This document shows positions 1 to 64,000 of a DNA stretch of 64,000 bases, piece by piece. A model generated the notes under the pieces. The model did not search any database and was not told where the DNA came from. It was given only the letters and a program-made list of their open reading frames with translations. The stretch is from Micrococcus sp. 2A (GTDB lineage: Bacteria; Actinomycetota; Actinomycetes; Actinomycetales; Micrococcaceae), in the NCBI RefSeq assembly GCF_039519235.1, contig NZ_CP154351.1, forward strand, positions 2,418,001 to 2,482,000, read 5' to 3'. Within the stretch, counting starts at the first letter, position 1, and each line of letters opens with the position of its first letter. The translations under genes were made by a program, and so were the position numbers.

Positions 1-31
1 GCCTCGGCGCCGGGTGGCGCCCTGCCGTGGC

Positions 32-47
32 TGTGACCCTAGTCACA
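32..47. promoter_or_regulatory. Perfect CRP/GlxR-type operator
   Basis: The sequence TGTGACCCTAGTCACA is an exact TGTGA-N6-TCACA dyad. It lies downstream of the GAF-regulator gene, so it probably serves a gene left of the window. The 1-96 stretch holds no gene and also carries two copies of aggttgcac. Confidence 0.6.
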
Positions 48-96
48 AGGAGGTTGCACGAAGGTTGCACCGGGCGCGGATGAGGGGTGGGCCGGG

Positions 97-1566
97 TCAG
101 GCCAGGTCCCGCTCGATCCGCTCGAGCGTGGCCACGGCGAGCGCGCGCCGCGGCGAGTCCGTCGGCAGCAGACGCAGGGCGGCACCCCAGAGGTCGACGT
201 CGTCGCGGGCCTCAGGGCGGCCCAGGTAGGCCCAGAGCTGTTCGACATCCGCGTCCTGGGCGACGGCCTCGCGCAGCGCCTCCCCCAGCTCCGCCCGGAT
301 CGAGGCGACACCGGGGGACCCCGACCGCGGCAGCACCGGCCCGGCCGCCGCGTGCAGCGCACGGTCCAGATCCCCGGCGCGCAGCGCCTCCCGCGCGCAC
401 AGCAGGTCCGCGTGCACCTCCCCCACGAGCCGGTACGGCCGGGACAGCAGCGCCACCGGCGCCCCCACGTCCTGCAGCGCCCGGCGGAGTCGATGCACCT
501 CGGCGCGCAGCGAGATGGCGCGGGCGGGGGCGTCGCCCGGCGCGGGCCGGTGCCCGGCGGTCTCCTCCGGATACAGCGCGACCTCGAGCTCGGCGCCGGT
601 CAGACCCGGGCCGTACCACGCGAGGAGGGTGAGGATCTCGGCGTGCCGGCCGGTGAGCTCGACCCCGTCCAGCATGGGCGGCAGGTGGCCGGTGACGCGC
701 AGCAGGCCCGCGGCGGCGTCGTGGCGGTGCGGCGCGGCGGCGGGACTCGGCCCCGGCGAGGCGGACGGCGGAGCCGAGGGGCCCGGCGTCGGGACGGTGC
801 CGCGGGGACGGCCCCGGGACGGGGCGGGCAGGTCCCGCCAGGCGGCGTGCACGGCGTCCACGGTGGCCTGGAGCAGCGGCAGGGCGAGGTGGCTGACGGC
901 TTCCTCGCCGCCCGTGAGGTCCAGGACCCCGACGAGCCGCCCGGTGGCCGGGTCCGTGAGCGGGACGGCCGAACAGCTCCACGGGTGCACGCGCGGGCTC
1001 AGGTGCTCGCCGCGGCTGACCTGCGTGGGGGCGCCGGTCGCGAGGACGACGCCGGGGGCGGAGGTGCCCATGGACGCCTCGGACCAGTCGGCGCCGGCCA
1101 CGAAGCCCATGGTCTCGGCGTGGCCCACCGCGGTCCGATCGCCCTCGACCCACAGCAGGTGGCCGCGCGCATTGCCGATCGCGGCGAGCATCCCGGCCTC
1201 GGCCGCGGGGTGGATGAGCATGCGGCGGACCACCGGCAGGGCCACGGCGAGGCGCTGCTCGCGGCGGGCGGCGGCGAGGTCGTCGTCGGCGAGGGTGGCC
1301 GGGTCGCTCTGGCCGGGCACCCCGGGGGCGGTCGCGGACGCCCCCGCGTCGAGGGCTGACCCCGCGGGGGTGAGGGCGCCGAGGGAGCGCAGCCAGGACT
1401 CGCGGACCTCCCGGCGCAGCCCCTGGAGGGCGGCGCGCAGGCCCTGGTCCGCGCCGGCCGGAGCGGTGGGCGACGCCGGCGCGAGCGACAGGCGGACCGA
1501 GGCGAGGGACTCGTGGGCCCGGTCCACGGCGCGTCGGTAGGCGCCGGTCGCGAGGGTCGAGCTCAT
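97..1566 (-). CDS. GAF-domain transcriptional regulator with C-terminal winged-helix-like domain
   Basis: A 489-residue cytoplasmic regulator. The middle (about residues 70-210) looks like a GAF sensory domain, followed by a Pro/Ala-rich linker and a C-terminal HTH-like region (about 310-400) with LRAEVHRLRRAL and SRPYRLVG, similar to the DNA-binding end of GAF regulators found beside aldehyde dehydrogenase genes. The ATG at 1566 was chosen because it overlaps the stop of the DUF779 gene (ATGA), implying translational coupling. The open frame continues upstream, but there it is a shadow of DUF779. It probably responds to a small aldehyde, alcohol or ketone; the ligand is inferred from family context only, and no dehydrogenase gene is visible here. 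Confidence 0.75.
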   Translation of the reverse strand: MSSTLATGAYRRAVDRAHESLASVRLSLAPASPTAPAGADQGLRAALQGLRREVRESWLRSLGALTPAGSALDAGASATAPGVPGQSDPATLADDDLAAARREQRLAVALPVVRRMLIHPAAEAGMLAAIGNARGHLLWVEGDRTAVGHAETMGFVAGADWSEASMGTSAPGVVLATGAPTQVSRGEHLSPRVHPWSCSAVPLTDPATGRLVGVLDLTGGEEAVSHLALPLLQATVDAVHAAWRDLPAPSRGRPRGTVPTPGPSAPPSASPGPSPAAAPHRHDAAAGLLRVTGHLPPMLDGVELTGRHAEILTLLAWYGPGLTGAELEVALYPEETAGHRPAPGDAPARAISLRAEVHRLRRALQDVGAPVALLSRPYRLVGEVHADLLCAREALRAGDLDRALHAAAGPVLPRSGSPGVASIRAELGEALREAVAQDADVEQLWAYLGRPEARDDVDLWGAALRLLPTDSPRRALAVATLERIERDLA

Positions 1567-2000
1567 CCCGAGCCGGCCATCAACCGCGAACGGATCAGGA
1601 ACCGCTTGCCCTCGGGGGCCTCGACGGAGAAGCCGGAGCCGCGCCCGTCCACCACGTCCAGGGTGAGGTGGGTGTGCTTCCAGTACTCGAACTGGGCGGC
1701 GGACATCCAGAACGGGATCTCCCCGGCGGCCTGGTCCCCCTCGGCCGGCAGGGCGAAGGTGCCCAGCAGGACGTCGGCGGCGCCGGTCGTGAAGTCGCCG
1801 GCGGGATAGCACATGGGCGCGGAGCCGTCGCAGCAACCGCCGGACTGGTGGAACATGAGCGGGCCATGGATCGGGAGGAGTCGGCGGATCAGCCCGAGCG
1901 CCGCGGGTGTCATGGCGACGCGGGACACGGTCTCGCCCGGCAGCTCGGGGCGAGCTTCGAGCGCGGGCGCGTGCTCCGCCGACGAGGACGGCACGGTCAT
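1563..2000 (-). CDS. DUF779 domain protein
   Basis: A 145-residue protein of the DUF779 family, small proteins usually encoded next to NAD-dependent aldehyde dehydrogenases. Visible hallmarks are the cysteine-rich HQSGGCCDGSAPMCY segment (about residues 50-64) and the FWMSAAQFEYWKHTHL stretch near residue 105. The His/Cys cluster suggests metal binding; the biochemical role is unknown. The ATG at 2000 has an AGGAGG ribosome site 6 nt upstream. First gene of a two-gene operon with the GAF regulator. A -10 (TAGGGT) and a CRP-like site lie 38-67 nt upstream, suggesting carbon-source control. Confidence 0.85.
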   Translation of the reverse strand: MTVPSSSAEHAPALEARPELPGETVSRVAMTPAALGLIRRLLPIHGPLMFHQSGGCCDGSAPMCYPAGDFTTGAADVLLGTFALPAEGDQAAGEIPFWMSAAQFEYWKHTHLTLDVVDGRGSGFSVEAPEGKRFLIRSRLMAGSG

Positions 2001-2037
2001 CGCGGCCTCCTGGGGATGGGCGATCGTCGGTCCCCAC

Positions 2038-2067
2038 ACCCTAGCCCTCAATGTGACCCACGTCACC
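2038..2067 (-). promoter_or_regulatory. DUF779 operon promoter with CRP-like site
   Basis: Reading the minus strand, -10 TAGGGT is at 2043-2038. A near-perfect operator, TGTGACCCACGTCACC, covers 2052-2067 and so overlaps the expected -35 position. Confidence 0.5.
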
Positions 2068-2152
2068 CCAGCTGGCGTCGGGGGCGGCCCGGAGGGTGCA
2101 CCGGGGGCTGTGCCGTGGGCTGGGTCGCTCGCGGGGCCACGTGCTCCGCCGC

Positions 2153-2207
2153 GAGCCAGACGTTTCGGCTGCAATCAGGGGCTGATCACCACCGAAACAT
2201 CTGGCTC
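2153..2207. repeat. Intergenic imperfect hairpin A
   Basis: Arms of 16 nt (2153-2168 and 2192-2207, one mismatch) around a 23-nt loop. It sits between the divergent DUF779 and GNAT genes, so it is not an obvious terminator. See the hairpin finding. Confidence 0.6.
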
Positions 2208-2278
2208 ACGGCGCAGGGGAGGGGAGGAGGGCTGGGGCGGCGGGCGGCTCACGCGGCCGCGCCCGGCGTCCACCCCCC

Positions 2279-2284
2279 TACACT
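2279..2284 (+). promoter_or_regulatory. -10 element, leaderless GNAT gene
   Basis: TACACT ends 6 nt before the ATG at 2291, so transcription should begin at or near the start codon. Confidence 0.5.
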
Positions 2285-2290
2285 CGGCGC

Positions 2291-2851
2291 ATGCTCCCGG
2301 ACCCCAGCCCCACCGTCACCGTGGACGGCCTCCTGCTGCGCCCGCTGCGCGCCGCGGACGAGATCGCGGCGCGCGAGGCGGACGCCGAGCTGCACCGGGA
2401 GGGGTTCGACTTCCTGATGGCCGGCACCCGCTCCTTCCCCGCGATCCGCCGCGCGTTCGCGGCCGCGGCGCGCGGCGACGTCGAACCCGGCCGGGTGCCC
2501 GCCTCCTTCTACGTGGGCGTGGACGAGGCGGGCGAGCTGGTGGGCCGGGTGTCCGTCCGATGGGAGCTGAACGAGGCGCTGCGGCACGTCAACGGACACG
2601 TGGGCTACGCGGTGCGCCCCGCGTTCCGGAGGCGGGGGCACGCCGCGCGCCTGCTGCGCGGCGCCCTGACGCTGCTGGCCGCGCGCGGGACGCCCACCGC
2701 CCTGCTCACGTGCGACGAGACGAACACCGCCTCCGTGGCCACGATCCGCGCGTGCGGGGGCGTGCTGCGGGACCGGGTCGAGACGGACCTCGACGGTGCG
2801 CCCTTCCCCGAACCGAAGCTGCGCTTCGACGTCCCCACGACGGCGGCCTGA
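2291..2851 (+). CDS. GNAT-family N-acetyltransferase
   Basis: A 186-residue GCN5-related acetyltransferase of the RimJ/RimL type. It probably moves an acetyl group from acetyl-CoA to an amine on a small molecule or protein N-terminus; the substrate cannot be told from sequence. The acetyl-CoA-binding motif A is visible as VGYAVRPAFRRRGHAARLL near residues 108-126, with the R-R-x-G-x-A signature. The later CDETNTASVATIRACGG segment is the usual N-x-x-S helix that closes the fold. Monocistronic, with a leaderless-type promoter, and converging on the ThDP enzyme gene. Confidence 0.85.
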   Translation: MLPDPSPTVTVDGLLLRPLRAADEIAAREADAELHREGFDFLMAGTRSFPAIRRAFAAAARGDVEPGRVPASFYVGVDEAGELVGRVSVRWELNEALRHVNGHVGYAVRPAFRRRGHAARLLRGALTLLAARGTPTALLTCDETNTASVATIRACGGVLRDRVETDLDGAPFPEPKLRFDVPTTAA

Positions 2852-2859
2852 CCGGAGGG

Positions 2860-2881
2860 GCGGCGCGGACCGCGCCGCGCC
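2860..2881. terminator. Weak GC hairpin between convergent genes
   Basis: Arms gcggcgc / gcgccgc around 5 nt lie in the 37-nt gap between the convergent GNAT and ThDP genes. There is no T-tract, so this is only a candidate bidirectional terminator. Confidence 0.35.
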
Positions 2882-2888
2882 GCCGGCC

Positions 2889-4544
2889 TCAGTACGCCTT
2901 GACGCGCTGCTCCACGATCAGGTGGATGAGCGCGAAGCGGCCCTCCTCCTGCACGGCCTTCAGGGCGGCCTCGACGGCCGCGGGCACGTCCGCGTCCCGC
3001 TCCACGCGCACGCCGAACCCGCCGAACGCCTGCGCCATCTGCGCGAAGTCCGGGTTCTTCAGCTGCGTGCCGGAGATGCGCTCGGGGTACTGCTTCTCCT
3101 GGTGGGTGCGGATGGTGCCGTACTCCTGGTTGTCCATGACGATCACGAGGGGCGTGGCGCCGTACTGCGCGGCGGTCGCCAGCTCCTGGCCGTTCATGAG
3201 GAACTCGCCGTCGCCGGCGATGGTCACCACGGTGCGGTCCGGGAAGTTCAGGGACGCGGCCACGGCGCCCGGCACCGAGTAGCCCATGGAGCCGTTGCGG
3301 GCCGAGATCATGGCGCGGTAGCCCTCGGTCGGGAAGTACCGGTGCGCCCAGTTGGTGTGCTCACCCGCGCCGAGGGAGACCATCGAGTCCTTCGGCAGCT
3401 TCGGCACCAGGTTGGCCATGAGCGTGGCCATCCTCGCCTGACCCTCGGACGGCTCGGCCGGGGGCAGGGCCGCGAACTTCTCCTGCTCGCCGCGCATGCG
3501 GGCGGTCCACTCCTCCCACTCCGGCTTGACCTCGAGCTCCATGCGGACGAGGTCGCGGACGAACACGTCCGGCTTCGCGACGATCTGGTGGGACACGGGA
3601 CCGGAGCGGCCGCGCAGCGAGGGGTCGATGGTGACGAGGAAGTTCTTCTTGTCCCAGTTCTGGCGGATCGTGAAGCCGTTGGTCACGACGTCGCCGGGCA
3701 CGGTGCCCACGAAGACGATGAGGTCGGTCTCCTCGAGCAGGTCGTAGGTGGGCTTGGGGCGGCCGTAGCCGATGGGCCCCACGTAGGAGGGCGAGGAGAA
3801 CGGCACGGTGCCCTCGGTGCGCCACTCGGCGGCGGCCGGGATCTTGTGGTCCTCGAGCCACTGGGTGAGCTGCTGGGCGCCCTCGTCCGTGAAGTCGTTG
3901 CCGCCGGTGATGAACAGGGGCTTCTTCGACTCCTTCAGCGCCGCGTGCAGGGACTTCCAGTCCTCCACCGGCATGCCGCCCGGGGCCACGGGGATCTGCG
4001 GGTGCACGTGATCCTCGACCTCGACGCGGATGACGTCCTCCGGCAGGCCGACGACGACGGGCCCAGGGCGCCCGGAGGACGCGGCGAACATCGCCTCGGC
4101 CACGATCTCGGAGGCGCGCTCGGGGTGGTCCAGGACCATGACGCGCTTGGCGCCGCTGCCGAACCAGGCGTGCGGGTCGAACTCCTGGAAGGCCTCGCGG
4201 TCTCGGTGCTCGAACGGGATGAGGCCCACGAACAGCACCATGGCGGTGGAGTCCTGCCACGCGGTGTGCAGACCGACGTGGGCGTTCGCGGCGCCGGGAC
4301 CGCGGGTCACCATGGCGACGCCGGGCACCTCGTTCATCTTGCCCTCGGCCTCGGCCATGTAGGTGGCCCCGCCCTCGTGGCGGCACACCACGTTCTCGAT
4401 CCCCGAGTCGTGCAGGCCGTCGAGGACGTCGAGGTAGGACTCACCGGGCACGGTGAACACGCGCTTCACGCCGTGCGACTCCAGGGTCTTCACGATCACG
4501 TGGCCGGCGCTCAGTCGCTCGGCGGCCTCGGGGTTCTGCGTCAT
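2889..4544 (-). CDS. Thiamine-diphosphate-dependent enzyme, acetolactate-synthase-like
   Basis: A 551-residue enzyme with the three domains of the acetohydroxyacid synthase/pyruvate oxidase superfamily. The N-terminal Pyr domain has the catalytic glutamate in VPGES (E35). The central domain follows, and the C-terminal domain carries the ThDP-Mg motif running from GDGEFLMNGQ to VIVMDNQEYG at about residues 425-460. It should decarboxylate or carboligate a 2-oxo acid. No regulatory subunit or ilvC gene is adjacent, so a biosynthetic acetolactate synthase role is not supported; the substrate is open. The ATG at 4544 has AGGAGC upstream; the longer open frame is rejected. The gene stands alone. 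Confidence 0.8.
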   Translation of the reverse strand: MTQNPEAAERLSAGHVIVKTLESHGVKRVFTVPGESYLDVLDGLHDSGIENVVCRHEGGATYMAEAEGKMNEVPGVAMVTRGPGAANAHVGLHTAWQDSTAMVLFVGLIPFEHRDREAFQEFDPHAWFGSGAKRVMVLDHPERASEIVAEAMFAASSGRPGPVVVGLPEDVIRVEVEDHVHPQIPVAPGGMPVEDWKSLHAALKESKKPLFITGGNDFTDEGAQQLTQWLEDHKIPAAAEWRTEGTVPFSSPSYVGPIGYGRPKPTYDLLEETDLIVFVGTVPGDVVTNGFTIRQNWDKKNFLVTIDPSLRGRSGPVSHQIVAKPDVFVRDLVRMELEVKPEWEEWTARMRGEQEKFAALPPAEPSEGQARMATLMANLVPKLPKDSMVSLGAGEHTNWAHRYFPTEGYRAMISARNGSMGYSVPGAVAASLNFPDRTVVTIAGDGEFLMNGQELATAAQYGATPLVIVMDNQEYGTIRTHQEKQYPERISGTQLKNPDFAQMAQAFGGFGVRVERDADVPAAVEAALKAVQEEGRFALIHLIVEQRVKAY

Positions 4545-4691
4545 GGGGGCTCCTGTCGGCGTGCTCCGGGAGCGCCCTCGCACCCCGGTCGGTCCGGCCC
4601 CGGCACTGGGATCGAGGGGCCTGCGGTCACAGTAGTTGACGACGCGCGGGCCGGGGAGGCGTGCCACGCGGTGTGACGTGGCACTCCCCCG

Positions 4692-4697
4692 TACAGT
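4692..4697 (+). promoter_or_regulatory. -10 element, leaderless CGNR gene
   Basis: TACAGT lies 6 nt before the ATG at 4704. Just upstream is the small dyad gtgccacg / cgtggcac (about 4660-4683), a possible operator. Confidence 0.5.
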
Positions 4698-4703
4698 TGG
4701 CCC

Positions 4704-5495
4704 ATGCTCTCCGCCCGCACCCTCACCCTGCTCTCCTCGATCGCCGCGTTCCTCAACACCGCGCCCGGCCCGCGAGGCGGTGCCGAGCAGCCCGAACGCC
4801 TGACCGCCGGCGCCCAGCTCGTTGACCTCGTCCCGGCCCTGCAGGAGGGCGACGCCCGCCTGCGCGTGGCCGCGGCCGCCGTCGTGCGCGCGAAGGACCT
4901 GCGCGAGCGCCTCACCTCCGCCTGGGCGCTGGCCGCCACAAACGAGGCCGCCGCCACCGAGGGCGTCAACGAGCTGCTGGCCACGGTCGGCCCCCTGCGC
5001 CTCGTGGCCGGGGAGGAGGCCGTGGACTTCGCGCCCGCGGACACCCCGTCCGACGCCGTCGAGCGCCTCACCGCGCTGGCCGCCCTCGCGATGGCCGAGG
5101 CCGCCGTCGACGGCGAGCTCTCCCGCCTGCGCGTGTGCGCGGGCGAGGACTGCGAGAACGCGCTCGTGGACGCCAGCCGCAACCGCTCCAAGCGCTTCTG
5201 CGACGCCGCCAACTGCGCCAACCGCACGCACGTGCGCAGCTACCGCGCGCGCCTGGCCGAGGAGACGGCGGAGACCCCGGCGCCCGAGGCGGGCGGGAAG
5301 GCGGAGCCCGTGAAGGAGGACGCCCCGGTCGAAGAGCCCGTGAAGGCCGAGGAGGGCAAGGCCGAGAAGAAGGCGGCCAAGGAGGCCGAGAAGAAGGCCC
5401 GCAAGAAGGCGGAGAAGAAGGCGGCCAAGGAGGCCGAGAAGGCCGCCAAGAAGGACAAGAAGGCGAAGAAGGACACGGAGAAGTCCGACGACTGA
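4704..5495 (+). CDS. CGNR zinc-finger protein with lysine-rich tail
   Basis: A 263-residue protein. The first 140 residues resemble the ABATE/CGNR N-terminal region. At about residues 148-185 is the CGNR zinc finger, with two cysteine pairs (CAGEDC and CDAANC) and the basic ANRTHVRSYRARL helix; such proteins are putative stress-response transcription regulators. After residue 190 comes an acidic stretch and then about 60 residues of alternating Lys/Ala/Glu repeats (KKAAKEAEKKARKKAEKKA-like), resembling histone H1-like tails. The tail is uncommon for this family and could bind nucleic acid non-specifically. Leaderless promoter; monocistronic, divergent from the ThDP gene. Confidence 0.75.
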   Translation: MLSARTLTLLSSIAAFLNTAPGPRGGAEQPERLTAGAQLVDLVPALQEGDARLRVAAAAVVRAKDLRERLTSAWALAATNEAAATEGVNELLATVGPLRLVAGEEAVDFAPADTPSDAVERLTALAALAMAEAAVDGELSRLRVCAGEDCENALVDASRNRSKRFCDAANCANRTHVRSYRARLAEETAETPAPEAGGKAEPVKEDAPVEEPVKAEEGKAEKKAAKEAEKKARKKAEKKAAKEAEKAAKKDKKAKKDTEKSDD

Positions 5496-5556
5496 CGCCC
5501 GTCTGAACTCCCGGTGACGGGGCGCGCGGCCCCTTCTGCGCGGCGCGGGTCGCCCC

Positions 5557-5562
5557 TACGCT
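5557..5562 (+). promoter_or_regulatory. -10 element, leaderless ldh
   Basis: TACGCT is 7 nt before the ATG at 5570, matching the local leaderless pattern. Confidence 0.5.
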
Positions 5563-5569
5563 GGCGCCC

Positions 5570-6583
5570 ATGAGCGACCAGCGCGACCCGGCCCCCTCCC
5601 CCGCCCCGTCCCCGTGGGCGGTCAGCGACCCCGGCGTCCCCGCCCACCGCAAGGTCGGCGTGGTGGGAGCCGGCGGCGTCGGGACGGCGATCGCGTACGC
5701 CACCCTGATCCGCGGCGTGGCCCGCGAGGTCGCGCTCTACGACATCGACGAGCCCAAGGTGCGCGCCGAGGTCCTCGACCTCGCCCATGGCACGCCCTTC
5801 ACCTCCGCGGACGCGATGACCGGCGGGGCGGACCCCGCGGTGCTGGCGGAGGCGGAGATCGTGGTGGTCACGGCCGGCGCGAAGCAGAAGCCGGGCCAGA
5901 CCCGCCTGGACCTGGCCGAGCGCAACGTGGCGATCCTGCACGACCTGCTCCCCCGGGTGCAGGCCGCGGCGCCGGACGCGCTCATCGTGCTGGTGACCAA
6001 CCCCGTGGACGTCCTCACCCTCGTGGCGCAGCGGATCACGGGGCTGCCCGCCGGACGGGTGATCGGCTCCGGCACCCTCCTGGACACCTCACGCCTGCGC
6101 TGGCTGCTGGCGGGTCGGGCGGGGGTGCACACGTCGTCGGTGCACGCGTCCATCCTGGGCGAGCACGGGGACACGGAGTTCCCGGCGTGGAGCTCCGCGC
6201 GGATCGGGCCGATGCCCATCCTCGAGTGGCCCGACGCCGCCGCGCCGCTCTTCTCGCTCGCGGACCTGGACGCCATCGCCCACACCGTCACGAACGCGGC
6301 CTACGAGGTGATCCAGGGCAAGGGCGCCACCACCTACGCGGTGGGCGTCGCGACGACGCGCCTGCTCGAGGCGGTCCTGCGGGACCAGCACGCCATCCTG
6401 CCGGTCTCCACGGTGCTCGACGGCCCCCACGGGCTGCACGACGTCGCGCTCTCGCTGCCGGCCGTCGTCGGGCGGGCGGGGGTGGAGCGGGTCATCCCGC
6501 TCGAACTGGACGCGGCCGAGACCGCGAAGCTGCAGGCCTCGGCCGCCGCGCTGCGGGCGACGGCGGCGCGGTTCGGCTTCTGA
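5570..6583 (+). CDS. ldh: L-lactate dehydrogenase
   Basis: A 337-residue NAD-dependent L-lactate dehydrogenase interconverting pyruvate and L-lactate in the cytoplasm. The Rossmann motif VGAGGVG is at residues 32-38, with the acidic NAD-ribose-binding residue in LYDIDEPKV. VTNPVDVL is near residue 145, and the catalytic His199 is in SILGEHGDTE. The N-terminus has about 25 extra residues rich in Pro and Ser before the first strand. TLLDTSRLR carries the substrate-binding Arg expected of LDH and MDH; GxGTxLDTSR favours LDH over MDH. Length is slightly above the usual 315-320 because of the N-terminal extension. Monocistronic. Confidence 0.92.
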   Translation: MSDQRDPAPSPAPSPWAVSDPGVPAHRKVGVVGAGGVGTAIAYATLIRGVAREVALYDIDEPKVRAEVLDLAHGTPFTSADAMTGGADPAVLAEAEIVVVTAGAKQKPGQTRLDLAERNVAILHDLLPRVQAAAPDALIVLVTNPVDVLTLVAQRITGLPAGRVIGSGTLLDTSRLRWLLAGRAGVHTSSVHASILGEHGDTEFPAWSSARIGPMPILEWPDAAAPLFSLADLDAIAHTVTNAAYEVIQGKGATTYAVGVATTRLLEAVLRDQHAILPVSTVLDGPHGLHDVALSLPAVVGRAGVERVIPLELDAAETAKLQASAAALRATAARFGF

Positions 6584-6633
6584 GGGGCGGTCCGGCTTGT
6601 GAGGCGCGGGCGGGGGTCCTCCAGCCGGCGAGC

Positions 6634-7029
6634 TCAGCCCTGCGGCCCACGCTCCTTGGCGGCGCGCTCGGCGGCCGCCTTGGCGCGGCGCTCGGCGGCC
6701 GCCTTGCGGAAGGTCTCCTCGGAGGAGAGGTTCACGCCGGAGCCATGGGAGAGGCGCGGCGGATTCTCGCGGGTGGAGAGCTGCAGCATGGCGACCACCA
6801 CGAGCGAGGTCATGAAGAACACGCCGAAGGCGATGAGGCCGATGTCCACGCGCAGCGGGTTCGAAGTGCCCCCCGAGGCGGTGAGGGCGGCGATGACGCC
6901 GCCGACGAGGCCGAGCACGGCGGAGAAGATCAGCGGGCCCTTGACCGTGGTGCGCAGCCCGCCGCGTGCCGGACGGCCGGCACCGGTGCCGGCGCGGTCG
7001 TGGGACGGACGGGGGGACGGTGCGCTCAC
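6634..7029 (-). CDS. Small two-helix membrane protein
   Basis: A 131-residue protein of unknown function. After a basic, Pro-rich N-terminus there are two predicted membrane helices (about residues 34-56 and 64-84), then a soluble tail ending in an Ala/Lys/Arg/Glu repeat (AAAERRAKAAAERAAKERG) likely to be helical. I chose the GTG at 7029 because AGGAGG lies 7 nt upstream; an ATG further upstream adds a low-complexity Arg/Pro stretch. It is transcribed away from ldh and has no close neighbour to suggest a role. Confidence 0.6.
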   Translation of the reverse strand: MSAPSPRPSHDRAGTGAGRPARGGLRTTVKGPLIFSAVLGLVGGVIAALTASGGTSNPLRVDIGLIAFGVFFMTSLVVVAMLQLSTRENPPRLSHGSGVNLSSEETFRKAAAERRAKAAAERAAKERGPQG

Positions 7030-7162
7030 GGTGCGCCTCCTACGGGCTCGGGTGGCGTGCGCGCGGGCGCACGGGGGTGACGGCGACGTCGGCCCGGGCG
7101 GGATCCTCCCCGCGGGCACGACGACGGGCCGCCCTCAGTCTACGCCGGGTGGCCGAGCCGGC

Positions 7163-7744
7163 TCAGAGGCCGCGGGCGCTACCGCGATCCCGGCGCACCT
7201 CGTGGTGGAAGCCGAGTCCGGAGATGAGCAGGAGGACGCCGATGATGATGGCGCCGCCGCCCACGATGCCGAGCTGGCCGTGGGGGTTGAGCCCCTGAAG
7301 GGCGCCGACCGCGAGGCCCAGACCGGAGAGCAGGCCCACGGCGCCCGTCCAGAGCTGGTCCCGGGCGGGGATGAACTCCCGGCGGTGCCGGGCCCACGCC
7401 ACGAGCTCGGCCGCGCCGCCGGCCACGAGTGCGACCGCGACGGTGACGCCGATGGCCGAGGGAGAGCCCAGGAAGAGCATGACGATGGTCCCCAGCATCC
7501 ACGCCGCGGCGGCGAGGGAGAGCGGGGAGCGCATGGCCACGGGCACGGGTTCGCGGCGCAGATACTCCCACATCGCGGAGCCGGAGAACACCAGGTAGAG
7601 CGCGAAGGCCACCTTCATCCAGGTGACGCCGGGGTTCGGCACGAACACGGTGGACAGGCCGAACACGAGCGCGACGACGGCGCGGACGAGGATCGGCTTG
7701 AACACCACGGAGGAGATCTCGAGGGGGGTGGTCACGGCAGGCAC
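7163..7744 (-). CDS. HdeD/DUF308-like integral membrane protein
   Basis: A 193-residue hydrophobic protein with about six predicted membrane helices in pairs (VRAVVALVFGLSTVFV, VAFALYLVFSGSAMWEYL, WMLGTIVMLFLG, VTVAVALVAGGAAELVAW, LLSGLGLAVGALQG, GGAIIIGVLLLISGLGF). This pairing resembles the DUF308/HdeD fold of acid-stress membrane proteins; function is unproven. The GTG start at 7744 follows a TAGACT element by 6 nt, so the message is probably leaderless. The short C-terminal tail is basic (HHEVRRDRGSAR). Confidence 0.6.
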   Translation of the reverse strand: MPAVTTPLEISSVVFKPILVRAVVALVFGLSTVFVPNPGVTWMKVAFALYLVFSGSAMWEYLRREPVPVAMRSPLSLAAAAWMLGTIVMLFLGSPSAIGVTVAVALVAGGAAELVAWARHRREFIPARDQLWTGAVGLLSGLGLAVGALQGLNPHGQLGIVGGGAIIIGVLLLISGLGFHHEVRRDRGSARGL

Positions 7745-7750
7745 CGCATC

Positions 7751-7756
7751 AGTCTA
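7751..7756 (-). promoter_or_regulatory. -10 element, leaderless DUF308-like gene
   Basis: On the minus strand TAGACT ends 6 nt before the GTG at 7744. Confidence 0.5.
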
Positions 7757-7828
7757 GGCGCGGTCGTCCCGGGGGCGCGGGGACGGGGCGTGAGGAGGGG
7801 GCGCGGGCGACCGTGCCGCTGTCGGGGC

Positions 7829-9169
7829 TCAGCCCGTCCCGAGCCTCATCCACGCGCCGCCCCGGGCGCGCAGGCCCAGGGTGAGCGCGCGCATGCCGAG
7901 GTACACGACGCCGAAGCCGACCCACAGCGCCACGACCCGCGTGCCGGCGTCGGGGGCGGAGAGCAGGGGTCCGGAGCGGGCCAGGAGCCACAGCACGGGG
8001 GCGTAGACGGCGAGGTTCACCAGCCCCGCGAGCGCGAGGTAGCGCGCGTCCCCGGCGCCGATGAGCACGCCGTCCAGGACGAACACGAACCCGGCGAGCG
8101 GCTGCGTGATCGCGAGGACCCAGAGGCCGGCGGTCGCGGCGGCCTGGACCGCGGGGTCGGCGGTGAAGAGGGAGGGCAGCCACGGCGCGACGGCGGCCAG
8201 CGCCACGCCGGTGAGCAGGCCGAAGCCCAGCGACCAGCGGACCATGACCGCGGTGAGGCGGCGGGCGGCGTCGGGACGGGAGGCGCCGAGCTCCGCGCCG
8301 ATGAGGGACTGCGCCGCGATGGCCAGGGCGTCGAGGGCGAACGCGAGCGTGGAGAACAGCGTGAAGACGAGCTGGTGCGCGGCGAGCACGGTCTCCCCCG
8401 CGCCGGTGGCCGCGACCACGGTCAGCAGGATCGCGGCGCGCAGGCTGGCGGTGCGCAGCAGCAGCCACGAGCCGACCTGCGCCGTGGCCCGCATGCCGGC
8501 CGCCGTCGGGAGCCAGCCGGTGCCGGCTCGCCGGAAGCGGGGCGCGAGCACCACGAGGTAGGCGGCGAGCATGGCCCACTGGACGATCGAGGTGCCGAGC
8601 GCGGAGCCGGCGACGCCCATGCCCGCCCCGTAGACGAGGGCGAGGTTGAGGCCGATGTTCGCGGCGAACCCCACCCCGGCGACGACGAGCGGGGTCACCG
8701 TGTCCTGCAGTCCCCGCAGGACACCGGTGGCGGCCAGGACCGCCAGGAGCGCGGGCAGTCCGGGCATGGACCAGCGCAGGTAGGCGACGGCGTGGGCCTG
8801 CACCTCGCCTGTGGCGCCGAGCGCTCCGGTCAGGGCGGGGGCGGCGGCCCAGCCGAGCACCCCGAGGACCGCGCCGAGCAGGAGGCCGAGCCCGACGCCG
8901 TCGCGGCCGCGGGACATGGCCGAGGCGAGGTCCCCCGCCCCGACCAGGCGGGCGACGGCGGGTGTGGTGGCGTAGGCGAGGAAGATGAGCAGCCCGGCGG
9001 CGGTGTGCAGGACGGTGGTGCCGATGCCCGCGCCCGCGAGCTGCGCCGTGCCGAGGTGTCCGACGATCGCGGTGTCCGCGAGGAGGAACAGCGGCTCCGC
9101 GATGAGCGCGCCGAACGCGGGGACCGCCAGCGCGAGGATGCGGCGGGCGAGGGGGCGGGAATCCCTCAT
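7829..9169 (-). CDS. MATE-family multidrug efflux transporter
   Basis: A 446-residue inner-membrane protein with about 12 hydrophobic helices in the two-lobed MATE arrangement (DinF-like branch). Family features include the early FGALIAEPLFLLADTAIVGHLG segment with an acidic residue in helix 1 (ADTAIVG), and the repeated equivalent LVFTLFSTLAFALDALAIAAQSLIG in the second half. It should export cationic or hydrophobic compounds using a Na+ or H+ gradient. Its ATG at 9169 overlaps the stop of the CPBP protease gene, so the two are co-translated. The frame open upstream of 9169 is a shadow of that gene. Confidence 0.85.
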   Translation of the reverse strand: MRDSRPLARRILALAVPAFGALIAEPLFLLADTAIVGHLGTAQLAGAGIGTTVLHTAAGLLIFLAYATTPAVARLVGAGDLASAMSRGRDGVGLGLLLGAVLGVLGWAAAPALTGALGATGEVQAHAVAYLRWSMPGLPALLAVLAATGVLRGLQDTVTPLVVAGVGFAANIGLNLALVYGAGMGVAGSALGTSIVQWAMLAAYLVVLAPRFRRAGTGWLPTAAGMRATAQVGSWLLLRTASLRAAILLTVVAATGAGETVLAAHQLVFTLFSTLAFALDALAIAAQSLIGAELGASRPDAARRLTAVMVRWSLGFGLLTGVALAAVAPWLPSLFTADPAVQAAATAGLWVLAITQPLAGFVFVLDGVLIGAGDARYLALAGLVNLAVYAPVLWLLARSGPLLSAPDAGTRVVALWVGFGVVYLGMRALTLGLRARGGAWMRLGTG

Positions 9170-10023
9170 CCGACGAGCGCGGTGAGGAACGGCAGGAACG
9201 CGGTGGGCGCCACGGGCTGGGGGACCTCGGGCAGGAGGGGGGCCACGAGGTAGAGCATGGCGATCGCGATGCCGTTGTTGGTCATGTGCAGGAGCACCGC
9301 GTACCCGAACGACTTCCCCATGAGGATGTAGGACACCGTGATGGCGACCGCGAGGGTCACGTACGGGATGGTCTCCACGAGGTCGAAGTCCCCGCCCGTG
9401 CCGAGGAAGTGCAGCAGCGTGAACGCCAGGATGGACACCACGGCGCACACCCACACGTTCACGTAGCGCGACAGCTTGCCCACCAGCAGGTGGCGGAAGA
9501 GGTACTCCTCCACGAGCGGGGCGGCGACCACCGTCATCAGGACCATGAGCAGCGGCGGGGCCTGCGTGGTCATCTCCTCGAGGGCGGCCTGGTTGGCGCT
9601 GGTCTGGGCCTGGCCGAGCAGGCTAAGGACCAGCACGTTCACGACGATGCACGCGAACCAGGTGGCCGGCAGCAGCAGGATCTTCCACCACGTGCCCGTG
9701 CGGAACACGCGCAGCGAGGTGACGAGCGGGCGCCACGCGACGGCGACCACGAGCAGGACGAGAACGGCGTAGCTGAGCAGGTTCACCCGGAAGGCGTCCA
9801 GGACCTGGAAGTCCTCCTGGTTGGCCGGGACGAGGTCCAGCGCGATGGCCGCGAAGAGGCCGAGCCCCAGGATCATGAGCGCCCCGTAGGCGAGCACCAC
9901 CGCGAGATCGCCCCAGTGGAAGCGGCCGGGGGTCCAGTCGGGGGTGGTCCGGGCCGCGGGGGCGGGGCGGCCGGGCCAGCCTGAGGGCGGCCAGCCGGCG
10001 GGCGGGGCGGGGGGAAGGCTCAT
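9166..10023 (-). CDS. CPBP-family intramembrane glutamic endopeptidase
   Basis: A 285-residue CAAX-protease/bacteriocin-processing (CPBP, Abi) family membrane protein. A Pro-rich N-terminus precedes eight or so membrane helices. The catalytic motifs are EEYLFRHLL (EExxxR, near residue 180), FTLLHFLG (FxxxH) and a later HMTNNG. The family cleaves within the membrane; in bacteria it is linked to peptide-bacteriocin maturation or immunity and to protein-substrate turnover, but the substrate here is unknown. The ATG at 10023 was chosen; a GTG at 10077 in the same frame is possible, as neither has a clear ribosome site. Operon with the MATE transporter. Confidence 0.8.
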   Translation of the reverse strand: MSLPPAPPAGWPPSGWPGRPAPAARTTPDWTPGRFHWGDLAVVLAYGALMILGLGLFAAIALDLVPANQEDFQVLDAFRVNLLSYAVLVLLVVAVAWRPLVTSLRVFRTGTWWKILLLPATWFACIVVNVLVLSLLGQAQTSANQAALEEMTTQAPPLLMVLMTVVAAPLVEEYLFRHLLVGKLSRYVNVWVCAVVSILAFTLLHFLGTGGDFDLVETIPYVTLAVAITVSYILMGKSFGYAVLLHMTNNGIAIAMLYLVAPLLPEVPQPVAPTAFLPFLTALVG

Positions 10024-10147
10024 GGCGGCCACGCTACCAACGGGGGCGGACGCGGGGACGGATACCCGAGCGGCCACCGGAGCGCACGCAGCCCCGGCCG
10101 ACGGGGACCGGTGGGCGGCCGGTTGGCGGGGGGCGAGGCGGAGGGTC

Positions 10148-10153
10148 TACGGT
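10148..10153 (+). promoter_or_regulatory. -10 element, leaderless VOC gene
   Basis: TACGGT is 7 nt before the ATG at 10161. A GTG inside this region (10152) with an upstream GGAGGG is the competing start. Confidence 0.4.
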
Positions 10154-10160
10154 GCACGTC

Positions 10161-10574
10161 ATGGCCCTGTTCTCCCAGCCGGTGTTCATCAACCTCCCCA
10201 CGACGGACGTGGAGCGCATCCGCGACTTCTGGACGTCCCTCGGCGCGACCGCGATGGACGACTACTCCGACGAGTACTCCGTGTGCATCGAGCTCACCGA
10301 GTCCACGTACGCGATGTACCTGAGCCCCGGCTACTACACGGACTTCATCGGCGACCGCGAGATCGCCGACTGCATGACCACCAACGCGGCCCTGATGGCG
10401 CTCACCGTGGGCGACGCCGCCGCCGTCGACGCCCTGGCCGACCGCGCGGTGGAGGCCGGCGCCGAAGAGGTCCCGCTCCCCGCGGACCTGCGCGACGAGA
10501 TGGCCGGCTCCGGCATGCACTCCCGCGAGATCGTGGACCCGGACGGCCACCAGTGGGAGTTCATCACCGCCTGA
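10161..10574 (+). CDS. VOC (glyoxalase/extradiol dioxygenase-like) family protein
   Basis: A 137-residue single-module vicinal-oxygen-chelate protein. The first beta-alpha-beta unit is seen in VFINLPTTDVERIRDFWTSLG and the closing strand in REIVDPDGHQWEF. The family is diverse; members with this DxDGHxWE ending are often close to antibiotic-resistance or demethylase-like proteins, and no reaction can be assigned. Residues near the metal-site positions are incomplete, so it may lack a metal. The start is uncertain: ATG 10161 fits a leaderless transcript, GTG 10152 fits a Shine-Dalgarno start and adds three residues. Monocistronic. Confidence 0.7.
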   Translation: MALFSQPVFINLPTTDVERIRDFWTSLGATAMDDYSDEYSVCIELTESTYAMYLSPGYYTDFIGDREIADCMTTNAALMALTVGDAAAVDALADRAVEAGAEEVPLPADLRDEMAGSGMHSREIVDPDGHQWEFITA

Positions 10575-10738
10575 GCGGGGCACGTTCACGACGACGACAC
10601 GCACCGCTCGCCCGCACGTCACCCGGGACGCGGGACGCCGTCACCCACGGCTCCTAGCCTGACGCGGCCGACAGCCGTCGGCGCCGTCAGCCCGGCCCCG
10701 CCCTCCCCGGCGCGGCCACCGGATCCAGGAGCACCCCC

Positions 10739-11836
10739 ATGCGCACTTCGCACCGCACGCTCGCCCTGCTCGCCGCCGTGAGCCTCGCCTCCGGCGCAGC
10801 CGCCCCCGCCCAGGCCGCCTCCGACCACGGCACCGGAACCGGAACCGGCAAGCCCGCCCACTCCGCCACCGCCACCGCCAAGCACGCCTTCGAATTCGGC
10901 GTCATCGGCGACGTCCCCTACGGCCAGGCCCAGGTCGACCGCTTTCCCGAGATGATCGACGAGCTCTCCGCCCAGAGCGACGAGCTCGAGTTCCTCGCCC
11001 ACGTGGGCGACGTGAAGGCCGGCTCCGCCGTCTGCTCGGACGAGTACTTCCAGATGATCCGCGGCGAGTTCGACCGCCTGACCCTCCCGCTGGTCTTCAC
11101 CCCCGGCGACAACGACTGGGTGGACTGCCACCGTGCCAACAACGGCGCCTACAACCCGCTCGAGCGCCTCGACTCCGTCCGGGACATCTTCTTCCCCGTC
11201 GCCGACCGCACCCTCGGCGTCCCCATGAAGGTGGACTCCCAGGACGAGCTGGGCCTGCCGGAGAACCTGCGCTTCCGCGAGCAGCGCGTGGAGTTCGTCG
11301 CCATCGACGTGCAGGGCTCCCACAACTCCACCGACCCGTGGGCCGGTCTCGGCCTGACCGTCCCCACCCCCGAGCAGCTCGCCGAGGTCGCCCACCGCGA
11401 CGCCGCGAACATCGCCCAGGTCAGCGAGGCCTTCGACGACGCCCGCCGCACGAACGCCCGCGGCGTCGTGATCTTCACCCAGGCGGACATGTTCGAGCCC
11501 CGCCTCGCCGCCGCCGGCATCACCGAGACGGACGTGGCCGCGTTCCGCCCGATCGTCGGCGCCATCGCCGAGCAGGCCCGCGCCTTCGACGGCCCGGTCT
11601 ACCTGATCAACGGCGACTCGCACCGCTACAACGCCGACGCGCCCCTCGCAGCCGGCTCCCCCTGGGTCGACGCCTACGGCGTGGGCGCCGTCGAGAACCT
11701 GCAGCGCGTCACCGTCGAGGGCGACGCCACCTCCAACGAGTGGACCCGCTTCACCGTCGCGCCGAACAGCGCCGGCAAGGGCAAGAACGCCGCGCAGGAG
11801 CTGCTCACCTGGGAGCGCGTGCCCTACACCTTCTGA
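10739..11836 (+). CDS. Secreted metallophosphoesterase
   Basis: A 365-residue exported protein with a Sec signal peptide (basic start, hydrophobic core LALLAAVSLASGAAA, likely cleavage after APAQA) followed by a Gly/Thr/Ser linker. The calcineurin-like metal-binding motifs appear in order: FGVIGDVPYG (about residue 61), HVGDVKAG (about 89), FTPGDNDWVDC (about 121), and INGDSHRYNAD near residue 300. It should hydrolyse phosphoesters outside the membrane with a di-metal centre. A -10 (TAGCCT, 10655-10660) gives a leader of roughly 70 nt, and AGGAG precedes the ATG. A strong terminator follows. Calcium- or phosphate-dependent control cannot be judged from the DNA. Confidence 0.8.
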   Translation: MRTSHRTLALLAAVSLASGAAAPAQAASDHGTGTGTGKPAHSATATAKHAFEFGVIGDVPYGQAQVDRFPEMIDELSAQSDELEFLAHVGDVKAGSAVCSDEYFQMIRGEFDRLTLPLVFTPGDNDWVDCHRANNGAYNPLERLDSVRDIFFPVADRTLGVPMKVDSQDELGLPENLRFREQRVEFVAIDVQGSHNSTDPWAGLGLTVPTPEQLAEVAHRDAANIAQVSEAFDDARRTNARGVVIFTQADMFEPRLAAAGITETDVAAFRPIVGAIAEQARAFDGPVYLINGDSHRYNADAPLAAGSPWVDAYGVGAVENLQRVTVEGDATSNEWTRFTVAPNSAGKGKNAAQELLTWERVPYTF

Positions 11837-11852
11837 GGTCTGAAGAACGTCT

Positions 11853-11888
11853 GAGGCCCCGCCGTCAGAACCACGACGGCGGGGCCTC
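11853..11888 (+). terminator. Strong GC hairpin terminator after phosphoesterase
   Basis: Perfect 14-bp arms (11853-11866, 11875-11888) around an 8-nt loop, 17 nt after the stop codon. Confidence 0.8.
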
Positions 11889-11943
11889 GCCTCGTCCACG
11901 TCCGCACCGGCTGTTCTGGGCCATCTTCCCCTACAGCCCTCAG

Positions 11944-11972
11944 GATTCTGGGCGAACATCCCGCCCAGAATC
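11944..11972. repeat. Intergenic hairpin B
   Basis: Perfect 11-nt arms gattctgggcg / cgcccagaatc with a 7-nt loop, in the 233-nt gap between the convergent phosphoesterase and SulP genes. Confidence 0.6.
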
Positions 11973-11979
11973 GAGTTGT

Positions 11980-12011
11980 GGGCGTGTCCCACCCGCAGAC
12001 ACGCCCAAAAA
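11980..12011 (+). terminator. Hairpin followed by A-run
   Basis: Perfect 9-nt arms (gggcgtgtc / gacacgccc) with a 9-nt loop, followed by AAAAA on this strand. Read on the minus strand, the T-run precedes the stem, so polarity as a terminator is unclear. Confidence 0.4.
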
Positions 12012-12064
12012 CCCGAGCGGGACCGAGCCAGCCCGAGCCGACCCGAGCGGGACCGAGCCAGCCC
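12011..12064. repeat. Direct repeat, 24 nt twice with 30-nt period
   Basis: Two identical 24-nt units (12011-12034 and 12041-12064) beginning acccgagcgggaccg, separated by 6 nt, directly after the SulP stop codon. Confidence 0.7.
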
Positions 12065-12069
12065 CCCGC

Positions 12070-13587
12070 TCACGCCCCGAGGCGGCCCGTCAGCCGGCCG
12101 TGCATGTCGGCGCTGGCCTGGTTCAGCCCCCGCACCTTCACCTGCACCCCGTGCCGCGCGTACTTGGTCTGCACCGCGTCGAGGGCCGCCACCGTGGAGG
12201 CGTCCCACACGTGGGCCTCGCTCAGGTCCACCACCACCCGCGCGGGGTCGAGCGCGTACTGGAACTGCGAGTACAGGTCGTCCGAGGAGGCGAAGAACAG
12301 CGCACCTCGCACGCGGTAGACGGCGGTGGCGCCGTCGTCGTCGAGCTCCCGCTCCACCGTGACGAGGCGCGAGACGCGCTGCGCGAAGAGCACGAGCGCG
12401 GTGAGCACGCCCACGCCCACGCCGACCGCGAGGTTGTGGGTGGCCACGGTCGCGATGACGGTCACGAGCATGACCGCCGTCTCCGAGCGGGGCATGGCCC
12501 GCAGCGTGGAGGGGCGCACCGAATGCCAGTCGAAGGCGGAGGCGGCCACGAAGATCATCACGCCCACGAGCGCGGCCATGGGGATCTGCGCGACGACGTC
12601 GCCGAGCACCACCACGAGCAGCAGCAGGAAGACGCCCGCCAGGAACGTGGACAGGCGCGTGCGGGCGCCGTTGGCCTTCACGTTCATCATGGTCTGGCCC
12701 ACCACGGCGCAGCCGCCCATGCCGCCGAACAGCCCCGAGACCACGTTGGCCACGCCCTGCCCCCAGGACTCGCGGGACTTGTCCGAGGGGGTGTCCGTGA
12801 TGTCGTCCACGAGCTTGGCGGTGAGCAGGGACTCCAGCAGCCCCACGAACGCCACCCCGACGGCGAAGGGCAGGATCGCCTGCAGCGTCTCCCACGTGAG
12901 GGGCACGTGGGGAGGCGCGAACACCGGCGGGGCGTCGGGCAGGGCGCCGCGGTCGCCCACGCGGGGCACGTCCAGGGCGGCGGCCACGGCCAGCACCGTC
13001 ACGACGACGATCGCCACGAGCGTGGACGGCACCGCGGTCGTGAGGCGGGGCAGGGCGAGCACCACCGCCAGCGAGAGCACCGCGAGCGGGTAGACGAGCC
13101 ACGGCACGCCGATGAGCTCGGGCAGCTGGGACGTGAGCACCAGGATGGCCAGCGCGTTCACGAAGCCGACCATCACCGAGCGCGGCACGAACCGCATGAG
13201 CCGGGCCACCCCGAACACGCCCAGCAGGATCTGCAGGGCCCCGCCCAGGATGACGGCGGCGATCAGGTGGTCCACGTCGTGCGAGCGGGAGAGCGGGGCG
13301 ACGACGAGCGCCACCGCGCCCGTGGCCGCCGAGACCATGGCCGGGCGCCCGCCCACGATCGCGATGGTCACCGCCATCGTGAACGAGGCGAACAGCCCCA
13401 CGCGCGGGTCCACGCCCGCGATCACCGAGAACGCGATGGCCTCCGGGATGAGCGCCAGCGCCACCACGAGGCCCGCGAGGACCTCGGTGCGCAGCCAGCG
13501 CGGGGTGCGGAGCGTGCGCAGGACGGACTGGCGTTCCAGGGGCGTGGGCGCGCGGTCGGGCGCGGCCACGGAGGCGGAGGAGGGCAT
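12070..13587 (-). CDS. SulP-family anion transporter with STAS domain
   Basis: A 505-residue SLC26/SulP transporter. About 12-14 hydrophobic helices occupy residues 30-400, with family segments LVVALALIPEAIAFSVIAGVD near residue 40 and GMGGCAVVGQTMMNVKANG near 290. The C-terminal cytoplasmic STAS domain (about 410-500) has VVDLSEAHVWDASTVAALD, the anti-sigma-antagonist-like core. Substrates in the family are sulfate, bicarbonate or dicarboxylates; which applies is not shown. ATG 13587 follows TACCCT by 6 nt. Monocistronic, converging on the phosphoesterase gene. Confidence 0.88.
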   Translation of the reverse strand: MPSSASVAAPDRAPTPLERQSVLRTLRTPRWLRTEVLAGLVVALALIPEAIAFSVIAGVDPRVGLFASFTMAVTIAIVGGRPAMVSAATGAVALVVAPLSRSHDVDHLIAAVILGGALQILLGVFGVARLMRFVPRSVMVGFVNALAILVLTSQLPELIGVPWLVYPLAVLSLAVVLALPRLTTAVPSTLVAIVVVTVLAVAAALDVPRVGDRGALPDAPPVFAPPHVPLTWETLQAILPFAVGVAFVGLLESLLTAKLVDDITDTPSDKSRESWGQGVANVVSGLFGGMGGCAVVGQTMMNVKANGARTRLSTFLAGVFLLLLVVVLGDVVAQIPMAALVGVMIFVAASAFDWHSVRPSTLRAMPRSETAVMLVTVIATVATHNLAVGVGVGVLTALVLFAQRVSRLVTVERELDDDGATAVYRVRGALFFASSDDLYSQFQYALDPARVVVDLSEAHVWDASTVAALDAVQTKYARHGVQVKVRGLNQASADMHGRLTGRLGA

Positions 13588-13593
13588 GCGTCG

Positions 13594-13599
13594 AGGGTA
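13594..13599 (-). promoter_or_regulatory. -10 element, leaderless SulP gene
   Basis: TACCCT on the minus strand ends 6 nt before the ATG at 13587. The surrounding 13588-13660 gap holds nothing else. Confidence 0.5.
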
Positions 13600-13660
13600 G
13601 CGGTGGTCGCTGGGGGTGATGCGGGTGACCAGGGCGCGCGTTGAGGCCACCCGACGGGCC

Positions 13661-14755
13661 TCATGCGGTGCGCATCACCCGCACGGGGTCCCGGAACGCG
13701 GCGAAGGCCGCCGGGAGCAGGCTCGCCACCACGGCGGTGAGGGCCGCCAGCACAGCCACGCCCACCACGAAGTCCATTCCCAGAGCACCTCCCTGCCCCA
13801 CGACGACGGCGTAGCCCGTCCCCGCACCCACCACCGCCCCGAGCACCGCCGGCGCGGCGGTGCGGACCGCCACGAGCAGCACGAGGTCCGCGCGGCCGAT
13901 GCCCAGGGTGCGGCGGCGGCCGAGGTCGCGGCGACGGATGAGCACGTCGGCGAGCACCACGATCGCCACGAAGAAGGCGCCCGCCCCGAGGATGAGCAGC
14001 AGCAGGGATCGGCCCAGTCCGGCCAGCTCCCCGGTGATCGTCTCGTTCCCGGCGGCCAGCGCCCGCGCGGTCTGCACCTGCGAGGAGCGAGGGTCGGGGT
14101 CGATCACGGCCAGGGCGGAGTCCTGCATGGCGCGGGTGCCGGCGGTGTCCGGGGCCAGGACGCGGACCTGCTGGACCACGAGGGAGGCCGGGGCGGCGGG
14201 CACGGCGAGCGCGTACCCGTCGAGGTCCTCGAACGGCGTGCGCGCCTCGAACGCGCCCACCACGGCCCACTGACGTCCGTCTCCGGACTCGAGCGCCCCG
14301 GAGGGCTGGGCCAGGCCCAGCTCGGCCAGCTTCGCCTCGGGCACCACCACCTCCCCGGGGCCCGGCAGGCGGCCGCGCGTGAGCTCGACGCCGCGGTCCA
14401 GGGTGCCCACCACGTGGGTCACCGCCACGCGCGTCCCGCCCGCACCGATCGCGGCGTTCACCGTGTCCACGGGCATGTCGCGGGCCAGGGCGGCCTCGGC
14501 GGCGTCGAGACCGGCGAGGGTGGTGACGGTGGCGCCGGTGAGGAAGCCGGTGCCGCCCGAGTCCGTGACGGTGAGCACGCGCGCCGCGGGCCCGGAGAGC
14601 TCCGCGGCGACGGCGGCCTCCGTGGCGGCCTGACGGCCCACCGTGGCGACGGCGGCGAAGCACATGGCGGCCACCACCAGCAGCACGAGAGCGGAGGGCA
14701 CGGGCGAGGTGCGCGCGGCGGTGAGGGCCTCGCGCAGCAGGGTTCGCAGATTCAT
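13661..14755 (-). CDS. FtsX/MacB-like ABC permease of the peptide-associated operon
   Basis: A 364-residue membrane protein with MacB-like topology: one N-terminal helix (ALVLLVVAAMCFAAVATV, about 22-40), an extracytoplasmic domain of roughly 200 residues, and three C-terminal helices (SLLLLILGAGAFFVAIVVLA, LVAVRTAAPAVLGAVVGAG, VVGVAVLAALTAVVAS). It is shorter than typical MacB permeases. It lies 16 nt behind the ATPase gene, at the end of a five-gene operon. With the ATPase and the membrane-fusion protein it should form a MacAB/YknXYZ-like machine that moves or senses a peptide at the cell surface. Direction of transport and substrate are inferred. Confidence 0.75.
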   Translation of the reverse strand: MNLRTLLREALTAARTSPVPSALVLLVVAAMCFAAVATVGRQAATEAAVAAELSGPAARVLTVTDSGGTGFLTGATVTTLAGLDAAEAALARDMPVDTVNAAIGAGGTRVAVTHVVGTLDRGVELTRGRLPGPGEVVVPEAKLAELGLAQPSGALESGDGRQWAVVGAFEARTPFEDLDGYALAVPAAPASLVVQQVRVLAPDTAGTRAMQDSALAVIDPDPRSSQVQTARALAAGNETITGELAGLGRSLLLLILGAGAFFVAIVVLADVLIRRRDLGRRRTLGIGRADLVLLVAVRTAAPAVLGAVVGAGTGYAVVVGQGGALGMDFVVGVAVLAALTAVVASLLPAAFAAFRDPVRVMRTA

Positions 14756-14771
14756 GGGCGGGCCTCGAGGG

Positions 14772-15416
14772 TCATAGCCGCACCACCTCGTCCGCCCGCG
14801 CGACGACGGCCGGGTCGTGCGTGGCCACCACCACGGTGCGCCCCTCGGCGGCCGTCTCGGCCAGTGCGTCGAGCACGAGGGAGGCGTTGTCCGGATCCAG
14901 GTTGCCCGTGGGCTCGTCGGCCAGCACCACCGCGGGAGTGTTCACGAGCGCCCGGCACACCGCCACGCGCTGGGCCTGGCCGCCCGAGACCTGGCCCGGC
15001 CGGTGCTCGGCCCGGTGTCCCAGGCCGAAGCGCTCCAGCAGCGCCCGGGCCCGCTCCTCCAGCACCCGACGCTCCAGCCCTGCGTACAGACCGGGCTCCA
15101 CCACCGAGTCCAGGATGGGCCGGGACGGGTCCAGCTCGGCGTCCTGGAACACGAACCCCACGGACGTGGCCCGCAACCGCGCCCGGCGCCGGTCCGGCAG
15201 GGCGGAGGCCTCGACGTCGCCCAGGCGCACCACGCCCGCCGAGGGCGTGAGCATAAGCCCCAGCACGTACAGCAGCGTGGACTTGCCGCGCCCGGACGGG
15301 CCGGTGAGCGCGGTGACGGCGCCAGGGGTGAAGCGGTGGGTCAGGCCGTCGAACAGCTCCTCCGCGCCGCGCGTGTACGCGAAGCGCAGGTCCGCCACGG
15401 ACAGCTCCGCGTTCAC
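14772..15416 (-). CDS. ABC transporter ATP-binding protein (LolD/MacB class)
   Basis: A 214-residue ABC ATPase. Walker A is GPSGRGKS (about residues 38-45), the signature is VSGGQAQR, Walker B is VVLADEP followed by TGNLDP, and the switch His is in VVVATHDP. Two departures from consensus are visible: Walker A has R where S or A is usual (SGRGKS), and the usual Q-loop region reads FQDAELDPS. The GTG start at 15416 overlaps the stop of the membrane-fusion gene (GTGA), implying coupled translation. It energises the FtsX-like permease encoded next. Confidence 0.85.
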   Translation of the reverse strand: MNAELSVADLRFAYTRGAEELFDGLTHRFTPGAVTALTGPSGRGKSTLLYVLGLMLTPSAGVVRLGDVEASALPDRRRARLRATSVGFVFQDAELDPSRPILDSVVEPGLYAGLERRVLEERARALLERFGLGHRAEHRPGQVSGGQAQRVAVCRALVNTPAVVLADEPTGNLDPDNASLVLDALAETAAEGRTVVVATHDPAVVARADEVVRL

Positions 15417-16468
15417 GGCGCGCCGTTCAGCACGCGCACGGTCTCCCCGGCGTCCACGCCGTCCACCACGGCCAGGCCGTCCGCGGAGCCGCGGACGGTG
15501 ACGGTGCGCTCTTCCTCGACGCCGTCCTGCACCACGGTGACCACGACGGCGCCGCCGGGCTGGGTGCGCAGCGCGGACACGGGGACCACGGGCCCGGTGA
15601 CGGGCGGGACCACGTTGACCTTCGAGAGCAGGGAGGTGGAGGCCTCGGCTGGCAGGGAGTCGCAGTCCGCGCCGCACACCGCGCCGCCGTCGGGGGCGGT
15701 CAGGGGGATGCGGATCAGCCCTTGGTCGTCCGCGGTGGACTCGCCGGCCACGGCCTCCCACTCGTGCTCGCCGTGGGGCACGGTCACCGCGGTGCCGGCC
15801 GGGATCATGGCGGCCTGGTCCTGGTTGACCTCGATGGCGAACGTGGGCTCGTCGCCGGGGCGGGCGACGATGGTCTCGCCTCCCGCGAGCGCGCCGCCGA
15901 CGGCCGTTGCCTTCGCGTCCACGCTGAGTGCGGCGGGGAGTGATTCCAGCACCACGAGCTGGCCCAGCTCCACGGTGCCCGCGGCCGGGTAGTCGCGCTC
16001 GGTGAGCCAGCCGTTCCAGGCGACAGCGGTGGCCTCGTCCCAGGTGCCGGTGACCTCCACCTTCGCCCCCGTGGCGGCGAGCATTCGCTGGAACGCGGCG
16101 ACATCGCTGCCGGTGGCGCCCTCGTCGAGCGCCCGCCACTGGGGCAGCTCGCCCTGCACGGCGATCACGGGCTGCTGCGCGACGGCGTACAGCACGTCCC
16201 CGGCGGCCACCTCACCGGACTCCCCGGCCCGGGTGACGACGCCGGACAGCGCGTTCACGGCGGCCGGCGCCTGCTCGCGGGCCACGGACACGCCGAGGGT
16301 GATGACGCGGCCGAGCTCCTGCTCGGCGACGGTGACGACGGCGTCCTCGGACGGACGCTGATCGGCCTGGGCCGGAGGGGTGAGCGTGGCCCGGCCGGCC
16401 CAGAAGGCGAGGGCGGCGACGAGCACGAGCGTGAGGACGAGAGCGGCCCAGCGGGTGACCTTGCTCAT
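15413..16468 (-). CDS. Membrane-fusion/periplasmic adaptor-like protein with peptidoglycan-binding segment
   Basis: A 351-residue membrane-anchored exported protein. One N-terminal helix (LVLTLVLVAALAFWAG, about 11-27) is followed by an HlyD/MacA-type body. Residues about 120-165 (ATGSDVAAFQRMLAATG ... WNGWLTERDYPAAG) match a PG_binding_1 module, the arrangement seen in Gram-positive adaptors annotated as peptidoglycan-binding. The C-terminal half has barrel-sandwich-like strands and a VVPVSALRTQPGG adaptor motif. Its ATG overlaps the lipoprotein stop and its stop overlaps the ATPase start. It likely links the exporter to the cell wall. Confidence 0.75.
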   Translation of the reverse strand: MSKVTRWAALVLTLVLVAALAFWAGRATLTPPAQADQRPSEDAVVTVAEQELGRVITLGVSVAREQAPAAVNALSGVVTRAGESGEVAAGDVLYAVAQQPVIAVQGELPQWRALDEGATGSDVAAFQRMLAATGAKVEVTGTWDEATAVAWNGWLTERDYPAAGTVELGQLVVLESLPAALSVDAKATAVGGALAGGETIVARPGDEPTFAIEVNQDQAAMIPAGTAVTVPHGEHEWEAVAGESTADDQGLIRIPLTAPDGGAVCGADCDSLPAEASTSLLSKVNVVPPVTGPVVPVSALRTQPGGAVVVTVVQDGVEEERTVTVRGSADGLAVVDGVDAGETVRVLNGAP

Positions 16469-17193
16469 TCGGAGTATCCGAAGAGCATCGAGTCCGGGGG
16501 CTGAACCGGACAGGCTTCCGAGACCTCGGCGGAGCGCGCGTCCGTGAGGCCCATGATGGAGTCTTGCACGGGCCACCAGCTGATCCGCTCCGGCGTGTTG
16601 AAGGCCGCCAGCCATGTTTCCTTCGAGGGCCGCTGGGATGTGTCCACGGTGATGCCATGGTCCTCAAGACACGGGATGGCGTACTGGTCCCAATAGTCGT
16701 AGAGCAGGCGCAACTGAGCGTCAGAGAACTCCTGGTCCAGGCTCGGATCGATGGGGAACAGGGCATCGCAGGTCCATGAGACCAGTTTCACGGCCGCCTC
16801 CTGCGAGGGCGGCGGAGTGTCATACGTCACCCCCACCATAACCTCGTTGTACGTGGCGGGAACCCCTCGCTCGGTCATGCACTGCGCGGACCATCTCGCC
16901 TGCTCTTGCCTGGAGGTGGCCCACCCGCGACGGGTGACGGCCGGGGGGTTGCTGATGCCCAAGAAGGCGGCGTTTCGTGCGAGCTGTGACTCATACCAGC
17001 GCTCCCGCTCGTCAGCCTCGGTCATCCGCCGCTCGATCTTCTCGGTGGGCGTCCAGGTCTCGGGATCCCACACCTTCTCTGTAGGGGAACCGGTCGCCGC
17101 GGCGCTCGTGGACGGAGCAGTGGTCGCACATCCAGACAGAGTCAGAACAGCGGTCACCGCCGCGGCGGTGACCGCTGCGAACTTCGTCTTCAT
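16465..17193 (-). CDS. Lipoprotein of unknown family, peptide-operon member
   Basis: A 242-residue lipoprotein. The signal peptide ends in the lipobox LSGC (Cys22), followed by a Ser/Thr/Ala linker. The mature domain contains W-x-P-x-x-W-x-P-T near residue 44, paired cysteines (ARWSAQC, VSWTC, AIPC, SEAC) that could form disulfides, and a C-terminal EACPVQPPDSMLFGY motif. I recognise no family. A second copy, broken by an IS, lies upstream (19385-17731) and shares WTP, the ITDPP/ISNPP block and EACPxxPxDSxLYGF. It follows the secreted-peptide gene by 13 nt; a role in immunity, anchoring or sensing of that peptide is a guess from position. Confidence 0.7.
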   Translation of the reverse strand: MKTKFAAVTAAAVTAVLTLSGCATTAPSTSAAATGSPTEKVWDPETWTPTEKIERRMTEADERERWYESQLARNAAFLGISNPPAVTRRGWATSRQEQARWSAQCMTERGVPATYNEVMVGVTYDTPPPSQEAAVKLVSWTCDALFPIDPSLDQEFSDAQLRLLYDYWDQYAIPCLEDHGITVDTSQRPSKETWLAAFNTPERISWWPVQDSIMGLTDARSAEVSEACPVQPPDSMLFGYSE

Positions 17194-17206
17194 CTTGGGC
17201 TCAACC

Positions 17207-17533
17207 TCAGTAGGGGTAATAGCAGTAGCCGTAGGTGCCCGACAGCAGAAGCGAGGTCGATGACCCCGTCCAGGTCTGCGTCATGCGGAGTCCGGAATCC
17301 CATCCATATTTGTATAGCCCAGGCTTCTTGGTGGTCTTTCCGCCGACGTTGTAATACATCGTGTCCGTATACCGCTGCTGCTCCACCTGCAGGCCGACAT
17401 ACCCGCCTCCGGCACTGCAGTCCTTCCTGCCAGTCTCTGACAACGCTTGCGCTGGCGCCGCTCCAGAGACCGCCAGCAATCCAGCGACAGCCACGCCAGC
17501 GCCTACCCTGCTGGCCCACTGCTTCACACCCAT
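17207..17533 (-). CDS. Small secreted two-cysteine peptide, bacteriocin-like
   Basis: A 108-residue precursor. The signal peptide has a basic start, core VAVAGLLAVSGAA and probable cleavage after APAQA (residue 30), leaving about 78 residues. The mature part has only two cysteines, Cys39 close to its start and Cys104 near the end (GYCYYPY), suggesting one end-to-end disulfide. It is rich in Tyr, Gly, Ser and Thr. It resembles secreted beta-strand peptides such as the lactococcin 972 group in size and export, but I cannot align it to that family. First gene of the operon: excellent ribosome site (GGAGGAGG), clear promoter and CRP-like operator. Function is inferred from the adjoining adaptor/ABC genes. 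Confidence 0.65.
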   Translation of the reverse strand: MGVKQWASRVGAGVAVAGLLAVSGAAPAQALSETGRKDCSAGGGYVGLQVEQQRYTDTMYYNVGGKTTKKPGLYKYGWDSGLRMTQTWTGSSTSLLLSGTYGYCYYPY

Positions 17534-17561
17534 GATGTTCCTCCTCCGATCTAAAGCCCCT

Positions 17562-17605
17562 TGTGAGGTGCGTCACACGCTATGGCGTGGCCCGCTCAGC
17601 GTCAA
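17562..17605 (-). promoter_or_regulatory. Peptide-operon promoter with perfect CRP-like operator
   Basis: Minus strand: -35 TTGACG (17605-17600), 17-nt spacer, -10 TAGCGT (17582-17577). Starting on the last base of the -10 is TGTGACGCACCTCACA (17577-17562), an exact TGTGA-N6-TCACA site. Its position over the start site suggests repression. The 17606-17730 gap shows no gene. Confidence 0.7.
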
Positions 17606-17730
17606 GAGTTTTCTCAGATGCTTCACACACCCACGTTTGACCTTGCACCGGAATGCGCCCCGGCACGGCCGTTCCGCCGCGCGCTCGTAACAAAGGGCGC
17701 GGGGTGAGGTGGCCCAGCGGACGGGGCGGT

Positions 17731-17798
17731 TCATCCGTCGAACCCGTAGAGGACGGAGTCAGAGGGCACCTCGGGGCAGGCCTCCATGATCTCGGCGT
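17731..17798 (-). pseudogene. 3' remnant of lipoprotein paralogue
   Basis: Encodes only a tail, AEIMEACPEVPSDSVLYGF plus DG and a stop, which matches the C-terminus of the intact lipoprotein (AEVSEACPVQPPDSMLFGY). The IS3-family left end abuts it at 17799. An open frame runs from the element into this remnant, but it is accidental. Confidence 0.75.
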
Positions 17799-17825
17799 TG
17801 AAGTGCCCTGGGTTTCGTTCCGAGG

Positions 17826-18770
17826 TCAAGACGCAACGGGCGCTGAGTCCTGGTCGTGAGTGTAGGCCGCCTCGACCTCCGCGGGGGTGAGGTAGTCCAG
17901 GGCCTCGTGGAGGCGGGTGGTGTTCCACCAGTGCACCCACCCCATGGTGGCCAGCTCGACCGCCTCGACGGACTCCCAGATCCGCTTGGCGTGGATGAGC
18001 TCGGCCTTGTAGAGCCCGTTCACGCTCTCGGCCAGGGCGTTGTCGTAAGAGTCGCCCACGGTGCCCACTGAGGCGCTCACCCCGGCGGTGATGAGCGCAT
18101 CCGAGCAGGCCAAGCTGACTACCGCGATCCGAGTGGTGCACCAGGCCCTGGCGGCCACGGCTGGCGCCAGTGCTCAGCAGCGCGCGCTCCAAGGCCAGCA
18201 GCGGCAGCCCCACGGTGTGAAGGCTGCCCGAGACAGCCCATCCCACGATGCGCCGGGAGTAGACGTCGGTGATGAACGCGACGTAGCAGAACCCGCCCAG
18301 GATCCTGACGTAGGTGATGTCAGCGACCCACAGCTGGTTCGGCCGCTCGGCGGTGAAGCAACGTTCCACGAGATCAGGGCGGGCGTCTGTCTCTCCTGCA
18401 GGGCGGGTCGTGATCGGCTTGCGGCCACGGCGGATTCCCTGCAGGCCGGCGGTACGCATGAGACGGGCGACCTGGTCCCGGCCGATCTCCCACCCGGCGC
18501 GGGCCATCGCATGGTGCATCTTGCGGACGCCGTAGACGCTGTAGTTCTCCATGTGAATCCGGCGGAGTTCCTCGAGCAGCAGGACGTCTCGCAGGGCCCG
18601 CGCGGAGGCCGGTCGTGTCTTCGCGGCGCGGTAGCTCACGTCGAGGTGATGAACCCACATTCCGTCGCACGAAGGGTGCGGCAGATGGCCTCGACCCCGA
18701 ACTGATCGCGGTGTTCGTCGATGAACGCGATCATCTCGTCGTGGGGCGGTCGAGCTCCGCTGCGAAAAAA
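17826..18770 (-). pseudogene. IS3-family transposase OrfB, two frameshifts
   Basis: Integrase-core half of the transposase. The expected reading passes from FFRSGARPPHDEMIAFIDEH in one frame to YRAAKTRPASARALRD in another near 18645, and back to ACSDALITAGVSASVG near 18120. The two indels (about one and two bases lost) restore frame overall. The DDE residues are all present: WVADITY, HSDRG and ALAESVNGLYKAEL. With two frame breaks the protein should be inactive unless the breaks are sequencing errors. Confidence 0.8.
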
Positions 18771-19045
18771 GCCGAGGCGGCCTTGAGGATCTCGTTCGCG
18801 CGCCGCGCCTCGGCCAGCTCGCGTTTGAGCCTGCGGATCTCCTCCGCAGGGGTCTCTGAGACGGGTGCCTGAGCTATTTCGTGGCCGTGGCGTTGGCACC
18901 ACATCCGCAAGGTCTCTTCGCTGACATCGAGCTGCGGGGCTACCGCCCGGATGGAATGCGAACGGGGCCCTCCTTGCGTGGCTTGGCGTTCCAGGACCAT
19001 CCTGACCGCGCGCTCACGCAGCTCGGGGCTGAACTTCTTGGGCAT
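18731..19045 (-). CDS. IS3-family transposase OrfA
   Basis: A 104-residue HTH protein: FSPELRERAVRMVLE start, a recognition helix around LDVSEETLRMWC, and a leucine-zipper-like ending (EEIRRLKRELAEARRANEIL). It binds the IS ends. The slippery T-run in its last codons (GCTTTTTTC, within 18764-18772 on the minus strand) is placed to give the -1 OrfAB fusion product. Confidence 0.88.
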   Translation of the reverse strand: MPKKFSPELRERAVRMVLERQATQGGPRSHSIRAVAPQLDVSEETLRMWCQRHGHEIAQAPVSETPAEEIRRLKRELAEARRANEILKAASAFFAAELDRPTTR

Positions 19046-19093
19046 GTTCCGATTCTCCTTCGTTGGGATCGGAACGAAACCCAGGGCGCTTCA

Positions 19094-19385
19094 CTCTCCG
19101 CTGCACGCGAGGAGGATCCGTGATGCGGAGCGTCTGGGCCCGCCGTTCGAGAGCGGAGCGGTAGGCCGCTTCCTTCTCGGCCTCCGCCGTCAGGACCGGT
19201 TGAATCGCGACTGGCGGCGTCCACCGAGATGGACTCCATTCCTCCGGCGCTGTCGCGCCTGCGCAGTCAGCGACGTCCTGTCCTGCGGATCCGCCTTCAT
19301 CCCCGCACGCGGCGAGATCGACAGTGAGCGCAAGCCCGACTGCCAGACCCCGGCCACGTCTCCCTGTGATGTCAGGCCCGCTCAT
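19094..19385 (-). pseudogene. 5' remnant of lipoprotein paralogue
   Basis: Encodes a lipoprotein signal sequence (RRGRGLAVGLALTVDLAAC lipobox) and a mature start with SRWTPPVAIQPVLTAEAEKE and LRITDPPRVQRR, homologous to the first 97 or so residues of the intact lipoprotein. It ends at the IS right end. About 125 codons present in the intact copy are missing between this and the 3' remnant. The only strong ribosome site (AGGAGG) serves an ATG at 19407 whose frame stops after 11 codons, so the start region may also be shifted. Confidence 0.75.
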
Positions 19386-19435
19386 GACCAGAAGCCCTCG
19401 GTCCCATGACGATCCTCCTCAGGATTCCAACCCGA

Positions 19436-19456
19436 TATGAGCTACGTCACATAGTA
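19436..19456 (-). promoter_or_regulatory. Promoter and CRP-like operator of the broken lipoprotein copy
   Basis: Minus strand: -10 TACTAT (19456-19451), then TGTGACGTAGCTCATA (19451-19436) starting on the last base of the -10. This is the same geometry as the peptide-operon promoter, with one operator mismatch. Confidence 0.5.
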
Positions 19457-19532
19457 GACGCTACCCCCCACAGCAAGGGATTCTCCTGGCCTCGTCAGGC
19501 CGTCCCGAGTCCCTTCACGCTCGCTGCAGTCA

Positions 19533-21521
19533 TCACCGGGCGTCTTCTCCCGAGGCCGCACCGCCGCCGTCGTCCTCCCCGCCCTTGAACTGGCTCATGT
19601 AGAGCCGGTGGTAGGCGCCCCTGGCCGCGAGGAGCTCGGCGTGGTTGCCCTGCTCCACGATGTCGCCGTGCTCCATCACGAGGATCACGTCGGCGTCGCG
19701 GATGGTGCTGAGCCGGTGGGCGATCACGAAGCTCGTCCGGTCCGAGCGCAGCGCCGCCATTGCGCCCTGGACCAGCACCTCGGTGCGGGTGTCCACGGAG
19801 GAGGTCGCCTCGTCCAGGATCAGCAGCGAGGGCTGCGCCAGGAACGCGCGGGCGATGGTGATGAGCTGGCGCTCGCCCGCGGACACGTTGGAGGCGTCCT
19901 GCTCGATGACGGTGTCGTAGCCCTCGGGCAAGGTGTGCACGAAGCGGTCCACGAACGTGGCCCGCGCCGCGGCGACGACCTCCTCGTCCGTGGCGTCCTG
20001 CCGGCCGTAGCGGATGTTCTCCCGGATGGTCCCGCCGAAGAGCACCGCGTCCTGGAGCACCATTCCCGTGTGGGAGCGCAGCTCCTCCCGGCTCACGGTG
20101 CGGGTGTCGACACCGTCCACCAGGATGCGGCCGCCGTCGACCTCGTAGAAGCGCATGAGCAGGTTGACCAGGGTGGTCTTGCCGGCGCCGGTCGGGCCGA
20201 CGATGGCGACCGTCTGGCCCGGCTCCGCCACCAGGTTGAGGTCCGTGATGAGGGGCTTGGCCTCCGAGTAGGAGAACCGCACGTGCTCGAACTCCACCCG
20301 CCCGCGCACCGGCTGCGGCAGGTGCGCGGGGGCCGCGTCGCGGTCCTCCTCGTCCTCGTCCAGCAGCTCGAAGATGCGCTCGGCCGAGGCGACGCCGGAG
20401 ATGAGCATGTTGGACATGCCCGCCACCTGCCCCAGCGGCTGGTTGAACTCGCGGGAGTACTGGATGAACGCGGTCACGGCGCCCAGGGTCATCTGGCCGC
20501 TGGCCACGCGCAGGCCGCCCACGACGGCGATGCCCACGTACCCCAGCCAGTTCACCCACTGCATGATCGGCATGATCATCCCGGAGAAGAACTGCGCCTT
20601 GAACGCGGACTCGTAGAGGGCGTCGTTGCGCTCGTCGAAGCGCTCGGCCATGTCCGCCTGGCGGCCGAAGACGGTGACCAGCTCGTGGCCCGTGAAGGAC
20701 TCCTCGATGTGGCCGTTGAGCTGACCCGTCTCGCGCCACTGCGCGGTGAACAGCGCCTGGGACTTCTTGCCGATCACGCCGACGACGACGCCGGCCACCG
20801 GCAGCGCGATGAGCGCGATGAGCGCCAGCTGCCAGGAGAGCCAGAACATCATGCCGACGATGCCGATGATGGTCAGCACCGAGTACACGAGCGTGGCGAA
20901 CGCCTGCTGCATGGCCTGCTGGACGTTGTCCACGTCGTTGGTGGTGCGGGAGAGCAGGTCGCCGCGCTGGCGGGTGTCGAAGTAGCTCAGCGGGAGGCGG
21001 TTGAGCTTGGCCTCGATCTCCTCGCGGAGGCGGAAGACGATACGCATGACGATGTCGTTGAGCACACGGCCCTGGAGCCACATGAAGGTCTGCGCCACCA
21101 GGTACATGCCCAGGACGATGAGGATCAGCCGCCCCAGCTCCGCGAAGTCGATCCCCGCGCCGGGCGTGAACGCCATGCCGGAGAGCATGTCCGCGGCCTG
21201 GCCCTGACCCTGCGCGCGCAACCCCTCGATCACCTGCTCGCGGGACACCCCGGCGGGCATGTCCTTCGAGACCACGCCCCCGAAGATCACGTCCATGGCC
21301 TGGCCGAGCACGTGGGGCGCCCACACGTTGAACACGACGGCGACCAGCACCATCAGCGCCACGAGCACCACGCCCGCGCGCTCGGCGCCGAAGAGGCCCA
21401 GGAGGCGCTTGGCCGAGGGCCAGAACGCCTTCGCCTTGCGGCCGGGGCCGCCGCCCCATTCGTCGGTGGCGCCCGACTCGTGGATGTCGGCGATCTCGGC
21501 GTCGGTCAGTTCGGCGCTCAT
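19533..21521 (-). CDS. ABC exporter half-transporter (membrane + ATPase), subunit 2
   Basis: A 662-residue type IV ABC exporter. An acidic N-terminus precedes six membrane helices (about 55-380), then the nucleotide-binding domain: Walker A GPTGAGKT, signature VSAGERQL, Walker B LLILDEATS, switch His AHRLS. The signature serine is preceded by VSAG rather than LSGG, which is common in one half of heterodimeric exporters. The ATG at 21521 overlaps the stop of the partner gene, so the pair is co-translated and likely assembles as a TmrAB/LmrCD-like multidrug or lipid exporter. Confidence 0.88.
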   Translation of the reverse strand: MSAELTDAEIADIHESGATDEWGGGPGRKAKAFWPSAKRLLGLFGAERAGVVLVALMVLVAVVFNVWAPHVLGQAMDVIFGGVVSKDMPAGVSREQVIEGLRAQGQGQAADMLSGMAFTPGAGIDFAELGRLILIVLGMYLVAQTFMWLQGRVLNDIVMRIVFRLREEIEAKLNRLPLSYFDTRQRGDLLSRTTNDVDNVQQAMQQAFATLVYSVLTIIGIVGMMFWLSWQLALIALIALPVAGVVVGVIGKKSQALFTAQWRETGQLNGHIEESFTGHELVTVFGRQADMAERFDERNDALYESAFKAQFFSGMIMPIMQWVNWLGYVGIAVVGGLRVASGQMTLGAVTAFIQYSREFNQPLGQVAGMSNMLISGVASAERIFELLDEDEEDRDAAPAHLPQPVRGRVEFEHVRFSYSEAKPLITDLNLVAEPGQTVAIVGPTGAGKTTLVNLLMRFYEVDGGRILVDGVDTRTVSREELRSHTGMVLQDAVLFGGTIRENIRYGRQDATDEEVVAAARATFVDRFVHTLPEGYDTVIEQDASNVSAGERQLITIARAFLAQPSLLILDEATSSVDTRTEVLVQGAMAALRSDRTSFVIAHRLSTIRDADVILVMEHGDIVEQGNHAELLAARGAYHRLYMSQFKGGEDDGGGAASGEDAR

Positions 21522-23284
21522 GCCAGCTCCTCCTCGCGGATCTGGGAGTCCACGATCTCCTGATAGGTCCGGTTCGAGGCCAGCAGCTCGGCGTGGGTGC
21601 CGCGTCCGACGACGCGCCCCTCGTCCAGCACGATGATCTGGTCCGCGTCGGTGATGGTGGCCACGCGCTGGGCGACCACGATGCGGGTGGTGTCCGCGGC
21701 GGCGTCGTCCAGGGCGGCGCGCAGGCGCGCGTCCGTGGTGACGTCGAGCGCGGAGAAGGAGTCGTCGAAGACGAGGACGCGCGGCTTCGCCACGAGCGCG
21801 CGCGCGATGGAGAGGCGCTGGCGCTGGCCGCCGGAGACGTCCGTGCCGCCCTGGGAGATGCGCGACTCCAGGCCGGACACCTCGCCCTCCTCGGGGGCGG
21901 GCGCCGGGGTGGTGCGGGCCCGCACGAAGTCCGCGGCCTGCGCGGTCTCCAGCGCGGCCCAGATCTCCTCGTCCGTGGCGTCCGGGGCGCCGAAGCGCAT
22001 GTTCTCCGCGACCGTGCCCGAGAACAGGTACGGCCGCTGCGGGACGAGCGCGACGGCGTCGGTCAGCTCGGCGCGGGCGAGGTCGGTGACGGGGACGCCG
22101 TCGACCAGGACCTGCCCGGACGTCGCGTCGTAGAGGCGCGGGACGAGGCTGATGAGCGTGGACTTGCCGGAGCCCGTGGGGCCGATGATCGCCGTCGTGG
22201 TGCCGGGGGCGACGGCGAAGCTCACGCCGTCGAGCACGGGGGCCTCGGCGCCGGGGTAGGCGAAGGTGACGTCGCGGAACTCGACCGCGCCGGCGCGGCG
22301 CGCCGGGGTCACGGGGTTCGCGGGCTCGACGACGGTCGGGACCGTGTCCAAGACCTCGCCGATGCGGCGGGCGGAGATCACGGCGCGCGGGAGCATCATC
22401 ATCATGAAGGTGCCCATCATGACCGCCATGAGGATCTGCAGCAGGTACTGCATGAAGGCGGTGAGGGAGCCGATCTGCACGAGACCCTGGTCCACGCGGT
22501 GGCCGCCGAACCACAGCACGGCGGCGGTGGCCAGGTGCAGGATCATCGTGATCACGGGGCCGAGCAGCACGAACAGCCGGCCGATGCGCACGGAGGTGTC
22601 CGTGAGGACGGCGTTGGCGTCGCTGAACCGCTGCGCCTCGTGGCGCTCGCGCACGAAGGCACGGACCACGCGGATGCCCATGACCTGCTCGCGCATGACG
22701 CCGTTGACGTCGTCGATGTTGTCCTGCATGCGCTGGAAGAGGGGCATGAGGCGGCTGACGATCCACGCCACGATGACGAGCAGCACGGGCACGGAGACCC
22801 ACACGAGCCAGGAGAGCCCGGCGTCCTCGCGGATGGCCATGACGATGCCGCCGATGGCCATGATCGGCACCGCGACCATGAAGTTCAGGGCCATGAGCGT
22901 GAGCATCTGGACCTGGTTGACGTCGTTGGTGCCGCGCGTGATCAGCGTGGCGGCGCCGAAGCGGCCCAGCTCCTCCGCGGAGAAGCCGTCCACGCGGGTG
23001 TAGATCGCGCGGCGCAGGTCCCGGCCCACGCCCATCGCGGCCTTCGCCCCGAACCAGACGGCGGAGATGGCCGCGACGACCTGCACGAGCGCGACGCCGA
23101 GCATGACGAGCCCGATGCCCCAGATGCGGCCGGTGTCCCCCTTCGCGATGCCCTCGTCGATGATGCGGGCGTTGAGGCTGGGCAGGTAGAGCATGGCCAG
23201 CGTGCTGACGAGCTGCAGCACGAGCACGGCGAGGATCGCCCCGAGGTACGGGCGGCCGTGGCGGCGCAGGAGGGTCCAGAGCAT
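21518..23284 (-). CDS. ABC exporter half-transporter (membrane + ATPase), subunit 1
   Basis: A 588-residue ABC exporter subunit with six helices (about 15-310) and a C-terminal ATPase: Walker A GPTGSGKS, signature VSGGQRQR, Walker B VLVFDDSFSALD, and a switch position in VVAQRVATI. In this subunit the Walker B catalytic glutamate is replaced by Asp (FDDS) and the switch residue is Gln (AQR) rather than His. These are the marks of a degenerate site, so the heterodimer probably has one catalytic and one degenerate ATP site. First gene of the pair. Start ATG 23284 was chosen because the N-terminus MLWTLLRRHGRPYLG matches the family. Confidence 0.88.
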   Translation of the reverse strand: MLWTLLRRHGRPYLGAILAVLVLQLVSTLAMLYLPSLNARIIDEGIAKGDTGRIWGIGLVMLGVALVQVVAAISAVWFGAKAAMGVGRDLRRAIYTRVDGFSAEELGRFGAATLITRGTNDVNQVQMLTLMALNFMVAVPIMAIGGIVMAIREDAGLSWLVWVSVPVLLVIVAWIVSRLMPLFQRMQDNIDDVNGVMREQVMGIRVVRAFVRERHEAQRFSDANAVLTDTSVRIGRLFVLLGPVITMILHLATAAVLWFGGHRVDQGLVQIGSLTAFMQYLLQILMAVMMGTFMMMMLPRAVISARRIGEVLDTVPTVVEPANPVTPARRAGAVEFRDVTFAYPGAEAPVLDGVSFAVAPGTTTAIIGPTGSGKSTLISLVPRLYDATSGQVLVDGVPVTDLARAELTDAVALVPQRPYLFSGTVAENMRFGAPDATDEEIWAALETAQAADFVRARTTPAPAPEEGEVSGLESRISQGGTDVSGGQRQRLSIARALVAKPRVLVFDDSFSALDVTTDARLRAALDDAAADTTRIVVAQRVATITDADQIIVLDEGRVVGRGTHAELLASNRTYQEIVDSQIREEELA

Positions 23285-23624
23285 GGGGGTCCTAGGGGTG
23301 GCTGGTGCGGGGCGGATCGGGGCGGATCGGGTGGCGGCGGCGGCGCGCCTGGTGAGGCCTTGACGAAGGCGCCGCGGGCGGCGGGACGGGGCGCGTCGTC
23401 GGGCCCCGTCGATCCCCATTCTGCACCCGGCGGCGGACGGGCCAGGACGGGCCGCCGTCGTCCGTGCACCACCCCGTTTCTCGCCTCGCGCAGGCTTCGG
23501 GACTCACCTCGTCCAGGCCTCGCCGCTCACCTGTGACGACCCGCACTTCCGGACCGCGACGCACGGTCCGAAGCGGCTGAAAGGCACGGGCGAAGCGCGG
23601 GTCGGGGTCCTGCATCCCGTCGGA

Positions 23625-23681
23625 CCGACTCTTGTTCACGGAAACGCCCCCATAGGGCTCGGTCGAGTGAAGAAGAGTCGG
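23625..23681. repeat. Intergenic imperfect hairpin C
   Basis: 15-nt arms (23625-23639, 23667-23681; one mismatch) around a 27-nt loop, between divergent ABC and thioesterase genes. The rest of 23285-23710 (about 340 nt) holds no credible gene. Confidence 0.6.
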
Positions 23682-23710
23682 TCGGTCGAGATCCCCCGGC
23701 CGGGCCCTGC

Positions 23711-23716
23711 GAGAAT
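23711..23716 (+). promoter_or_regulatory. -10 element, leaderless hotdog gene
   Basis: GAGAAT lies 7 nt before the ATG at 23724. Confidence 0.4.
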
Positions 23717-23723
23717 CTCGTCC

Positions 23724-24590
23724 ATGACCGAGACCCCTCGCCACGAAGTGACCCTCCGCTTCCTCGCCGCCCCCACCGACCAGGGCCACTCCGGCACCGT
23801 CGACGCCGGCCGCGTGCTCGAGTGGGTGGACAAGGCCGCGTTCGCCGCCGCCACCGCCTGGGCGGGGACCTACTGCGTCACCGCGTACGTGGGCAACATC
23901 CACTTCCGCGAGCCCGTGACCGTCGGGCAGATGGTGGAGGTCACCGCGAGCGTCCTCTGCACCGGGTCCAGCTCGATGCACATCAACACCGTCGTGCGCT
24001 CGGGCGACCCCAAGACCGGTGAACTGAGCGAGGCGACGCGGTGCCTCGTGGTGTTCGTCGCCGTCGAGGACGGCAAGCCCGTCAAGGTGCCCGAGTTCGT
24101 GCCCCGCAGCCTGGAGCAGGAGCTGGCGCGCGAGTACGCGATCTCCCGCATCGCCGTGCGGGACGAGATCACCGCCGCCATGAAGGAGCAGGTCTACTCC
24201 GACGCCGGCACGGCCGAGCGCGTGGTCCTGCGCTTCCTCGCCGCGCCGACGGACGTGAACTGGGGCGGCAAGGTGCACGGCGGCATCGTCATGGAGTGGA
24301 TCGACACCGCCGCCTACCTCTGCGCGACGCGCTGGGCCGGGCGGGACACCGTGGCGGTGTTCTCCGGCGGCGTGCGCTTCTACCGCCCGCTGCACATCGG
24401 CGACCTGGTGGAGGTGGAGGCCCGGCTGATCTACACCGGCAACAAGGGCATGCATGTGGCAGCACGCCCGCGACCTGCTCGAGATCCGCGCGAAGGCCCC
24501 GGGCAACCGCCTGCCCGACCACCTGCTGGGCGCCGGCGGGTCCGGCGCAGGGGAGGCAGGCAGCGCGTGACCGGCACAGCTGGCGCGTGA
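23724..24590 (+). pseudogene. Tandem-hotdog acyl-CoA thioesterase, broken by internal deletion
   Basis: The reading frame starts as an acyl-CoA thioesterase with two hotdog domains: the first at about residues 5-125 (GTVDAGRVLEWVDKAAF) and the second from about 170 (GGKVHGGIVMEWIDTAAY). After YTGNKGMH near residue 249 it turns into Arg/Pro shadow sequence. In another frame from about 24463 the DNA reads WQHARDLLEIRAKAPGNRLP and ends at a stop (24569), like the normal C-terminal helix of this family. The intact paralogue at 29950-30909 has about 45 further codons at this point. An out-of-frame deletion is the simplest explanation, so the product is probably non-functional. Confidence 0.7.
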
Positions 24591-24641
24591 CCCATAGTTT
24601 CAAGCCGCTACAGGGGTGACGTTGCGGCTCGAAAGTCTGGG
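24591..24641. repeat. Intergenic imperfect hairpin D
   Basis: 18-nt arms (24591-24608, 24624-24641; 15 of 18 pair, 11 inner with one mismatch), 15-nt loop. It follows directly on the broken thioesterase gene. Confidence 0.55.
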
Positions 24642-24656
24642 TCGGTGGAAGGTGAG

Positions 24657-24689
24657 GCTGTGCCCGGGCCGAGCTGGCCCGGGCACAGC
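24657..24689. terminator. Bidirectional terminator hairpin
   Basis: Perfect 14-bp arms gctgtgcccgggcc / ggcccgggcacagc with a 5-nt loop, between convergent genes, 13 nt beyond the stop of the small zinc protein. Confidence 0.75.
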
Positions 24690-24701
24690 TTCCGGTCGGC
24701 G

Positions 24702-24893
24702 TCAGCGCCGGAAGAGGCGCGCGAGGAAGCCGGGCTCCTGGCCGCCGGCGCGGGCGGCCGCACGCTCGGCGTCGGTGTGACGGCCTCCGCACCACTGGCC
24801 GGCGGGCACGGTGGCCTTCACGGAGTCGATGTGCTGGCCGCAGCCGGCCCAGGTGGTCTTGCCGCAGACGTCGCACTTCGCAGGACGGCACAT
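24702..24893 (-). CDS. Small four-cysteine zinc-binding protein
   Basis: A 63-residue protein. MCRPAKCDVCGKTTWAGCGQH offers C-x4-C-x2-C and C-G-x-H ligands typical of a treble-clef or zinc-ribbon knuckle, and a further CGGRH follows at about 35-39. The C-terminal 20 residues are basic and end GFLARLFRR. Similar short proteins occur widely in actinobacteria without known function. A GAGG ribosome site lies about 9 nt before the ATG. It faces the broken thioesterase gene across the terminator. Confidence 0.65.
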   Translation of the reverse strand: MCRPAKCDVCGKTTWAGCGQHIDSVKATVPAGQWCGGRHTDAERAAARAGGQEPGFLARLFRR

Positions 24894-24944
24894 GATGAGG
24901 TTCCTCTCGATCGGGGATGTCGGGGGTTCAGCAGTCGGCGAGCT

Positions 24945-24989
24945 GTATCCGGAGACCGCTATCCAGGCCGGATAACGGTCTCCAGGTAC
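24945..24989. repeat. Intergenic imperfect hairpin
   Basis: 20-nt arms (24945-24964, 24970-24989; 17 of 20 pair) with a 5-nt loop, between the zinc protein start and the cstR stop. Confidence 0.6.
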
Positions 24990-25026
24990 GACTCGGCCGG
25001 AAGGCAGGGGCCGGAGGTGGGGCCGC

Positions 25027-25305
25027 TCAGGCCAGGCTGAGGAAGAGCTTCTCGAGCTCCTCCACGGTCAGCTTCTCCTCGGACTCGGCGGCGCCCTCGG
25101 GATCGCTCACGCAGTACTTCATGGCGGAGGAGACGATCGCGAAGCCGGCCCGGTCCAGGGCGGTGGAGACGGCGGAGAGCTGGGTGACGACGTCGCGGCA
25201 GCTCCCCTCCCCCTCGACCTCGCGGATGACGGCGTCGAGCTGCCCGCGGGCGCGCTTGAGGCGGTTGAGGATCTTGCGCTGGGTCTCGGCGTCGGCGGAG
25301 CGCAT
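25027..25305 (-). CDS. cstR: CsoR-family repressor of the persulfide-sensing CstR type
   Basis: A 92-residue all-helical CsoR/FrmR/RcnR-family repressor. The family's first cysteine is Cys36 (GSCRDV) and the second is Cys65 (MKYCV). The position that is His in copper-sensing CsoR (residue 61) is Ala here, so the copper site is incomplete. This pattern is characteristic of CstR, which forms di- or trisulfide links between the two cysteines in the presence of reactive sulfur. Its upstream region has a matching palindrome, and the genes on the same strand beyond it are sulfur-handling, all of which supports the assignment. Confidence 0.85.
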   Translation of the reverse strand: MRSADAETQRKILNRLKRARGQLDAVIREVEGEGSCRDVVTQLSAVSTALDRAGFAIVSSAMKYCVSDPEGAAESEEKLTVEELEKLFLSLA

Positions 25306-25387
25306 GGCGTGTCCTTTCGGGGACGGTCAGAGAACAGGAGAACGGTGAGTCGGGGCTTGGCCAGGCCCATTCAGGTCAGCGCTCAGG

Positions 25388-25403
25388 ATACCCCCGGGGG
25401 TGT
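25388..25403 (-). promoter_or_regulatory. CstR operator upstream of cstR
   Basis: atacccccgggggtgt, a near-palindromic CsoR/CstR-type operator 83 nt upstream of the cstR start, so the gene is probably self-regulated. Confidence 0.7.
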
Positions 25404-25416
25404 CTCGGGAGACGTG

Positions 25417-26175
25417 TCAGGCCATGAGGCCGGCGATCTCCGCCGCCAGCACTCCGACGCCCATCAGGAGCACGAACCAGCCGAAGCCGATCCGCAGGGC
25501 CCGGTCCGGCACCCGCTTCCCGAGCGCCACACCGATCAGCGCACCCAGGACCGCCGTGCCCGTCAGGGCCAGCAGGAGCCCCCAGTCCAGGCTCACGCCC
25601 GGGAGCTTGCCGGCGAACCCGGCGAGGGTCTGCGCCGAGATCACCATGAGCGAGGTCCCGACGGCGGCGCTCATCGGCAGCCCCGCCAGCAGCACCAGCG
25701 CGGGCACGATGAGGAACCCGCCCCCGGCGCCCACGAGGCCGGTGATCAGCCCGACGCCCAGCCCCGTGGCGAGCAGTCGGCCCACCCGGACCTTCCTCTC
25801 ACCCTCGGGCTCCTCGCCGCCGCGCCGACCCCGGATCATGCCCCGCGCGGTCAGGAGCATCATCACCGCGAAGCCGATCATCAGGACCGGCCCCGGCAGG
25901 AGCGAGCCCAGCGCGCCGCCCAGCACCGCACCGACCATGCCACCGGCCGCGAACAGGCCACCCGTGCGCCATCGCACGGTGCCCCGGCGGGCGTGCAGGC
26001 CCACCGAGACGAGCGAGGCGATGCCCACCGCGAAGAGCGAGCTCGCGATCGCCGCGTGCGGCTCCAGCCCGGCCACATACGTCAGCAGCGGCACCATAAG
26101 GATGGATCCGCCCCCGCCGAGCATGCCCACGAGCATGCCCACGACGAGCGCCAGGGCGATCGCGAGCCCGGTCAT
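25417..26175 (-). CDS. TauE/SafE-family sulfite/sulfur-anion exporter
   Basis: A 252-residue membrane protein with about eight helices and the family repeat of Gly-rich segments (VGMLGGGGSILMVPLLTYVAG near residue 20; GLVGAGGGFLIVPALVLLAG near residue 150). TauE/SafE proteins move sulfite, sulfoacetate or thiosulfate. In cst loci this gene probably exports sulfite or thiosulfate made during persulfide oxidation. It starts 3 nt after the rhodanese stop, so it is in the same operon; cstR follows 111 nt later. Confidence 0.85.
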   Translation of the reverse strand: MTGLAIALALVVGMLVGMLGGGGSILMVPLLTYVAGLEPHAAIASSLFAVGIASLVSVGLHARRGTVRWRTGGLFAAGGMVGAVLGGALGSLLPGPVLMIGFAVMMLLTARGMIRGRRGGEEPEGERKVRVGRLLATGLGVGLITGLVGAGGGFLIVPALVLLAGLPMSAAVGTSLMVISAQTLAGFAGKLPGVSLDWGLLLALTGTAVLGALIGVALGKRVPDRALRIGFGWFVLLMGVGVLAAEIAGLMA

Positions 26176-26178
26176 CGG

Positions 26179-26832
26179 TCAGGCCCGCCCGGTGGCCGAG
26201 GGGACGGCGGTCCCCGGGGCGACGGCGGCGGCACGGCCGGCACCGGAGGCGCCCGACGTCGTCGGGAGGCCGCCCAGGACGTCCGCGGCGGAGCGCTCGA
26301 CGGCGGGCCGGTTCCACGGCATCTTCGACAGCACCGAGGCCATGGCGCACGTGTTGGACACCGCGGACCACGTGAGGCCCGCGCCGATGGCCGCGGGGAT
26401 GAGGCCGAAGCGCCGCGAGCCGAGCTGGGACGCGACGGCGCCGGTGAGCGCGATGGTGCCGGCGGTCATGCGCACCTGGCGCTCCATGGCCCAGCCGGAG
26501 CCGCGGCGGACGACGTCGCCGCCGGCCTGGGCGTAGGCGCTGATGCCGCCGGAGAGCACGGCGGCCTCCCGGAAGCCGGTCGCGGCGAGGCGCTGCTGGG
26601 CGTCGGAGGCGCGGACGCCGGAGGCGCACACGAGCACAACATGCCCGTCGAGGCGCTCGGCGACGTCGCGGGCGCGCTCCTTCAGGGTGTCCAGGGGGAC
26701 GTTGTAGGAGCCGGCGATGTGCTCGGCCTCGAACTCGCCGGGGGTGCGCACGTCGAGCACGAACACCTCGCCGGCGGCAATGCGCTCGCGCAGGGCCTCG
26801 GGGCTCACGGGGGTCAGGGTCGTGACGGTCAT
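26179..26832 (-). CDS. Rhodanese domain protein with membrane-anchored C-terminus
   Basis: A 217-residue protein. Residues 1-105 form one rhodanese domain (FVLDVRTPGEFEAEHIAGS) with the active-site loop CASGVR; family loops are usually CRSGxR. Residues 115-165 form a DUF2892/YgaP-like pair of membrane helices (TIALTGAVASQLGSRRFG and LIPAAIGAGLTWSAVSN), giving a membrane-tethered sulfurtransferase. The C-terminus is Ala/Pro-rich. ATG 26832 was preferred over 26844 because GGAG stands 6 nt before it. It probably accepts sulfane sulfur from thiols; middle gene of the cst-like operon. Confidence 0.85.
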   Translation of the reverse strand: MTVTTLTPVSPEALRERIAAGEVFVLDVRTPGEFEAEHIAGSYNVPLDTLKERARDVAERLDGHVVLVCASGVRASDAQQRLAATGFREAAVLSGGISAYAQAGGDVVRRGSGWAMERQVRMTAGTIALTGAVASQLGSRRFGLIPAAIGAGLTWSAVSNTCAMASVLSKMPWNRPAVERSAADVLGGLPTTSGASGAGRAAAVAPGTAVPSATGRA

Positions 26833-26884
26833 GGTGGTCTCCATTCTGGGGCGTGTCAGGTTCAGGCGGGGCAACGCGGGCGGC

Positions 26885-28360
26885 TCAGCCGCGGACGCGC
26901 TGCTGCCAGGCGTTGTACGAGCCCTCGAGCTCGACGACGCGGAAGCCGTCGCGGCGCAGCGCCTGGGCGGCGACGACGTTGCGCAGCCCCGACTGGCAGA
27001 ACGTCACGAGCGCGGCGTCCTTCGGCAGCTCGTCCTCGTGGAAGGCGACCTTGCCGGCGGAGAGCTGGGCGGCCCCCGCGTCGTCACCGTCCGCGCCCGC
27101 GCTGACCGGGATGGTGCCGGCGGCGTGCTCGGAGCGGTTGCGGACGTCGAGCAGGGCGAGGCCGTCCTGGCCGGGCGCGGCACCGGGGGCCGCGGCGACG
27201 ACGTCGCCGGCGGCGATCCTGCGCTCGAGCTCCTCCGCCGTAATGGTGGCCGGGGCCTCGAGGTCGAAGCCCTCCAGGCTGGTGACGAAGGCGTCCGCGG
27301 CGTCCACCCCGACGCGGATCAGGTGGTCGCGGATCCGGCCGGCGTCGTCGGCGTCGTCCGCCAGCAGGATGATGGCGACGCCGGCGTTCTGCTCGGCCTC
27401 GGGGTCGAAGGCCCAGCCGCTGTGGGTGGCGGCCTTGTCCTTGGCCGGGAGGGCGAGGGAGCCGGGCACGGTGCCGGCGTGGATCTGGTCGACCGGGCGC
27501 GTGTCGGCGAGGACGTCCCCGTCCGCGACGCGGGCCGCGGCCGCCTCGCCGCTGAGCTCCGTGAGCGGGGCGAGCTCGCCGAGGACGGCCGGGCCCTGCT
27601 TGTTCTGGCGCTTCATGCGGGCGAAGTAGGCGTGGGCGTCCGGCTGGCCGTCGAGCAGCTCGTCGACGAAGCCCTGCTCGTCGTCCTTCTCGACGTAGGG
27701 CGCCCACCAGGCGTAGGCGCGCTCGTAGCCGACCGTCGTCGAGGGCAGGGCACCGAGCGCCTTGCCGCACGCGGAGCCGGCACCGTGGCCGGGGAAGACC
27801 TGCACGTGGTCCGGCAGGCCCACGAACTTCTCCTTCAGCGAGGCGAAGAGCTGCTTCGCGCCGAGGAAGCGGGTGTCCTGGCCGCCGGCGGCCTCGTCCA
27901 GGAGGTCGGGGCGGCCGAGGTCGCCCGAGAAGACGAAGTCGCCGGTGAGGTAGTAGCCGGGGCCGTCCGCGAACGCGCCGTCCTGCACGAGGTAGCTCAG
28001 GTGCTCGGGGGTGTGCCCCGGTGTGTGCTGGGCGGTGACGGTGATGTTGCCCAGGCGGATCTCGTCGCCGTCGTGGAGGAGGTTCCCCTCGAAGCCGTAG
28101 GACCAGTCCTCGCCGCCCTCCCCGGACAGGTGGATCTGCGCGCCGGTGCGGGCGGCCAGCTCCCGGGTGCCGGAGAGGAAGTCGGCGTGGATGTGGGTCT
28201 CGGTCACGTGCGTGATGGTCATGCCGTGGTGCGCGGCGAAGTCCAGGTAGACCTGCACGTCGCGGCGGGGGTCCACCACCATGGCCTCCTTCTTCGCCTG
28301 GCAGCCGATCACGTAGCTGGCCTGGGCCAGGTCCTCGTCGTAGATGCGCTCGAGCAGCAT
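26885..28360 (-). CDS. Persulfide dioxygenase-rhodanese fusion (CstB-like)
   Basis: A 491-residue multidomain enzyme. The N-terminal metallo-beta-lactamase domain (about 1-240) has the ETHE1/CstB iron ligands THIHADFLSG (His56, His58, Asp60) and a later FPGHGAGSACG. A middle rhodanese-like domain (about 260-360) lacks a catalytic cysteine. The C-terminal rhodanese domain (about 375-490) has the active loop CQSGLR near residue 455. This three-part layout is that of Staphylococcus CstB, which oxidises persulfides to sulfite and then thiosulfate. AGGAGG precedes the ATG. Two CstR operators lie just upstream, so this gene leads the operon. Confidence 0.88.
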   Translation of the reverse strand: MLLERIYDEDLAQASYVIGCQAKKEAMVVDPRRDVQVYLDFAAHHGMTITHVTETHIHADFLSGTRELAARTGAQIHLSGEGGEDWSYGFEGNLLHDGDEIRLGNITVTAQHTPGHTPEHLSYLVQDGAFADGPGYYLTGDFVFSGDLGRPDLLDEAAGGQDTRFLGAKQLFASLKEKFVGLPDHVQVFPGHGAGSACGKALGALPSTTVGYERAYAWWAPYVEKDDEQGFVDELLDGQPDAHAYFARMKRQNKQGPAVLGELAPLTELSGEAAAARVADGDVLADTRPVDQIHAGTVPGSLALPAKDKAATHSGWAFDPEAEQNAGVAIILLADDADDAGRIRDHLIRVGVDAADAFVTSLEGFDLEAPATITAEELERRIAAGDVVAAAPGAAPGQDGLALLDVRNRSEHAAGTIPVSAGADGDDAGAAQLSAGKVAFHEDELPKDAALVTFCQSGLRNVVAAQALRRDGFRVVELEGSYNAWQQRVRG

Positions 28361-28413
28361 GGGGTCCTCCTGGGATCGGGGCTGGGGCGACGACGGCGAG
28401 CGACGACGTCGTG

Positions 28414-28465
28414 ATACCCCCTGGGGTATAGCGGAGATCAGCGTAGGACATACCCCTGGGGGTAT
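28414..28465 (-). promoter_or_regulatory. Two CstR operators before the persulfide dioxygenase gene
   Basis: Palindromes ataccccctggggtat (28414-28429) and atacccctgggggtat (28450-28465), 36 nt apart centre to centre. They resemble the site before cstR. They lie 54-105 nt upstream of the ATG, covering the likely promoter. Confidence 0.8.
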
Positions 28466-28618
28466 GCAAGCAGGAGGGCGCCCCACAGCGCGAGGGACTC
28501 ACAGCGGTCGAAACGGAGGGGTCGCGCAGGGGGGCGAGGGCGCCGGGGCTGGGGTGGGAAGGACTGCGACGGAGAGCCGGCGGCCGACGCCCCTGGTCGG
28601 CGCCCCGGATGCTCGGCG

Positions 28619-28648
28619 CCTCAGTGCCTCAGTGCCTCAGTGCCTCAG
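28619..28648. repeat. Tandem 8-bp repeat
   Basis: cctcagtg repeated 3.75 times in the 317-nt gap between the persulfide operon promoter and the cls stop. The rest of that gap (28466-28618, 28649-28677) shows no gene. Confidence 0.8.
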
Positions 28649-28677
28649 ACGTTCGGCGCCCCGGAGGCCCTGCCCCG

Positions 28678-29940
28678 TCAGAGCAGCGGGCGCAGCGGCA
28701 CGAGCAGGGTCTCCACCACGCGGGCGATGCCGTGGCGGTCCTCCCAGCGCGGCGAGGTGACCACGTCGCAGTGGGCGGCGTCGGCGCGGAAGATCTCCTC
28801 CATGCGGGCGGCGAACTCGGCACCCACCACGGAGAGGTTCGTCTCGTAGTTGTAGCCCAGGGAGAGGCGGTCGATGTTGGCGGTGCCCACGGTGCCCCAC
28901 TCACCGTCCACGGTGGCGGTCTTGGCGTGGATCATGCTCGCCCTGTAGAGCAGGACCGTGATGCCGGCCTCGAGCATCTCGGCGTAGAACCCGCGGGAGA
29001 CCCAGTCGGCCACCACGTGGTTGGAGTCCTTGGGCAGCATGACCTGCACGTCCACCCCCCTGCGTGCGGCGTCCTTGAGCGCCTCGAGGATCTGCTGGTC
29101 CGGGATGAAGTACGGGGTGTTGATGTAGATGTGGTCCCGCGCCCGCTCGATCGCCTCGAGGTACACGCGGCGGACCGGGTAGACCAGCTGGATCGGCAGG
29201 TTGGAGGCCACGGTGACGGCCTGGTTCCAGGAGTCCGGCGTGTGCCACTCCATGCGCTCCTCGGGCGCGTGGCCCGCGTTCCACACGGTGGCGATCGAGT
29301 GGTCCAGCCCCCAGACCGCCGGCCCCACCTGGCGCACGTGCGTGTCCCGCCAGTGGTGGGCGTAGTCGTCGCCGAGGTTGTAGCCGCCCACGAACCCCAC
29401 CTCGTGGTCCACCACGAGGATCTTGGAGTGGTTGAAGCCGGTGTGCCGCACGATCCCCCGCCAGTACGGGCGGGTGAAGGCCGGCATCCGGTACACCTGC
29501 ACGGCGGGATGGAACTGCCGGTAGAACCGGGGGCTCACCACGAGGTTGGCGAAGCCGTCGTAGGAGATCCACACCCGCACGCCGCGCTCGGCCGCCCGGT
29601 TGACCGCGTCCATGAACCGCTGGCCGGTCTCGTCGCCCTTCCAGATGTACGTCTCGAGCTTGACGGACTCGCGGGCGTCGTCGATCGCGGCGATCATCGC
29701 CTCGAAGAGCTCCTCGCCGGAGGTGAAGATGCTCACGGAGGACTCCCCGGCCTCGACGTGGAACGTGCCCGGCCGCTGGGCGGGACGCTGCTTTCGTCCG
29801 CGGCGCTTGACGACGTCGATCCCGGTGAGCGCGACCGCGGTCACGGCGGGGAGGACGACGAGGGCGGCGGCTCCGGCGGTGAGGCCGCGGACCACGAGCC
29901 GGCGGAGGGCGGGGCGTCCGGGGACGGGGATCTCGTTCAT
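28678..29940 (-). CDS. cls: Phospholipase D-family cardiolipin synthase-like protein
   Basis: A 420-residue membrane-anchored enzyme: one N-terminal helix (AAALVVLPAVTAVALTG, about 22-40), then two phospholipase D halves. The two catalytic HKD motifs are HSKILVVDHEVGFVGGYN and HAKTATVDGEWGTVGTAN, each with the downstream G-G/T-x-N. It probably condenses phosphatidylglycerol to cardiolipin or transfers a phosphatidyl group. The long spacer between motifs and YYxPY-like TPYFIPDQQ match Cls rather than a nuclease. The start follows a -10 (TAGAAT) by 6 nt. Confidence 0.85.
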   Translation of the reverse strand: MNEIPVPGRPALRRLVVRGLTAGAAALVVLPAVTAVALTGIDVVKRRGRKQRPAQRPGTFHVEAGESSVSIFTSGEELFEAMIAAIDDARESVKLETYIWKGDETGQRFMDAVNRAAERGVRVWISYDGFANLVVSPRFYRQFHPAVQVYRMPAFTRPYWRGIVRHTGFNHSKILVVDHEVGFVGGYNLGDDYAHHWRDTHVRQVGPAVWGLDHSIATVWNAGHAPEERMEWHTPDSWNQAVTVASNLPIQLVYPVRRVYLEAIERARDHIYINTPYFIPDQQILEALKDAARRGVDVQVMLPKDSNHVVADWVSRGFYAEMLEAGITVLLYRASMIHAKTATVDGEWGTVGTANIDRLSLGYNYETNLSVVGAEFAARMEEIFRADAAHCDVVTSPRWEDRHGIARVVETLLVPLRPLL

Positions 29941-29946
29941 CCGCGC

Positions 29947-29952
29947 ATTCTA
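29947..29952 (-). promoter_or_regulatory. -10 element, leaderless cls
   Basis: TAGAAT on the minus strand lies 6 nt before the ATG at 29940, inside the 9-nt gap to the thioesterase stop. Confidence 0.45.
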
Positions 29953-30909
29953 CGGACGGGCGTACGTCCAGGCCGCCCCCATCTCGGAGCGCAGGCGCAC
30001 GAGCTCGACCGCGGACTCCTCGAGCCGCCGGGCGGCCTCGCTCACGGGCACGTAGCGCCGCACGACGCCGGCGCGGCCCTCGTCCGAGACGTCCACCATC
30101 ACCGAGATCGAGTGGGCCACGAGCCGGGGGCGCCGGCTCGTGCGACGCCCGGCGTACACGCGCAGAGCCACGTGCATGGAGCGGTCCGTGGTGTGCACCA
30201 GGAGGGCGTCCACCCGCACGAGGTCGCCGACCCGCACGTTGCGCACGAACCGCACGCCGCCGGCGAACACGGCCACCACGTTCTCATGGCCCGTCCAGCG
30301 TGCCGCACACACGCCCGCGGCCTCGTCCACCCAGCGCATGACCGCGCCGGCGTTCACGGTGCCGCCCACGGTGGCCTCGGACGTGGGGGCGAGGAAGGAG
30401 AGGGTGGTCATCTCCTCGAGGTCCGCGGCGGAGGCGGGGAAGGGCAGCTCGGCCATCCCCCGCTCCACCTCGCGCCGGGCCACGGTGGAGCGCCGGGCCT
30501 GCTCGTCGCGCTCGACCTGGTTCGGGGTGGCGGGGACCCACTGGGGGACGGCGAGGCGGGTGCCGCCCTCCTCGGCCGAGTACACCGCGATGGAGGAGGT
30601 GCAGACCGTGGGGTCGCCGGCGGCGTCGGGGATCTCCGGCAGCATCAGGCGCGTCTGCACGTGCACGTCGGAGCCGTCCGTGTGCACGACGCGCGCCTGC
30701 ACCGTGGCCTGCGTGTCCACGGGCACGGCGTGGCGGAACTGCATGTTCCCCATGTAGCGGGCGCGCACGAAGGAGCCGGACCAGCTCGCGGCGACGGCAT
30801 AGCAGACCTTGTCGATCCAGGAGATCGCGGTGCCGGCGTCCACGATCCCGGAGGGATGGTCGAAGCTGTCCGCCCGGAAGTCGAGGGACAGGGCTCCGAT
30901 GTGCTTCAT
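29950..30909 (-). CDS. Tandem-hotdog acyl-CoA thioesterase
   Basis: A 319-residue protein with two hotdog domains in tandem, about 5-130 (SGIVDAGTAISWIDKVCYAVAA) and 170-295 (GGTVNAGAVMRWVDEAAG). The conserved Asp/Asn-Ala-Gly pair is in the central helix of each. It hydrolyses acyl-CoA thioesters; chain length is unknown. It is the intact relative of the broken gene at 23724. The promoter is divergent from and nearly overlaps that of the HEAT-like gene, since the two starts are only 44 nt apart. Confidence 0.85.
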   Translation of the reverse strand: MKHIGALSLDFRADSFDHPSGIVDAGTAISWIDKVCYAVAASWSGSFVRARYMGNMQFRHAVPVDTQATVQARVVHTDGSDVHVQTRLMLPEIPDAAGDPTVCTSSIAVYSAEEGGTRLAVPQWVPATPNQVERDEQARRSTVARREVERGMAELPFPASAADLEEMTTLSFLAPTSEATVGGTVNAGAVMRWVDEAAGVCAARWTGHENVVAVFAGGVRFVRNVRVGDLVRVDALLVHTTDRSMHVALRVYAGRRTSRRPRLVAHSISVMVDVSDEGRAGVVRRYVPVSEAARRLEESAVELVRLRSEMGAAWTYARP

Positions 30910-30916
30910 GTCACCG

Positions 30917-30922
30917 AACGTA
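30917..30922 (-). promoter_or_regulatory. -10 element, leaderless thioesterase
   Basis: TACGTT on the minus strand, 7 nt before the ATG at 30909. Confidence 0.45.
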
Positions 30923-30941
30923 TCACCGCCCCGGTCAGCGG

Positions 30942-30947
30942 GAGAAT
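30942..30947 (+). promoter_or_regulatory. -10 element, leaderless HEAT-like gene
   Basis: GAGAAT, 6 nt before the ATG at 30954, only 20 nt from the opposing -10. Confidence 0.4.
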
Positions 30948-30953
30948 GGGCGC

Positions 30954-31562
30954 ATGACCCCCCGCGAACCCCTGCCGCTGCCCGCGGAACCGCAGACTCC
31001 CCTCAACCGCCTCTCCCGCCGCGTGGCGCGCGCCGTGGAGGAGCGCGGCGAGGCCGCCGTCGTGGGTGTGGCCACGCGCCTGCTGGCCGGTTCCAGCACC
31101 CCGGAGGACGTCACCTCGGGGGCGGCCCAGGCCATCCTGGGCGACGACGACGCCCTCACCCCCGCCGCGGCCGGCGCCCTGGCGCTCACGCGCGCCTGGC
31201 ACCGCCGGGCCCTGCCCGCCCTGGTGACCGCCCTCGACGCCCCCGAGCCCGAGGTGCGCTCCGCGGTGCACCTCGTGCTGGCCGCACGGGCCGACGCCCT
31301 GCGCGCCGATGCCGCGGTGGACCACGCGCTCGTGGACCGCGTCGGCGCAGGGTGCTGCGACCCGGACCCTGAGGTCCGCGCGTCGGCGGCCTCTGCCCTG
31401 GGCGCCCTGGCCGGCCCGAACGACCTCGAGGCCGCCGTGCCCGTGCTCTCCGCCCTGGTGATGGACGTGGATGCGGACATCGCTGCCGCGGCGGAGCTCG
31501 CCCTGGACCACCTCGCCGAGCGCCTGGACCGCCCCGAGCTGCGCGCGAGCACGGACTTCTGA
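30954..31562 (+). CDS. HEAT-repeat-like helical protein
   Basis: A 202-residue, alanine-rich, cytoplasmic protein made of paired helices with the DxxPEVRxxA/DPDPEVRASAASALG spacing typical of HEAT repeats; about four repeats are visible from residue 70. No catalytic motif. Such proteins usually mediate protein-protein contacts. The rlmC start lies 8 nt beyond its stop, so the two are likely co-transcribed; this is the only clue to function. Confidence 0.65.
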   Translation: MTPREPLPLPAEPQTPLNRLSRRVARAVEERGEAAVVGVATRLLAGSSTPEDVTSGAAQAILGDDDALTPAAAGALALTRAWHRRALPALVTALDAPEPEVRSAVHLVLAARADALRADAAVDHALVDRVGAGCCDPDPEVRASAASALGALAGPNDLEAAVPVLSALVMDVDADIAAAAELALDHLAERLDRPELRASTDF

Positions 31563-31570
31563 GCCGCGCC

Positions 31571-32824
31571 GTGGACTCGCCCGTCCTTCTCTGCCACCAC
31601 TACGACGCCGGCCGCTGCCGCTCCTGCACCCTCCTGGGCGTGCCCTACGCCGTGCAGCTGGCGGACAAGGCCGCGGCGGTGCGCGAGCGCCTCGCGGACG
31701 TGTCGGACGCCGGGACCCGGTGGCTGGACCCCGCGCCCTCCCCCGCGGCCGGATTCCGCAACAAGGCCAAGCTCGTGGTGACCGGCACGGCCCAGGACCC
31801 GCGCCTGGGCATCCTGGACCCGAACCAGCACCCCGGGCACCACGACGGCACCGGCTGGGACCTGCGCGACTGCCCCCTGTACGAGCCCGGGATGGAACGG
31901 ATCGCCGCCGCCGTGGCGGACACGGTGCGCGCCGCGGACCTGACCCCCTACGACGTGGCCGCGCGCACCGGCGAGCTGAAGAACGTGATCGTGACGCTCT
32001 CCCCGGACCGCGAGGCGATGGTGCGCTTCGTGCTGCGCTCCCGTGACCGACTCGACGCGCTGCGGGCCGCGGTCCCCGCGCTGCGGACGGCGCTCGAGGA
32101 GGCCGGCACGCCGGCGAGGGTGGTGACGGCGAACCTGCTGCCCGAGCACGTGGCCCTGCCCGAGGGCCGCGAGGAGGTCCACCTCGCCGGGGACGCCACC
32201 CTGCGCATGGAGCTCAACGGGATCGGGCTGCGCCTGCGTCCGCAGGGCTTCTTCCAGACCAACACCGCCGTGACCCGCGCCCTCTACGCAACGGCGGCGG
32301 CATGGCTCGCCGAGGCCCGCCCCGCGAGCGCGTGGGACCTGTACTGCGGCGTGGGCGGCTTCGCGTTCCACCTGGCCCGTCCCGTGGCCGACGGCGGCGC
32401 CGGCGTGGCCGAGGTCTGGGGGATGGAGACGAGCGAGGACGCGATCGCCGCGGCACGGCTCACCGCCGTGGAGCTGGGCCTGGCCGACCGCGTGCACCTC
32501 GACGCCGGCGACGCCACCCAGGCGCTGTCCTCGGCGGGACGGGGCGAGGGCCCGCACGCCGCCGCCGACCCCAGCCGGGTCGCCGGTGCGCCGGTGCCGG
32601 ACGCCGTCGTCGTGAACCCGCCGCGCCGGGGCATCGGCCCCGAGCTGGCGGCGGGGCTGCAGGCCTCGGGCGTGCCGCACGTCCTCTACTCCAGCTGCAA
32701 CGCAGCCTCCCTCGCGAAGGACCTCGCGGCCCTGCCGGCCTACCGCGTGGAGCGCGCCCGGGTGTTCGACATGTTCCCGCAGACCGGGCACGCCGAGACC
32801 CTCGTGCACCTCGTGCGCCGCTGA
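31571..32824 (+). CDS. rlmC: 23S rRNA (uracil-5-)-methyltransferase RlmC
   Basis: A 417-residue SAM-dependent RNA m5U methyltransferase of the RlmC/RlmD/TrmA group. The N-terminal CHHYDAGRCRSC motif supplies cysteines for the [4Fe-4S] cluster, with a fourth Cys in LRDCPLY. The SAM-binding motif is DLYCGVGGFAFHLA, the catalytic loop is NPPRRGIG, and the nucleophile is YSSCNAAS. Family members lacking a TRAM domain, as here, are RlmC-like and modify a single uridine of 23S rRNA. Starts at GTG 31571 without a convincing ribosome site, consistent with coupling to the HEAT-like gene. Confidence 0.9.
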   Translation: MDSPVLLCHHYDAGRCRSCTLLGVPYAVQLADKAAAVRERLADVSDAGTRWLDPAPSPAAGFRNKAKLVVTGTAQDPRLGILDPNQHPGHHDGTGWDLRDCPLYEPGMERIAAAVADTVRAADLTPYDVAARTGELKNVIVTLSPDREAMVRFVLRSRDRLDALRAAVPALRTALEEAGTPARVVTANLLPEHVALPEGREEVHLAGDATLRMELNGIGLRLRPQGFFQTNTAVTRALYATAAAWLAEARPASAWDLYCGVGGFAFHLARPVADGGAGVAEVWGMETSEDAIAAARLTAVELGLADRVHLDAGDATQALSSAGRGEGPHAAADPSRVAGAPVPDAVVVNPPRRGIGPELAAGLQASGVPHVLYSSCNAASLAKDLAALPAYRVERARVFDMFPQTGHAETLVHLVRR

Positions 32825-32965
32825 CGGCTCCGCCCCGTGAGCGGGTTCACCGGAAGTTCGCCCCGCGAGGGCGGGACGCGCGCCGACCGCTCCCCCTAGG
32901 CTGTCTCCCAGTGCCCGAGGCCTCCCGCGGCCTCTCCCCGACCAGCGCAAAGGCCCCTCCCGCTC

Positions 32966-35900
32966 ATGACGCAGACCCTCACGCCCGCTGCCTCGCAGGA
33001 CCTGAACGCCCGCCGCCACCGGCTGCGCCGCTACCGCGCGGTGATCTTCGACATGGACGGCGTCATCACCGACACGGCCGGCGTGCACGCCGCGGCGTGG
33101 AAGGAGCTCTTCGACGAGGCGCTGCCCGCCGTCGGCGCCCTGGAGGCCAACGAGGCCGCCGTCGCCGCGGACCCGGAGCGCCTGCGCCCCTTCGACGCCG
33201 CGGGCGACTACCTGCACCACGTGGACGGGCGCCCCCGCGAGGACGGCGTGCGGGCCTTCTTCGCCTCCCGCGGCCTGCGCGTGCCGGAGGCCGACGCCCC
33301 CGAGACCGAGTCCGCCCCGGAGCTGACCGTCCTCGGCCTGGCCGAGCGCAAGCAGGGCTACTTCGAGGCGGTCCTCGAGCGCGACGGCGTGCGCGTCTTC
33401 CCCGAGGCGCTCGACCTGCTGGAGAAGCTGCGCCGCCGCGGCGTTCCGGTGGCCCTCGTGACCAGCTCCAAGAACTCGCGCGCGGTGCTCGGTGCCGGCG
33501 GGGTGCTGGACTTCTTCCCCGTGATCGTGGACGGCAACACCGCCGTGGAGCGCGGCCTGCCCGGCAAGCCGGACCCGGCCATGTTCTGGGAGGCCGCGCG
33601 CGAGCTCGGCGTGGACGTGGCGGACGCGATGGTGCTGGAGGACGCCGTCTCCGGCGTCAAGGCCGCCGCGGACGGCCGCTTCGGCCTGGTGATCGGCGTG
33701 GACCGCGAGCCGGACCTCGGCCGCGGCCGCCTCAAGGACGCCGGCGCCCACCTGGTGGTGGAGGACTACGGCACGCTCGCGCTGGACGAGCGCACCGCCG
33801 CCCCCTTCGACGCCGCCTGGGTGCTGCGCTGGACCGACTTCGACGCCGCCGTCGAGGGCACGCGCGAGGTGCTCTGCACGATGGCCAACGGGTACTGGGG
33901 CACGCGCGGCGCCATCCCCGGCACCGTCATCACGGACGTGCACTACCCCGGCACCTACATGGCCGGCGTGTTCAACCGCCTGACCTCCATGGTCCAGGGC
34001 CGCGAGGTCGTCACCGAGCACATGGTGAACATCCAGGACTGGACGCCGCTGGTGGTCATCCCCCGCGGCGGCCGCCCCCTGCTGCCGAGCGACGAGAACC
34101 TCGTGGAGTTCATCCAGGAGATGGACCTGCGCCGCGGCGTCCTCTCCCGCACCATGACGTTCGAGGACGGGCAGGGCCGCCGCACCACCCTGCACACCCG
34201 CCAGTTCCAGTCGCTCGCCAACCGCCACATCGCGGCCATCGAGCTCACCGTGGTGGCCGAGAACTGGTCCGGCGACCTCACCGCGCGCTCGCTGATCGAG
34301 GGCCGCGTGGCCAACCTCAACGTCTCGGACGACCGCACGCTGGCCAACCACCACCTCGAGCCCTCCCAGGCCCGCGAGATCGACGGCGAGACCGTCCTGC
34401 TGGAGACCGTCACGAGCCAGTCCCGCATCCACGTGGCCGTGGCCGCCCGCACCCGGCAGGTGGCCCCCGTGGGCCACCACCAGCCGATCCGCCGCCCCGT
34501 GGACGACTCGCCCCTCGTCGCGGGCCAGGACATCCGCCTCCACGTGGAGGAGGGCGTGCCGCTCGTGCTGGAGAAGACCGCGGCCGTGGCCACCACGCAC
34601 GACCACGCCAACGCCTCCGTGTGGGAGTCGGCGGTCAAGACCGTGCAGCGCGCGCAGAACTTCCGCAACCTGCTGACCCTGCACGAGCAGCGCTGGGGGA
34701 TGAACTGGGACCGCTTCGCCGTGCGGATCGACCTCGCGGACGCGCACCGCAACCAGCGCCGCTCCACGGCGCAGCTCGCCGAGGGCGCCGAGTACGAGAC
34801 CCCGGTGTTCGAGGCCGGCCGTTCCGCCTCCGTGGGCTCGGCCGTCACCGTGGGCAAGGACGGTGCATCCCTGCGCCAGCAGCTGGCCCTGAACCTGCAC
34901 ACCTTCCACGTGCTGCAGACGGCCTATGGCCGGCGTCGGGACCTGGACGCCTCCCTGGGCGCCCGCGGCCTGCACGGCGAGGGCTACCGCGGGCACATCT
35001 TCTGGGACGAGATCTACGTCTACCCGATGCTCACGCTGCGCCGCCCGGAGATCACCCGCGGCCTGCTGATGTACCGGTTCCGCCGCCTCGGCGAGGCCCG
35101 CGCCAACGCGCAGGCCGAGGGCTGGGCCGGCGCCATGTTCCCGTGGCAGTCCGGCGCGGACGGCGGCGAGGAGACCCCCACCGAGCTGTGGAACCCGCGC
35201 TCGCGCATGTGGATGCCGGACAACTCCCACAACCAGCGCCACGTCTCCCTGGACATCGCGTACTCGGTGCTGCGGTACATCGAGATCACCAAGGACGCCG
35301 CGTTCATCTCGGACTACGCCGCCGAGATGCTCGTGGAGATCTCCCGCTTCTTCGTGTCCATGACCCTGCACAACGCGGAGACGGACCGCTACGAGATCCA
35401 CGGCGTCATGGGCCCGGACGAGTTCCACGACGGCTACCCGGAGACCCCCGGCTCGGGCCTGCGCAACAACGCGTACACCAACGTGCTGACCTCATGGGTC
35501 CTGGCCGAGACCGCACGCCTGGTCCGCTGGCTGGACACCCTCGACGACGGCCTCACCGAGGTCATGGAGGTCACCGAGGAGGAGATCGAGCGCTGGGAGG
35601 AGATCAGCGCGAGGCTCACGGTCCCGTTCTTCACCGAGGGCGAGGAGGCCGGCATCCTGGCGCAGTTCGAGGGCTACCAGGACCTGGAGGAGTTCGACTG
35701 GGACGCCTACCGCGCCACGTACGGCAACATCGGTCGCATGGACCTGATCCTGCAGGCGGAGGGCGACGCCACCAACCGGTACAAGCTCTCCAAGCAGGCC
35801 GACACCCTCATGCTCGGCTACCTGTTCTCCGCCGAGGAGCTGGACGAGATCCTGCGCCGCATGGGCTACGAGCTCCCGGAGGAGGCCTACCAGCGGATGG

Positions 35901-36346
35901 TGGCCTACTACGAGGCCCGCTCCACGCACGGCTCCACGCTCTCCCGTCTGGTGCACGCGTGGGTGGCGGCCCGCACGGACCCGGACCGCTCGTGGGACCT
36001 CTTCACGGAGGCGCTCGAGTCGGACCTCTCCGACACCCAGGGCGGCACCACGAAGGAGGGCATCCACCTCGGCCTCATGGCCGGCACCGTGGACACCGTC
36101 ATCCGCTGCTACGCGGGCCTGGAGACGCGCGACGGCGTCGTGCGCCTCTCCCCGCGCCTGCCCTCCCAGCTGCCCGGCGCGCGCTTCACGATCCGGTGGC
36201 ACCAGCAGCCGGTGGAGATCCACATGGCGCAGACGGAGGTGACCGTGCGGGCCGGCGACGGCATGTGGCATGAGGTCCCCATGGTCATCGCGGGCCAGGA
36301 GCACACGCTCTGCCCGGGCCAGGAGATCACGGTCCCGCTGGGCTGA
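32966..36346 (+). CDS. Beta-phosphoglucomutase / GH65 disaccharide phosphorylase fusion
   Basis: An 1126-residue bifunctional enzyme. Residues about 20-260 form a HAD-family beta-phosphoglucomutase (FDMDGVITD, nucleophile Asp29 and acid/base Asp31; VTSSKNS; DAVSGVKAA). After a short link, residues about 285-1110 form a glycoside hydrolase 65 phosphorylase (WGMNWDRF, general acid Glu819 in GVMGPDEFHDG, C-terminal TTKEGIHLG phosphate-side loop). GH65 members phosphorolyse trehalose, kojibiose, maltose or nigerose to beta-glucose-1-phosphate, which the HAD part converts to glucose-6-phosphate. The pathway is thus joined in one chain. Disaccharide not determined. A -10 (TAGGCT, 32897-32902) gives a leader of about 57 nt. 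Confidence 0.9.
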   Translation: MTQTLTPAASQDLNARRHRLRRYRAVIFDMDGVITDTAGVHAAAWKELFDEALPAVGALEANEAAVAADPERLRPFDAAGDYLHHVDGRPREDGVRAFFASRGLRVPEADAPETESAPELTVLGLAERKQGYFEAVLERDGVRVFPEALDLLEKLRRRGVPVALVTSSKNSRAVLGAGGVLDFFPVIVDGNTAVERGLPGKPDPAMFWEAARELGVDVADAMVLEDAVSGVKAAADGRFGLVIGVDREPDLGRGRLKDAGAHLVVEDYGTLALDERTAAPFDAAWVLRWTDFDAAVEGTREVLCTMANGYWGTRGAIPGTVITDVHYPGTYMAGVFNRLTSMVQGREVVTEHMVNIQDWTPLVVIPRGGRPLLPSDENLVEFIQEMDLRRGVLSRTMTFEDGQGRRTTLHTRQFQSLANRHIAAIELTVVAENWSGDLTARSLIEGRVANLNVSDDRTLANHHLEPSQAREIDGETVLLETVTSQSRIHVAVAARTRQVAPVGHHQPIRRPVDDSPLVAGQDIRLHVEEGVPLVLEKTAAVATTHDHANASVWESAVKTVQRAQNFRNLLTLHEQRWGMNWDRFAVRIDLADAHRNQRRSTAQLAEGAEYETPVFEAGRSASVGSAVTVGKDGASLRQQLALNLHTFHVLQTAYGRRRDLDASLGARGLHGEGYRGHIFWDEIYVYPMLTLRRPEITRGLLMYRFRRLGEARANAQAEGWAGAMFPWQSGADGGEETPTELWNPRSRMWMPDNSHNQRHVSLDIAYSVLRYIEITKDAAFISDYAAEMLVEISRFFVSMTLHNAETDRYEIHGVMGPDEFHDGYPETPGSGLRNNAYTNVLTSWVLAETARLVRWLDTLDDGLTEVMEVTEEEIERWEEISARLTVPFFTEGEEAGILAQFEGYQDLEEFDWDAYRATYGNIGRMDLILQAEGDATNRYKLSKQADTLMLGYLFSAEELDEILRRMGYELPEEAYQRMVAYYEARSTHGSTLSRLVHAWVAARTDPDRSWDLFTEALESDLSDTQGGTTKEGIHLGLMAGTVDTVIRCYAGLETRDGVVRLSPRLPSQLPGARFTIRWHQQPVEIHMAQTEVTVRAGDGMWHEVPMVIAGQEHTLCPGQEITVPLG

Positions 36347-36371
36347 GTCCTCCTCCCCCGGGCGCCAGGAC

Positions 36372-36439
36372 TTTCGCTAGGGAAATCGTCGTCTCCATCC
36401 TGATCCGCTGGGAGGGAGACGACGATTTCCCTAGCGAAA
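36372..36439. repeat. Intergenic perfect hairpin E
   Basis: Perfect 25-nt arms (36372-36396, 36415-36439) around an 18-nt loop. It lies between the convergent phosphorylase-fusion and histidine-kinase genes and could terminate both. Clearly less GC-rich than the flanks. Confidence 0.75.
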
Positions 36440-36459
36440 ACGCAGGGGCGCGGGAGCCG

Positions 36460-36481
36460 GGCGGGGCGGGGCGGGGCGGGG
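36460..36481. repeat. Tandem CGGGG repeat
   Basis: Four CGGGG units just before the stop of the histidine-kinase gene, a G-quadruplex-forming sequence in principle. Confidence 0.7.
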
Positions 36482-36487
36482 TGCAGG

Positions 36488-37825
36488 TCAGCGGGTCGGC
36501 AGGACGGCCCGCACGGTCCAGCCGTCGCCCATCGGGCCGGCGGTGAGCGCGCCGCCGAACACGGCCACGCGCTCGCGCATGCCCGCCAGGCCGAAGCCGG
36601 AGGGGATGGCCGAGACCACCCGGCTGGCCCGCGGCTCGCCCGTGGTGAGCGGGCTGGTCACCTCGAGGACGAGGTGGCCGTCGTCGTCGAACCGGGAGCA
36701 CAGGTGCACCGTGCCGCGGCGCGGAGTGTGCTTGAGGATGTTGGTCACGGACTCCTGCACCACGCGCAGCACCGTGAGCTCCATGGAGCGGGGCAGGCGG
36801 TCGAGGTCCGCGAGGGTGCGCTCCACGGCGAAGCCGGCCGCGTGCAGGCGCGACTCGAACTCGTCGAAGCGGGCCGGCAGGTCCACGGCGATGTCGCCCT
36901 CGGCGGTCTGCGCGTTGCGGTCCGAGCCGCGCAGGGCCGTGAGCATGCGCCGCAGGTCCACGAGGGACTGGCGAGCGGCCTCCTCGATCGCCGTCTCCGA
37001 GGCGGCGCGCGCCGCGGGGTCGGTCTGGGTGGGCAGCATGGCCGCCTGCATGGTGATCACGGTGAGGCCGTGCGCGACGACGTCGTGCAGCTCCGCGGCG
37101 ATCCGCTGGCGCTCCTGCTCCGCGGCGCGCAGGACCTGCTGCTCCCGGGCCTCGGCCTCCGCCTCACGCGCCCGGGCGCGGTGCCGGGTGCGGCGGACGA
37201 AGATCGCGGGGATCGTGGGCAGGGCTGCGAGGACGACCGTGAAGATCATCGTGCCGCGCAGGCCCTCTGCGTCGGCGGACGGGGGGTCGGCGAGCACCTC
37301 GCCGGCGACCGTGAGCACCGCGACCGCCGCGAGCGCGCCCCACGCGAATCCCGCCCGGGAGTAGCGGGCCACCAGCGGGGCGCCCAGGATGATCCCGCCC
37401 ACGAAGGCCAAGGGGTTGAGGTGGGCCTGGTCTGGGCCCACCAGACCCAGGAGGCTCACGGCCGTCCCCGCGAGGACGAGCGCGGCCGCGAGGCTGGGCT
37501 GCCACGCGAACAGCAGGGTCAGCACCACGGAGATCGTGGCGAGCGCGAGGATCACGGCGGTGCTGGGCTCGTCCCCGGCGAACGTCGGCGCGCCGCCGTC
37601 CGCGTACAGCCATGTTTCCAGGAGGGGCCCGACGAGGGAGGACGTCACCTCCAGCACGACCAGCAGCCCGGCCAGCGCGTAGAGGATGAGCCGCGTGTGC
37701 CGGGAGACCGGCTCGGCCTGCAGCACACGGGGCATGCGGGAGTCCGCCGCCGACGCGTCGGCGCGGGGCGGCGCGGACGTGGCCGGCGTCGGGAGCCCCG
37801 CGGGCTCCGGGGCGGCGGTGCTCAT
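36488..37825 (-). CDS. NarL-type sensor histidine kinase (HisKA_3)
   Basis: A 445-residue membrane kinase. Five or six helices span about residues 50-220. A coiled segment (ARAREAEAEAREQQVLRAAE) leads to the dimerisation/phosphoacceptor motif AAELHDVVAHGLTVI, and a C-terminal HATPase domain ends near GFGLAGMRERVAVFGG. The loop between helices 1 and 2 (DGGAPTFAGDEPS) is the only exposed sensor surface, so signals are probably membrane or cell-envelope related. Its ATG overlaps the stop of the response-regulator gene, so it is second in the operon. Confidence 0.88.
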   Translation of the reverse strand: MSTAAPEPAGLPTPATSAPPRADASAADSRMPRVLQAEPVSRHTRLILYALAGLLVVLEVTSSLVGPLLETWLYADGGAPTFAGDEPSTAVILALATISVVLTLLFAWQPSLAAALVLAGTAVSLLGLVGPDQAHLNPLAFVGGIILGAPLVARYSRAGFAWGALAAVAVLTVAGEVLADPPSADAEGLRGTMIFTVVLAALPTIPAIFVRRTRHRARAREAEAEAREQQVLRAAEQERQRIAAELHDVVAHGLTVITMQAAMLPTQTDPAARAASETAIEEAARQSLVDLRRMLTALRGSDRNAQTAEGDIAVDLPARFDEFESRLHAAGFAVERTLADLDRLPRSMELTVLRVVQESVTNILKHTPRRGTVHLCSRFDDDGHLVLEVTSPLTTGEPRASRVVSAIPSGFGLAGMRERVAVFGGALTAGPMGDGWTVRAVLPTR

Positions 37826-38487
37826 CCGAGCTCCACGAGTCCGGCGCGGGCGGCACGGATGAGGACCTGTACGCGGTCGCGGACCTGCCACTTCTCCAGG
37901 ACCTTGCCGATGTGGGACTTCACGGTGGCCTCCGCGAGGAACAGCGCCCGCGCGATCTCGGCGTTGGAGGAGCCCTTGGCGAGCTCCCTGACCACGTCGA
38001 GTTCGCGCTCGGTGAGCCGCTCGTGCGCGGCGAGCGGCTCGGCGGGGCCGACGGAGACCTCCTGGGGCGCGGCCGCCACGGCGGCCACCAGGTCCTGGGC
38101 CACACGCGCGGAGAAGACCGCGTCGCCCGCGTGGATGCGGCGGATCGCGTCCACGACGTCGGCGGGCGGGGCGTCCTTCACGAGGTAGCCCGCGGCGCCG
38201 GCGCGCAGGGCGGGGACGAGGTACTGCTCGGACGAGAACGTGGTGATCGCCAGGACGCGGGTGTCCGGCAGCTCCGCGGTGATGTGCGCCGTGGCCTCCA
38301 CCCCGTCCATGCGGGGCATCTGCATGTCCATCAGCACGACGTCGGGGGTCCGGGCGCGGGCCAGGGCCAGGGCCTGGAGGCCGTCCTCGGCGGAGCCGAC
38401 CACCTCCATGTCGTCGGCCTGCGCCACGAAGTGCTCCAGGGCGGTGCGCATGAGGGTCTGGTCGTCGGCCACGACTACACGGATCAT
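37822..38487 (-). CDS. NarL/FixJ-family response regulator
   Basis: A 221-residue DNA-binding regulator: receiver domain 1-120 with acidic pocket VADDQ, phosphoacceptor Asp in VVLMDMQMP (about residue 54) and Lys in VKDAP; then a LuxR-type HTH (LTERELDVVRELAKGSSNAEIARAL, ATVKSHIGKVLEKW). It precedes the kinase in the same operon (4-nt overlap). The -10 TAGGCT lies 7 nt before the ATG, so it is probably leaderless. Target genes are not evident; the lactate-permease-like gene follows at the upstream side on the same strand. Confidence 0.9.
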   Translation of the reverse strand: MIRVVVADDQTLMRTALEHFVAQADDMEVVGSAEDGLQALALARARTPDVVLMDMQMPRMDGVEATAHITAELPDTRVLAITTFSSEQYLVPALRAGAAGYLVKDAPPADVVDAIRRIHAGDAVFSARVAQDLVAAVAAAPQEVSVGPAEPLAAHERLTERELDVVRELAKGSSNAEIARALFLAEATVKSHIGKVLEKWQVRDRVQVLIRAARAGLVELG

Positions 38488-38494
38488 GCCGTTC

Positions 38495-38500
38495 AGCCTA
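38495..38500 (-). promoter_or_regulatory. -10 element, leaderless response regulator
   Basis: TAGGCT (as CCTAGGCT) on the minus strand, 7 nt before the ATG at 38487. Confidence 0.5.
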
Positions 38501-38558
38501 GGCGCGCGAGCGGGGCGGGCGCCTCCGCCGAAGGGCGGGATGTGGGCCCGCCTGCCGC

Positions 38559-40019
38559 TCACCGCGGCAGCAGGAACCAGCCCATCACGGACATGAGAAC
38601 GATGCCGGCCAGCATGGTGGGGAACAGCACCGCGAACAGGGCGCCGCGGCTCACGGCCCAGCCGGGCATCTCCGAGGTCTGGGAGCCGGCGGCCATGCCG
38701 TGGGCCACCTGGATGCGTGCCGGGCCCGGGATGATGCCCCAGCCTGCGGCGGCGTTGTGGAGGCCGTTGGTCCATACGGGCGGCACGCCCAACGCGGCCC
38801 CCGTGTCCATCTGGAGCGGGCCGAAGAGCGCCATCGCGCCCGTGTTGGACGCCGTGATGAACCCGCCCAGGGCCGCGATGACGGGGACGGCCAGCAGGTA
38901 GGACTCCCCCATGCCGCTGAGCGCGCCCGCCAGCGCGCCGGAGACCCCGCCCGCCGAGAGCGTCAGGCCGAACGCCACGTACAGCGCGTTGGGAATGGCG
39001 GTGCCCACCCACAGGCGCGCGGCCTCCCCGGGCACGGCGCGCCGCCCCGCGGCGTCCAGGTGCAGCAGGCGCACCCCCACGCCGACCGCCACGAACGCCC
39101 ACAGCGCCGGGGTCCCGACGACGGACAGCGGCCCGCTCAGCGCGAGCGCAGACTCCGCCGTGGTGCCGATGACGGTGCCCACCATGAGCGTGAGGTACGG
39201 GACGACGTCGCGCCCCGGTCCGGGCGTGAGCCGGCCCCGACGGACCACGAGCAGCCAGGCCACGGTGAGCACGAACGTGCCGAGGGCGCCCGCCGGCGCC
39301 GTGCCGACCAGCAGGTTCGCCCCCAGGATGAGCGCCCACTGGGCCACGCCCGAGAGCAGGGCGACCCCGATCCACGGGGCGAGACGGGCCGGGCCGGCGT
39401 CGAACCGCGTGCCGCGTGACCCCCGGAGCAGCAGCACCGTGACCACGCCCGCGAGCAGCGAGGCGGGGAGGTTGAACACCGCCGTGGTGACGCCGAGCTG
39501 CTGGAAGTCCAGGTGCCCCAGCCGGGCGCCCAGCAGGGTTCCCGGCGCCATGGACCCCCACGGCCCGATGGTGAGGGCGAGCACGGCCATCACCGCGGAC
39601 CGGAACGCCGTGTACCCCAGGCCGATCAGCAGCGGCACGCCGACGATCAGCGAGACCCCGAAGCCCGTGACCGTCTCCAGGAACGGGATCACGCCGTGCA
39701 CCATGAGCAGGCCCGTGGCGATCGAGGGACCCGCCCCCGCGGAGAGCCACTGCCCGAGGCGCTGGTGCGCACCGGTGTGCTCCATGACGCGGGAGAGCGT
39801 GATGCCGCCGGCGATGATCGCGAGGATCTCCAGGACCGTGGGCACGCCGCCGGCGAGCGCGACGCCGAGCGCCCCCGGGTCCACGCCGAACACGGTGGGA
39901 GCCAGGACGGCGGCCAGCAGCGCGCCGGCGGCCGGGGCCACCCACGCGGGCAGCTTCGTCAGCAGCAGGGCGAGGGTGAGGAGGATGGGGGCCAGCGACC
40001 ACAGGACCTGCACACGCAC
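38559..40019 (-). CDS. L-lactate permease (LctP) family transporter
   Basis: A 486-residue protein with about 13 membrane helices and the LctP-family segment HGVIPFLETVTGFGVSLIVG followed by GYTAFRSAVMAVLALTIGPWG and TLLGARLGH. The C-terminal ITASNTGAMALFGPLQ and GLHNAAAGWGIIPGPARI also fit. It should take up lactate or glycolate with protons. Start GTG 40019 has GGGAGAGGG upstream, and a -10 TACAGT lies about 25 nt upstream (near 40046-40051). IS elements now separate this promoter from the nitronate monooxygenase gene and displace its -35 region. Confidence 0.82.
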   Translation of the reverse strand: MRVQVLWSLAPILLTLALLLTKLPAWVAPAAGALLAAVLAPTVFGVDPGALGVALAGGVPTVLEILAIIAGGITLSRVMEHTGAHQRLGQWLSAGAGPSIATGLLMVHGVIPFLETVTGFGVSLIVGVPLLIGLGYTAFRSAVMAVLALTIGPWGSMAPGTLLGARLGHLDFQQLGVTTAVFNLPASLLAGVVTVLLLRGSRGTRFDAGPARLAPWIGVALLSGVAQWALILGANLLVGTAPAGALGTFVLTVAWLLVVRRGRLTPGPGRDVVPYLTLMVGTVIGTTAESALALSGPLSVVGTPALWAFVAVGVGVRLLHLDAAGRRAVPGEAARLWVGTAIPNALYVAFGLTLSAGGVSGALAGALSGMGESYLLAVPVIAALGGFITASNTGAMALFGPLQMDTGAALGVPPVWTNGLHNAAAGWGIIPGPARIQVAHGMAAGSQTSEMPGWAVSRGALFAVLFPTMLAGIVLMSVMGWFLLPR

Positions 40020-40068
40020 CCCCTCTCCCGGGCCTCGGACCCACCCACTGTAGGCCCCTCCTCCTAGG

Positions 40069-41157
40069 TGTACCCGGTCATGAGGTTGGTGGCACCCGGT
40101 TCATGGGCGGGTGTCCTCCGAGCGCGGCGTGACCCCGCTCAGTGTTGTAGTACTCCAACCACGGGGCAAGCGCGTCCTGTCGGTGAGCACTGGAGGTGAA
40201 CACCTGCCGGTAGGCCCACTCGATCGCCAGCGTCCGGTTGAACCGCTCGACCTTGCCGTTCTGCCACGGGCAGTGCGGGCGGATGAACTTCTGCCTGGCC
40301 CCGAGCCCGGCCACCGCGGCCCGGAACGCTGCACTATGGCGATACGCGAACGCGTTGTCCGTGATGACACGCTCGATCCTCGTGATCCCCCGAGAGGCGA
40401 AGTACGCCGCGGCCCGCTGCAGGAATCCCGCGCACGTCTGCCCGGTCTCGTCGGCCAGGACCTCGGCGTAGGCCAAGCGGGAATGGTCATCGACCATCGC
40501 GTGCACGTAGTCGTATCCGATCTTGGGGCGCCGGCCTTTCTCAGCCTCGGTCGCCGCGCGTCCTCGTGCTCTCCAGCCCCCGCCCTCGGGGATCTTGCCC
40601 AGCTTCTTCACGTCCACGTGGACCAGTTCCCCGGGCCGGTCTCGTTCGTACCGGCGCGTGGTCGTCTTCGAAGAACGGATCACCTCCCCGGTGATCGGGT
40701 CGCATGCGGCCAGGCGGGGCACGTGATGACGACGCAGGATCCTGCCGATCGTGCGTGCTGGAACCCCGGTGAGCGGGGCAAGACGGTCCTGCCCGTACCG
40801 GTGCTCGGCGCGAGCGGCGAGCACCGCCTGCTCCGTGGCTGCAGAAGATCTCGTGGGGCTGGTGTGGGGGCGGGAGGAACGCGTGGCCAGGCCTGCATCG
40901 CCCTCGCACGCGTACCGGTCGATCCAGGTTTTCACGCATTTTCGTGAGACCCCCATCGCGGCGGCGATGTGGGCTTGAGCCCATCCGGCTTGGTGGCGTT
41001 GGACGATGAGTCGACGGCCGTGAACGGTCAGGCGGGCGCTACCGTGGGACATGAGAACCTCTGGGTTTGTGATGTGGGCCTTAGACAAGCCACATCCCAC
41101 CCGGAGGTTCTCCTTTGTTCAAGCTCCCTCGTGCCACCAACGTCCTGACCGGGTACA
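40069..41157 (-). mobile_element. IS481-family element a
   Basis: 1089 bp with 27-nt terminal inverted repeats (40069-40095, 41131-41157; two mismatches) starting TGTACCCGGTCA. Flanked by CCTAGG duplications (40063-40068 and 41158-41163). Carries one intact transposase. Confidence 0.92.
40078..41052 (-). CDS. IS481-family transposase (element a)
   Basis: A 324-residue DDE transposase. N-terminal HTH (AHIAAAMGVSRKCVKTWIDRY), a second HTH/linker (GVPARTIGRILRRH), then the integrase core with HVDVKKLGKIP, RVITDNAFAY and NGKVERFNRTLAIEWAY, which supply the D, D and E residues. The frame is intact and the stop lies inside the left inverted repeat, so the element could be active. ATG 41052 is the start; upstream codons in frame have no support. 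Confidence 0.92.
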   Translation of the reverse strand: MSHGSARLTVHGRRLIVQRHQAGWAQAHIAAAMGVSRKCVKTWIDRYACEGDAGLATRSSRPHTSPTRSSAATEQAVLAARAEHRYGQDRLAPLTGVPARTIGRILRRHHVPRLAACDPITGEVIRSSKTTTRRYERDRPGELVHVDVKKLGKIPEGGGWRARGRAATEAEKGRRPKIGYDYVHAMVDDHSRLAYAEVLADETGQTCAGFLQRAAAYFASRGITRIERVITDNAFAYRHSAAFRAAVAGLGARQKFIRPHCPWQNGKVERFNRTLAIEWAYRQVFTSSAHRQDALAPWLEYYNTERGHAALGGHPPMNRVPPTS

Positions 41158-41448
41158 CCTAGGTGTGATGTCCAGGGACGTTGTTGCGTGAACAGCTGAC
41201 AGGCGAAGGCCTCCTGTTGCGAGAGTGGAGTTGTCGAGAAACCGCTCACGCGAACAGAAGGCCTTCATGTCCCACGCTAACGCCGCCCTGACCCCTCGCG
41301 CCCGCCTACGCCTGGCCAAGCTCATCGTCGAGGAGCACTGGCCGGTCGCCACCGCGGCCAAGATGTTCATGGTCTCCCCACCCACCGCACGCAAATGGGC
41401 CACACGCTTCCGGGCCGAGGGACCTGCAGGGATGGCAGACCGGTCCAG

Positions 41449-42872
41449 GTCAAGTCCCGAGTAGTGGTGTAACGCTCTGATCCTCCATTGGTGCTGTTAG
41501 GCGCTGAGTTCGAGGGTGGTTTCCGGTTCGGCGTTCACCTCGTTCCCGGTGTCGTCCACGGTGGTGAGGCGGCAGCGGGCCAACACCTCGAGGCCGAGGT
41601 AGCGGCGGCCCTCGGCCCACTCATCGGTCTGCTCAGCCAGCACCGCCCCGACCAGGCGCACGATCGCTGCCCGGTTCGGGAAGATGCCCACGGCGTCGGT
41701 GCGACGCCGGATCTCGCGGTTGAGCCGTTCGGCCGGGTTGTTCGACCAGATCTGGGTCCACACGTCCTTGGGGAACGTGGTGAACGCCAGGATGTCCGCC
41801 CGGGCACCATCGAGGTGTTCGGCCACCGCGGGCAGCTTTTCGCTGACGTAGTCCAGCAGCCGGTCGAACTGGGCGTCCACGCTGGCGGCGTCGGGCTGGT
41901 CATACACCGAGTGCAGCATGGCCTTCACGGCCGGCCACATGGACTTGGGGGTGATGCCCATCAGGTTCGCCGCGTAGTGGGTCCGGCACCGCTGCCAGGT
42001 CGCTCCGGGCAGGTTCGCGGCGATGGCGTCCTTGAGCCCGGTGTGGGCGTCGGAAGTGACCAGGCGGACTCCGGTCAGGCCCCGGGCCACCAGGTCGGCG
42101 AAGAACTCGTTCCACGCCGACCCCGTCTCCGAGGTGGCCACCCGCAGGCCGAGGACCTCGCGGTGGCCGTCACCATTGACCCCGGTGGCCAGCAGCACCA
42201 CGGCGTTGACCACCCGGCCGCCCTCGCGGACCTTCATGCTCAGCGCGTCGGCGGCCACGAACGTGAACGGCCCAGCCTCCCCGAGCGGGCGATGACGGAA
42301 GGACTCGACCTGCTCGTCCAGCTCGGTGGCCATCCGCGAGACCTGGGACTTCGACAGCGCGTTGATCCCGAGGGTCTTGACCAGTTTGTCCATCCGCCGG
42401 GTCGAGACCCCGGCCAGGTAGCAGTCGGCGACCACCGTGATCAGCGCGGATTCGGCCCTTTTGCGGCGCTCGAGCAGCCACTCCGGGAAGTACGTGCCCG
42501 ACCTGAGTTTGGGGATCGCCACGTCCAGGGTCCCGACCCGGGTGTCCAGGTCCCGGTGCCGGTACCCGTTGCGCTGGGTAGCTCGGCCCGGGGTGGGTTT
42601 ACCCCATTCGGCGCCGACCACCGCGTCGGCGTCAGCGGAGAGCAGGGAGTTGATCACGGTCTGCAGCAACGAACGCATCAAATCCGGGGATGCTTCGGAC
42701 AGGGCTTCGCCGAGCAGGCCGGCAGGGTCGACAATATGAGGAGCGGTCATCGTGATGACTCCGTTCGAGGATTCTGTGGAAGGTTGACTCGAAGGATCAC
42801 ACGGTGGCCGCGTCCACATCCGGAACGACGTGCCCAGTCACCGTGCGCTACACCACTCTATGGGGCACTACT
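41449..42872 (-). mobile_element. IS256-family insertion sequence
   Basis: 1424 bp inside the IS481-b transposase, flanked by a 9-bp direct repeat ccggtccag (41440-41448, 42873-42881). Imperfect terminal inverted repeats share agtggtgta and cgc. One base of uncertainty in the exact ends. Confidence 0.88.
41497..42750 (-). CDS. IS256-family transposase
   Basis: A 417-residue mutator-type transposase with no frame damage. The N-terminal region has VVGAEWGKPTPGRATQRNGYR, the DDE core includes FVAADALSMKVREGG, VRLVTSDAHTGLKDAI and the H-rich WQRCRTHYAANLM, and the C-terminal acidic residue lies in WSNNPAERLNREIRRR. ATG 42750 is the start; the upstream 23 codons are non-canonical. The element looks recent because both it and the host transposase are otherwise intact. 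Confidence 0.92.
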   Translation of the reverse strand: MTAPHIVDPAGLLGEALSEASPDLMRSLLQTVINSLLSADADAVVGAEWGKPTPGRATQRNGYRHRDLDTRVGTLDVAIPKLRSGTYFPEWLLERRKRAESALITVVADCYLAGVSTRRMDKLVKTLGINALSKSQVSRMATELDEQVESFRHRPLGEAGPFTFVAADALSMKVREGGRVVNAVVLLATGVNGDGHREVLGLRVATSETGSAWNEFFADLVARGLTGVRLVTSDAHTGLKDAIAANLPGATWQRCRTHYAANLMGITPKSMWPAVKAMLHSVYDQPDAASVDAQFDRLLDYVSEKLPAVAEHLDGARADILAFTTFPKDVWTQIWSNNPAERLNREIRRRTDAVGIFPNRAAIVRLVGAVLAEQTDEWAEGRRYLGLEVLARCRLTTVDDTGNEVNAEPETTLELSA

Positions 42873-43692
42873 CCGGTCCAGCCGGCCGTCCACGATGCCG
42901 ACCAGAACACCGCCGGCGGTGGTGAAACAGATCGTGGCCGCCCGATGGCGCCGACGCCTGGGGCCGGCACAGATCGCCGGAGAACTCAGGATGCCGGCCT
43001 CCACCGTCCATGCCGTGCTCGTGCGCTGCCGGATCAACCGCCTCGCCCGTCTGGACCGGGTCACCGGCGAGCCGATCCGCCGCTACGAGCACCCCCACCC
43101 CGGTTCGCTGATCCACGTCGACGTCACCAAGTTCGGGCGCATCCCCGACGGGGGCGGACACCGATTCGTCGGGCGCCAGCAGGGCATGAAGCACCGCGCG
43201 GCGACCTCGGACCGCGAAGGAACCCGTGATGCCCGATACCAGCCCCGGCTCGGGGTGGGCTTTCTGCACACCGTGATCGATGATCACTCCCGCTTCGCCT
43301 ATGTCGAGATGCACTCCGATGAACGCAGCCAGACGGCCATCGCGGTGTTGCGCCGCGCGGTCGCCCACTTCGCGCGCCTGGGCGTGGAGGTGGAGCGGGT
43401 GCTCTCGGACAACGGCTCGGCCTACCGCTCGCATGCCTGGCGTGATGCCTGCACCGAGCTCGGGATCAAGCCCAAGCGGACTCGGCCCTACCGGCCGCAG
43501 ACGAACGGGAAGATTGAGCGGTTCCATCGCACGCTCGCTGACGGGTGGGCCTATGCCCGGTTCTACAGCTCAGAGACGGAACGCAGGGCCGCGTTGCCTG
43601 GATGGCTGCACTTCTACAATCATCATCGCGTCCACTCCGCGATCGGCGCCGCGCCTGCCACCAGGCTCAACAACCTCCCTGGACATCACACC

Positions 43693-43698
43693 TAGGCT
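43693..43698 (+). promoter_or_regulatory. -10 element of nitronate monooxygenase, at the IS junction
   Basis: TAGGCT 6 nt before the ATG at 43705. Its first four bases lie in the CCTAGG duplication, so the native -35 has been replaced by IS481-b end sequence. Confidence 0.55.
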
Positions 43699-43704
43699 GG
43701 CGGC

Positions 43705-44856
43705 ATGGCCATGACCCCCGTCTCCCCGCATGACGTCCTCTCCCCCGCGGTGCCCGTGTTCGCCGCCCCGATGGCCGGCGGGCCCTCGACGCCCGCGCTC
43801 GTCGCCGCCGTGCTGCGCGCAGGCGGGGGCGGCGTCCTGGCCTGCGGGATGCGAGCCCCGGAGGAGGTCCGCGCGCAGGTGGACGAGCTGCGGCATCTCC
43901 TGACCGCCGGATCCCGGGGGGAGGAGCACTGGGGCGTGAACCTCTTCGTCCCGGATGCGGTCAACACCGCCGTCCCGGCGGGGGCGCGCACCGCCGCCGC
44001 GCGCGCCCGCCGGCGCGACGACGTCGCCGCCTACCGCGAGCGCCTCGCGCCGGTGGCGGAGGAGCTCGGCGCGGCCCTGCCCACGATCGAGGACGCCACC
44101 CCGGACCCGGACGCCGAGCGGGACGCGTTCGAGGCGATGCTGGCCGCGGCCGAGGAGCAGGCCTGGCCGATGGTGACCTTCACGTTCGGACTGCCCGCCG
44201 CAGAGGTCTTCGGCCGGCTCGCCGCCGCGGACATCGTGGCCGGGGTCACCGTGACGAGCACGGCCGAGGCGCGCGCGGCCGTGCGGAACGGGGCGGCGTT
44301 CCTCGTGGTGCAGGGCCCGGAGGCGGGAGGCCACCGCGGCACGCTGGACCCGGCCGCGGACCCGGGGACCACGGGAGCCGTCGCCCTTGTGGCGGAGGTG
44401 TCCGCCGCCGTCGGGCCGGGCATGCCGCTCGTGGCGGCGGGCGGCGTCGCCTCCGCGGCGCCGGTCCGCACCCTCCTCGGCACGGGCGCCACCGCCGTGG
44501 CCGCGGGCACCGCGTTCCTGCTCACGCCCGAGGCGGGCACCTCGGCGGTGCACCGCGAGGGCCTGCGGCAGGCCGCGGCGGGCGTGGCCTTCACCGGCGA
44601 CGACGGCGCGGCCGACACCGCCCTGACCCGCGCCTACACGGGGCGCTGGGCACGGTCCCTGCGGACCCCGTTCATGGCGGCGTTCCCGGACGCGCCGGCT
44701 GCGTACCCGGAGGTCAACGTGCTCACGACGGGGCTGCGCGCCGCGGCCGCCGAGCGCGGGGACCTGGGCCGCGGGCACCTGTGGGCCGGCACCGGCGCCG
44801 GCCGCGTGCGGGAGGCGGACGCCGCCGCCGTGCTGGCCTCCCTCGACCCCCGCTGA
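43705..44856 (+). CDS. Nitronate monooxygenase (2-nitropropane dioxygenase) family flavoprotein
   Basis: A 383-residue FMN-dependent TIM-barrel protein. VPVFAAPMAGGPSTPALVAAV (about 18-38) is the N-terminal FMN contact. LVVQGPEAGGHRG (about 209-221) is the class signature with the catalytic His, and VAAGGVASA plus TGATAVAAGTAFLLTPE form the phosphate-binding loops. It oxidises propionate-3-nitronate or related nitronates. An insert of Ala/Asp-rich sequence follows VNLFVPD. Its promoter -10 has been captured by the neighbouring IS481 element. Confidence 0.85.
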   Translation: MAMTPVSPHDVLSPAVPVFAAPMAGGPSTPALVAAVLRAGGGGVLACGMRAPEEVRAQVDELRHLLTAGSRGEEHWGVNLFVPDAVNTAVPAGARTAAARARRRDDVAAYRERLAPVAEELGAALPTIEDATPDPDAERDAFEAMLAAAEEQAWPMVTFTFGLPAAEVFGRLAAADIVAGVTVTSTAEARAAVRNGAAFLVVQGPEAGGHRGTLDPAADPGTTGAVALVAEVSAAVGPGMPLVAAGGVASAAPVRTLLGTGATAVAAGTAFLLTPEAGTSAVHREGLRQAAAGVAFTGDDGAADTALTRAYTGRWARSLRTPFMAAFPDAPAAYPEVNVLTTGLRAAAAERGDLGRGHLWAGTGAGRVREADAAAVLASLDPR

Positions 44857-44937
44857 GCGCCCCCGGGGCCCGCTCCGAGACCCGTCGTGCCGGGGGCGTC
44901 ATCCCCCGGTCTGACGCGCGGCGAGCGGCCACGCCCC

Positions 44938-44943
44938 TAGGCT
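44938..44943 (+). promoter_or_regulatory. -10 element, leaderless sensor kinase
   Basis: TAGGCT (CCTAGGCT) 7 nt before the GTG at 44951. Confidence 0.5.
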
Positions 44944-44950
44944 GGCCCGC

Positions 44951-46312
44951 GTGAACCCCCTGCACCGGATCGACCAGTGGATGCGCGCCCACCCGGTGCG
45001 CACCGACGTGATCACCACGGTCCTGCTGCTCCTGGTGTTCGGCGCGGGGCCGTGGGTCATGCTGGGCACGCTCGCGGGCCCGGCTCCGGTCGAGGCCGCG
45101 ATCGCCATCGTGCTCTCCGCAGGGATGGTCCTCCCGTGGGCGGCCCGCCGCACGCGGCCGGTCGCCTCGGCCGTCGTCGTCGTGGTGTTCGCCGTGCTCC
45201 ACCTGCTGTTCGGCCCGGAGTTCAGCGCGGTGCTCGTGCTCGTGCCGATGACGGTCTACAACCTCGCGGCCAACGCCCCGCGGTGGGTCTCCTTCGCGGG
45301 CCTGCTGACCGCGCTCGCGGGCGGCCTGCTCAACGGCCTGCGCGTATGGCTGTTCCCCGCGGCGTTCACCGGCGCCGAGGGCGTGCAGTCCCCGCCCACG
45401 CTCGAGGCGTTCGTCATCATGACGATCGGCTGCGGCTCCGTGGTGCTGACGGCGTGGGCGTTCGGGGACACCGTGCGCCACCGGCGGCTGGCCCTGCGCG
45501 CTCTCGAGGACCGCGCCCGCCGGCTCGAGACGCAGGCGCGCCAGGAGCGCCAGCTGGCCGCCGCGGACGAGCGCAACCACATCGCCCGGGAGATGCACGA
45601 CATCGTGGCCCACTCGCTGCAGGTGATCATCTCCCAGTCCGACGGCGCCCGGTACGCCGCGGCCGCCAGGCCCGAGATCGCCGTGCAGGCGCTCGGCACC
45701 ATCGGGCAGACGGGCCGCGCGGCGCTGGCGGACATGCGCCAGCTGCTCGGCGTGCTCCGGGAGACCGGCCAGACCGTGGCCGGGGTGCCCGGCATCGCGG
45801 AGTCCGGGACGGGCGCGGGGACCGTGGAGCCCTCCGCGCCGTCGACGCCCCGCGCCCCCGGCCCCGCCGCCTCGCCCGGCGGCCTCGGCTCCCGTCCCGT
45901 GGAGCACCGCCCGCAGCCCCGACTGGCGGACGTGCCCTCGCTCGTCGACACCATGCGCCTCTCCGGCCTCGAGATCTCGCTCTTGGAGACGGGCACCCCA
46001 CGCCGCGCGCTCCCGGCGGGCGGTGAGCTCACGGCGTACCGGATCGTGCAGGAGGCGCTCACCAACACGCTGCGGCACGGCGGCCCGCGGGCGCGCGCCT
46101 TCGTGACCCTCGCGTGGACCGCCCGCGGGCTGGACATCCAGGCCGACGACGACGGGCGGGGCGCCGGCGCCGACCCCGCCACGGCAGGCTCGGGCCAGGG
46201 GCTGCGCGGACTCGCTGAGCGCGTGACCCTGTTCGGGGGCACCGTGGAGACCGGCCCGCGCGTCGGGGCCGGCTTCCGCGTGAGCGCGCACCTGCCCTAC
46301 TCCGCGGTCTAG
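44951..46312 (+). CDS. NarL-type sensor histidine kinase
   Basis: A 453-residue membrane kinase with a GTG start. Four to five helices occupy about residues 17-165; a coil (LEDRARRLETQARQERQLAAADE) leads to the phosphoacceptor IAREMHDIVAHSLQVIISQ near residue 217. A Gly/Pro/Ser-rich insert (about 280-315) precedes the HATPase domain, ending in SGQGLRGLAERVTLFGG. Partner of the regulator at 46478. The two genes are separated by 165 nt containing a stable hairpin, unlike the overlapping pairs elsewhere in the window. Confidence 0.88.
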   Translation: MNPLHRIDQWMRAHPVRTDVITTVLLLLVFGAGPWVMLGTLAGPAPVEAAIAIVLSAGMVLPWAARRTRPVASAVVVVVFAVLHLLFGPEFSAVLVLVPMTVYNLAANAPRWVSFAGLLTALAGGLLNGLRVWLFPAAFTGAEGVQSPPTLEAFVIMTIGCGSVVLTAWAFGDTVRHRRLALRALEDRARRLETQARQERQLAAADERNHIAREMHDIVAHSLQVIISQSDGARYAAAARPEIAVQALGTIGQTGRAALADMRQLLGVLRETGQTVAGVPGIAESGTGAGTVEPSAPSTPRAPGPAASPGGLGSRPVEHRPQPRLADVPSLVDTMRLSGLEISLLETGTPRRALPAGGELTAYRIVQEALTNTLRHGGPRARAFVTLAWTARGLDIQADDDGRGAGADPATAGSGQGLRGLAERVTLFGGTVETGPRVGAGFRVSAHLPYSAV

Positions 46313-46385
46313 AGCCCGCCGCCGAGAGGCCGCCGCCGAACTCCCGCCCGCGGACACCCGCCGTCGAACACCCGCCCGCGTCTCT

Positions 46386-46442
46386 GCCGGGCGCAGTATT
46401 GCCAAGCAACCACGGGGGTCACCTGGCAGTACTGCGCCCGGC
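46386..46442. repeat. Intergenic imperfect hairpin F
   Basis: 19-nt arms (46386-46404, 46424-46442; one mismatch, a possible G-U pair in RNA) with a 19-nt loop, between a sensor kinase and its regulator on the same strand. Confidence 0.65.
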
Positions 46443-46465
46443 GGCATGGAGAGCCGTCCGTCTGA

Positions 46466-46471
46466 GAGGAT
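46466..46471 (+). promoter_or_regulatory. -10 element, leaderless response regulator
   Basis: GAGGAT 6 nt before the ATG at 46478, giving the regulator its own transcript. Confidence 0.4.
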
Positions 46472-46477
46472 CCGAGC

Positions 46478-47188
46478 ATGAGCACTGCCCCCGAGCGTAC
46501 CGACCCGTCCGACGCCCCCATCCGCGTGGCCCTCGTGGACGATCAGGCCCTGATCCGCGGAGGGCTGGCCATGCTCGTGGACTCCCAGCCGGACCTCACG
46601 GTCGTGGCCGAGGCCGGCAGCGGGCGCGAGGCCGCTGGCTCGGTCGCCGTGGCGGGCGCCGACGTCGTGCTCATGGACGTGCGCATGCCGGAGATGGACG
46701 GCATCGAGGCCACGCGCGCCCTCCTGCGCCTCCCCCACGCGCCGCGCGTCGTCGTGCTGACCACCTTCGACCTCGACGAGTACGCGCTCGAAGCGATCGA
46801 GGCCGGCGCGAGCGGCTTCCTCCTCAAGGACGCCCCGCCCGAGCAGCTGCTCTCCGCGATCCGCACCGTGCACCGCGGCGACGCCGTGATCGCACCGTCC
46901 ACCACACGCCGTCTGCTGCAGCACATGGCGCCCCGCCTGCGCACGGACCAGGCCCGCACCTCCGAGTGCGCCGCGGAGCAGACCGCCGTCGACTCGCTCA
47001 CCCCGCGCGAGCGCGAGGTGCTCGTGCTCATGGCCCAGGGCTCGTCCAACCTGGAGATCGCCGCCCAGCTCGTGCTCTCCGAGGCCACGGTGAAGACCCA
47101 CGTGGGCCGCGTGCTCGCCAAGCTCGGCGCGCGGGACCGCGTGCACGCGGTGCTCACGGCGCTCCGCGCGGGGCTCGTGCAGTACTGA
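46478..47188 (+). CDS. NarL/FixJ-family response regulator
   Basis: A 236-residue regulator. Receiver domain (about 10-130): ALVDDQ, phosphoacceptor in VVLMDVRMP (about Asp66), and [10 protein letters not shown]. LuxR HTH (about 170-232): [25 protein letters not shown] and [15 protein letters not shown]. The linker between domains has two Cys (SECAAEQ region). Cognate of the kinase just upstream, but with its own promoter after hairpin F. The downstream neighbour is a small membrane protein; no ABC gene is directly attached. Confidence 0.9.
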
Positions 47189-47252
47189 GGCCGCCGCGTC
47201 GGACCGGCGCCGGCGCCCGGCCGAGCAGCCGCAGCGGACGGCCCTCACCGTT

Positions 47253-47266
47253 CATACCCGGGTATG
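47253..47266. promoter_or_regulatory. Perfect 14-bp palindrome, candidate TetR operator
   Basis: catacccgggtatg upstream of the small membrane gene. A related half site, cggtatgacccg, occurs at about 48297, between the TetR gene and the ABC exporter genes. Confidence 0.45.
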
Positions 47267-47379
47267 ACACCCACCCGAGGGGAAGTCATCCGGACGGCGG
47301 TCCCGCCCGCGCGCCGCGCCCCGGATGATGGAGTCACAGCGCCCCGATGGGCCTGTCTCGTACCCGGGGAGTGACCGCC

Positions 47380-47676
47380 ATGACCACGATGCACACCGAG
47401 CCCCAGCCGACGGAACCGCACGAGTCGGCACCGACCAGCGCCGCGGCGCCCATCCGTCCCGCCAGCCCCGCCGGCCGCGGGAGCACCTCCACGGTCAGGG
47501 ACGAGCGCGACGGCGACTGCCTCGTGTTCTTCGTCTGCCTCGTCACCGGCGCGCTGGCCATGCTCGGCCTCGCCCTGCTCACCGACCTCGAGGGCCTGCC
47601 GCGCCTCCTGCTCACCGGGGCCATCACCACGCTGGCCGGGGTGAGCGTCTCCGTGCTCTGCCGCACGGAGGACTGA
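47380..47676 (+). CDS. Small two-helix membrane protein
   Basis: A 98-residue protein of unknown family. The first 45 residues are polar and Pro/Ser/Thr/Ala-rich. Two adjoining helices follow (CLVFFVCLVTGALAMLGLALL and LLLTGAITTLAGVSVSVL), joined by a short loop. The start at ATG 47380 (MTTMHTEPQP) was preferred over one 33 nt upstream because of a GGGGA nine nt before it. It ends 7 nt from the convergent TetR gene and carries an upstream palindrome that could bind that repressor. Confidence 0.55.
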   Translation: MTTMHTEPQPTEPHESAPTSAAAPIRPASPAGRGSTSTVRDERDGDCLVFFVCLVTGALAMLGLALLTDLEGLPRLLLTGAITTLAGVSVSVLCRTED

Positions 47677-47683
47677 GCCGCGC

Positions 47684-48250
47684 TCAGCCCGCCGTGGGCC
47701 GCAGCCCGCGCAGGTACACGTCGAGCAGCCAGTCGTTCTGCTCGGGGAAGCGGTCCAGCACGTCCGAGGTGAGCGGCCTCGTGAGCGTGAGCAGCCCCAT
47801 GAAGTAGTGCCGGGCCGTCAGGTCCTCCCCCACGAGGCCCGCCTCGGCCGCCATCGCCACCGCCCGGTCGGCGAGGTCGAGGATCTCCTCCTCGGCCTCG
47901 TCGAAGAGGTCGTGCTGTGGGAGGTCGCGGGCCGTGACCGAGTCCAGCGCGGCCAGCATGGACGTCAGGTTCGCCTCGGCCAGCTCGCTCGCCAGCCGGC
48001 GCCACCGCTCCTCCGGGTCCCCCACGCCCGCGATGAAGCGGGTGAGGATGCGGCGGATGCGCACCACCACCTGCTCGAGGACGGCCGTGAGCAGGTCGCG
48101 CCGGGTGGGGAAGTGCCGGTACAGCGTCCCCACGCCGAGACCGGCCTCCTGCGCCACGGCGCGCAGGGACATCCCGGCGCCCTGCTCCTGGAGCAGGTGT
48201 GCGGCCGCGGCCAGCAGGTCCTGACGGTTGGCGCGGGCGTCGGCTCTCAT
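47684..48250 (-). CDS. TetR-family transcriptional regulator
   Basis: A 188-residue repressor: N-terminal HTH (LLAAAAHLLQEQGAGMSLRAVAQEAGLGVGTLYRHFPTR region, residues about 11-49) and a helical ligand domain. Divergent from the ABC exporter pair at 48373, 122 nt apart, the usual setting for a drug- or peptide-responsive efflux repressor. The intergenic gap contains the cggtatgacccg element that resembles the palindrome at 47253. Confidence 0.88.
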   Translation of the reverse strand: MRADARANRQDLLAAAAHLLQEQGAGMSLRAVAQEAGLGVGTLYRHFPTRRDLLTAVLEQVVVRIRRILTRFIAGVGDPEERWRRLASELAEANLTSMLAALDSVTARDLPQHDLFDEAEEEILDLADRAVAMAAEAGLVGEDLTARHYFMGLLTLTRPLTSDVLDRFPEQNDWLLDVYLRGLRPTAG

Positions 48251-48360
48251 GCCCCCATCCTCCCATCCTCCTCAGGTCAGGTGCCGGTCCACCCCCGGTA
48301 TGACCCGAGGCGCGCCGCAGTCCATCCCGTGCTCCGATCCCGTGCGGGCGCTGCCCGCGG

Positions 48361-48366
48361 GAGGGT
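48361..48366 (+). promoter_or_regulatory. Possible -10, leaderless ABC ATPase gene
   Basis: GAGGGT 6 nt before the ATG at 48373. Weak match, but the spacing is as in neighbouring genes. Confidence 0.3.
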
Positions 48367-48372
48367 GGGCCC

Positions 48373-49254
48373 ATGAGCACCGCAGCCGCCTCGCCCCGCG
48401 ACCACACCTCCCCCACCGCCGGCCACGCCGTCGCGTCCTCCCCGCTCGCCACCGGTGCGCCCGGACCCGCCGCCACCACGACGACGGCGCACGCCGTCTC
48501 GGCGCGCGCCCTCACCCGCTCCTACGGGAAGGGCGACGCGCAGGTGCACGCCCTGCGGGGCGTGGACGTGGACTTCGAGACCGGCCGCTTCACCGCGATC
48601 ATGGGCCCGTCCGGCTCGGGCAAGTCCACGCTCATGCACTGCCTCGCGGGCCTCGACACCCCGACCTCCGGGTCCGTGATGCTGGGCGGCACCGAGATCA
48701 CGGGCCTGGACGACACAGCGCTGACCCGCCTGCGCCGGGACCGGGTCGGCTTCGTGTTCCAGTCCTTCAACCTCGTCCCCACCCTCACCGCGGAGCAGAA
48801 CATCGTGCTGCCGCTCGAGCTGGCGTCGAAGAAGCCGGACCGCGCGTGGCTCGAGGAGATCACCGCGACGCTCGGCCTCACGGACCGCCTGAAGCACCGC
48901 CCGCACGAGCTCTCGGGCGGCCAGCAGCAGCGCGTCGCCGTCGCCCGCGCCCTGCTCACCCGCCCGGACGTGGTGTTCGGCGACGAGCCCACCGGCAACC
49001 TGGACACCGCCGCCTCCGCGGAGGTCATGGGCCTGCTGCGCCGCTCCACGCGGGAGATGGGCCAGACCATCATCATGGTCACGCATGACCCCGTGGCGGC
49101 CTCCGCCGCGGACCGCGTGGTGCTGCTCGCCGACGGCGTGCTGGCCGGCGAGCTGATCGGCCCCACGGTGGAGTCCGTCACCGAGGCCATGACGGCGCTG
49201 TCCACGGGTGCGGCGCAGGGCGCCTCGGCCTCCGTGCGGGGCGGGGTGCGCTGA
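48373..49254 (+). CDS. ABC transporter ATP-binding protein (MacB/LolD class)
   Basis: A 293-residue ATPase with an unusual 45-residue Ala/Thr/Pro-rich N-terminal extension before the domain. Walker A GPSGSGKST (about 77-85), Q-loop VFQSFNLVPTLTAEQN, signature LSGGQQQR, Walker B VVFGDEP with TGNLDT, switch His MVTHDP. Followed after 2 nt by its FtsX-like permease. The pair fits MacB-type export of peptides or antibiotics, under the adjacent TetR repressor. Confidence 0.9.
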   Translation: MSTAAASPRDHTSPTAGHAVASSPLATGAPGPAATTTTAHAVSARALTRSYGKGDAQVHALRGVDVDFETGRFTAIMGPSGSGKSTLMHCLAGLDTPTSGSVMLGGTEITGLDDTALTRLRRDRVGFVFQSFNLVPTLTAEQNIVLPLELASKKPDRAWLEEITATLGLTDRLKHRPHELSGGQQQRVAVARALLTRPDVVFGDEPTGNLDTAASAEVMGLLRRSTREMGQTIIMVTHDPVAASAADRVVLLADGVLAGELIGPTVESVTEAMTALSTGAAQGASASVRGGVR

Positions 49255-49256
49255 GC

Positions 49257-51833
49257 ATGTGGACCGTCGCCCTCTCCCAGCTGCGGACGCAGCCGCGCCG
49301 CTACATCTCCGTCATCCTGGCCATCCTCATCGGCACGATGTTCCTGGCCGCCTCCTTCCTCGTCTCCTCGAGCGGCCAGGCCACCCTGCGCACCACGCTC
49401 GGCAACACGTACGCCGCCGGCGACCTCGTGGTCATGCCGAAGGCCACCGACTCCTCCGCCGAGGATCCCACGGCCGCCTTCCCCGGCCTGGCCGGCACGG
49501 TGGGGCAGCCCGGCCCGCTCGGGCGGATCGAGGGCGTCGAGGAGGCCTACTCCACGCAGCTGACGTGGGCGACCGCGACCACGGGGGACGCGGACTTCGG
49601 CGCGATCGTCCAGCCGGTGCCCCGCGACTCCTCCCTGATCGCCGTCTCCCTCACGGAGGGCTCCTACCCCGCCCCCGCCGATCCGCGCGGCATCGCCCTG
49701 GACACCTCCACCGCCGAGCGGGAGGGCGTGGCCGTCGGCGACGTCGTGACCCTCTCCGGCGATCCGGTGGGCGGCACCATCGAGGCCACCGTGACCGGCC
49801 TGACCACGCCCTCCCCCGATCCCACCCTCTCCTCGGGCGGGCAGATCTGGGCGGGAGGGCCCACGGTGGCGGCCGTGCAGGAGCCGCAGGTCGGCGATGC
49901 CGGCGCCGTGGACGCCTACAGCCCCCACGTGCTGCTGCGCCTGACCGACGGCGCGGACCGGGACGCTGTCGCCTCGGCCGTCACCGGCGTCCTCACGGAG
50001 CGCGGCGTGTCCGCCGAGGTCCGCACCCCGGACGACGCCGCACGCGCCACCCTGGCCGACGCCAGCGGCGGCACGGACGTCTTCGGCTGGATCCTCGGCG
50101 GCTTCGCCGCCCTGGCCCTGCTGGTCACGGCCCTCGTCATCGCCAACACCTTCCAGGTGCTCGTCGCCCAGCGCACGCGTGACCTCGCGCTGCTGCGCAC
50201 CCTCGGCTCCACGGCGGGGCAGGTCCGCACCTCCGTGCTCGTGGAGGCGCTCGTGGTGGGCCTGATCGGCTCCGTGCTCGGCGTCGTCCTCGCCGTCGCC
50301 GCGACCGCGGGCCTCGTGGCCGCCGTCCGCGCGATGTTCGAGATGAACACCCTCACCTTCGCCGCCGATCCGGTGACCCTGCTGGTCACCGTCCTGGTCG
50401 GCGTCCTCGTGACGCTCGCCGCCGCGATCGCCCCGGCCCTCGCCGCCACCCGTGTCTCCCCGCTGCAGGCCCTGCGGCCCGCGGAGGAGGTCCGCGCGGC
50501 CTCCCGCGGCGGCGTGGTGCGCACCGTGATCGGCACCGTGCTGGCCGTGGGCGGCACCGCCCTCATGCTGTTCGGTGCGTTCGCCCCCGAGCCGCTGTCC
50601 GCGATCGGCGGCGGAGCGCTCTCCTTCCTCGGCGTGCTCCTGCTGGCCTCGCTGTTCGTGCCGGCCGCCGTGCACGGCGCGTCCGTGCTGGCCCGCCCGG
50701 CCGGCGTGCCCGGCCGCCTCGCGGGCCTGAACGCCACGCGGCACCGCTCGCGCACCGCGGCCACGGCCGCCGCCCTCCTGGTGGGCACCACCCTCGTGGC
50801 ACTCTTCCTGACGGGCGGGCGCACCGCGCAGGACACGACCAACCTGGCCCTGGACGCCGCCTACCCCGTGGACCTCGTCGTCTCGGTGCCCGCCGGCGCG
50901 GACGCCGCAGCCGCCGCCGAGCGCGTGCGCGGGGTGGACGACGTCGGCGCCGTGGCCCTGGCCGTGCCGGTCGGGACCACGGAGAACGGCTCCACCGTGC
51001 TCGCCGCGCCGAGCGCCGCCCTGCGTGGCGCCGTCGCCGACCTGCCCCCGGACGAGGAGGCGCGCCTCGGCCAGCCGGGCACCGTGTTCGTCCCCGAGTG
51101 GGTGGAGGGCGACGTCCCGGCCACCGTGGCCGGCGCCGAGCGGACCCTCGCCCCCGTGCGCGGCGGCTCGCTCGGCTCGGGCGTGTACGTCGCCGAGGAG
51201 ACCGCGCGCGCCGCCGGGTGGGACGGGGCGCCCGTGGCCTTCGACGGCGGGGTCACCGTGCCCAGCCAGCTACTCGTGGCCCTGTCGGGCAACGTGCCCG
51301 TGAACGAGCTGCAGGCCCTCGCCGACGACGTCACCGAGGCGGCCGGCTCCGGCGCCGTCATCATGGACGGCGGCGCCCCGACGCGCGCCGTGTACGCCCA
51401 GATCATCGACGCGATGCTGTGGATCGTGGTGGCGCTGCTGGCCGTGTCCGTGCTGATCGCGCTGGTCGGCGTGGCCAACACGCTGAGCCTCTCCGTGATC
51501 GAGCGGACGCGCGAGAACGCGCTGCTGCGGGCCCTGGGCCTGACGCGGGGCGGGCTGCGCGGGATGATCGCGATCGAGTCCGTGCTGATCGCCGGAGTGG
51601 CCGCCCTGCTGGGCTGCGCGCTCGGCGTGTTCTACGGATGGGCCGGCTCCCAGCTCATCCTGGGCGACCTGCTCGCGAACTCGGACGGATCCTCCGTGGT
51701 GCGTCCCACCGTTCCGTGGCTCGAGCTGGCCCTCATCGTGCTGGTGGCCGCCCTCGCCGGACTGGTGGCGGCGCTGCTGCCCGCTCGTCGGGCGGCGAAC
51801 CTGAGCCCCGTGGAGGGCCTGGCGGCCGTGTGA
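49257..51833 (+). CDS. FtsX/MacB-type ABC permease, duplicated
   Basis: An 858-residue permease with two FtsX units. Helices lie near residues 18-40, 275-300, 330-360, 375-400, 430-475, 725-750 and 775-850. There are two large extracytoplasmic domains (about 45-270 and 515-715), as in the BceB-like/duplicated FtsX permeases that handle cell-envelope-active peptides. The repeated TRDLALLRTLGSTAGQVR and TRENALLRALGLTRGGLRG motifs are the coupling segments to the ATPase. Works with the ATPase at 48373. Confidence 0.88.
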   Translation: MWTVALSQLRTQPRRYISVILAILIGTMFLAASFLVSSSGQATLRTTLGNTYAAGDLVVMPKATDSSAEDPTAAFPGLAGTVGQPGPLGRIEGVEEAYSTQLTWATATTGDADFGAIVQPVPRDSSLIAVSLTEGSYPAPADPRGIALDTSTAEREGVAVGDVVTLSGDPVGGTIEATVTGLTTPSPDPTLSSGGQIWAGGPTVAAVQEPQVGDAGAVDAYSPHVLLRLTDGADRDAVASAVTGVLTERGVSAEVRTPDDAARATLADASGGTDVFGWILGGFAALALLVTALVIANTFQVLVAQRTRDLALLRTLGSTAGQVRTSVLVEALVVGLIGSVLGVVLAVAATAGLVAAVRAMFEMNTLTFAADPVTLLVTVLVGVLVTLAAAIAPALAATRVSPLQALRPAEEVRAASRGGVVRTVIGTVLAVGGTALMLFGAFAPEPLSAIGGGALSFLGVLLLASLFVPAAVHGASVLARPAGVPGRLAGLNATRHRSRTAATAAALLVGTTLVALFLTGGRTAQDTTNLALDAAYPVDLVVSVPAGADAAAAAERVRGVDDVGAVALAVPVGTTENGSTVLAAPSAALRGAVADLPPDEEARLGQPGTVFVPEWVEGDVPATVAGAERTLAPVRGGSLGSGVYVAEETARAAGWDGAPVAFDGGVTVPSQLLVALSGNVPVNELQALADDVTEAAGSGAVIMDGGAPTRAVYAQIIDAMLWIVVALLAVSVLIALVGVANTLSLSVIERTRENALLRALGLTRGGLRGMIAIESVLIAGVAALLGCALGVFYGWAGSQLILGDLLANSDGSSVVRPTVPWLELALIVLVAALAGLVAALLPARRAANLSPVEGLAAV

Positions 51834-51945
51834 TGCGGGCCCGGCCGCCGGGCGCTCCGGGCCCGGCGGCCGGGTGGCCCGCGAGAGACGCCCGGGGCTC
51901 CCCGGCGGCGCGCCGCCGACTGCAGACAGGCTCGGCGCCGCCGTC

Positions 51946-51951
51946 TAGCGT
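51946..51951 (+). promoter_or_regulatory. -10 element, leaderless VOC gene
   Basis: TAGCGT 7 nt before the ATG at 51959. Confidence 0.5.
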
Positions 51952-51958
51952 GGGCCCC

Positions 51959-52834
51959 ATGAGCGAGACCTCCGTCACGAACCTCTCCGCCACCCCCGAT
52001 CAGCCCGCCGTCACCGTCGGCTCCCCCGTGTGGATCGACTACACCGCCGTCGACTTCCCCGCACAGCGCGCCTTCTACGAGGCGCTGTTCGGCTGGACCT
52101 TCGAGGACCAGGGCGAGGAGTACGGCCACTACATGATGATCCGCAAGGACGACGCCACCGTGGGCGGCGCGATGGACGCGGCCGACCTGCCGCCCGCACC
52201 CGAGGGCATGCCGCCGGCCGTGTGGACGGTGTACCTCAAGACCGAGGACATCGACCGGACGATGGAGCTCGTGGCCGAGCACGGCGGGACCGTGGTCAAT
52301 GAGCCGATGGACGTGGGCCCGCTCGGCCGCATGGCGATCGTGGAGAGCGCCGGCGGCGAGGCACTGGGCTTCTGGGAGCCGGGCGAGTTCCCCGGCCACG
52401 ACCTGCCGCTGACCCCCGGCACCTCCGTGTGGTTCGAGGTGATGTCCACGGACGTCGCCGCGGACGCCGCGTTCTACCGGAACGTGGCCGGCTGGGACGT
52501 GGTCCCGATGCGCGGGGACGCCCCGGACGGCGACGGCGCGGCGGGCGACGTCGACCCCGGTGCCGCCGGCGAGGGCCCCGCGTACGCCACGAACTTCGCC
52601 GACGAGGACTCCACCGCTGGCCTGTGCGACGCGACCCAGTGGCTGCCCGAGGGCACCCCGAGCTACTGGCGCCCCTACTTCCAGGTCACGGACATGGAGG
52701 AGGCCGTGCGCGTCGTGGCGGAGCACGGCGGCCGCGTCGTGGACGGGCCGATGGACTCGCCGTTCGGCGTCGTCGCCTCGGTGCTGGACCCGGCCGGCGC
52801 GACGTTCCAGCTGAACCAGCCGCCGCGCGGATGA
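51959..52834 (+). CDS. Two-domain VOC (glyoxalase-like) protein
   Basis: A 291-residue protein with two vicinal-oxygen-chelate modules (about 20-140 and 155-285). Each ends in an ALGFWEP- or FQLNQP-type strand, and the first begins WIDYTAVDFPAQRAFYEALFGW. It resembles the actinobacterial hydroxylase-like 27-kDa antigen family (Cfp30B/CFP32). Metal-ligand residues are partial. No pathway is indicated by neighbours. An Asp/Gly-rich loop (about 190-205) interrupts the second module. Monocistronic. Confidence 0.8.
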   Translation: MSETSVTNLSATPDQPAVTVGSPVWIDYTAVDFPAQRAFYEALFGWTFEDQGEEYGHYMMIRKDDATVGGAMDAADLPPAPEGMPPAVWTVYLKTEDIDRTMELVAEHGGTVVNEPMDVGPLGRMAIVESAGGEALGFWEPGEFPGHDLPLTPGTSVWFEVMSTDVAADAAFYRNVAGWDVVPMRGDAPDGDGAAGDVDPGAAGEGPAYATNFADEDSTAGLCDATQWLPEGTPSYWRPYFQVTDMEEAVRVVAEHGGRVVDGPMDSPFGVVASVLDPAGATFQLNQPPRG

Positions 52835-52925
52835 GGGCGGCGCTGCCCGCCGCTCCTCCACGACGCACCCACTCCAGCCCCTCGTGGTGACCCGCCGCGT
52901 CGGCGGCACGCGCGCGGCGTCGGAT

Positions 52926-52943
52926 CTCCCCCGCGCGGGGGAG
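52926..52943. promoter_or_regulatory. 18-bp palindrome, candidate autoregulatory operator
   Basis: CTCCCCCGCGCGGGGGAG, perfectly palindromic, 23 nt upstream of the kinase -10. The same half sites recur at 55110-55127 before the ABC exporter. Confidence 0.65.
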
Positions 52944-52965
52944 GTGCCCCCGCCGCACCCGTCGC

Positions 52966-52971
52966 TAGGGT
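52966..52971 (+). promoter_or_regulatory. -10 element, leaderless sensor kinase
   Basis: TAGGGT 7 nt before the ATG at 52979. Confidence 0.5.
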
Positions 52972-52978
52972 GGGGCGC

Positions 52979-54292
52979 ATGCCCGCCACCCCTGCCGTCG
53001 ACGTCGTCCCGAGCCCCCCGGACGTGGCCGTCGGCGGCGCCACCGCCGGCGGCGGGCGCCCCCTCGTGCGCGCGCTGTCCCCCCGCTGGCGGCGCGCAGA
53101 CGCGATCCTCGCCGCGGTGCTCGTGGTGGCCGGCGTCGAGCTGGCCTACCTCTCCGACTTCCTGGGCTCGATGCCGTGGAGGCAGGACGTCGGCTGGGTC
53201 GCCCTCGGCGCCGTCGCCCTGGCCCTCCCCCTCGCGTGGCGCCGGCGCTTCCCGGTGGCCGTCGCCGCGGTCGTCTCGCTGACGTACTTCGCGGTCTCCA
53301 CGTGGGTGGGCGTCGAGCTCTACGCCTCGCAGGTGGTGCTGTTCCTCGCCTTCTACACGGTGGGGGCGTGGTGCCCGGACCGGCGGCGCGCGTTCTGGGC
53401 ACGCACCGGGATCGCGGCGGTCATGGCCGTGTGGCTCGCGTGGGTCATGGTGGACGGCTTCAGCGACCCCGAGGTCGGCGAGCGCGGCGTCAACGCGTAC
53501 TTCGCCATGGCCGGCATCCAGACCCTCGTCAACCTCGCCTACTTCGGCGCGGCGTGGCTCTTCGGGGACCGCGCGTGGCGCCAGGCGCTCGCCCGCCAGG
53601 ACCTCGAGGCCGCCCATGCGGAGATCCGCGCCCAGCAGGAGCGGCTCGCCGAGCAGGCCGTGTCCCTCGAGCGGCTGCGGATCGCCCGCGAGCTGCACGA
53701 CGTCGTCGCACACCACGTCACCGCCATGGGCGTGCAGGCCGGCGCGGCACGGCTCACCCTGGCCGCGGACCCCGACGCCGCCGCGCGCCACCTGCACGGC
53801 GTCGAGTCCTCCGCCCGCGAGGCGGTCGCCGAGCTCAAGACCATGGTCCACACCCTGCGCGACGACGCCGGCGCACACTCCGCCCTCCCCACCCTCGAGG
53901 ACCTCGAGGGCCTCGTGGAGGAGGCACGGTCGGCGGGCCAGGACGTGCGCCTCACGCGGATCGGCCCCCCGCCCTCGCTCACCCCGCCCGCCGAGCTCGC
54001 CCTGTACCGGGTGGCGCAGGAGGGCCTCACCAACGCGCGCAAGCACGCGGGGCCGCGCGCCGCCGTCGAGGTGCGGCTGCGCACAGAGCCGGACCGCGTG
54101 GAGCTCGAGGTCAGCGACGACGGACGGGGCGCCCGCTCGGCCGGCCTCGCCTCCGGTGCCGGGCTGGGCCTGGTGGGCATGCAGGAGCGCGTCGCGTCGG
54201 TGGGCGGCGCGGTGCAGGCCGGACCGAAGGACTCCGGCGGATGGCTCGTGCGGGCCGAGGTGCCCGCCGTGATCGAGGAGGAGACCCCATGA
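52979..54292 (+). CDS. NarL-type sensor histidine kinase (DesK/LiaS-like)
   Basis: A 437-residue kinase. A low-complexity N-terminus is followed by about five membrane helices (residues 45-195), a coil (HAEIRAQQERLAEQAVSLE), the phosphoacceptor IARELHDVVAHHVTAMGVQ near residue 240, and a HATPase domain ending GAGLGLVGMQERVASVGG. ATG 52979 was chosen over GTG 52970 for the leaderless spacing. Its stop overlaps the response-regulator start (ATGA). The upstream palindrome and shared operator with the ABC genes mark it as sensor of an envelope or drug stress regulon. Confidence 0.88.
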   Translation: MPATPAVDVVPSPPDVAVGGATAGGGRPLVRALSPRWRRADAILAAVLVVAGVELAYLSDFLGSMPWRQDVGWVALGAVALALPLAWRRRFPVAVAAVVSLTYFAVSTWVGVELYASQVVLFLAFYTVGAWCPDRRRAFWARTGIAAVMAVWLAWVMVDGFSDPEVGERGVNAYFAMAGIQTLVNLAYFGAAWLFGDRAWRQALARQDLEAAHAEIRAQQERLAEQAVSLERLRIARELHDVVAHHVTAMGVQAGAARLTLAADPDAAARHLHGVESSAREAVAELKTMVHTLRDDAGAHSALPTLEDLEGLVEEARSAGQDVRLTRIGPPPSLTPPAELALYRVAQEGLTNARKHAGPRAAVEVRLRTEPDRVELEVSDDGRGARSAGLASGAGLGLVGMQERVASVGGAVQAGPKDSGGWLVRAEVPAVIEEETP

Positions 54293-55050
54293 CCCTGCGC
54301 GTCCTGCTGGTGGACGACCAGCCCCTGATCCGCGTGGGCTTCACCGCGATCCTGCGCTCCCAGCCCGACCTGGAGGTGGTGGGCGAGGCCGGGGACGGGG
54401 AGGACGCGCTTCGCCTGGCCGCCGAGACGGACCCCGACGTGGTCTGCATGGACGTGCAGATGCCGCGGCTGGACGGCGTGGAGGCCACGCGTCGGCTGGT
54501 GGCGGGCGGCACGCGGGCCGCCGTGCTCATCCTCACGACCTTCGACACGGACGAGGCGCTCTTCGCCGCCCTGACGGCCGGGGCCGCGGGCTTCCTGCTG
54601 AAGTCGGCCGGGCCGGAGGAGCTGATCGAGGCCGTGCGCGTGCTCGGCCGCGGCGACGCCCTGCTGGACCCCCAGGTCACGCGCCGGGTGCTGCAGCGCA
54701 TGACCGCCGGGGCCGGGGCGGCGCCGCCCCCGGCGGACGCGGCTCCCGCGGACGCGGCTCCCGCGGCCCCGGCACCCGCGGACCCGGCACCCGCGGACCC
54801 CCTGCCCGCCGGGCCTGCGCGCGGCGTCGGGTCCGGAGCCGGGGCTGGGGACGGCGTCGGGCTGACGGCCCGGGAGGCCGAGGTGCTGCGCGCGATGGCC
54901 CGCGGGCTCTCCAACGGGGAGATCGCGCGCGAGCTGTTCGTGGGGGAGGCGACCGTGAAGACCCACGTGTCCAACGTGCTCCTGAAGACCGGCGCCCGGG
55001 ACCGCGTGCACGCGGTGATCTGGGCGTTCCAGCGCGGGATGGCGGGCTGA
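54289..55050 (+). CDS. NarL/FixJ-family response regulator with Ala/Pro linker
   Basis: A 253-residue regulator. Receiver domain 1-125 (LLVDDQ; phosphoacceptor in VVCMDVQMP; FLLKSAGPEE) and LuxR HTH from about residue 185 (LTAREAEVLRAMARGLSNGEIAREL; ATVKTHVSNVLLKTG). Between them is a 50-residue Ala/Pro/Asp linker encoded by five 15-bp repeats (54733-54807), far longer than in the other two NarL regulators here. Probably binds CTCCCCCG-NN-CGGGGGAG upstream of its own operon and the ABC exporter. Confidence 0.88.
   Translation: MTLRVLLVDDQPLIRVGFTAILRSQPDLEVVGEAGDGEDALRLAAETDPDVVCMDVQMPRLDGVEATRRLVAGGTRAAVLILTTFDTDEALFAALTAGAAGFLLKSAGPEELIEAVRVLGRGDALLDPQVTRRVLQRMTAGAGAAPPPADAAPADAAPAAPAPADPAPADPLPAGPARGVGSGAGAGDGVGLTAREAEVLRAMARGLSNGEIARELFVGEATVKTHVSNVLLKTGARDRVHAVIWAFQRGMAG
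54733..54807 (+). repeat. 15-bp coding minisatellite
   Basis: Five consecutive 15-bp units (gcggacgcggctccc and variants) encoding ADAAP/ADPAP pentapeptides in the regulator linker. Confidence 0.85.
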
Positions 55051-55109
55051 CGGGCGCGCCCCCCGACGCCTCCCCCGATGCGGACGGGCGGCTCCCGTCC
55101 GGCGGCCCC

Positions 55110-55127
55110 CTCCCCCGCCCGGGGGAG
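55110..55127. promoter_or_regulatory. Operator shared with the upstream two-component operon
   Basis: CTCCCCCGCCCGGGGGAG: same 8-bp half sites as at 52926, differing only in the two central bases. It lies 58 nt before the -10 of the ABC gene. Confidence 0.65.
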
Positions 55128-55185
55128 AGGCGTCCCCGGCCGAAGTTCACCCCGGCGGCGGAGGCGCCGGCCGGCGTCGTCTCCC

Positions 55186-55191
55186 TAGCCT
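55186..55191 (+). promoter_or_regulatory. -10 element, leaderless ABC ATPase
   Basis: TAGCCT 6 nt before the ATG at 55198. Confidence 0.5.
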
Positions 55192-55197
55192 GATGCC

Positions 55198-56082
55198 ATG
55201 ATCAGCGTGACAGGCGTGAACAAGTCCTTCGGCGCGGCCCACGTGCTCAAGGACCTCTCCTTCGACATCCGCCCGGGCCTCATGACGGGATTCGTCGGCG
55301 GCAACGGCGCGGGCAAGACCACCACCATGCGCATCCTGCTCGGCGTGCTCACGCCGGACTCGGGGAGCATCGACGTGGACGGCGCGCCCATCACCGCGGA
55401 CTACCGTGCGGGCATCGGCTACATGCCGGAGGAGCGTGGGCTGTACCCCAAGATGGCGGTGCTGGACCAGCTCGTCTACCTGGGGCGGCTGCACGGGATG
55501 GGCGGGGCGGCGGCGAAGGCCCGCGGGCTGGAGATGCTCGAGCGGCTCAGCCTCGCCGAGCGCGCCGGGAGCCGGCTGGAGGAGCTCTCCCTCGGCAACC
55601 AGCAGCGCGCCCAGATCGCGGCGGCGCTCGTGCACGAGCCCGTGGCCCTCGTGCTCGACGAGCCGTTCTCCGGCCTCGACCCGAACGCCGTCGCCACCAC
55701 CCTGCAGGTGCTGCGCGAGACCGCGGACACCGGCGTGCCGGTGCTGTTCTCCTCCCACCAGCTCGACGTGGTGGAGCGCCTGTGCGACGAGCTGGTGATC
55801 CTGGCGGACGGCCGCGTCCGCGCCGCCGGCACCCGCGCACAGCTGCTCGCCGCCCACGCCGAGCCCGAATGGGAGCTCGTCGCCGACACCGACACCGGCT
55901 GGGTGCGCGGGATGCAGGGGGTGGAGGTCCTCGCCTTCGACGGCGGCCGCGCCCGCTTCCGCGCCGTCGACGAGGCCGCCGCGCAGTCCGTCCTCGGCGA
56001 GGCCGTCACCCGGGGCGGCGTCCGCCGCTTCGGCCCCGTCCCCCGCACCCTGCACGAGATCTTCACGGAGGTCACCCGATGA
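55198..56082 (+). CDS. ABC-2 exporter ATP-binding protein (NatA-like)
   Basis: A 294-residue ATPase. Walker A GGNGAGKTT (about 38-46), signature LSLGNQQRAQ, Walker B LVLDEPFSGLDP, switch His FSSHQL. The signature LSLGN is the NatA/YhaQ variant. A C-terminal accessory domain (about 220-294) follows. Pairs with the permease at 56079 (ATGA overlap). Transcribed from a promoter bearing the same palindrome as the two-component operon directly upstream, so it is the likely output of that system. Candidate substrates are Na+, drugs or envelope-active peptides. Confidence 0.9.
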   Translation: MISVTGVNKSFGAAHVLKDLSFDIRPGLMTGFVGGNGAGKTTTMRILLGVLTPDSGSIDVDGAPITADYRAGIGYMPEERGLYPKMAVLDQLVYLGRLHGMGGAAAKARGLEMLERLSLAERAGSRLEELSLGNQQRAQIAAALVHEPVALVLDEPFSGLDPNAVATTLQVLRETADTGVPVLFSSHQLDVVERLCDELVILADGRVRAAGTRAQLLAAHAEPEWELVADTDTGWVRGMQGVEVLAFDGGRARFRAVDEAAAQSVLGEAVTRGGVRRFGPVPRTLHEIFTEVTR

Positions 56083-57263
56083 GCACCGCCCACCCCGCAC
56101 CGATGCCGGCCACGGGCCCGTCGCACCAGGTCGCCGGAGTCACCCCGACGCCCGCGCCGCGGCTCCGCCGATCCCGCCGCACCCCGTTCTGGGCCGCCGT
56201 CGGCACCGTGGCCGCCCGCGAGATGCGGGTCAAGGCCGCTTCCAAGGCGTTCGTGATCACGACGCTCATCGTGATCGCGGCGGCGCTGGCCGCGACCCTG
56301 CTCGCCCCGCGACTGGGCGAGCTGCTCGCCGGCGACGCGACGCGCGTGGCCGCCGTCGAGCAGACCGCCCCGGCGGTGGGCGCCCTCGGCGAGGGCTACG
56401 AGACGCGGACCGTGGGCGACGTGGCCGCGGCGCGGGCCGCGGTGGAGAGCGGGGAGGTGAGCGCCGCCGTCGTGCCGGACCCGCAGAGCCCGTCCGGACT
56501 GGGCGTGCTGGCGATGACCGACGTGCCCACCGACCTGGTGCAGGCGCTGTCCACCAGCCCGTCGGTGGCGCTGCTGGACCCGACCGCGCCGAGCCCGATG
56601 CTGCGCTCCCTCATCGCCCTGGGCTTCGGGCTGGTGTTCTTCATGGCCGCGGTGACGTTCGGCCAGCAGATCGCGGTGTCCGTGATCGAGGAGAAGCAGT
56701 CGCGGATCGTGGAGATCCTCCTGGCCGCCGTGCCCGCGCGCGCCATGATGGCCGGCAAGGTGCTGGGCAACGCGGCGATGGCGATCCTGCAGGTCGCGCT
56801 CGTGGCCGGGGCCCTGCTGCTGGGGATGCAGATCAACGGCGACGTGCTGCCGCTGGACGGCCTGGGCGTGCCGATCCTGTGGTTCGTGGTGCTGTTCAGC
56901 ATCGGCTTCGTGATGCTCGCGGCGCTGTACGCGGCGGCGGCGTCCATGGTGTCGCGGCAGGAGGACATCGGCTCCACGTCCATGCCCGTGATGCTGATGA
57001 TCATGCTCCCGTACGTCGGGGTGATCATGTTCAACGACAACCCGGACGCGCTGCGGATCATGAGCTGGATCCCGTTCTCGGCGCCGGTGGCCGTGCCGCT
57101 GCGGATCTTCCTGGGGCAGGGGCAGAGGTGGGAGCACGTGCTCTCGCTCGGGATCCTCGTGGCGGCGACCGCCCTGGCCATCTGGCTCGCGGCAGCGATC
57201 TACGAGAGGTCCATCCTGCGGACCGGCAAGGCGCTGACGTGGCGGAAGGCGCTGCGGGGCTGA
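56079..57263 (+). CDS. ABC-2 exporter permease (NatB-like)
   Basis: A 394-residue membrane protein. One helix near residues 60-80 (AFVITTLIVIAAALAATLL), an extracytoplasmic domain (about 85-170), and five further helices from residue 175 including LIALGFGLVFFMAAVTFGQQ, then EEKQSRIVEILLAAVPARAMMAGK, the coupling segment typical of ABC-2/NatB permeases. The N-terminus is Pro-rich. Coupled to the ATPase gene by overlap. Ends 85 nt before a convergent ABC gene; that gap shows no clear terminator. Confidence 0.88.
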   Translation: MSTAHPAPMPATGPSHQVAGVTPTPAPRLRRSRRTPFWAAVGTVAAREMRVKAASKAFVITTLIVIAAALAATLLAPRLGELLAGDATRVAAVEQTAPAVGALGEGYETRTVGDVAAARAAVESGEVSAAVVPDPQSPSGLGVLAMTDVPTDLVQALSTSPSVALLDPTAPSPMLRSLIALGFGLVFFMAAVTFGQQIAVSVIEEKQSRIVEILLAAVPARAMMAGKVLGNAAMAILQVALVAGALLLGMQINGDVLPLDGLGVPILWFVVLFSIGFVMLAALYAAAASMVSRQEDIGSTSMPVMLMIMLPYVGVIMFNDNPDALRIMSWIPFSAPVAVPLRIFLGQGQRWEHVLSLGILVAATALAIWLAAAIYERSILRTGKALTWRKALRG

Positions 57264-57347
57264 CGCGCGGGGTGAGGTCGCCGCGCACCACGACGTCGTC
57301 CGGAGCGGTCAGGCGCGAGGCGCGGAGCGCGGGGCGCCGCCTCGGGC

Positions 57348-59216
57348 TCAGCCGTGGATGCCGTACTCCTTGAGCATCCTCTTGGCCTCCTTGGTGCCGG
57401 CCTGCTGCAGCTGGAGCAGCTGGGCGTAGATGCCTCCGCTGCGCGAGAGCTCCGCGGGCGTCCCGATCTCCTCCACGCGACCGGCGCGCAGCGTGACGAT
57501 CCGGTCCACGGAGGCGATCGTGCTCAGGCGGTGCGCCACGATCAGGCTCGTCCGGCCCACCATGAGCTCCTCGAGCGCGGCCTGCACGAGGCGCTCGGAA
57601 CGGGTGTCGAGGGCGGACGTGGCCTCGTCCAGTACCAGGATCGGCGCGTCCTTGAGCACCGCCCGCGCCACCGCGATGCGCTGCTTCTGCCCGCCGGAGA
57701 GCCGCAGGCCGCGCTCGCCGATGATCTGCTCGTAGCCGTGGTCGAAGCCCTCCACGAACGAGTCCGCGTACGCCGCCTTCGCCGCGGCGCGCACCCGCTC
57801 GTCGGTGGCGTCCGGGTCGGCGTAGGCGATGTTCTCCCGCACGGTCCCGGAGAACAGGAACGGCTCCTGGAACACGGTGGCGATCGAGCCGCGCACCGCG
57901 GCCAGGTCCAGCCCCGCGACGTCGTTCCCGAACACCTCGATCCGCCCGTCTCCCACGGGATAGAGCCCCATGAGCAGGTTCGTGATCGTGGACTTGCCGC
58001 CGCCGGACTCCCCCACGAATGCGATCTTCTCGCCCACGCCCGCCTCGAAGGTGACGCGGTCGAGCACGGGGCGGGCGGCGTCGTCGTCGTAGGCGAACGT
58101 CACGTCCGTGAAGCGGACGGCGGGGACGTCCGCGGGAAGCGGCACTGTCTCGCCCTCGACGACGTCGGCGCGCGCCTCCGCCGGCCCGTTCGGGACAGCA
58201 CGCACCTCCCCCGCCTCGAGCGCCCGTCCGCCCGCGCGCTCCCGCTCCTCCTCGAGCACGGCGAAGTAGTCCTTCGACCCGGCCACGGCGCGCTGCGCGG
58301 AGTCCACGAGGTAGCTCATGGAGAAGATCGGCTGGCGGGCCATGTTCATCAGCTGCAGGAGGATCACCATGTCCCCCACCGAGAACAGCCCCTGCGCCGT
58401 CCGCACGAACACGATGAGGTACATCAGCCCGAAGACCACGTTCATGGCGAGCCGGCGCCACGCGTCCATGCCGTGCCAGAACCGGGACTGCGTGCGGGTG
58501 AGCCCCACGGTCTTGGTGAACCGCTCGCGGAACCCGGCGAGCTCGTGCTCCTGCCGGTTGTAGGCGCGCACCACGGCCATCTGGGAGACCACCTCGGCGA
58601 AGCGTCCCGAGGCGACGTCCACCTCGGTGTTCTTCTCCCCCTCCCACACCTGCCACTTCGTCGAGGTCTTGGCGGTGAGCCACATGTACACGGGGAACAC
58701 CACGGCCAGCAGGACCGCGAGGGGCCACCAGTAGAACCCCGTGATCACCAGGACCGCGGCGGTGGTGATGAGCATGGTGAACGCGTTGTTCGCGAAGAAC
58801 TGCAGGAACTGGGTGAGCTCCGTGATGGAGCGGTTCAGCCGGTTGGTGATGCGGCCGGTGAGCGCGGTGTCGAAGTACCGCTGCGGCAGGTGCAGCAGGT
58901 GCTCGAAGTACCGCGTGGAGAGGACGGTTCGCATGCGCGCGGCCATCACGTCTCCCCAGTAGCCGCCCACGCTCACCACCGCGGTGGTGGCCACCTCGAC
59001 GGCGAGGAACGCGACCGCCAGCCAGGTCACCGCGGTGACGGCCTCGGCCACACCGGTCCGCCCGGCCACGGCGTCCACGATCCGGTCCGTGGCCGCGCCG
59101 ATGAGGAACGGGGTGGCGAGGCTGAGCAGCGCGGCCAGCACGGAGCTGACGGCGATGCCGAGGTAGAGCGGGTTCAGCTGGGGCGCGAAGCGCAGGATGC
59201 GCAGCAGGGAGGTCAC
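57348..59216 (-). CDS. ABC exporter (membrane + ATPase), homodimeric type
   Basis: A 622-residue exporter: six helices (about 18-320), a charged linker (about 330-365), and an ATPase domain with Walker A GESGGGKST, signature LSGGQKQR, Walker B ILVLDEATSALD with intact Glu, and switch AHRLS. Both catalytic residues are intact, in line with a homodimer. It has no adjacent partner gene. It probably exports lipids or drugs. Start GTG 59216 follows TAGCCT by 6 nt. Convergent with the ABC-2 permease gene. Confidence 0.88.
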   Translation of the reverse strand: MTSLLRILRFAPQLNPLYLGIAVSSVLAALLSLATPFLIGAATDRIVDAVAGRTGVAEAVTAVTWLAVAFLAVEVATTAVVSVGGYWGDVMAARMRTVLSTRYFEHLLHLPQRYFDTALTGRITNRLNRSITELTQFLQFFANNAFTMLITTAAVLVITGFYWWPLAVLLAVVFPVYMWLTAKTSTKWQVWEGEKNTEVDVASGRFAEVVSQMAVVRAYNRQEHELAGFRERFTKTVGLTRTQSRFWHGMDAWRRLAMNVVFGLMYLIVFVRTAQGLFSVGDMVILLQLMNMARQPIFSMSYLVDSAQRAVAGSKDYFAVLEEERERAGGRALEAGEVRAVPNGPAEARADVVEGETVPLPADVPAVRFTDVTFAYDDDAARPVLDRVTFEAGVGEKIAFVGESGGGKSTITNLLMGLYPVGDGRIEVFGNDVAGLDLAAVRGSIATVFQEPFLFSGTVRENIAYADPDATDERVRAAAKAAYADSFVEGFDHGYEQIIGERGLRLSGGQKQRIAVARAVLKDAPILVLDEATSALDTRSERLVQAALEELMVGRTSLIVAHRLSTIASVDRIVTLRAGRVEEIGTPAELSRSGGIYAQLLQLQQAGTKEAKRMLKEYGIHG

Positions 59217-59222
59217 CGGGCC

Positions 59223-59228
59223 AGGCTA
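59223..59228 (-). promoter_or_regulatory. -10 element, leaderless ABC exporter
   Basis: TAGCCT on the minus strand, 6 nt before the GTG at 59216. Confidence 0.5.
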
Positions 59229-59274
59229 GTGGCCGGGGCGGGCATCGGCGCGGGCCGGTCGGCCCGCGCCGACG

Positions 59275-59745
59275 TCAGAACGGGGGCGTGGCGGCGACGG
59301 CGGCCAGCACGGGGTGCAGCAGCGGGGCCACGCCGTGCCCGCCCGGTGCGGCCGGGGCGGCGGGGTCCATCCAGTGCAGCTCGACGATCTCGTCCGTCGG
59401 CTCGGGGACCTCGTGCCGGGCGACGGGCCGCCACAGCGCGAACACCTCCGAGTGCAGGGCGGCACCGGGCTCGTTGGCGGCGGCGGTGTCCCACGCGCCC
59501 AGGCGGGTCAGCTCGTCCGGGCGCAGGCACAGCCCGGTCTCCTCGGCCACCTCGCGGACGGCGGTGACCACGGGGGCCTCGCCGGGCAGGTGCTTGCCAC
59601 CGGGGAACATGAACATGGCGGTGCCAGCCTTGCGGACGGTCAGCACGCGACGGTCCGGGCGGGCCAGCACGACGGCGGAGACGCGGATGACCTCCACGGC
59701 CGCGACGGTCGGCGTGCGGGCGGAGTCGGAGGGGGAAGGACTCAT
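59275..59745 (-). CDS. Nudix hydrolase
   Basis: A 156-residue hydrolase with a complete Nudix box, GKHLPGEAP followed by REVAEETGL (G-x5-E-x7-REVxEExGL, about residues 50-72). It removes nucleoside-diphosphate-linked moieties or oxidised nucleotides with Mg2+; substrate unknown. FMFPGGKH is the usual pre-box strand. Located between the ABC exporter and the LysE-type gene on the same strand, 26 nt before the latter's stop. ATG 59745 has GGGGAGG nearby. Confidence 0.88.
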   Translation of the reverse strand: MSPSPSDSARTPTVAAVEVIRVSAVVLARPDRRVLTVRKAGTAMFMFPGGKHLPGEAPVVTAVREVAEETGLCLRPDELTRLGAWDTAAANEPGAALHSEVFALWRPVARHEVPEPTDEIVELHWMDPAAPAAPGGHGVAPLLHPVLAAVAATPPF

Positions 59746-59770
59746 GCCCCCATCATCCTCCCCGGGCGGC

Positions 59771-60601
59771 TCAGAGGAGCGTGAGCCCCACCTTCACGGC
59801 GATTCCCAGCATGAGCACGCCCACCACGGCGTCCACGATCCGCCACGTCCGCGCCGAGTCCATGGACGGGGCGAGCTTCGTGCCGCCCCAGCCGAGCGCG
59901 GTGAACCAGACCAGCGAGGCCGCCACCGCGCCGCCCACGTACGTCCACTTCGCCGCCCCGAACGTCTGCGCGAAGGTGCCCATCATGACCACGGTGTCGA
60001 GGATGGCGTGCGGGTTCACCAGGGAGACGGACAGCGCCAGCAGGATGATCCGCGGCAGCGGCGTCTGCGGGCGGTCCAGCGCCACGCGGCGCGGCTGCAC
60101 GCGCTGCCGCACCGCCACCGAACCGCCGCCCGAGGGGGCGCCGAAGCCGGGCGCGGCGTCGTCGTGACGCCCGACGCCGGCCCCGGCCGGCTCGCGATCG
60201 GCCAGGCGGCCGGTGGCCGGGTCGATCAGCGGCAGCTCGCCGGTGAGGACCGCGAGGTCGATGCGGTCGGGGCCGTGCCCGGTCCCCTCGACGTCCGCGG
60301 CCACGGTGGTGAGGGTCCGGTCCCCGCGCCAGGCGGAGCGCAGCGCGCCCGCGGCGAAACCGAGGAGGTAGACCACGCCGGCCACGGTCAGCGCGGGCAC
60401 GAGCCACGGCCAGCGTTCGGCCACCACGCCCACGCCGCCGGCGCCGAGCACGAGCAGCGCCACATCGGCCACGAAGCACACGGTCAAGACGGTCCACACG
60501 CGGTCGCGTCGGACGATCTGGCGCAGCAGGAACAGGGTCTGCGCGCCGATGGCGACGATGAGGGCGAGGTAGGTCAGGAATCCGGTGGCGAAGATGGTCA
60601 C
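59771..60601 (-). CDS. LysE/ArgO-family amino-acid exporter
   Basis: A 276-residue inner-membrane exporter. Six helices: residues 1-22 (FATGFLTYLALIVAIGAQTL), 38-58, 65-88, then an unusually long, Gly/Ala/Asp-rich cytoplasmic loop (about 90-170), and three more with LSVSLVNPHAILDTVVMMG. The LysE/RhtB family exports basic amino acids; the adjacent divergent LysG-type regulator supports L-lysine or L-arginine. GTG 60601 was chosen since TATCCT lies 6 nt upstream and the family N-terminus begins here; ATG 60637 is an alternative. Confidence 0.82.
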   Translation of the reverse strand: MTIFATGFLTYLALIVAIGAQTLFLLRQIVRRDRVWTVLTVCFVADVALLVLGAGGVGVVAERWPWLVPALTVAGVVYLLGFAAGALRSAWRGDRTLTTVAADVEGTGHGPDRIDLAVLTGELPLIDPATGRLADREPAGAGVGRHDDAAPGFGAPSGGGSVAVRQRVQPRRVALDRPQTPLPRIILLALSVSLVNPHAILDTVVMMGTFAQTFGAAKWTYVGGAVAASLVWFTALGWGGTKLAPSMDSARTWRIVDAVVGVLMLGIAVKVGLTLL

Positions 60602-60607
60602 CGAGCG

Positions 60608-60613
60608 AGGATA
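60608..60613 (-). promoter_or_regulatory. -10 element, leaderless exporter gene
   Basis: TATCCT on the minus strand, 6 nt before the GTG at 60601. Confidence 0.45.
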
Positions 60614-60645
60614 GGAGCCGTCCCACGTCCGGGCCATCGCGATCT

Positions 60646-60662
60646 TCTTCAAGATCTGAAGA
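60646..60662. promoter_or_regulatory. LysG-type operator
   Basis: TCTTCA-agatc-TGAAGA, a perfect 6-bp dyad with 5-nt centre, about 53 nt upstream of the predicted exporter start. This is the usual activation position of LysR regulators. A T-run-free, lower-GC island in the divergent gap. Confidence 0.65.
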
Positions 60663-60681
60663 CATCCTTCATGACCACCCC

Positions 60682-60687
60682 TACCCT
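60682..60687 (+). promoter_or_regulatory. -10 element, leaderless LysR gene
   Basis: TACCCT 7 nt before the ATG at 60695. This spacing supports that start over the ATG at 60671. Confidence 0.45.
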
Positions 60688-60694
60688 GGACCGC

Positions 60695-61594
60695 ATGAAC
60701 TCCGACCACCTGCGCGCCCTCGTCGCGGCCGTCGACCACGGCACCTTCGACGCCGCCGCGGACACCCTGCGGATCTCCGGCTCGGCCTTCTCGCAGCGGA
60801 TCAAGGCCCTGGAGCGGCAGGTGGGCCAGGTGCTCCTGGCCCGCACCGTCCCCGTCCGGCCGACCGCGGCCGGAGAGCGCCTGCTCCGTCTCGCCCGGCA
60901 GGCCCTCGCGCTCGAGGACGAGGCGCTCGCCGCGCTCGGCCACGGCGACGGAGGCCGCGTGCCGCTGCGCGTGGCCCTCAACGCGGACTCACTCGACACG
61001 TGGTGGGAGCCCGTGCTGCGCGAGGCGGCGACGTGGGACGACGTCGTCCTGCAGATGCAGTCCGAGGACCAGGAGCACACCGCCGTCCTGCTGCGGGACG
61101 GCGCGGTGGTGGCCGCGGTGACGGACGACCCCACGCCCGTGGCGGGGTGCACCTCCACCCCGCTGGGCACGATGCGCTATCACGCGGTGTGCGCGTCCTT
61201 CCTGCTGGAGCTGCACCGCGACGCGCGAGGCCGGGTCGACTTCGGCACACTGCCGATCGTGGACTACGGCCCCCGCGACGGCCTGCAGCACACGGTGCTG
61301 CGCCGCGTCACCCGCGGCCGGCCCGTGGCCGACCCGCCGACCCACCTCGTGCCCTCCGTGCACTCCTATCTGCGGGCGGTGGAGCTCGGGCTGGGCTGGG
61401 GCATGCTCCCCTCGGTGCAGATCCCGCCGGGCGTGCTCGAGGGCCGGCACCCCGATCTCGAGCCGATCCCGGCCCTCGGCGCGGTCGACGTGCACCTGCA
61501 CTGGCAGCGCTGGACGGCCGGGACCGCAGCCCTGGACCGGCTCACCGACGCGGTGCTTCGCGCCGCGCCCTCGGCGGGGGACACGGCGGACTGA
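60695..61594 (+). CDS. LysR-family regulator, LysG/ArgP type
   Basis: A 299-residue LTTR. N-terminal winged HTH (LRALVAAVDHGTFDAAADTL and ISGSAFSQRIKALERQVGQ) followed by an effector-binding domain of two alpha/beta lobes (about 90-290). The sequence and setting match LysG of Corynebacterium, which activates lysE with lysine, arginine or histidine as signal. Divergent from the exporter gene, with the dyad at 60646 between them. The strong hairpin at 61626 ends the transcript. Confidence 0.88.
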   Translation: MNSDHLRALVAAVDHGTFDAAADTLRISGSAFSQRIKALERQVGQVLLARTVPVRPTAAGERLLRLARQALALEDEALAALGHGDGGRVPLRVALNADSLDTWWEPVLREAATWDDVVLQMQSEDQEHTAVLLRDGAVVAAVTDDPTPVAGCTSTPLGTMRYHAVCASFLLELHRDARGRVDFGTLPIVDYGPRDGLQHTVLRRVTRGRPVADPPTHLVPSVHSYLRAVELGLGWGMLPSVQIPPGVLEGRHPDLEPIPALGAVDVHLHWQRWTAGTAALDRLTDAVLRAAPSAGDTAD

Positions 61595-61625
61595 GGGGCG
61601 GAGTCGAGACCCGCCCGGACGCACC

Positions 61626-61654
61626 GCGACCCCCGCCTCAGGGGCGGGGGTCGC
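61626..61654. terminator. Strong bidirectional terminator
   Basis: Perfect 12-bp arms gcgacccccgcc / ggcgggggtcgc with a 5-nt loop, between convergent LysR and WGxxG genes. Confidence 0.75.
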
Positions 61655-61687
61655 AGTCGCGGGCCGCTCGGGGCGGCCGGGGTCGGG

Positions 61688-62074
61688 TCAGCGGGCGTCG
61701 CCGGTGCCCGGGCGGCGGGTGTCCGCGCCCTCGGCACGCACGTCGCCGGCGCGGTCGTCCACGCGGTGCACGTCATGGTCGCGGTGCGCGCCGCCCACGT
61801 GGTGGTCGCGGCGCACGGGCTCGGCGTGCACCTCACGCTTGCGGCGGCCGGCCAGGCCCGCCAGGCCCAGCAGGCCGGCCAGGCCCCACAGGCCCCAGTT
61901 GCCGTTGTCGTCCTTCTCCTCCTCCTGGGGGGCGGGCGACTGCGAGGCCGGGGCCGTGGTGGCGGTCTCGGTGGCCGGGGCCGTGGTCTGCGCGACGGCG
62001 GCGGGGGCGCCGAGGCCGGCGACGACGGCGGCGCCGAGGGTCAGGGCGGTAGCGGTGCGGCGGATGTCAGTCAT
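61688..62074 (-). CDS. WGxxGxxG-CTERM-like small membrane protein with polar tail
   Basis: A 128-residue protein. A signal peptide (ALTLGAAVVAGLGAPAAVA, cleavage near residue 29) is followed by a Thr/Ala/Pro/Glu-rich spacer and the motif WGLWGLAGLLGLAGLAGRRK (about 60-79), the WGxxGxxG-CTERM signature normally placed at the very C-terminus. Here about 49 further residues follow, rich in His, Asp and Arg (VRRDHHVGGAHRDHDVHRVD), an unusual cytoplasmic-type tail. The family is thought to be membrane-anchored with unknown role. AGGAG ribosome site. It lies downstream of a sensor-kinase operon on the same strand. Confidence 0.75.
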   Translation of the reverse strand: MTDIRRTATALTLGAAVVAGLGAPAAVAQTTAPATETATTAPASQSPAPQEEEKDDNGNWGLWGLAGLLGLAGLAGRRKREVHAEPVRRDHHVGGAHRDHDVHRVDDRAGDVRAEGADTRRPGTGDAR

Positions 62075-62214
62075 GTTCGTGCTCCTCTCACCGGCGGCCT
62101 GCGCCGACCGGCGTCGGGGTGGATCGGCCGGAAGTCCCAGACGACCCTGTCGGTCATACACAAGCACCGTACGCACAGGGGGGTGGGGGTCCGTCCACGG
62201 TTGCCGACCCGGGG

Positions 62215-63906
62215 TCAGGGCCGGCCAGCCCGGGCGGAACCGCGGCAGGAGCCCGCAGCCCCCGGCCCGGCGCGCCCCGGGACGCAGGGCACGACGACGT
62301 CGAAGCGCGTCCACCCGCCCTCGGACGCCACGGTCACGTCCCCGCCATGGCTGCGCGCGATCGAGCGCACGATGGCCAGACCCAGACCCGTGGACGGCTC
62401 CGTGCCCGGGGTGTCCGTCCGGCCCTTCCCGGGGCCGCGGACGAAGCGGTGGAAGAGGGTGGCGTGTCGGTCGGCCGGGATGCCGCCGCCGTCGTCGTGG
62501 ACGCTGACGAGCATGAAGCCGGGCCGGGGCCGGTCCTGCCGCACGGAGGCCGTGACGGTGGTCCCGACGGGGGTGTGCTTGGCCGCGTTGGAGAGCAGGT
62601 TGCCGACCACGCGGGCCAGCTGAGACCGGTCGCCGGTGACGGACCGCTGGGCGCCCGGCTCCGCCCCCTCGGGCAGGTCCACCACCCACGTGTAGTCCGG
62701 CCACGCAGCGCGGGCGTCCATCACGCCCTCGAGGACCACCTCGGACAGGTCCACCTGTTCGGCCAGCGCCACCTCCCCGGAGGGCTCCAGGCCCATGGCC
62801 CGGCCGCGCGAGACGGACTCGAGCCGTTCGAGCAGGAGCATGTCGTCCACGAGGGCCGCCATCCGGTCGGCCTGGAACAGCACCCGGCCGAGCGACCGTC
62901 GGCCGGTCGCGGAGAGCTCCTCCGTCATCGCGATCATCTCGGCGTAGCCGCGCACCGAGGCGAGCGGCGTGCGCAGCTCGTGGGAGGCGTCCGCCATGAA
63001 CCGGCGCATCTGCTGCTCCTGCACGCGGCGCTGCTCCAGGGCCGCCTCGACCGAGCCGGTGAACCGGTCGAGCGCCTGGGCGACGACGGCCACCTCGTCC
63101 GGCCCCTGCAGGAGCCGAGGCGGCATGCGTGAGTCCTCCGGGTCGAGCCCGGCGCGGGCCATGTCCACCTGGGCGACCCGCTCGGCGACGGCGGCGACCT
63201 CGCTGAGCGGGGCCAGGCCCCGACGCAGCCACAGGTTCACCAGGATCGCGGTGGTGAGGACGGTGACGGACAGTCCGACGGCGACCGCGACCAGCGCCTG
63301 GCGCGCGATGTCGGACATGGCGCCCGTCGGCGCCCCCACCACGAGCACCTGGTCTGCGGCCACCCGGGGGCCCGGCGCGGTCAGGGTCTGGGCCTGGACG
63401 CGATAGGAGACGTCGCCGACGACGGCGTCCAGCATCGGCCCGCCCGGCCGGTCCCGGACGGCGTGCAGGAGGTCGTGGGCCTCCCGCGCCGTGAGCGGCA
63501 CGGACTGCCCGGCGTCACCGACCCGGTGCCCGGTGAGGGTGTCCTGCTGATGCGCCTCCAGACCGGAGAGCGGGACGAGCGCGACCACCGTGCCCTCGGG
63601 CTGGCCGAGGGTGCCCGGCGCGCGGAGGTACCCCTCCCCGGGGCCGGCGTCGCCCCCTCCGCCCGGCGAGGGGGCCGTCAGCTGCTCCGAGGCGCGGATC
63701 CATGCTTCGGAGGCGTCCCGGGAGGCGGATTCGGCCAGCAGGGCCTTCGTGATGCCGGCCGCGAAGAACGAGTAGGCCAGGATGGTGGCCACCAGGATCA
63801 GAAGGACGCCGGCGCCGATGCGTCGGGCCAGCGATGTGGGCCGCGTGCGGCGGGTGCTGCCGCGCCCCGACGGGACCGCGGCGGTCTCAGGCAGGCCGGA
63901 TGACAT
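62215..63906 (-). CDS. Sensor histidine kinase, HAMP/HisKA type
   Basis: A 563-residue transmembrane kinase of the TrcS/MprB class. Helix 1 (about 33-52) and helix 2 (about 200-222) enclose an extracytoplasmic sensor of some 145 residues. The HAMP domain follows (about 223-275), then HisKA with [19 protein letters not shown] (phosphoacceptor His), and a HATPase domain with LLSNAAKHT (N-box), DDGGGIP and STGLGLAI boxes. Its ATG overlaps the end of the OmpR-type regulator gene by 20 nt, so it is co-translated with it. Confidence 0.9.
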
Positions 63907-64000
63907 ACCCGGCGCCGCGGATGGTGTGGATCATCGGATCCCGGTCCGCGTCGATCTTCTTCCGCAGGTAGGAGATGTACAGCTCGACGATGTTCGCGCG
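63887..64000 (-). CDS. OmpR/PhoB-family response regulator (partial, C-terminal end)
   Basis: Only the last 37 codons lie in the window. They encode the C-terminal winged-helix end [18 protein letters not shown] and the hairpin [14 protein letters not shown] typical of OmpR-type regulators. The start is beyond the right edge. It overlaps the kinase start by 20 nt, the normal arrangement for a cognate regulator-kinase pair. The upstream receiver domain cannot be judged here. Confidence 0.85.

What the first reader, a model, noticed from the sequence alone, without database searches (positions are those of the whole stretch)
13661..17605. Secreted peptide plus lipoprotein, cell-wall-binding adaptor and MacB-like ABC transporter in one CRP-regulated operon
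Seen: five minus-strand genes with 4-nt overlaps or short gaps (13-16 nt): a 78-residue secreted peptide with one Cys at each end, a Cys-rich lipoprotein of no recognised family, an adaptor with a PG-binding segment, an ATPase and an FtsX permease. Known: bacteriocin and peptide-toxin loci often combine a small precursor with an ABC exporter or immunity unit, and CPBP or MacAB-like partners. Inferred: this could be a bacteriocin-like or signalling peptide system in which the transporter exports the peptide or protects the producer. The permease, adaptor and peptide are unusual as a set, and the lipoprotein is duplicated locally.
Basis: partly seen in the sequence, partly recalled or inferred. 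Interest (0 to 1): 0.8.

Follow-up and report, generated by a model that had tools for sequence, protein, structure and literature searches.

The report
Candidate bacteriocin with lipoprotein immunity operon
A Micrococcus operon makes a small secreted protein together with a matching lipoprotein and a membrane pump, and the way these genes are swapped, broken and paired across related bacteria suggests an undescribed kind of bacteria-killing protein with its own antidote.

Summary
The five minus-strand genes are real and laid out as described: a Sec-type precursor (78-aa mature part, one Cys near each end), lipoprotein, adaptor, ATPase and FtsX-like permease. Peptide and lipoprotein match no named family convincingly. 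The set stays together in 13 of 13 peptide loci examined; 8 of 11 Micrococcus genomes have the peptide. Best reading: an unmodified bacteriocin-like protein with lipoprotein-plus-ABC self-immunity, working like nisin's NisI/NisFEG without sequence kinship. Evidence: peptide and lipoprotein form an exchangeable cassette (one mosaic genome acquired the variable half of the mature peptide and two thirds of the lipoprotein in one piece; in close pairs the cassette's synonymous divergence is near saturation beside a young transporter). The locus has moved between species (99.4-100% identity inside flanks of mostly 82-96%). Three loci have broken peptide genes but open lipoprotein and transporter genes. 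Of 39 further lipoprotein or adaptor loci, 17 carry a secreted protein of the same layout without sequence similarity; 22 showed none. Export by the ABC unit is disfavoured. CRP control is only suggested: a TGTGA-N6-TCACA-like palindrome abuts the -10 box in 7 of 7 leaders. Killing activity is untested.

The parts
17207..17533 (-). Small secreted protein (candidate bacteriocin), Sec-type signal peptide 1-30, mature 78 aa with Cys39 and Cys104
   Evidence: relatives; AlphaFold2 all-beta model, block mean pLDDT 88-95 from residue 31; no Pfam, NCBIfam or PHROG family
16465..17193 (-). Lipoprotein lipo1, candidate cognate immunity protein (lipobox Cys22 plus four conserved Cys)
   Evidence: co-exchanged with the peptide; only weak, sub-threshold family matches
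15413..16468 (-). Membrane-fusion-type adaptor; relatives carry a PG_binding_1 domain
   Evidence: RND_mfp E 2.7e-4, 20 bits, cut-off 94.9; endolysin family E 7e-4; PF01471 in 8 of 12 aligned adaptors
14772..15416 (-). ABC ATPase, MacB/LolD/FtsE type
   Evidence: PF00005 91 bits; TIGR03608 148.8 bits, cut-off 254.85
13661..14755 (-). FtsX-like permease
   Evidence: PF02687 19.8 bits, below cut-off 25.5; next to the ATPase in 13 of 13 peptide loci
17562..17577 (-). Palindrome TGTGACGCACCTCACA overlapping the -10 box, Crp/GlxR-type operator candidate
   Evidence: score 9-10 of 10 and 28-30 nt before the ATG in 7 of 7 Micrococcus leaders (five distinct)
17577..17605 (-). Promoter candidate: -35 TTGACG 17605-17600, -10 TAGCGT 17582-17577
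   Evidence: read from the sequence; not found by the generic scan
19094..19385 (-). N-terminal remnant of a second lipoprotein (lipo2) whose peptide gene is gone
   Evidence: 44% identical to lipo1 over lipo2 residues 50-97; its leader is 84% identical to the peptide leader of L016
17731..17798 (-). C-terminal tail of the second lipoprotein
   Evidence: 11 of 20 residues identical to the lipo1 C-terminus
17799..19093 (-). IS3-family insertion sequence interrupting lipo2, 25-bp terminal inverted repeats 24/25 matched
19436..19451 (-). Operator-like palindrome of the older, peptide-less cassette (TGTGACGTAGCTCATA)

Best explanation
The locus encodes an unmodified bacteriocin-like protein and its self-immunity. 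Steps: (1) the 108-aa precursor leaves by the Sec pathway and folds outside as a small all-beta domain, probably closed by a Cys39-Cys104 disulfide (signal and fold predicted; disulfide inferred). (2) It acts at the envelope of closely related competitors; the target is unknown, a cell-wall precursor or membrane site being the natural guess (inferred). (3) The co-encoded lipoprotein is the strain-specific immunity protein that binds the mature peptide at the producer's membrane (inferred from cassette linkage). (4) Adaptor, ATPase and FtsX-like permease form an ABC complex that removes the peptide from membrane or wall; within Micrococcus it is the shared, more conserved part while the peptide-lipoprotein cassette is swapped. 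(5) Micrococcus species exchange cassettes by recombination; loci with lost peptides but kept immunity, and old lipoproteins broken by an IS, are the debris of that turnover.
For: Constant set: lipoprotein, adaptor, ATPase and permease accompany the peptide in 13 of 13 peptide loci, with gene order and strand reshuffled; in Micrococcus 9 of 11 genomes have lipoprotein and adaptor, and the other two have none of peptide, lipoprotein and adaptor. Cassette exchange: in L017 leader, signal peptide and first part of the mature peptide are L015-type; from about codon 58 of the peptide (break between codons 34 and 67 at the 100-nt resolution; protein comparison) to about two thirds of the lipoprotein the DNA is 98-100% L016-type, then about 300 nt again L015-type. 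Old alleles beside a young transporter: window against L016 dS 1.66 (peptide) and 1.44 (lipoprotein) against 0.08, 0.19, 0.12 for adaptor, ATPase, permease. Transfer between species: about 4 kb (L013) and 5.5 kb (L014) at 99.4-100% identity; left flanks 82-96%, right flanks 93-96% (L013) and 82-87% (L014). Peptide-specific decay: in-frame TAG in L014 and L017, frameshift in L056, lipoprotein and transporter open. Orphan lipoproteins: lipo2, and 9 of 48 lipoprotein places without adaptor within 4 kb (two of the nine have one 4.6 kb away and one is a weak hit). Wider family: of 39 fetched loci chosen by lipoprotein or adaptor, 17 have nearby a secreted protein of 70-88 aa mature length with a Cys near each end. 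Precedent: NisI lipoprotein binds nisin and NisFEG expels it (PMC8538875, passages).
Against: No killing, binding or immunity assay exists for any member; everything is comparative. The peptide is under purifying selection (dN/dS 0.15-0.27 in six pairs), with no sign of positive selection. No detectable homology or clear fold match to a known bacteriocin. In 22 of 39 distant loci no matching peptide was found (some of these contigs are cut near the lipoprotein). The distant peptides share only layout, not sequence, with the window peptide, so their kinship is by analogy. The contrast between cassette and transporter vanishes for the most distant Micrococcus locus, L018 (dS 1.0-1.2 against 0.8-1.0). 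The exchanged piece in L017 is half of the mature peptide, not all of it, and that gene carries a stop. The palindrome overlaps the -10 box, so conditions of expression are unknown.
Confidence: 0.7

Rival explanations
1. The ABC complex with its adaptor is a MacAB-like exporter dedicated to the peptide, and the lipoprotein is an accessory of export or maturation.
For: One strand and close spacing in the window and the other six Micrococcus loci; MacAB-type machines move proteins out of the envelope (recalled).
Against: The peptide has a complete Sec-type signal ending in AQA; lipoprotein and transporter persist beside broken peptide genes and in loci without a recognisable peptide; in L019 and L056 the peptide and lipoprotein are divergent from the transporter.
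Confidence: 0.12
2. The peptide is a distant member of the lactococcin 972 family and the trio is the usual Lcn972 ABC unit with an added adaptor and lipoprotein.
For: Same logic: a small secreted bacteriocin gene followed by ABC genes predicted to give immunity (PMC4055356 and PMC11796350, passages; the latter says that the role of the B and C genes is unverified); the ATPase is related to TIGR03608 (148.8 bits).
Against: No PF09683 match in the own genome or in any of 16 peptides at E up to 10; profile comparison with three actinobacterial Lcn972 members aligns only the signal peptide, probability 5.8; the ATPase is well under the TIGR03608 cut-off and the permease matched no NCBIfam model.
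Confidence: 0.12
3. The peptide is not a toxin but a signal, inhibitor or envelope-stress ligand (pheromone, protease or lysozyme inhibitor) sensed or cleared by the lipoprotein and ABC unit.
For: Strong purifying selection on the peptide; an operator-like site in 7 of 7 leaders; no toxin signature.
Against: Linked cassette exchange, decay of the peptide alone in three loci, orphan lipoproteins and transfer between species are typical of toxin-immunity pairs and not expected of a housekeeping signal.
Confidence: 0.13
4. The lipoprotein and ABC unit form a general antimicrobial-resistance or lipoprotein-trafficking module and the peptide gene is an unrelated hitchhiker.
For: In 22 of 39 distant loci no matching peptide was found; MacB, LolD and FtsE are the nearest ATPase models.
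Against: Peptide and lipoprotein stay neighbours through three different gene orders, and secreted proteins of the strict layout occur 19 times in 189 kb near the anchors and 0 times in 321 kb of flank (layout defined after seeing the hits, and one flank hit comes close to it).
Confidence: 0.08

Closest known systems
Lantibiotic self-immunity NisI/NisFEG and SpaI/SpaFEG
   Same: Lipoprotein plus ABC transporter encoded with a secreted antimicrobial peptide; proposed division of labour (bind and expel) is the same (PMC8538875, passages).
   Different: Peptide here is an unmodified-looking Sec-type beta protein of 78 aa; an additional adaptor is present; one FtsX-like permease; no NisI/SpaI-type family model matched the lipoproteins.
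Lactococcin 972 / streptococcin B loci (PF09683, TIGR03608)
   Same: Small secreted protein followed by ABC genes predicted to give immunity; scb loci that lack a functional peptide but keep the other genes are reported (PMC11796350, passages).
   Different: No profile match; lipoprotein and PG-binding adaptor are extra; in the two actinobacterial Lcn972 loci looked at (L020, L021) the gene after the peptide is a membrane protein of about 690 aa, here the permease has 364.
MacAB / DevBCA-type tripartite ABC systems
   Same: Adaptor, ATPase and FtsX-like permease trio.
   Different: ATPase and permease are separate genes, unlike MacB; adaptor is only weakly like RND_mfp (20 bits, cut-off 94.9); linked to a variable peptide-lipoprotein cassette.
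Polymorphic toxin-immunity cassettes
   Same: Variable toxin part exchanged together with its immunity gene.
   Different: A small secreted protein and not the end of a large carrier protein; a lipoprotein immunity protein was a lone exception in that survey (PMC3482391, passage).

Membership tests
Lactococcin 972 family (PF09683) | Mature peptide matches the family profile | tested here: not met
   0 of 16 peptides match any Pfam model at E up to 10; own genome 0 matches (the 14 control genomes were silent too, but the same model found 3 of 197 class genomes)
Lactococcin 972 family (PF09683) | ABC partner at TIGR03608 cut-off | tested here: not met
   148.8 bits against 254.85
Lactococcin 972 family (PF09683) | Same beta-sandwich fold | tested here: inconclusive
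Lantibiotic immunity (LanI/LanFEG) | Lipoprotein of the NisI/SpaI type | tested here: not met
   No Pfam or NCBIfam model of that kind listed for any of 11 lipoproteins; fold not compared with NisI directly
Lantibiotic immunity (LanI/LanFEG) | Modified lanthipeptide precursor | tested here: not met
   Peptide has a Sec-type signal and no family match; modification enzymes elsewhere in the genome were not searched for
Works like LanI/LanFEG | Lipoprotein binds the peptide and the ABC unit expels it | not testable with these tools
   Needs binding and immunity assays
Bacteriocin (functional class) | Kills or inhibits related bacteria | not testable with these tools
   Needs bioassay
Bacteriocin (functional class) | Toxin and immunity genes co-inherited, immunity outlasting toxin | tested here: met
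   Pattern met if the lipoprotein and ABC unit are taken as the immunity genes:
MacB | ATPase and permease in one polypeptide, equivalog cut-off | tested here: not met
   Separate genes; NF007826 164.6 bits against 966
Crp/GlxR regulon | TGTGA-N6-TCACA site in the promoter (consensus recalled) | tested here: met
   9-10 of 10 positions in 7 of 7 Micrococcus leaders
Crp/GlxR regulon | Binding and control by the regulator | not testable with these tools
   Needs footprint and expression data

The most novel reading that the evidence does not exclude
A large, so far unnamed class of unmodified bacteriocins in Actinomycetales: Sec-secreted proteins of 70-88 mature residues with a cysteine about nine residues from the mature start and another a few residues from the end (two members have five cysteines), so variable that members of different loci share no detectable sequence similarity, each paired with a lipoprotein of one family and one shared adaptor-ATPase-FtsX immunity machine, diversified by cassette swapping.
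Probability: 0.55. Interest if true: 0.82.

Novelty: new variant of a known kind. Interest (0 to 1): 0.7.

Why it matters
If right, Micrococcus and relatives carry a common weapon-and-antidote system that current family libraries miss because the peptides share layout and not sequence. It would give a way to find such proteins genome-wide (by the lipoprotein and adaptor), a new envelope target to look for, and a naturally recombining toxin-immunity pair in a genus with a naturally transformable member (M. luteus: PMC8467076, passages).

Tried and rejected

Literature: search listings gave no description of this peptide or gene set, and PMC12328743 (passages) was not relevant; only open-licence papers are held, so this is weak evidence of novelty.
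Full report
OBSERVATION. The genome is a single 2.62 Mb contig; a same-species genome (G601) has a contig of 161,231 bases, the length of the contig of Micrococcus sp. EYE_212 whose peptide is 100% identical. The peptide precursor has a Sec-type signal and a 78-residue mature part with one Cys near each end. The lipoprotein has a lipobox and four more cysteines, all invariant in the 11-row alignment. The peptide has no family in Pfam, NCBIfam or PHROGs and the lipoprotein only weak, sub-threshold ones. The ATPase is of the MacB/LolD/FtsE kind, below the curated cut-off of all 25 models shown of 196 matched; the permease is FtsX-like below Pfam's cut-off; the adaptor is weakly like RND_mfp, and PF01471 PG_binding_1 is found in 8 of the 12 aligned adaptors though not in the window's own.

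DISTRIBUTION. The peptide is present in 8 of 11 Micrococcus genomes, own and same-species included, two of them with an in-frame TAG. Lipoprotein and adaptor are each in 9 of 11, the same nine; G004 and G009 have none of the three. The ninth, G001, has two divergent lipoproteins, the transporter trio and an unrelated two-Cys secreted protein (L142). Outside the genus, clear peptide relatives occur in G038, G299, G312, G447 (two loci) and G464 among 396 genomes sampled from the order, and one database hit carries the name Trueperella abortisuis. All 13 peptide loci examined have lipoprotein, adaptor, ATPase and permease alongside, but in different arrangements: all on one strand in the seven Micrococcus loci and L054; peptide and lipoprotein divergent from the transporter in L019 and L056; peptide with the transporter and the lipoprotein divergent in L053, L055, L057.

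CASSETTE EXCHANGE. Within Micrococcus the peptide and lipoprotein are the variable part. Window against L016: amino-acid identity 64 and 44% for peptide and lipoprotein, 94, 97 and 97% for adaptor, ATPase and permease; dS 1.66 and 1.44 against 0.08, 0.19 and 0.12. Such near-saturated synonymous divergence beside a young transporter means old alleles swapped into place, not just fast protein change; dN/dS is 0.15-0.27 for the peptide and 0.25-0.50 for the lipoprotein over six pairs. Against L018, the most distant of the four loci compared, the contrast is nearly gone (dS 1.16 and 1.02 against 0.77-0.99). L017 (M. lacusdianchii; contig length 270,739 as) catches the event: leader and first 100 nt of the peptide gene 94-99% like L015, then L016-like (98-100%) from about codon 58 of the peptide through about two thirds of the lipoprotein gene, then about 300 nt 96-98% like L015, then L016-like again into the transporter (the codon from the translations). 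The variable second half of the mature peptide and most of the lipoprotein thus moved as one piece; the first half of the mature peptide is nearly the same in both types. L013 and L014 show transfer of the locus itself: blocks of about 4 and 5.5 kb at 99.4-100% nucleotide identity with the window; left flanks 82-96%, right flanks 93-96% in L013 and 82-87% in L014, less further out.

DECAY. The peptide is the part that breaks: in-frame TAG in L014 and L017 and a frameshift in L056, each with lipoprotein and transporter open. In the window, an older cassette upstream keeps its promoter-operator (84% identical to the L016 peptide leader) and a lipoprotein remnant, has no peptide gene left, and is split by an IS3 element at 17799-19093.

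WIDER FAMILY. In the same 396 genomes the lipoprotein profile hits 33 and the adaptor profile 38, 29 in common. A lipoprotein lies within 4 kb of 12 of 12 adaptor hits of 400 bits or more, 32 of 39 of 200 or more, and 32 of 48 of 100 or more; 39 of 48 lipoprotein places have an adaptor within 4 kb. I then asked whether loci chosen without reference to the peptide carry any small secreted protein. A scan for 80-165-aa frames with a Sec-type signal, a Cys early and a Cys late in the mature part gave 25 hits in 189 kb near lipoprotein or adaptor (four overlap called genes) and 6 in 321 kb of flank. Nineteen near hits in 17 of 39 loci share a strict layout (mature 70-88 aa, first Cys at 6-14, last Cys 2-5 residues from the end; 17 have exactly two Cys, two have five); none of the six flank hits meets it, one comes close. 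That layout was defined after seeing the hits. Twenty-two of 39 loci have no such protein by this scan; L102 and L094 have weaker candidates, and some contigs are cut close to the lipoprotein (L095, L156). Several loci have two peptides or several lipoproteins (L054, L091, L097, L099, L101, L102, L142). The distant peptides have no detectable sequence similarity to the window's, nor a family above its cut-off (nine tested against NCBIfam, ten against Pfam, best E 0.019 and 0.022).

STRUCTURE. AlphaFold2 predicts an all-beta domain for the mature peptide (mean pLDDT 80.6 overall, block means 88-95 from residue 31; three of five models have means of about 80, two are poor at 55 and 38) and a mainly helical fold with a beta hairpin for the lipoprotein (mean pLDDT 83.5). 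Neither has a convincing solved counterpart in the matches listed.

REGULATION. A TGTGA-N6-TCACA-like palindrome scores 9 or 10 of 10 and lies 28-30 nt before the start codon in 7 of 7 Micrococcus leaders (five distinct), each time abutting a TANNNT -10 candidate; 29 of 2000 random 120-nt stretches of the same loci (the leaders not excluded) score 9 or more. It is one of four places of TGTGAC-N5-TCACA in the genome. A Crp/GlxR-type protein is the natural candidate (recalled), and a site on the -10 box suggests repression more than activation; both are inference.

MECHANISM. I favour a bacteriocin with lipoprotein and ABC self-immunity, like NisI, which binds nisin, and NisFEG, which expels it (PMC8538875, passages). 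Shown: secretion signal by sequence, gene set, linked exchange, decay pattern. Inferred: toxicity, target, binding by the lipoprotein, removal by the transporter. It is not a member of the lactococcin 972 family by the tests made, although it may work along similar lines (PMC4055356 and PMC11796350, passages).

Noticed in passing
window 17799-19093: IS3-family element with 25-bp imperfect inverted repeats sits inside the older lipoprotein copy; the same insertion is present in L013 and L014 and probably L161, where the same N-terminal remnant occurs, so it predates or travelled with the transferred block.
   Followed up: partly
window 32-47: Another perfect, fully palindromic TGTGACCCTAGTCACA site lies at the very start of the window; its target gene was not examined.
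   Followed up: no
window 19533-23419: A pair of ABC exporter genes is the conserved upstream neighbour in six of the seven fetched Micrococcus loci (own included) but not beside the L018 or L019 loci.
   Followed up: partly
L018:2746-5487: In the M. lylae locus the permease reading frame runs on to 913 residues, as if fused to a downstream protein.
   Followed up: no
L099:6313-8940: Two unrelated peptide-lipoprotein pairs are transcribed away from each other, with the transporter trio about 0.8 kb further on, as if cassettes accumulate next to one machine.
   Followed up: partly
L101:6447-9175: Two different two-Cys secreted proteins and three lipoprotein copies in a row next to a divergent transporter trio.
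   Followed up: partly
L054:1715-7470: Two peptide genes upstream and an extra lipoprotein downstream of the permease in one locus.
   Followed up: partly
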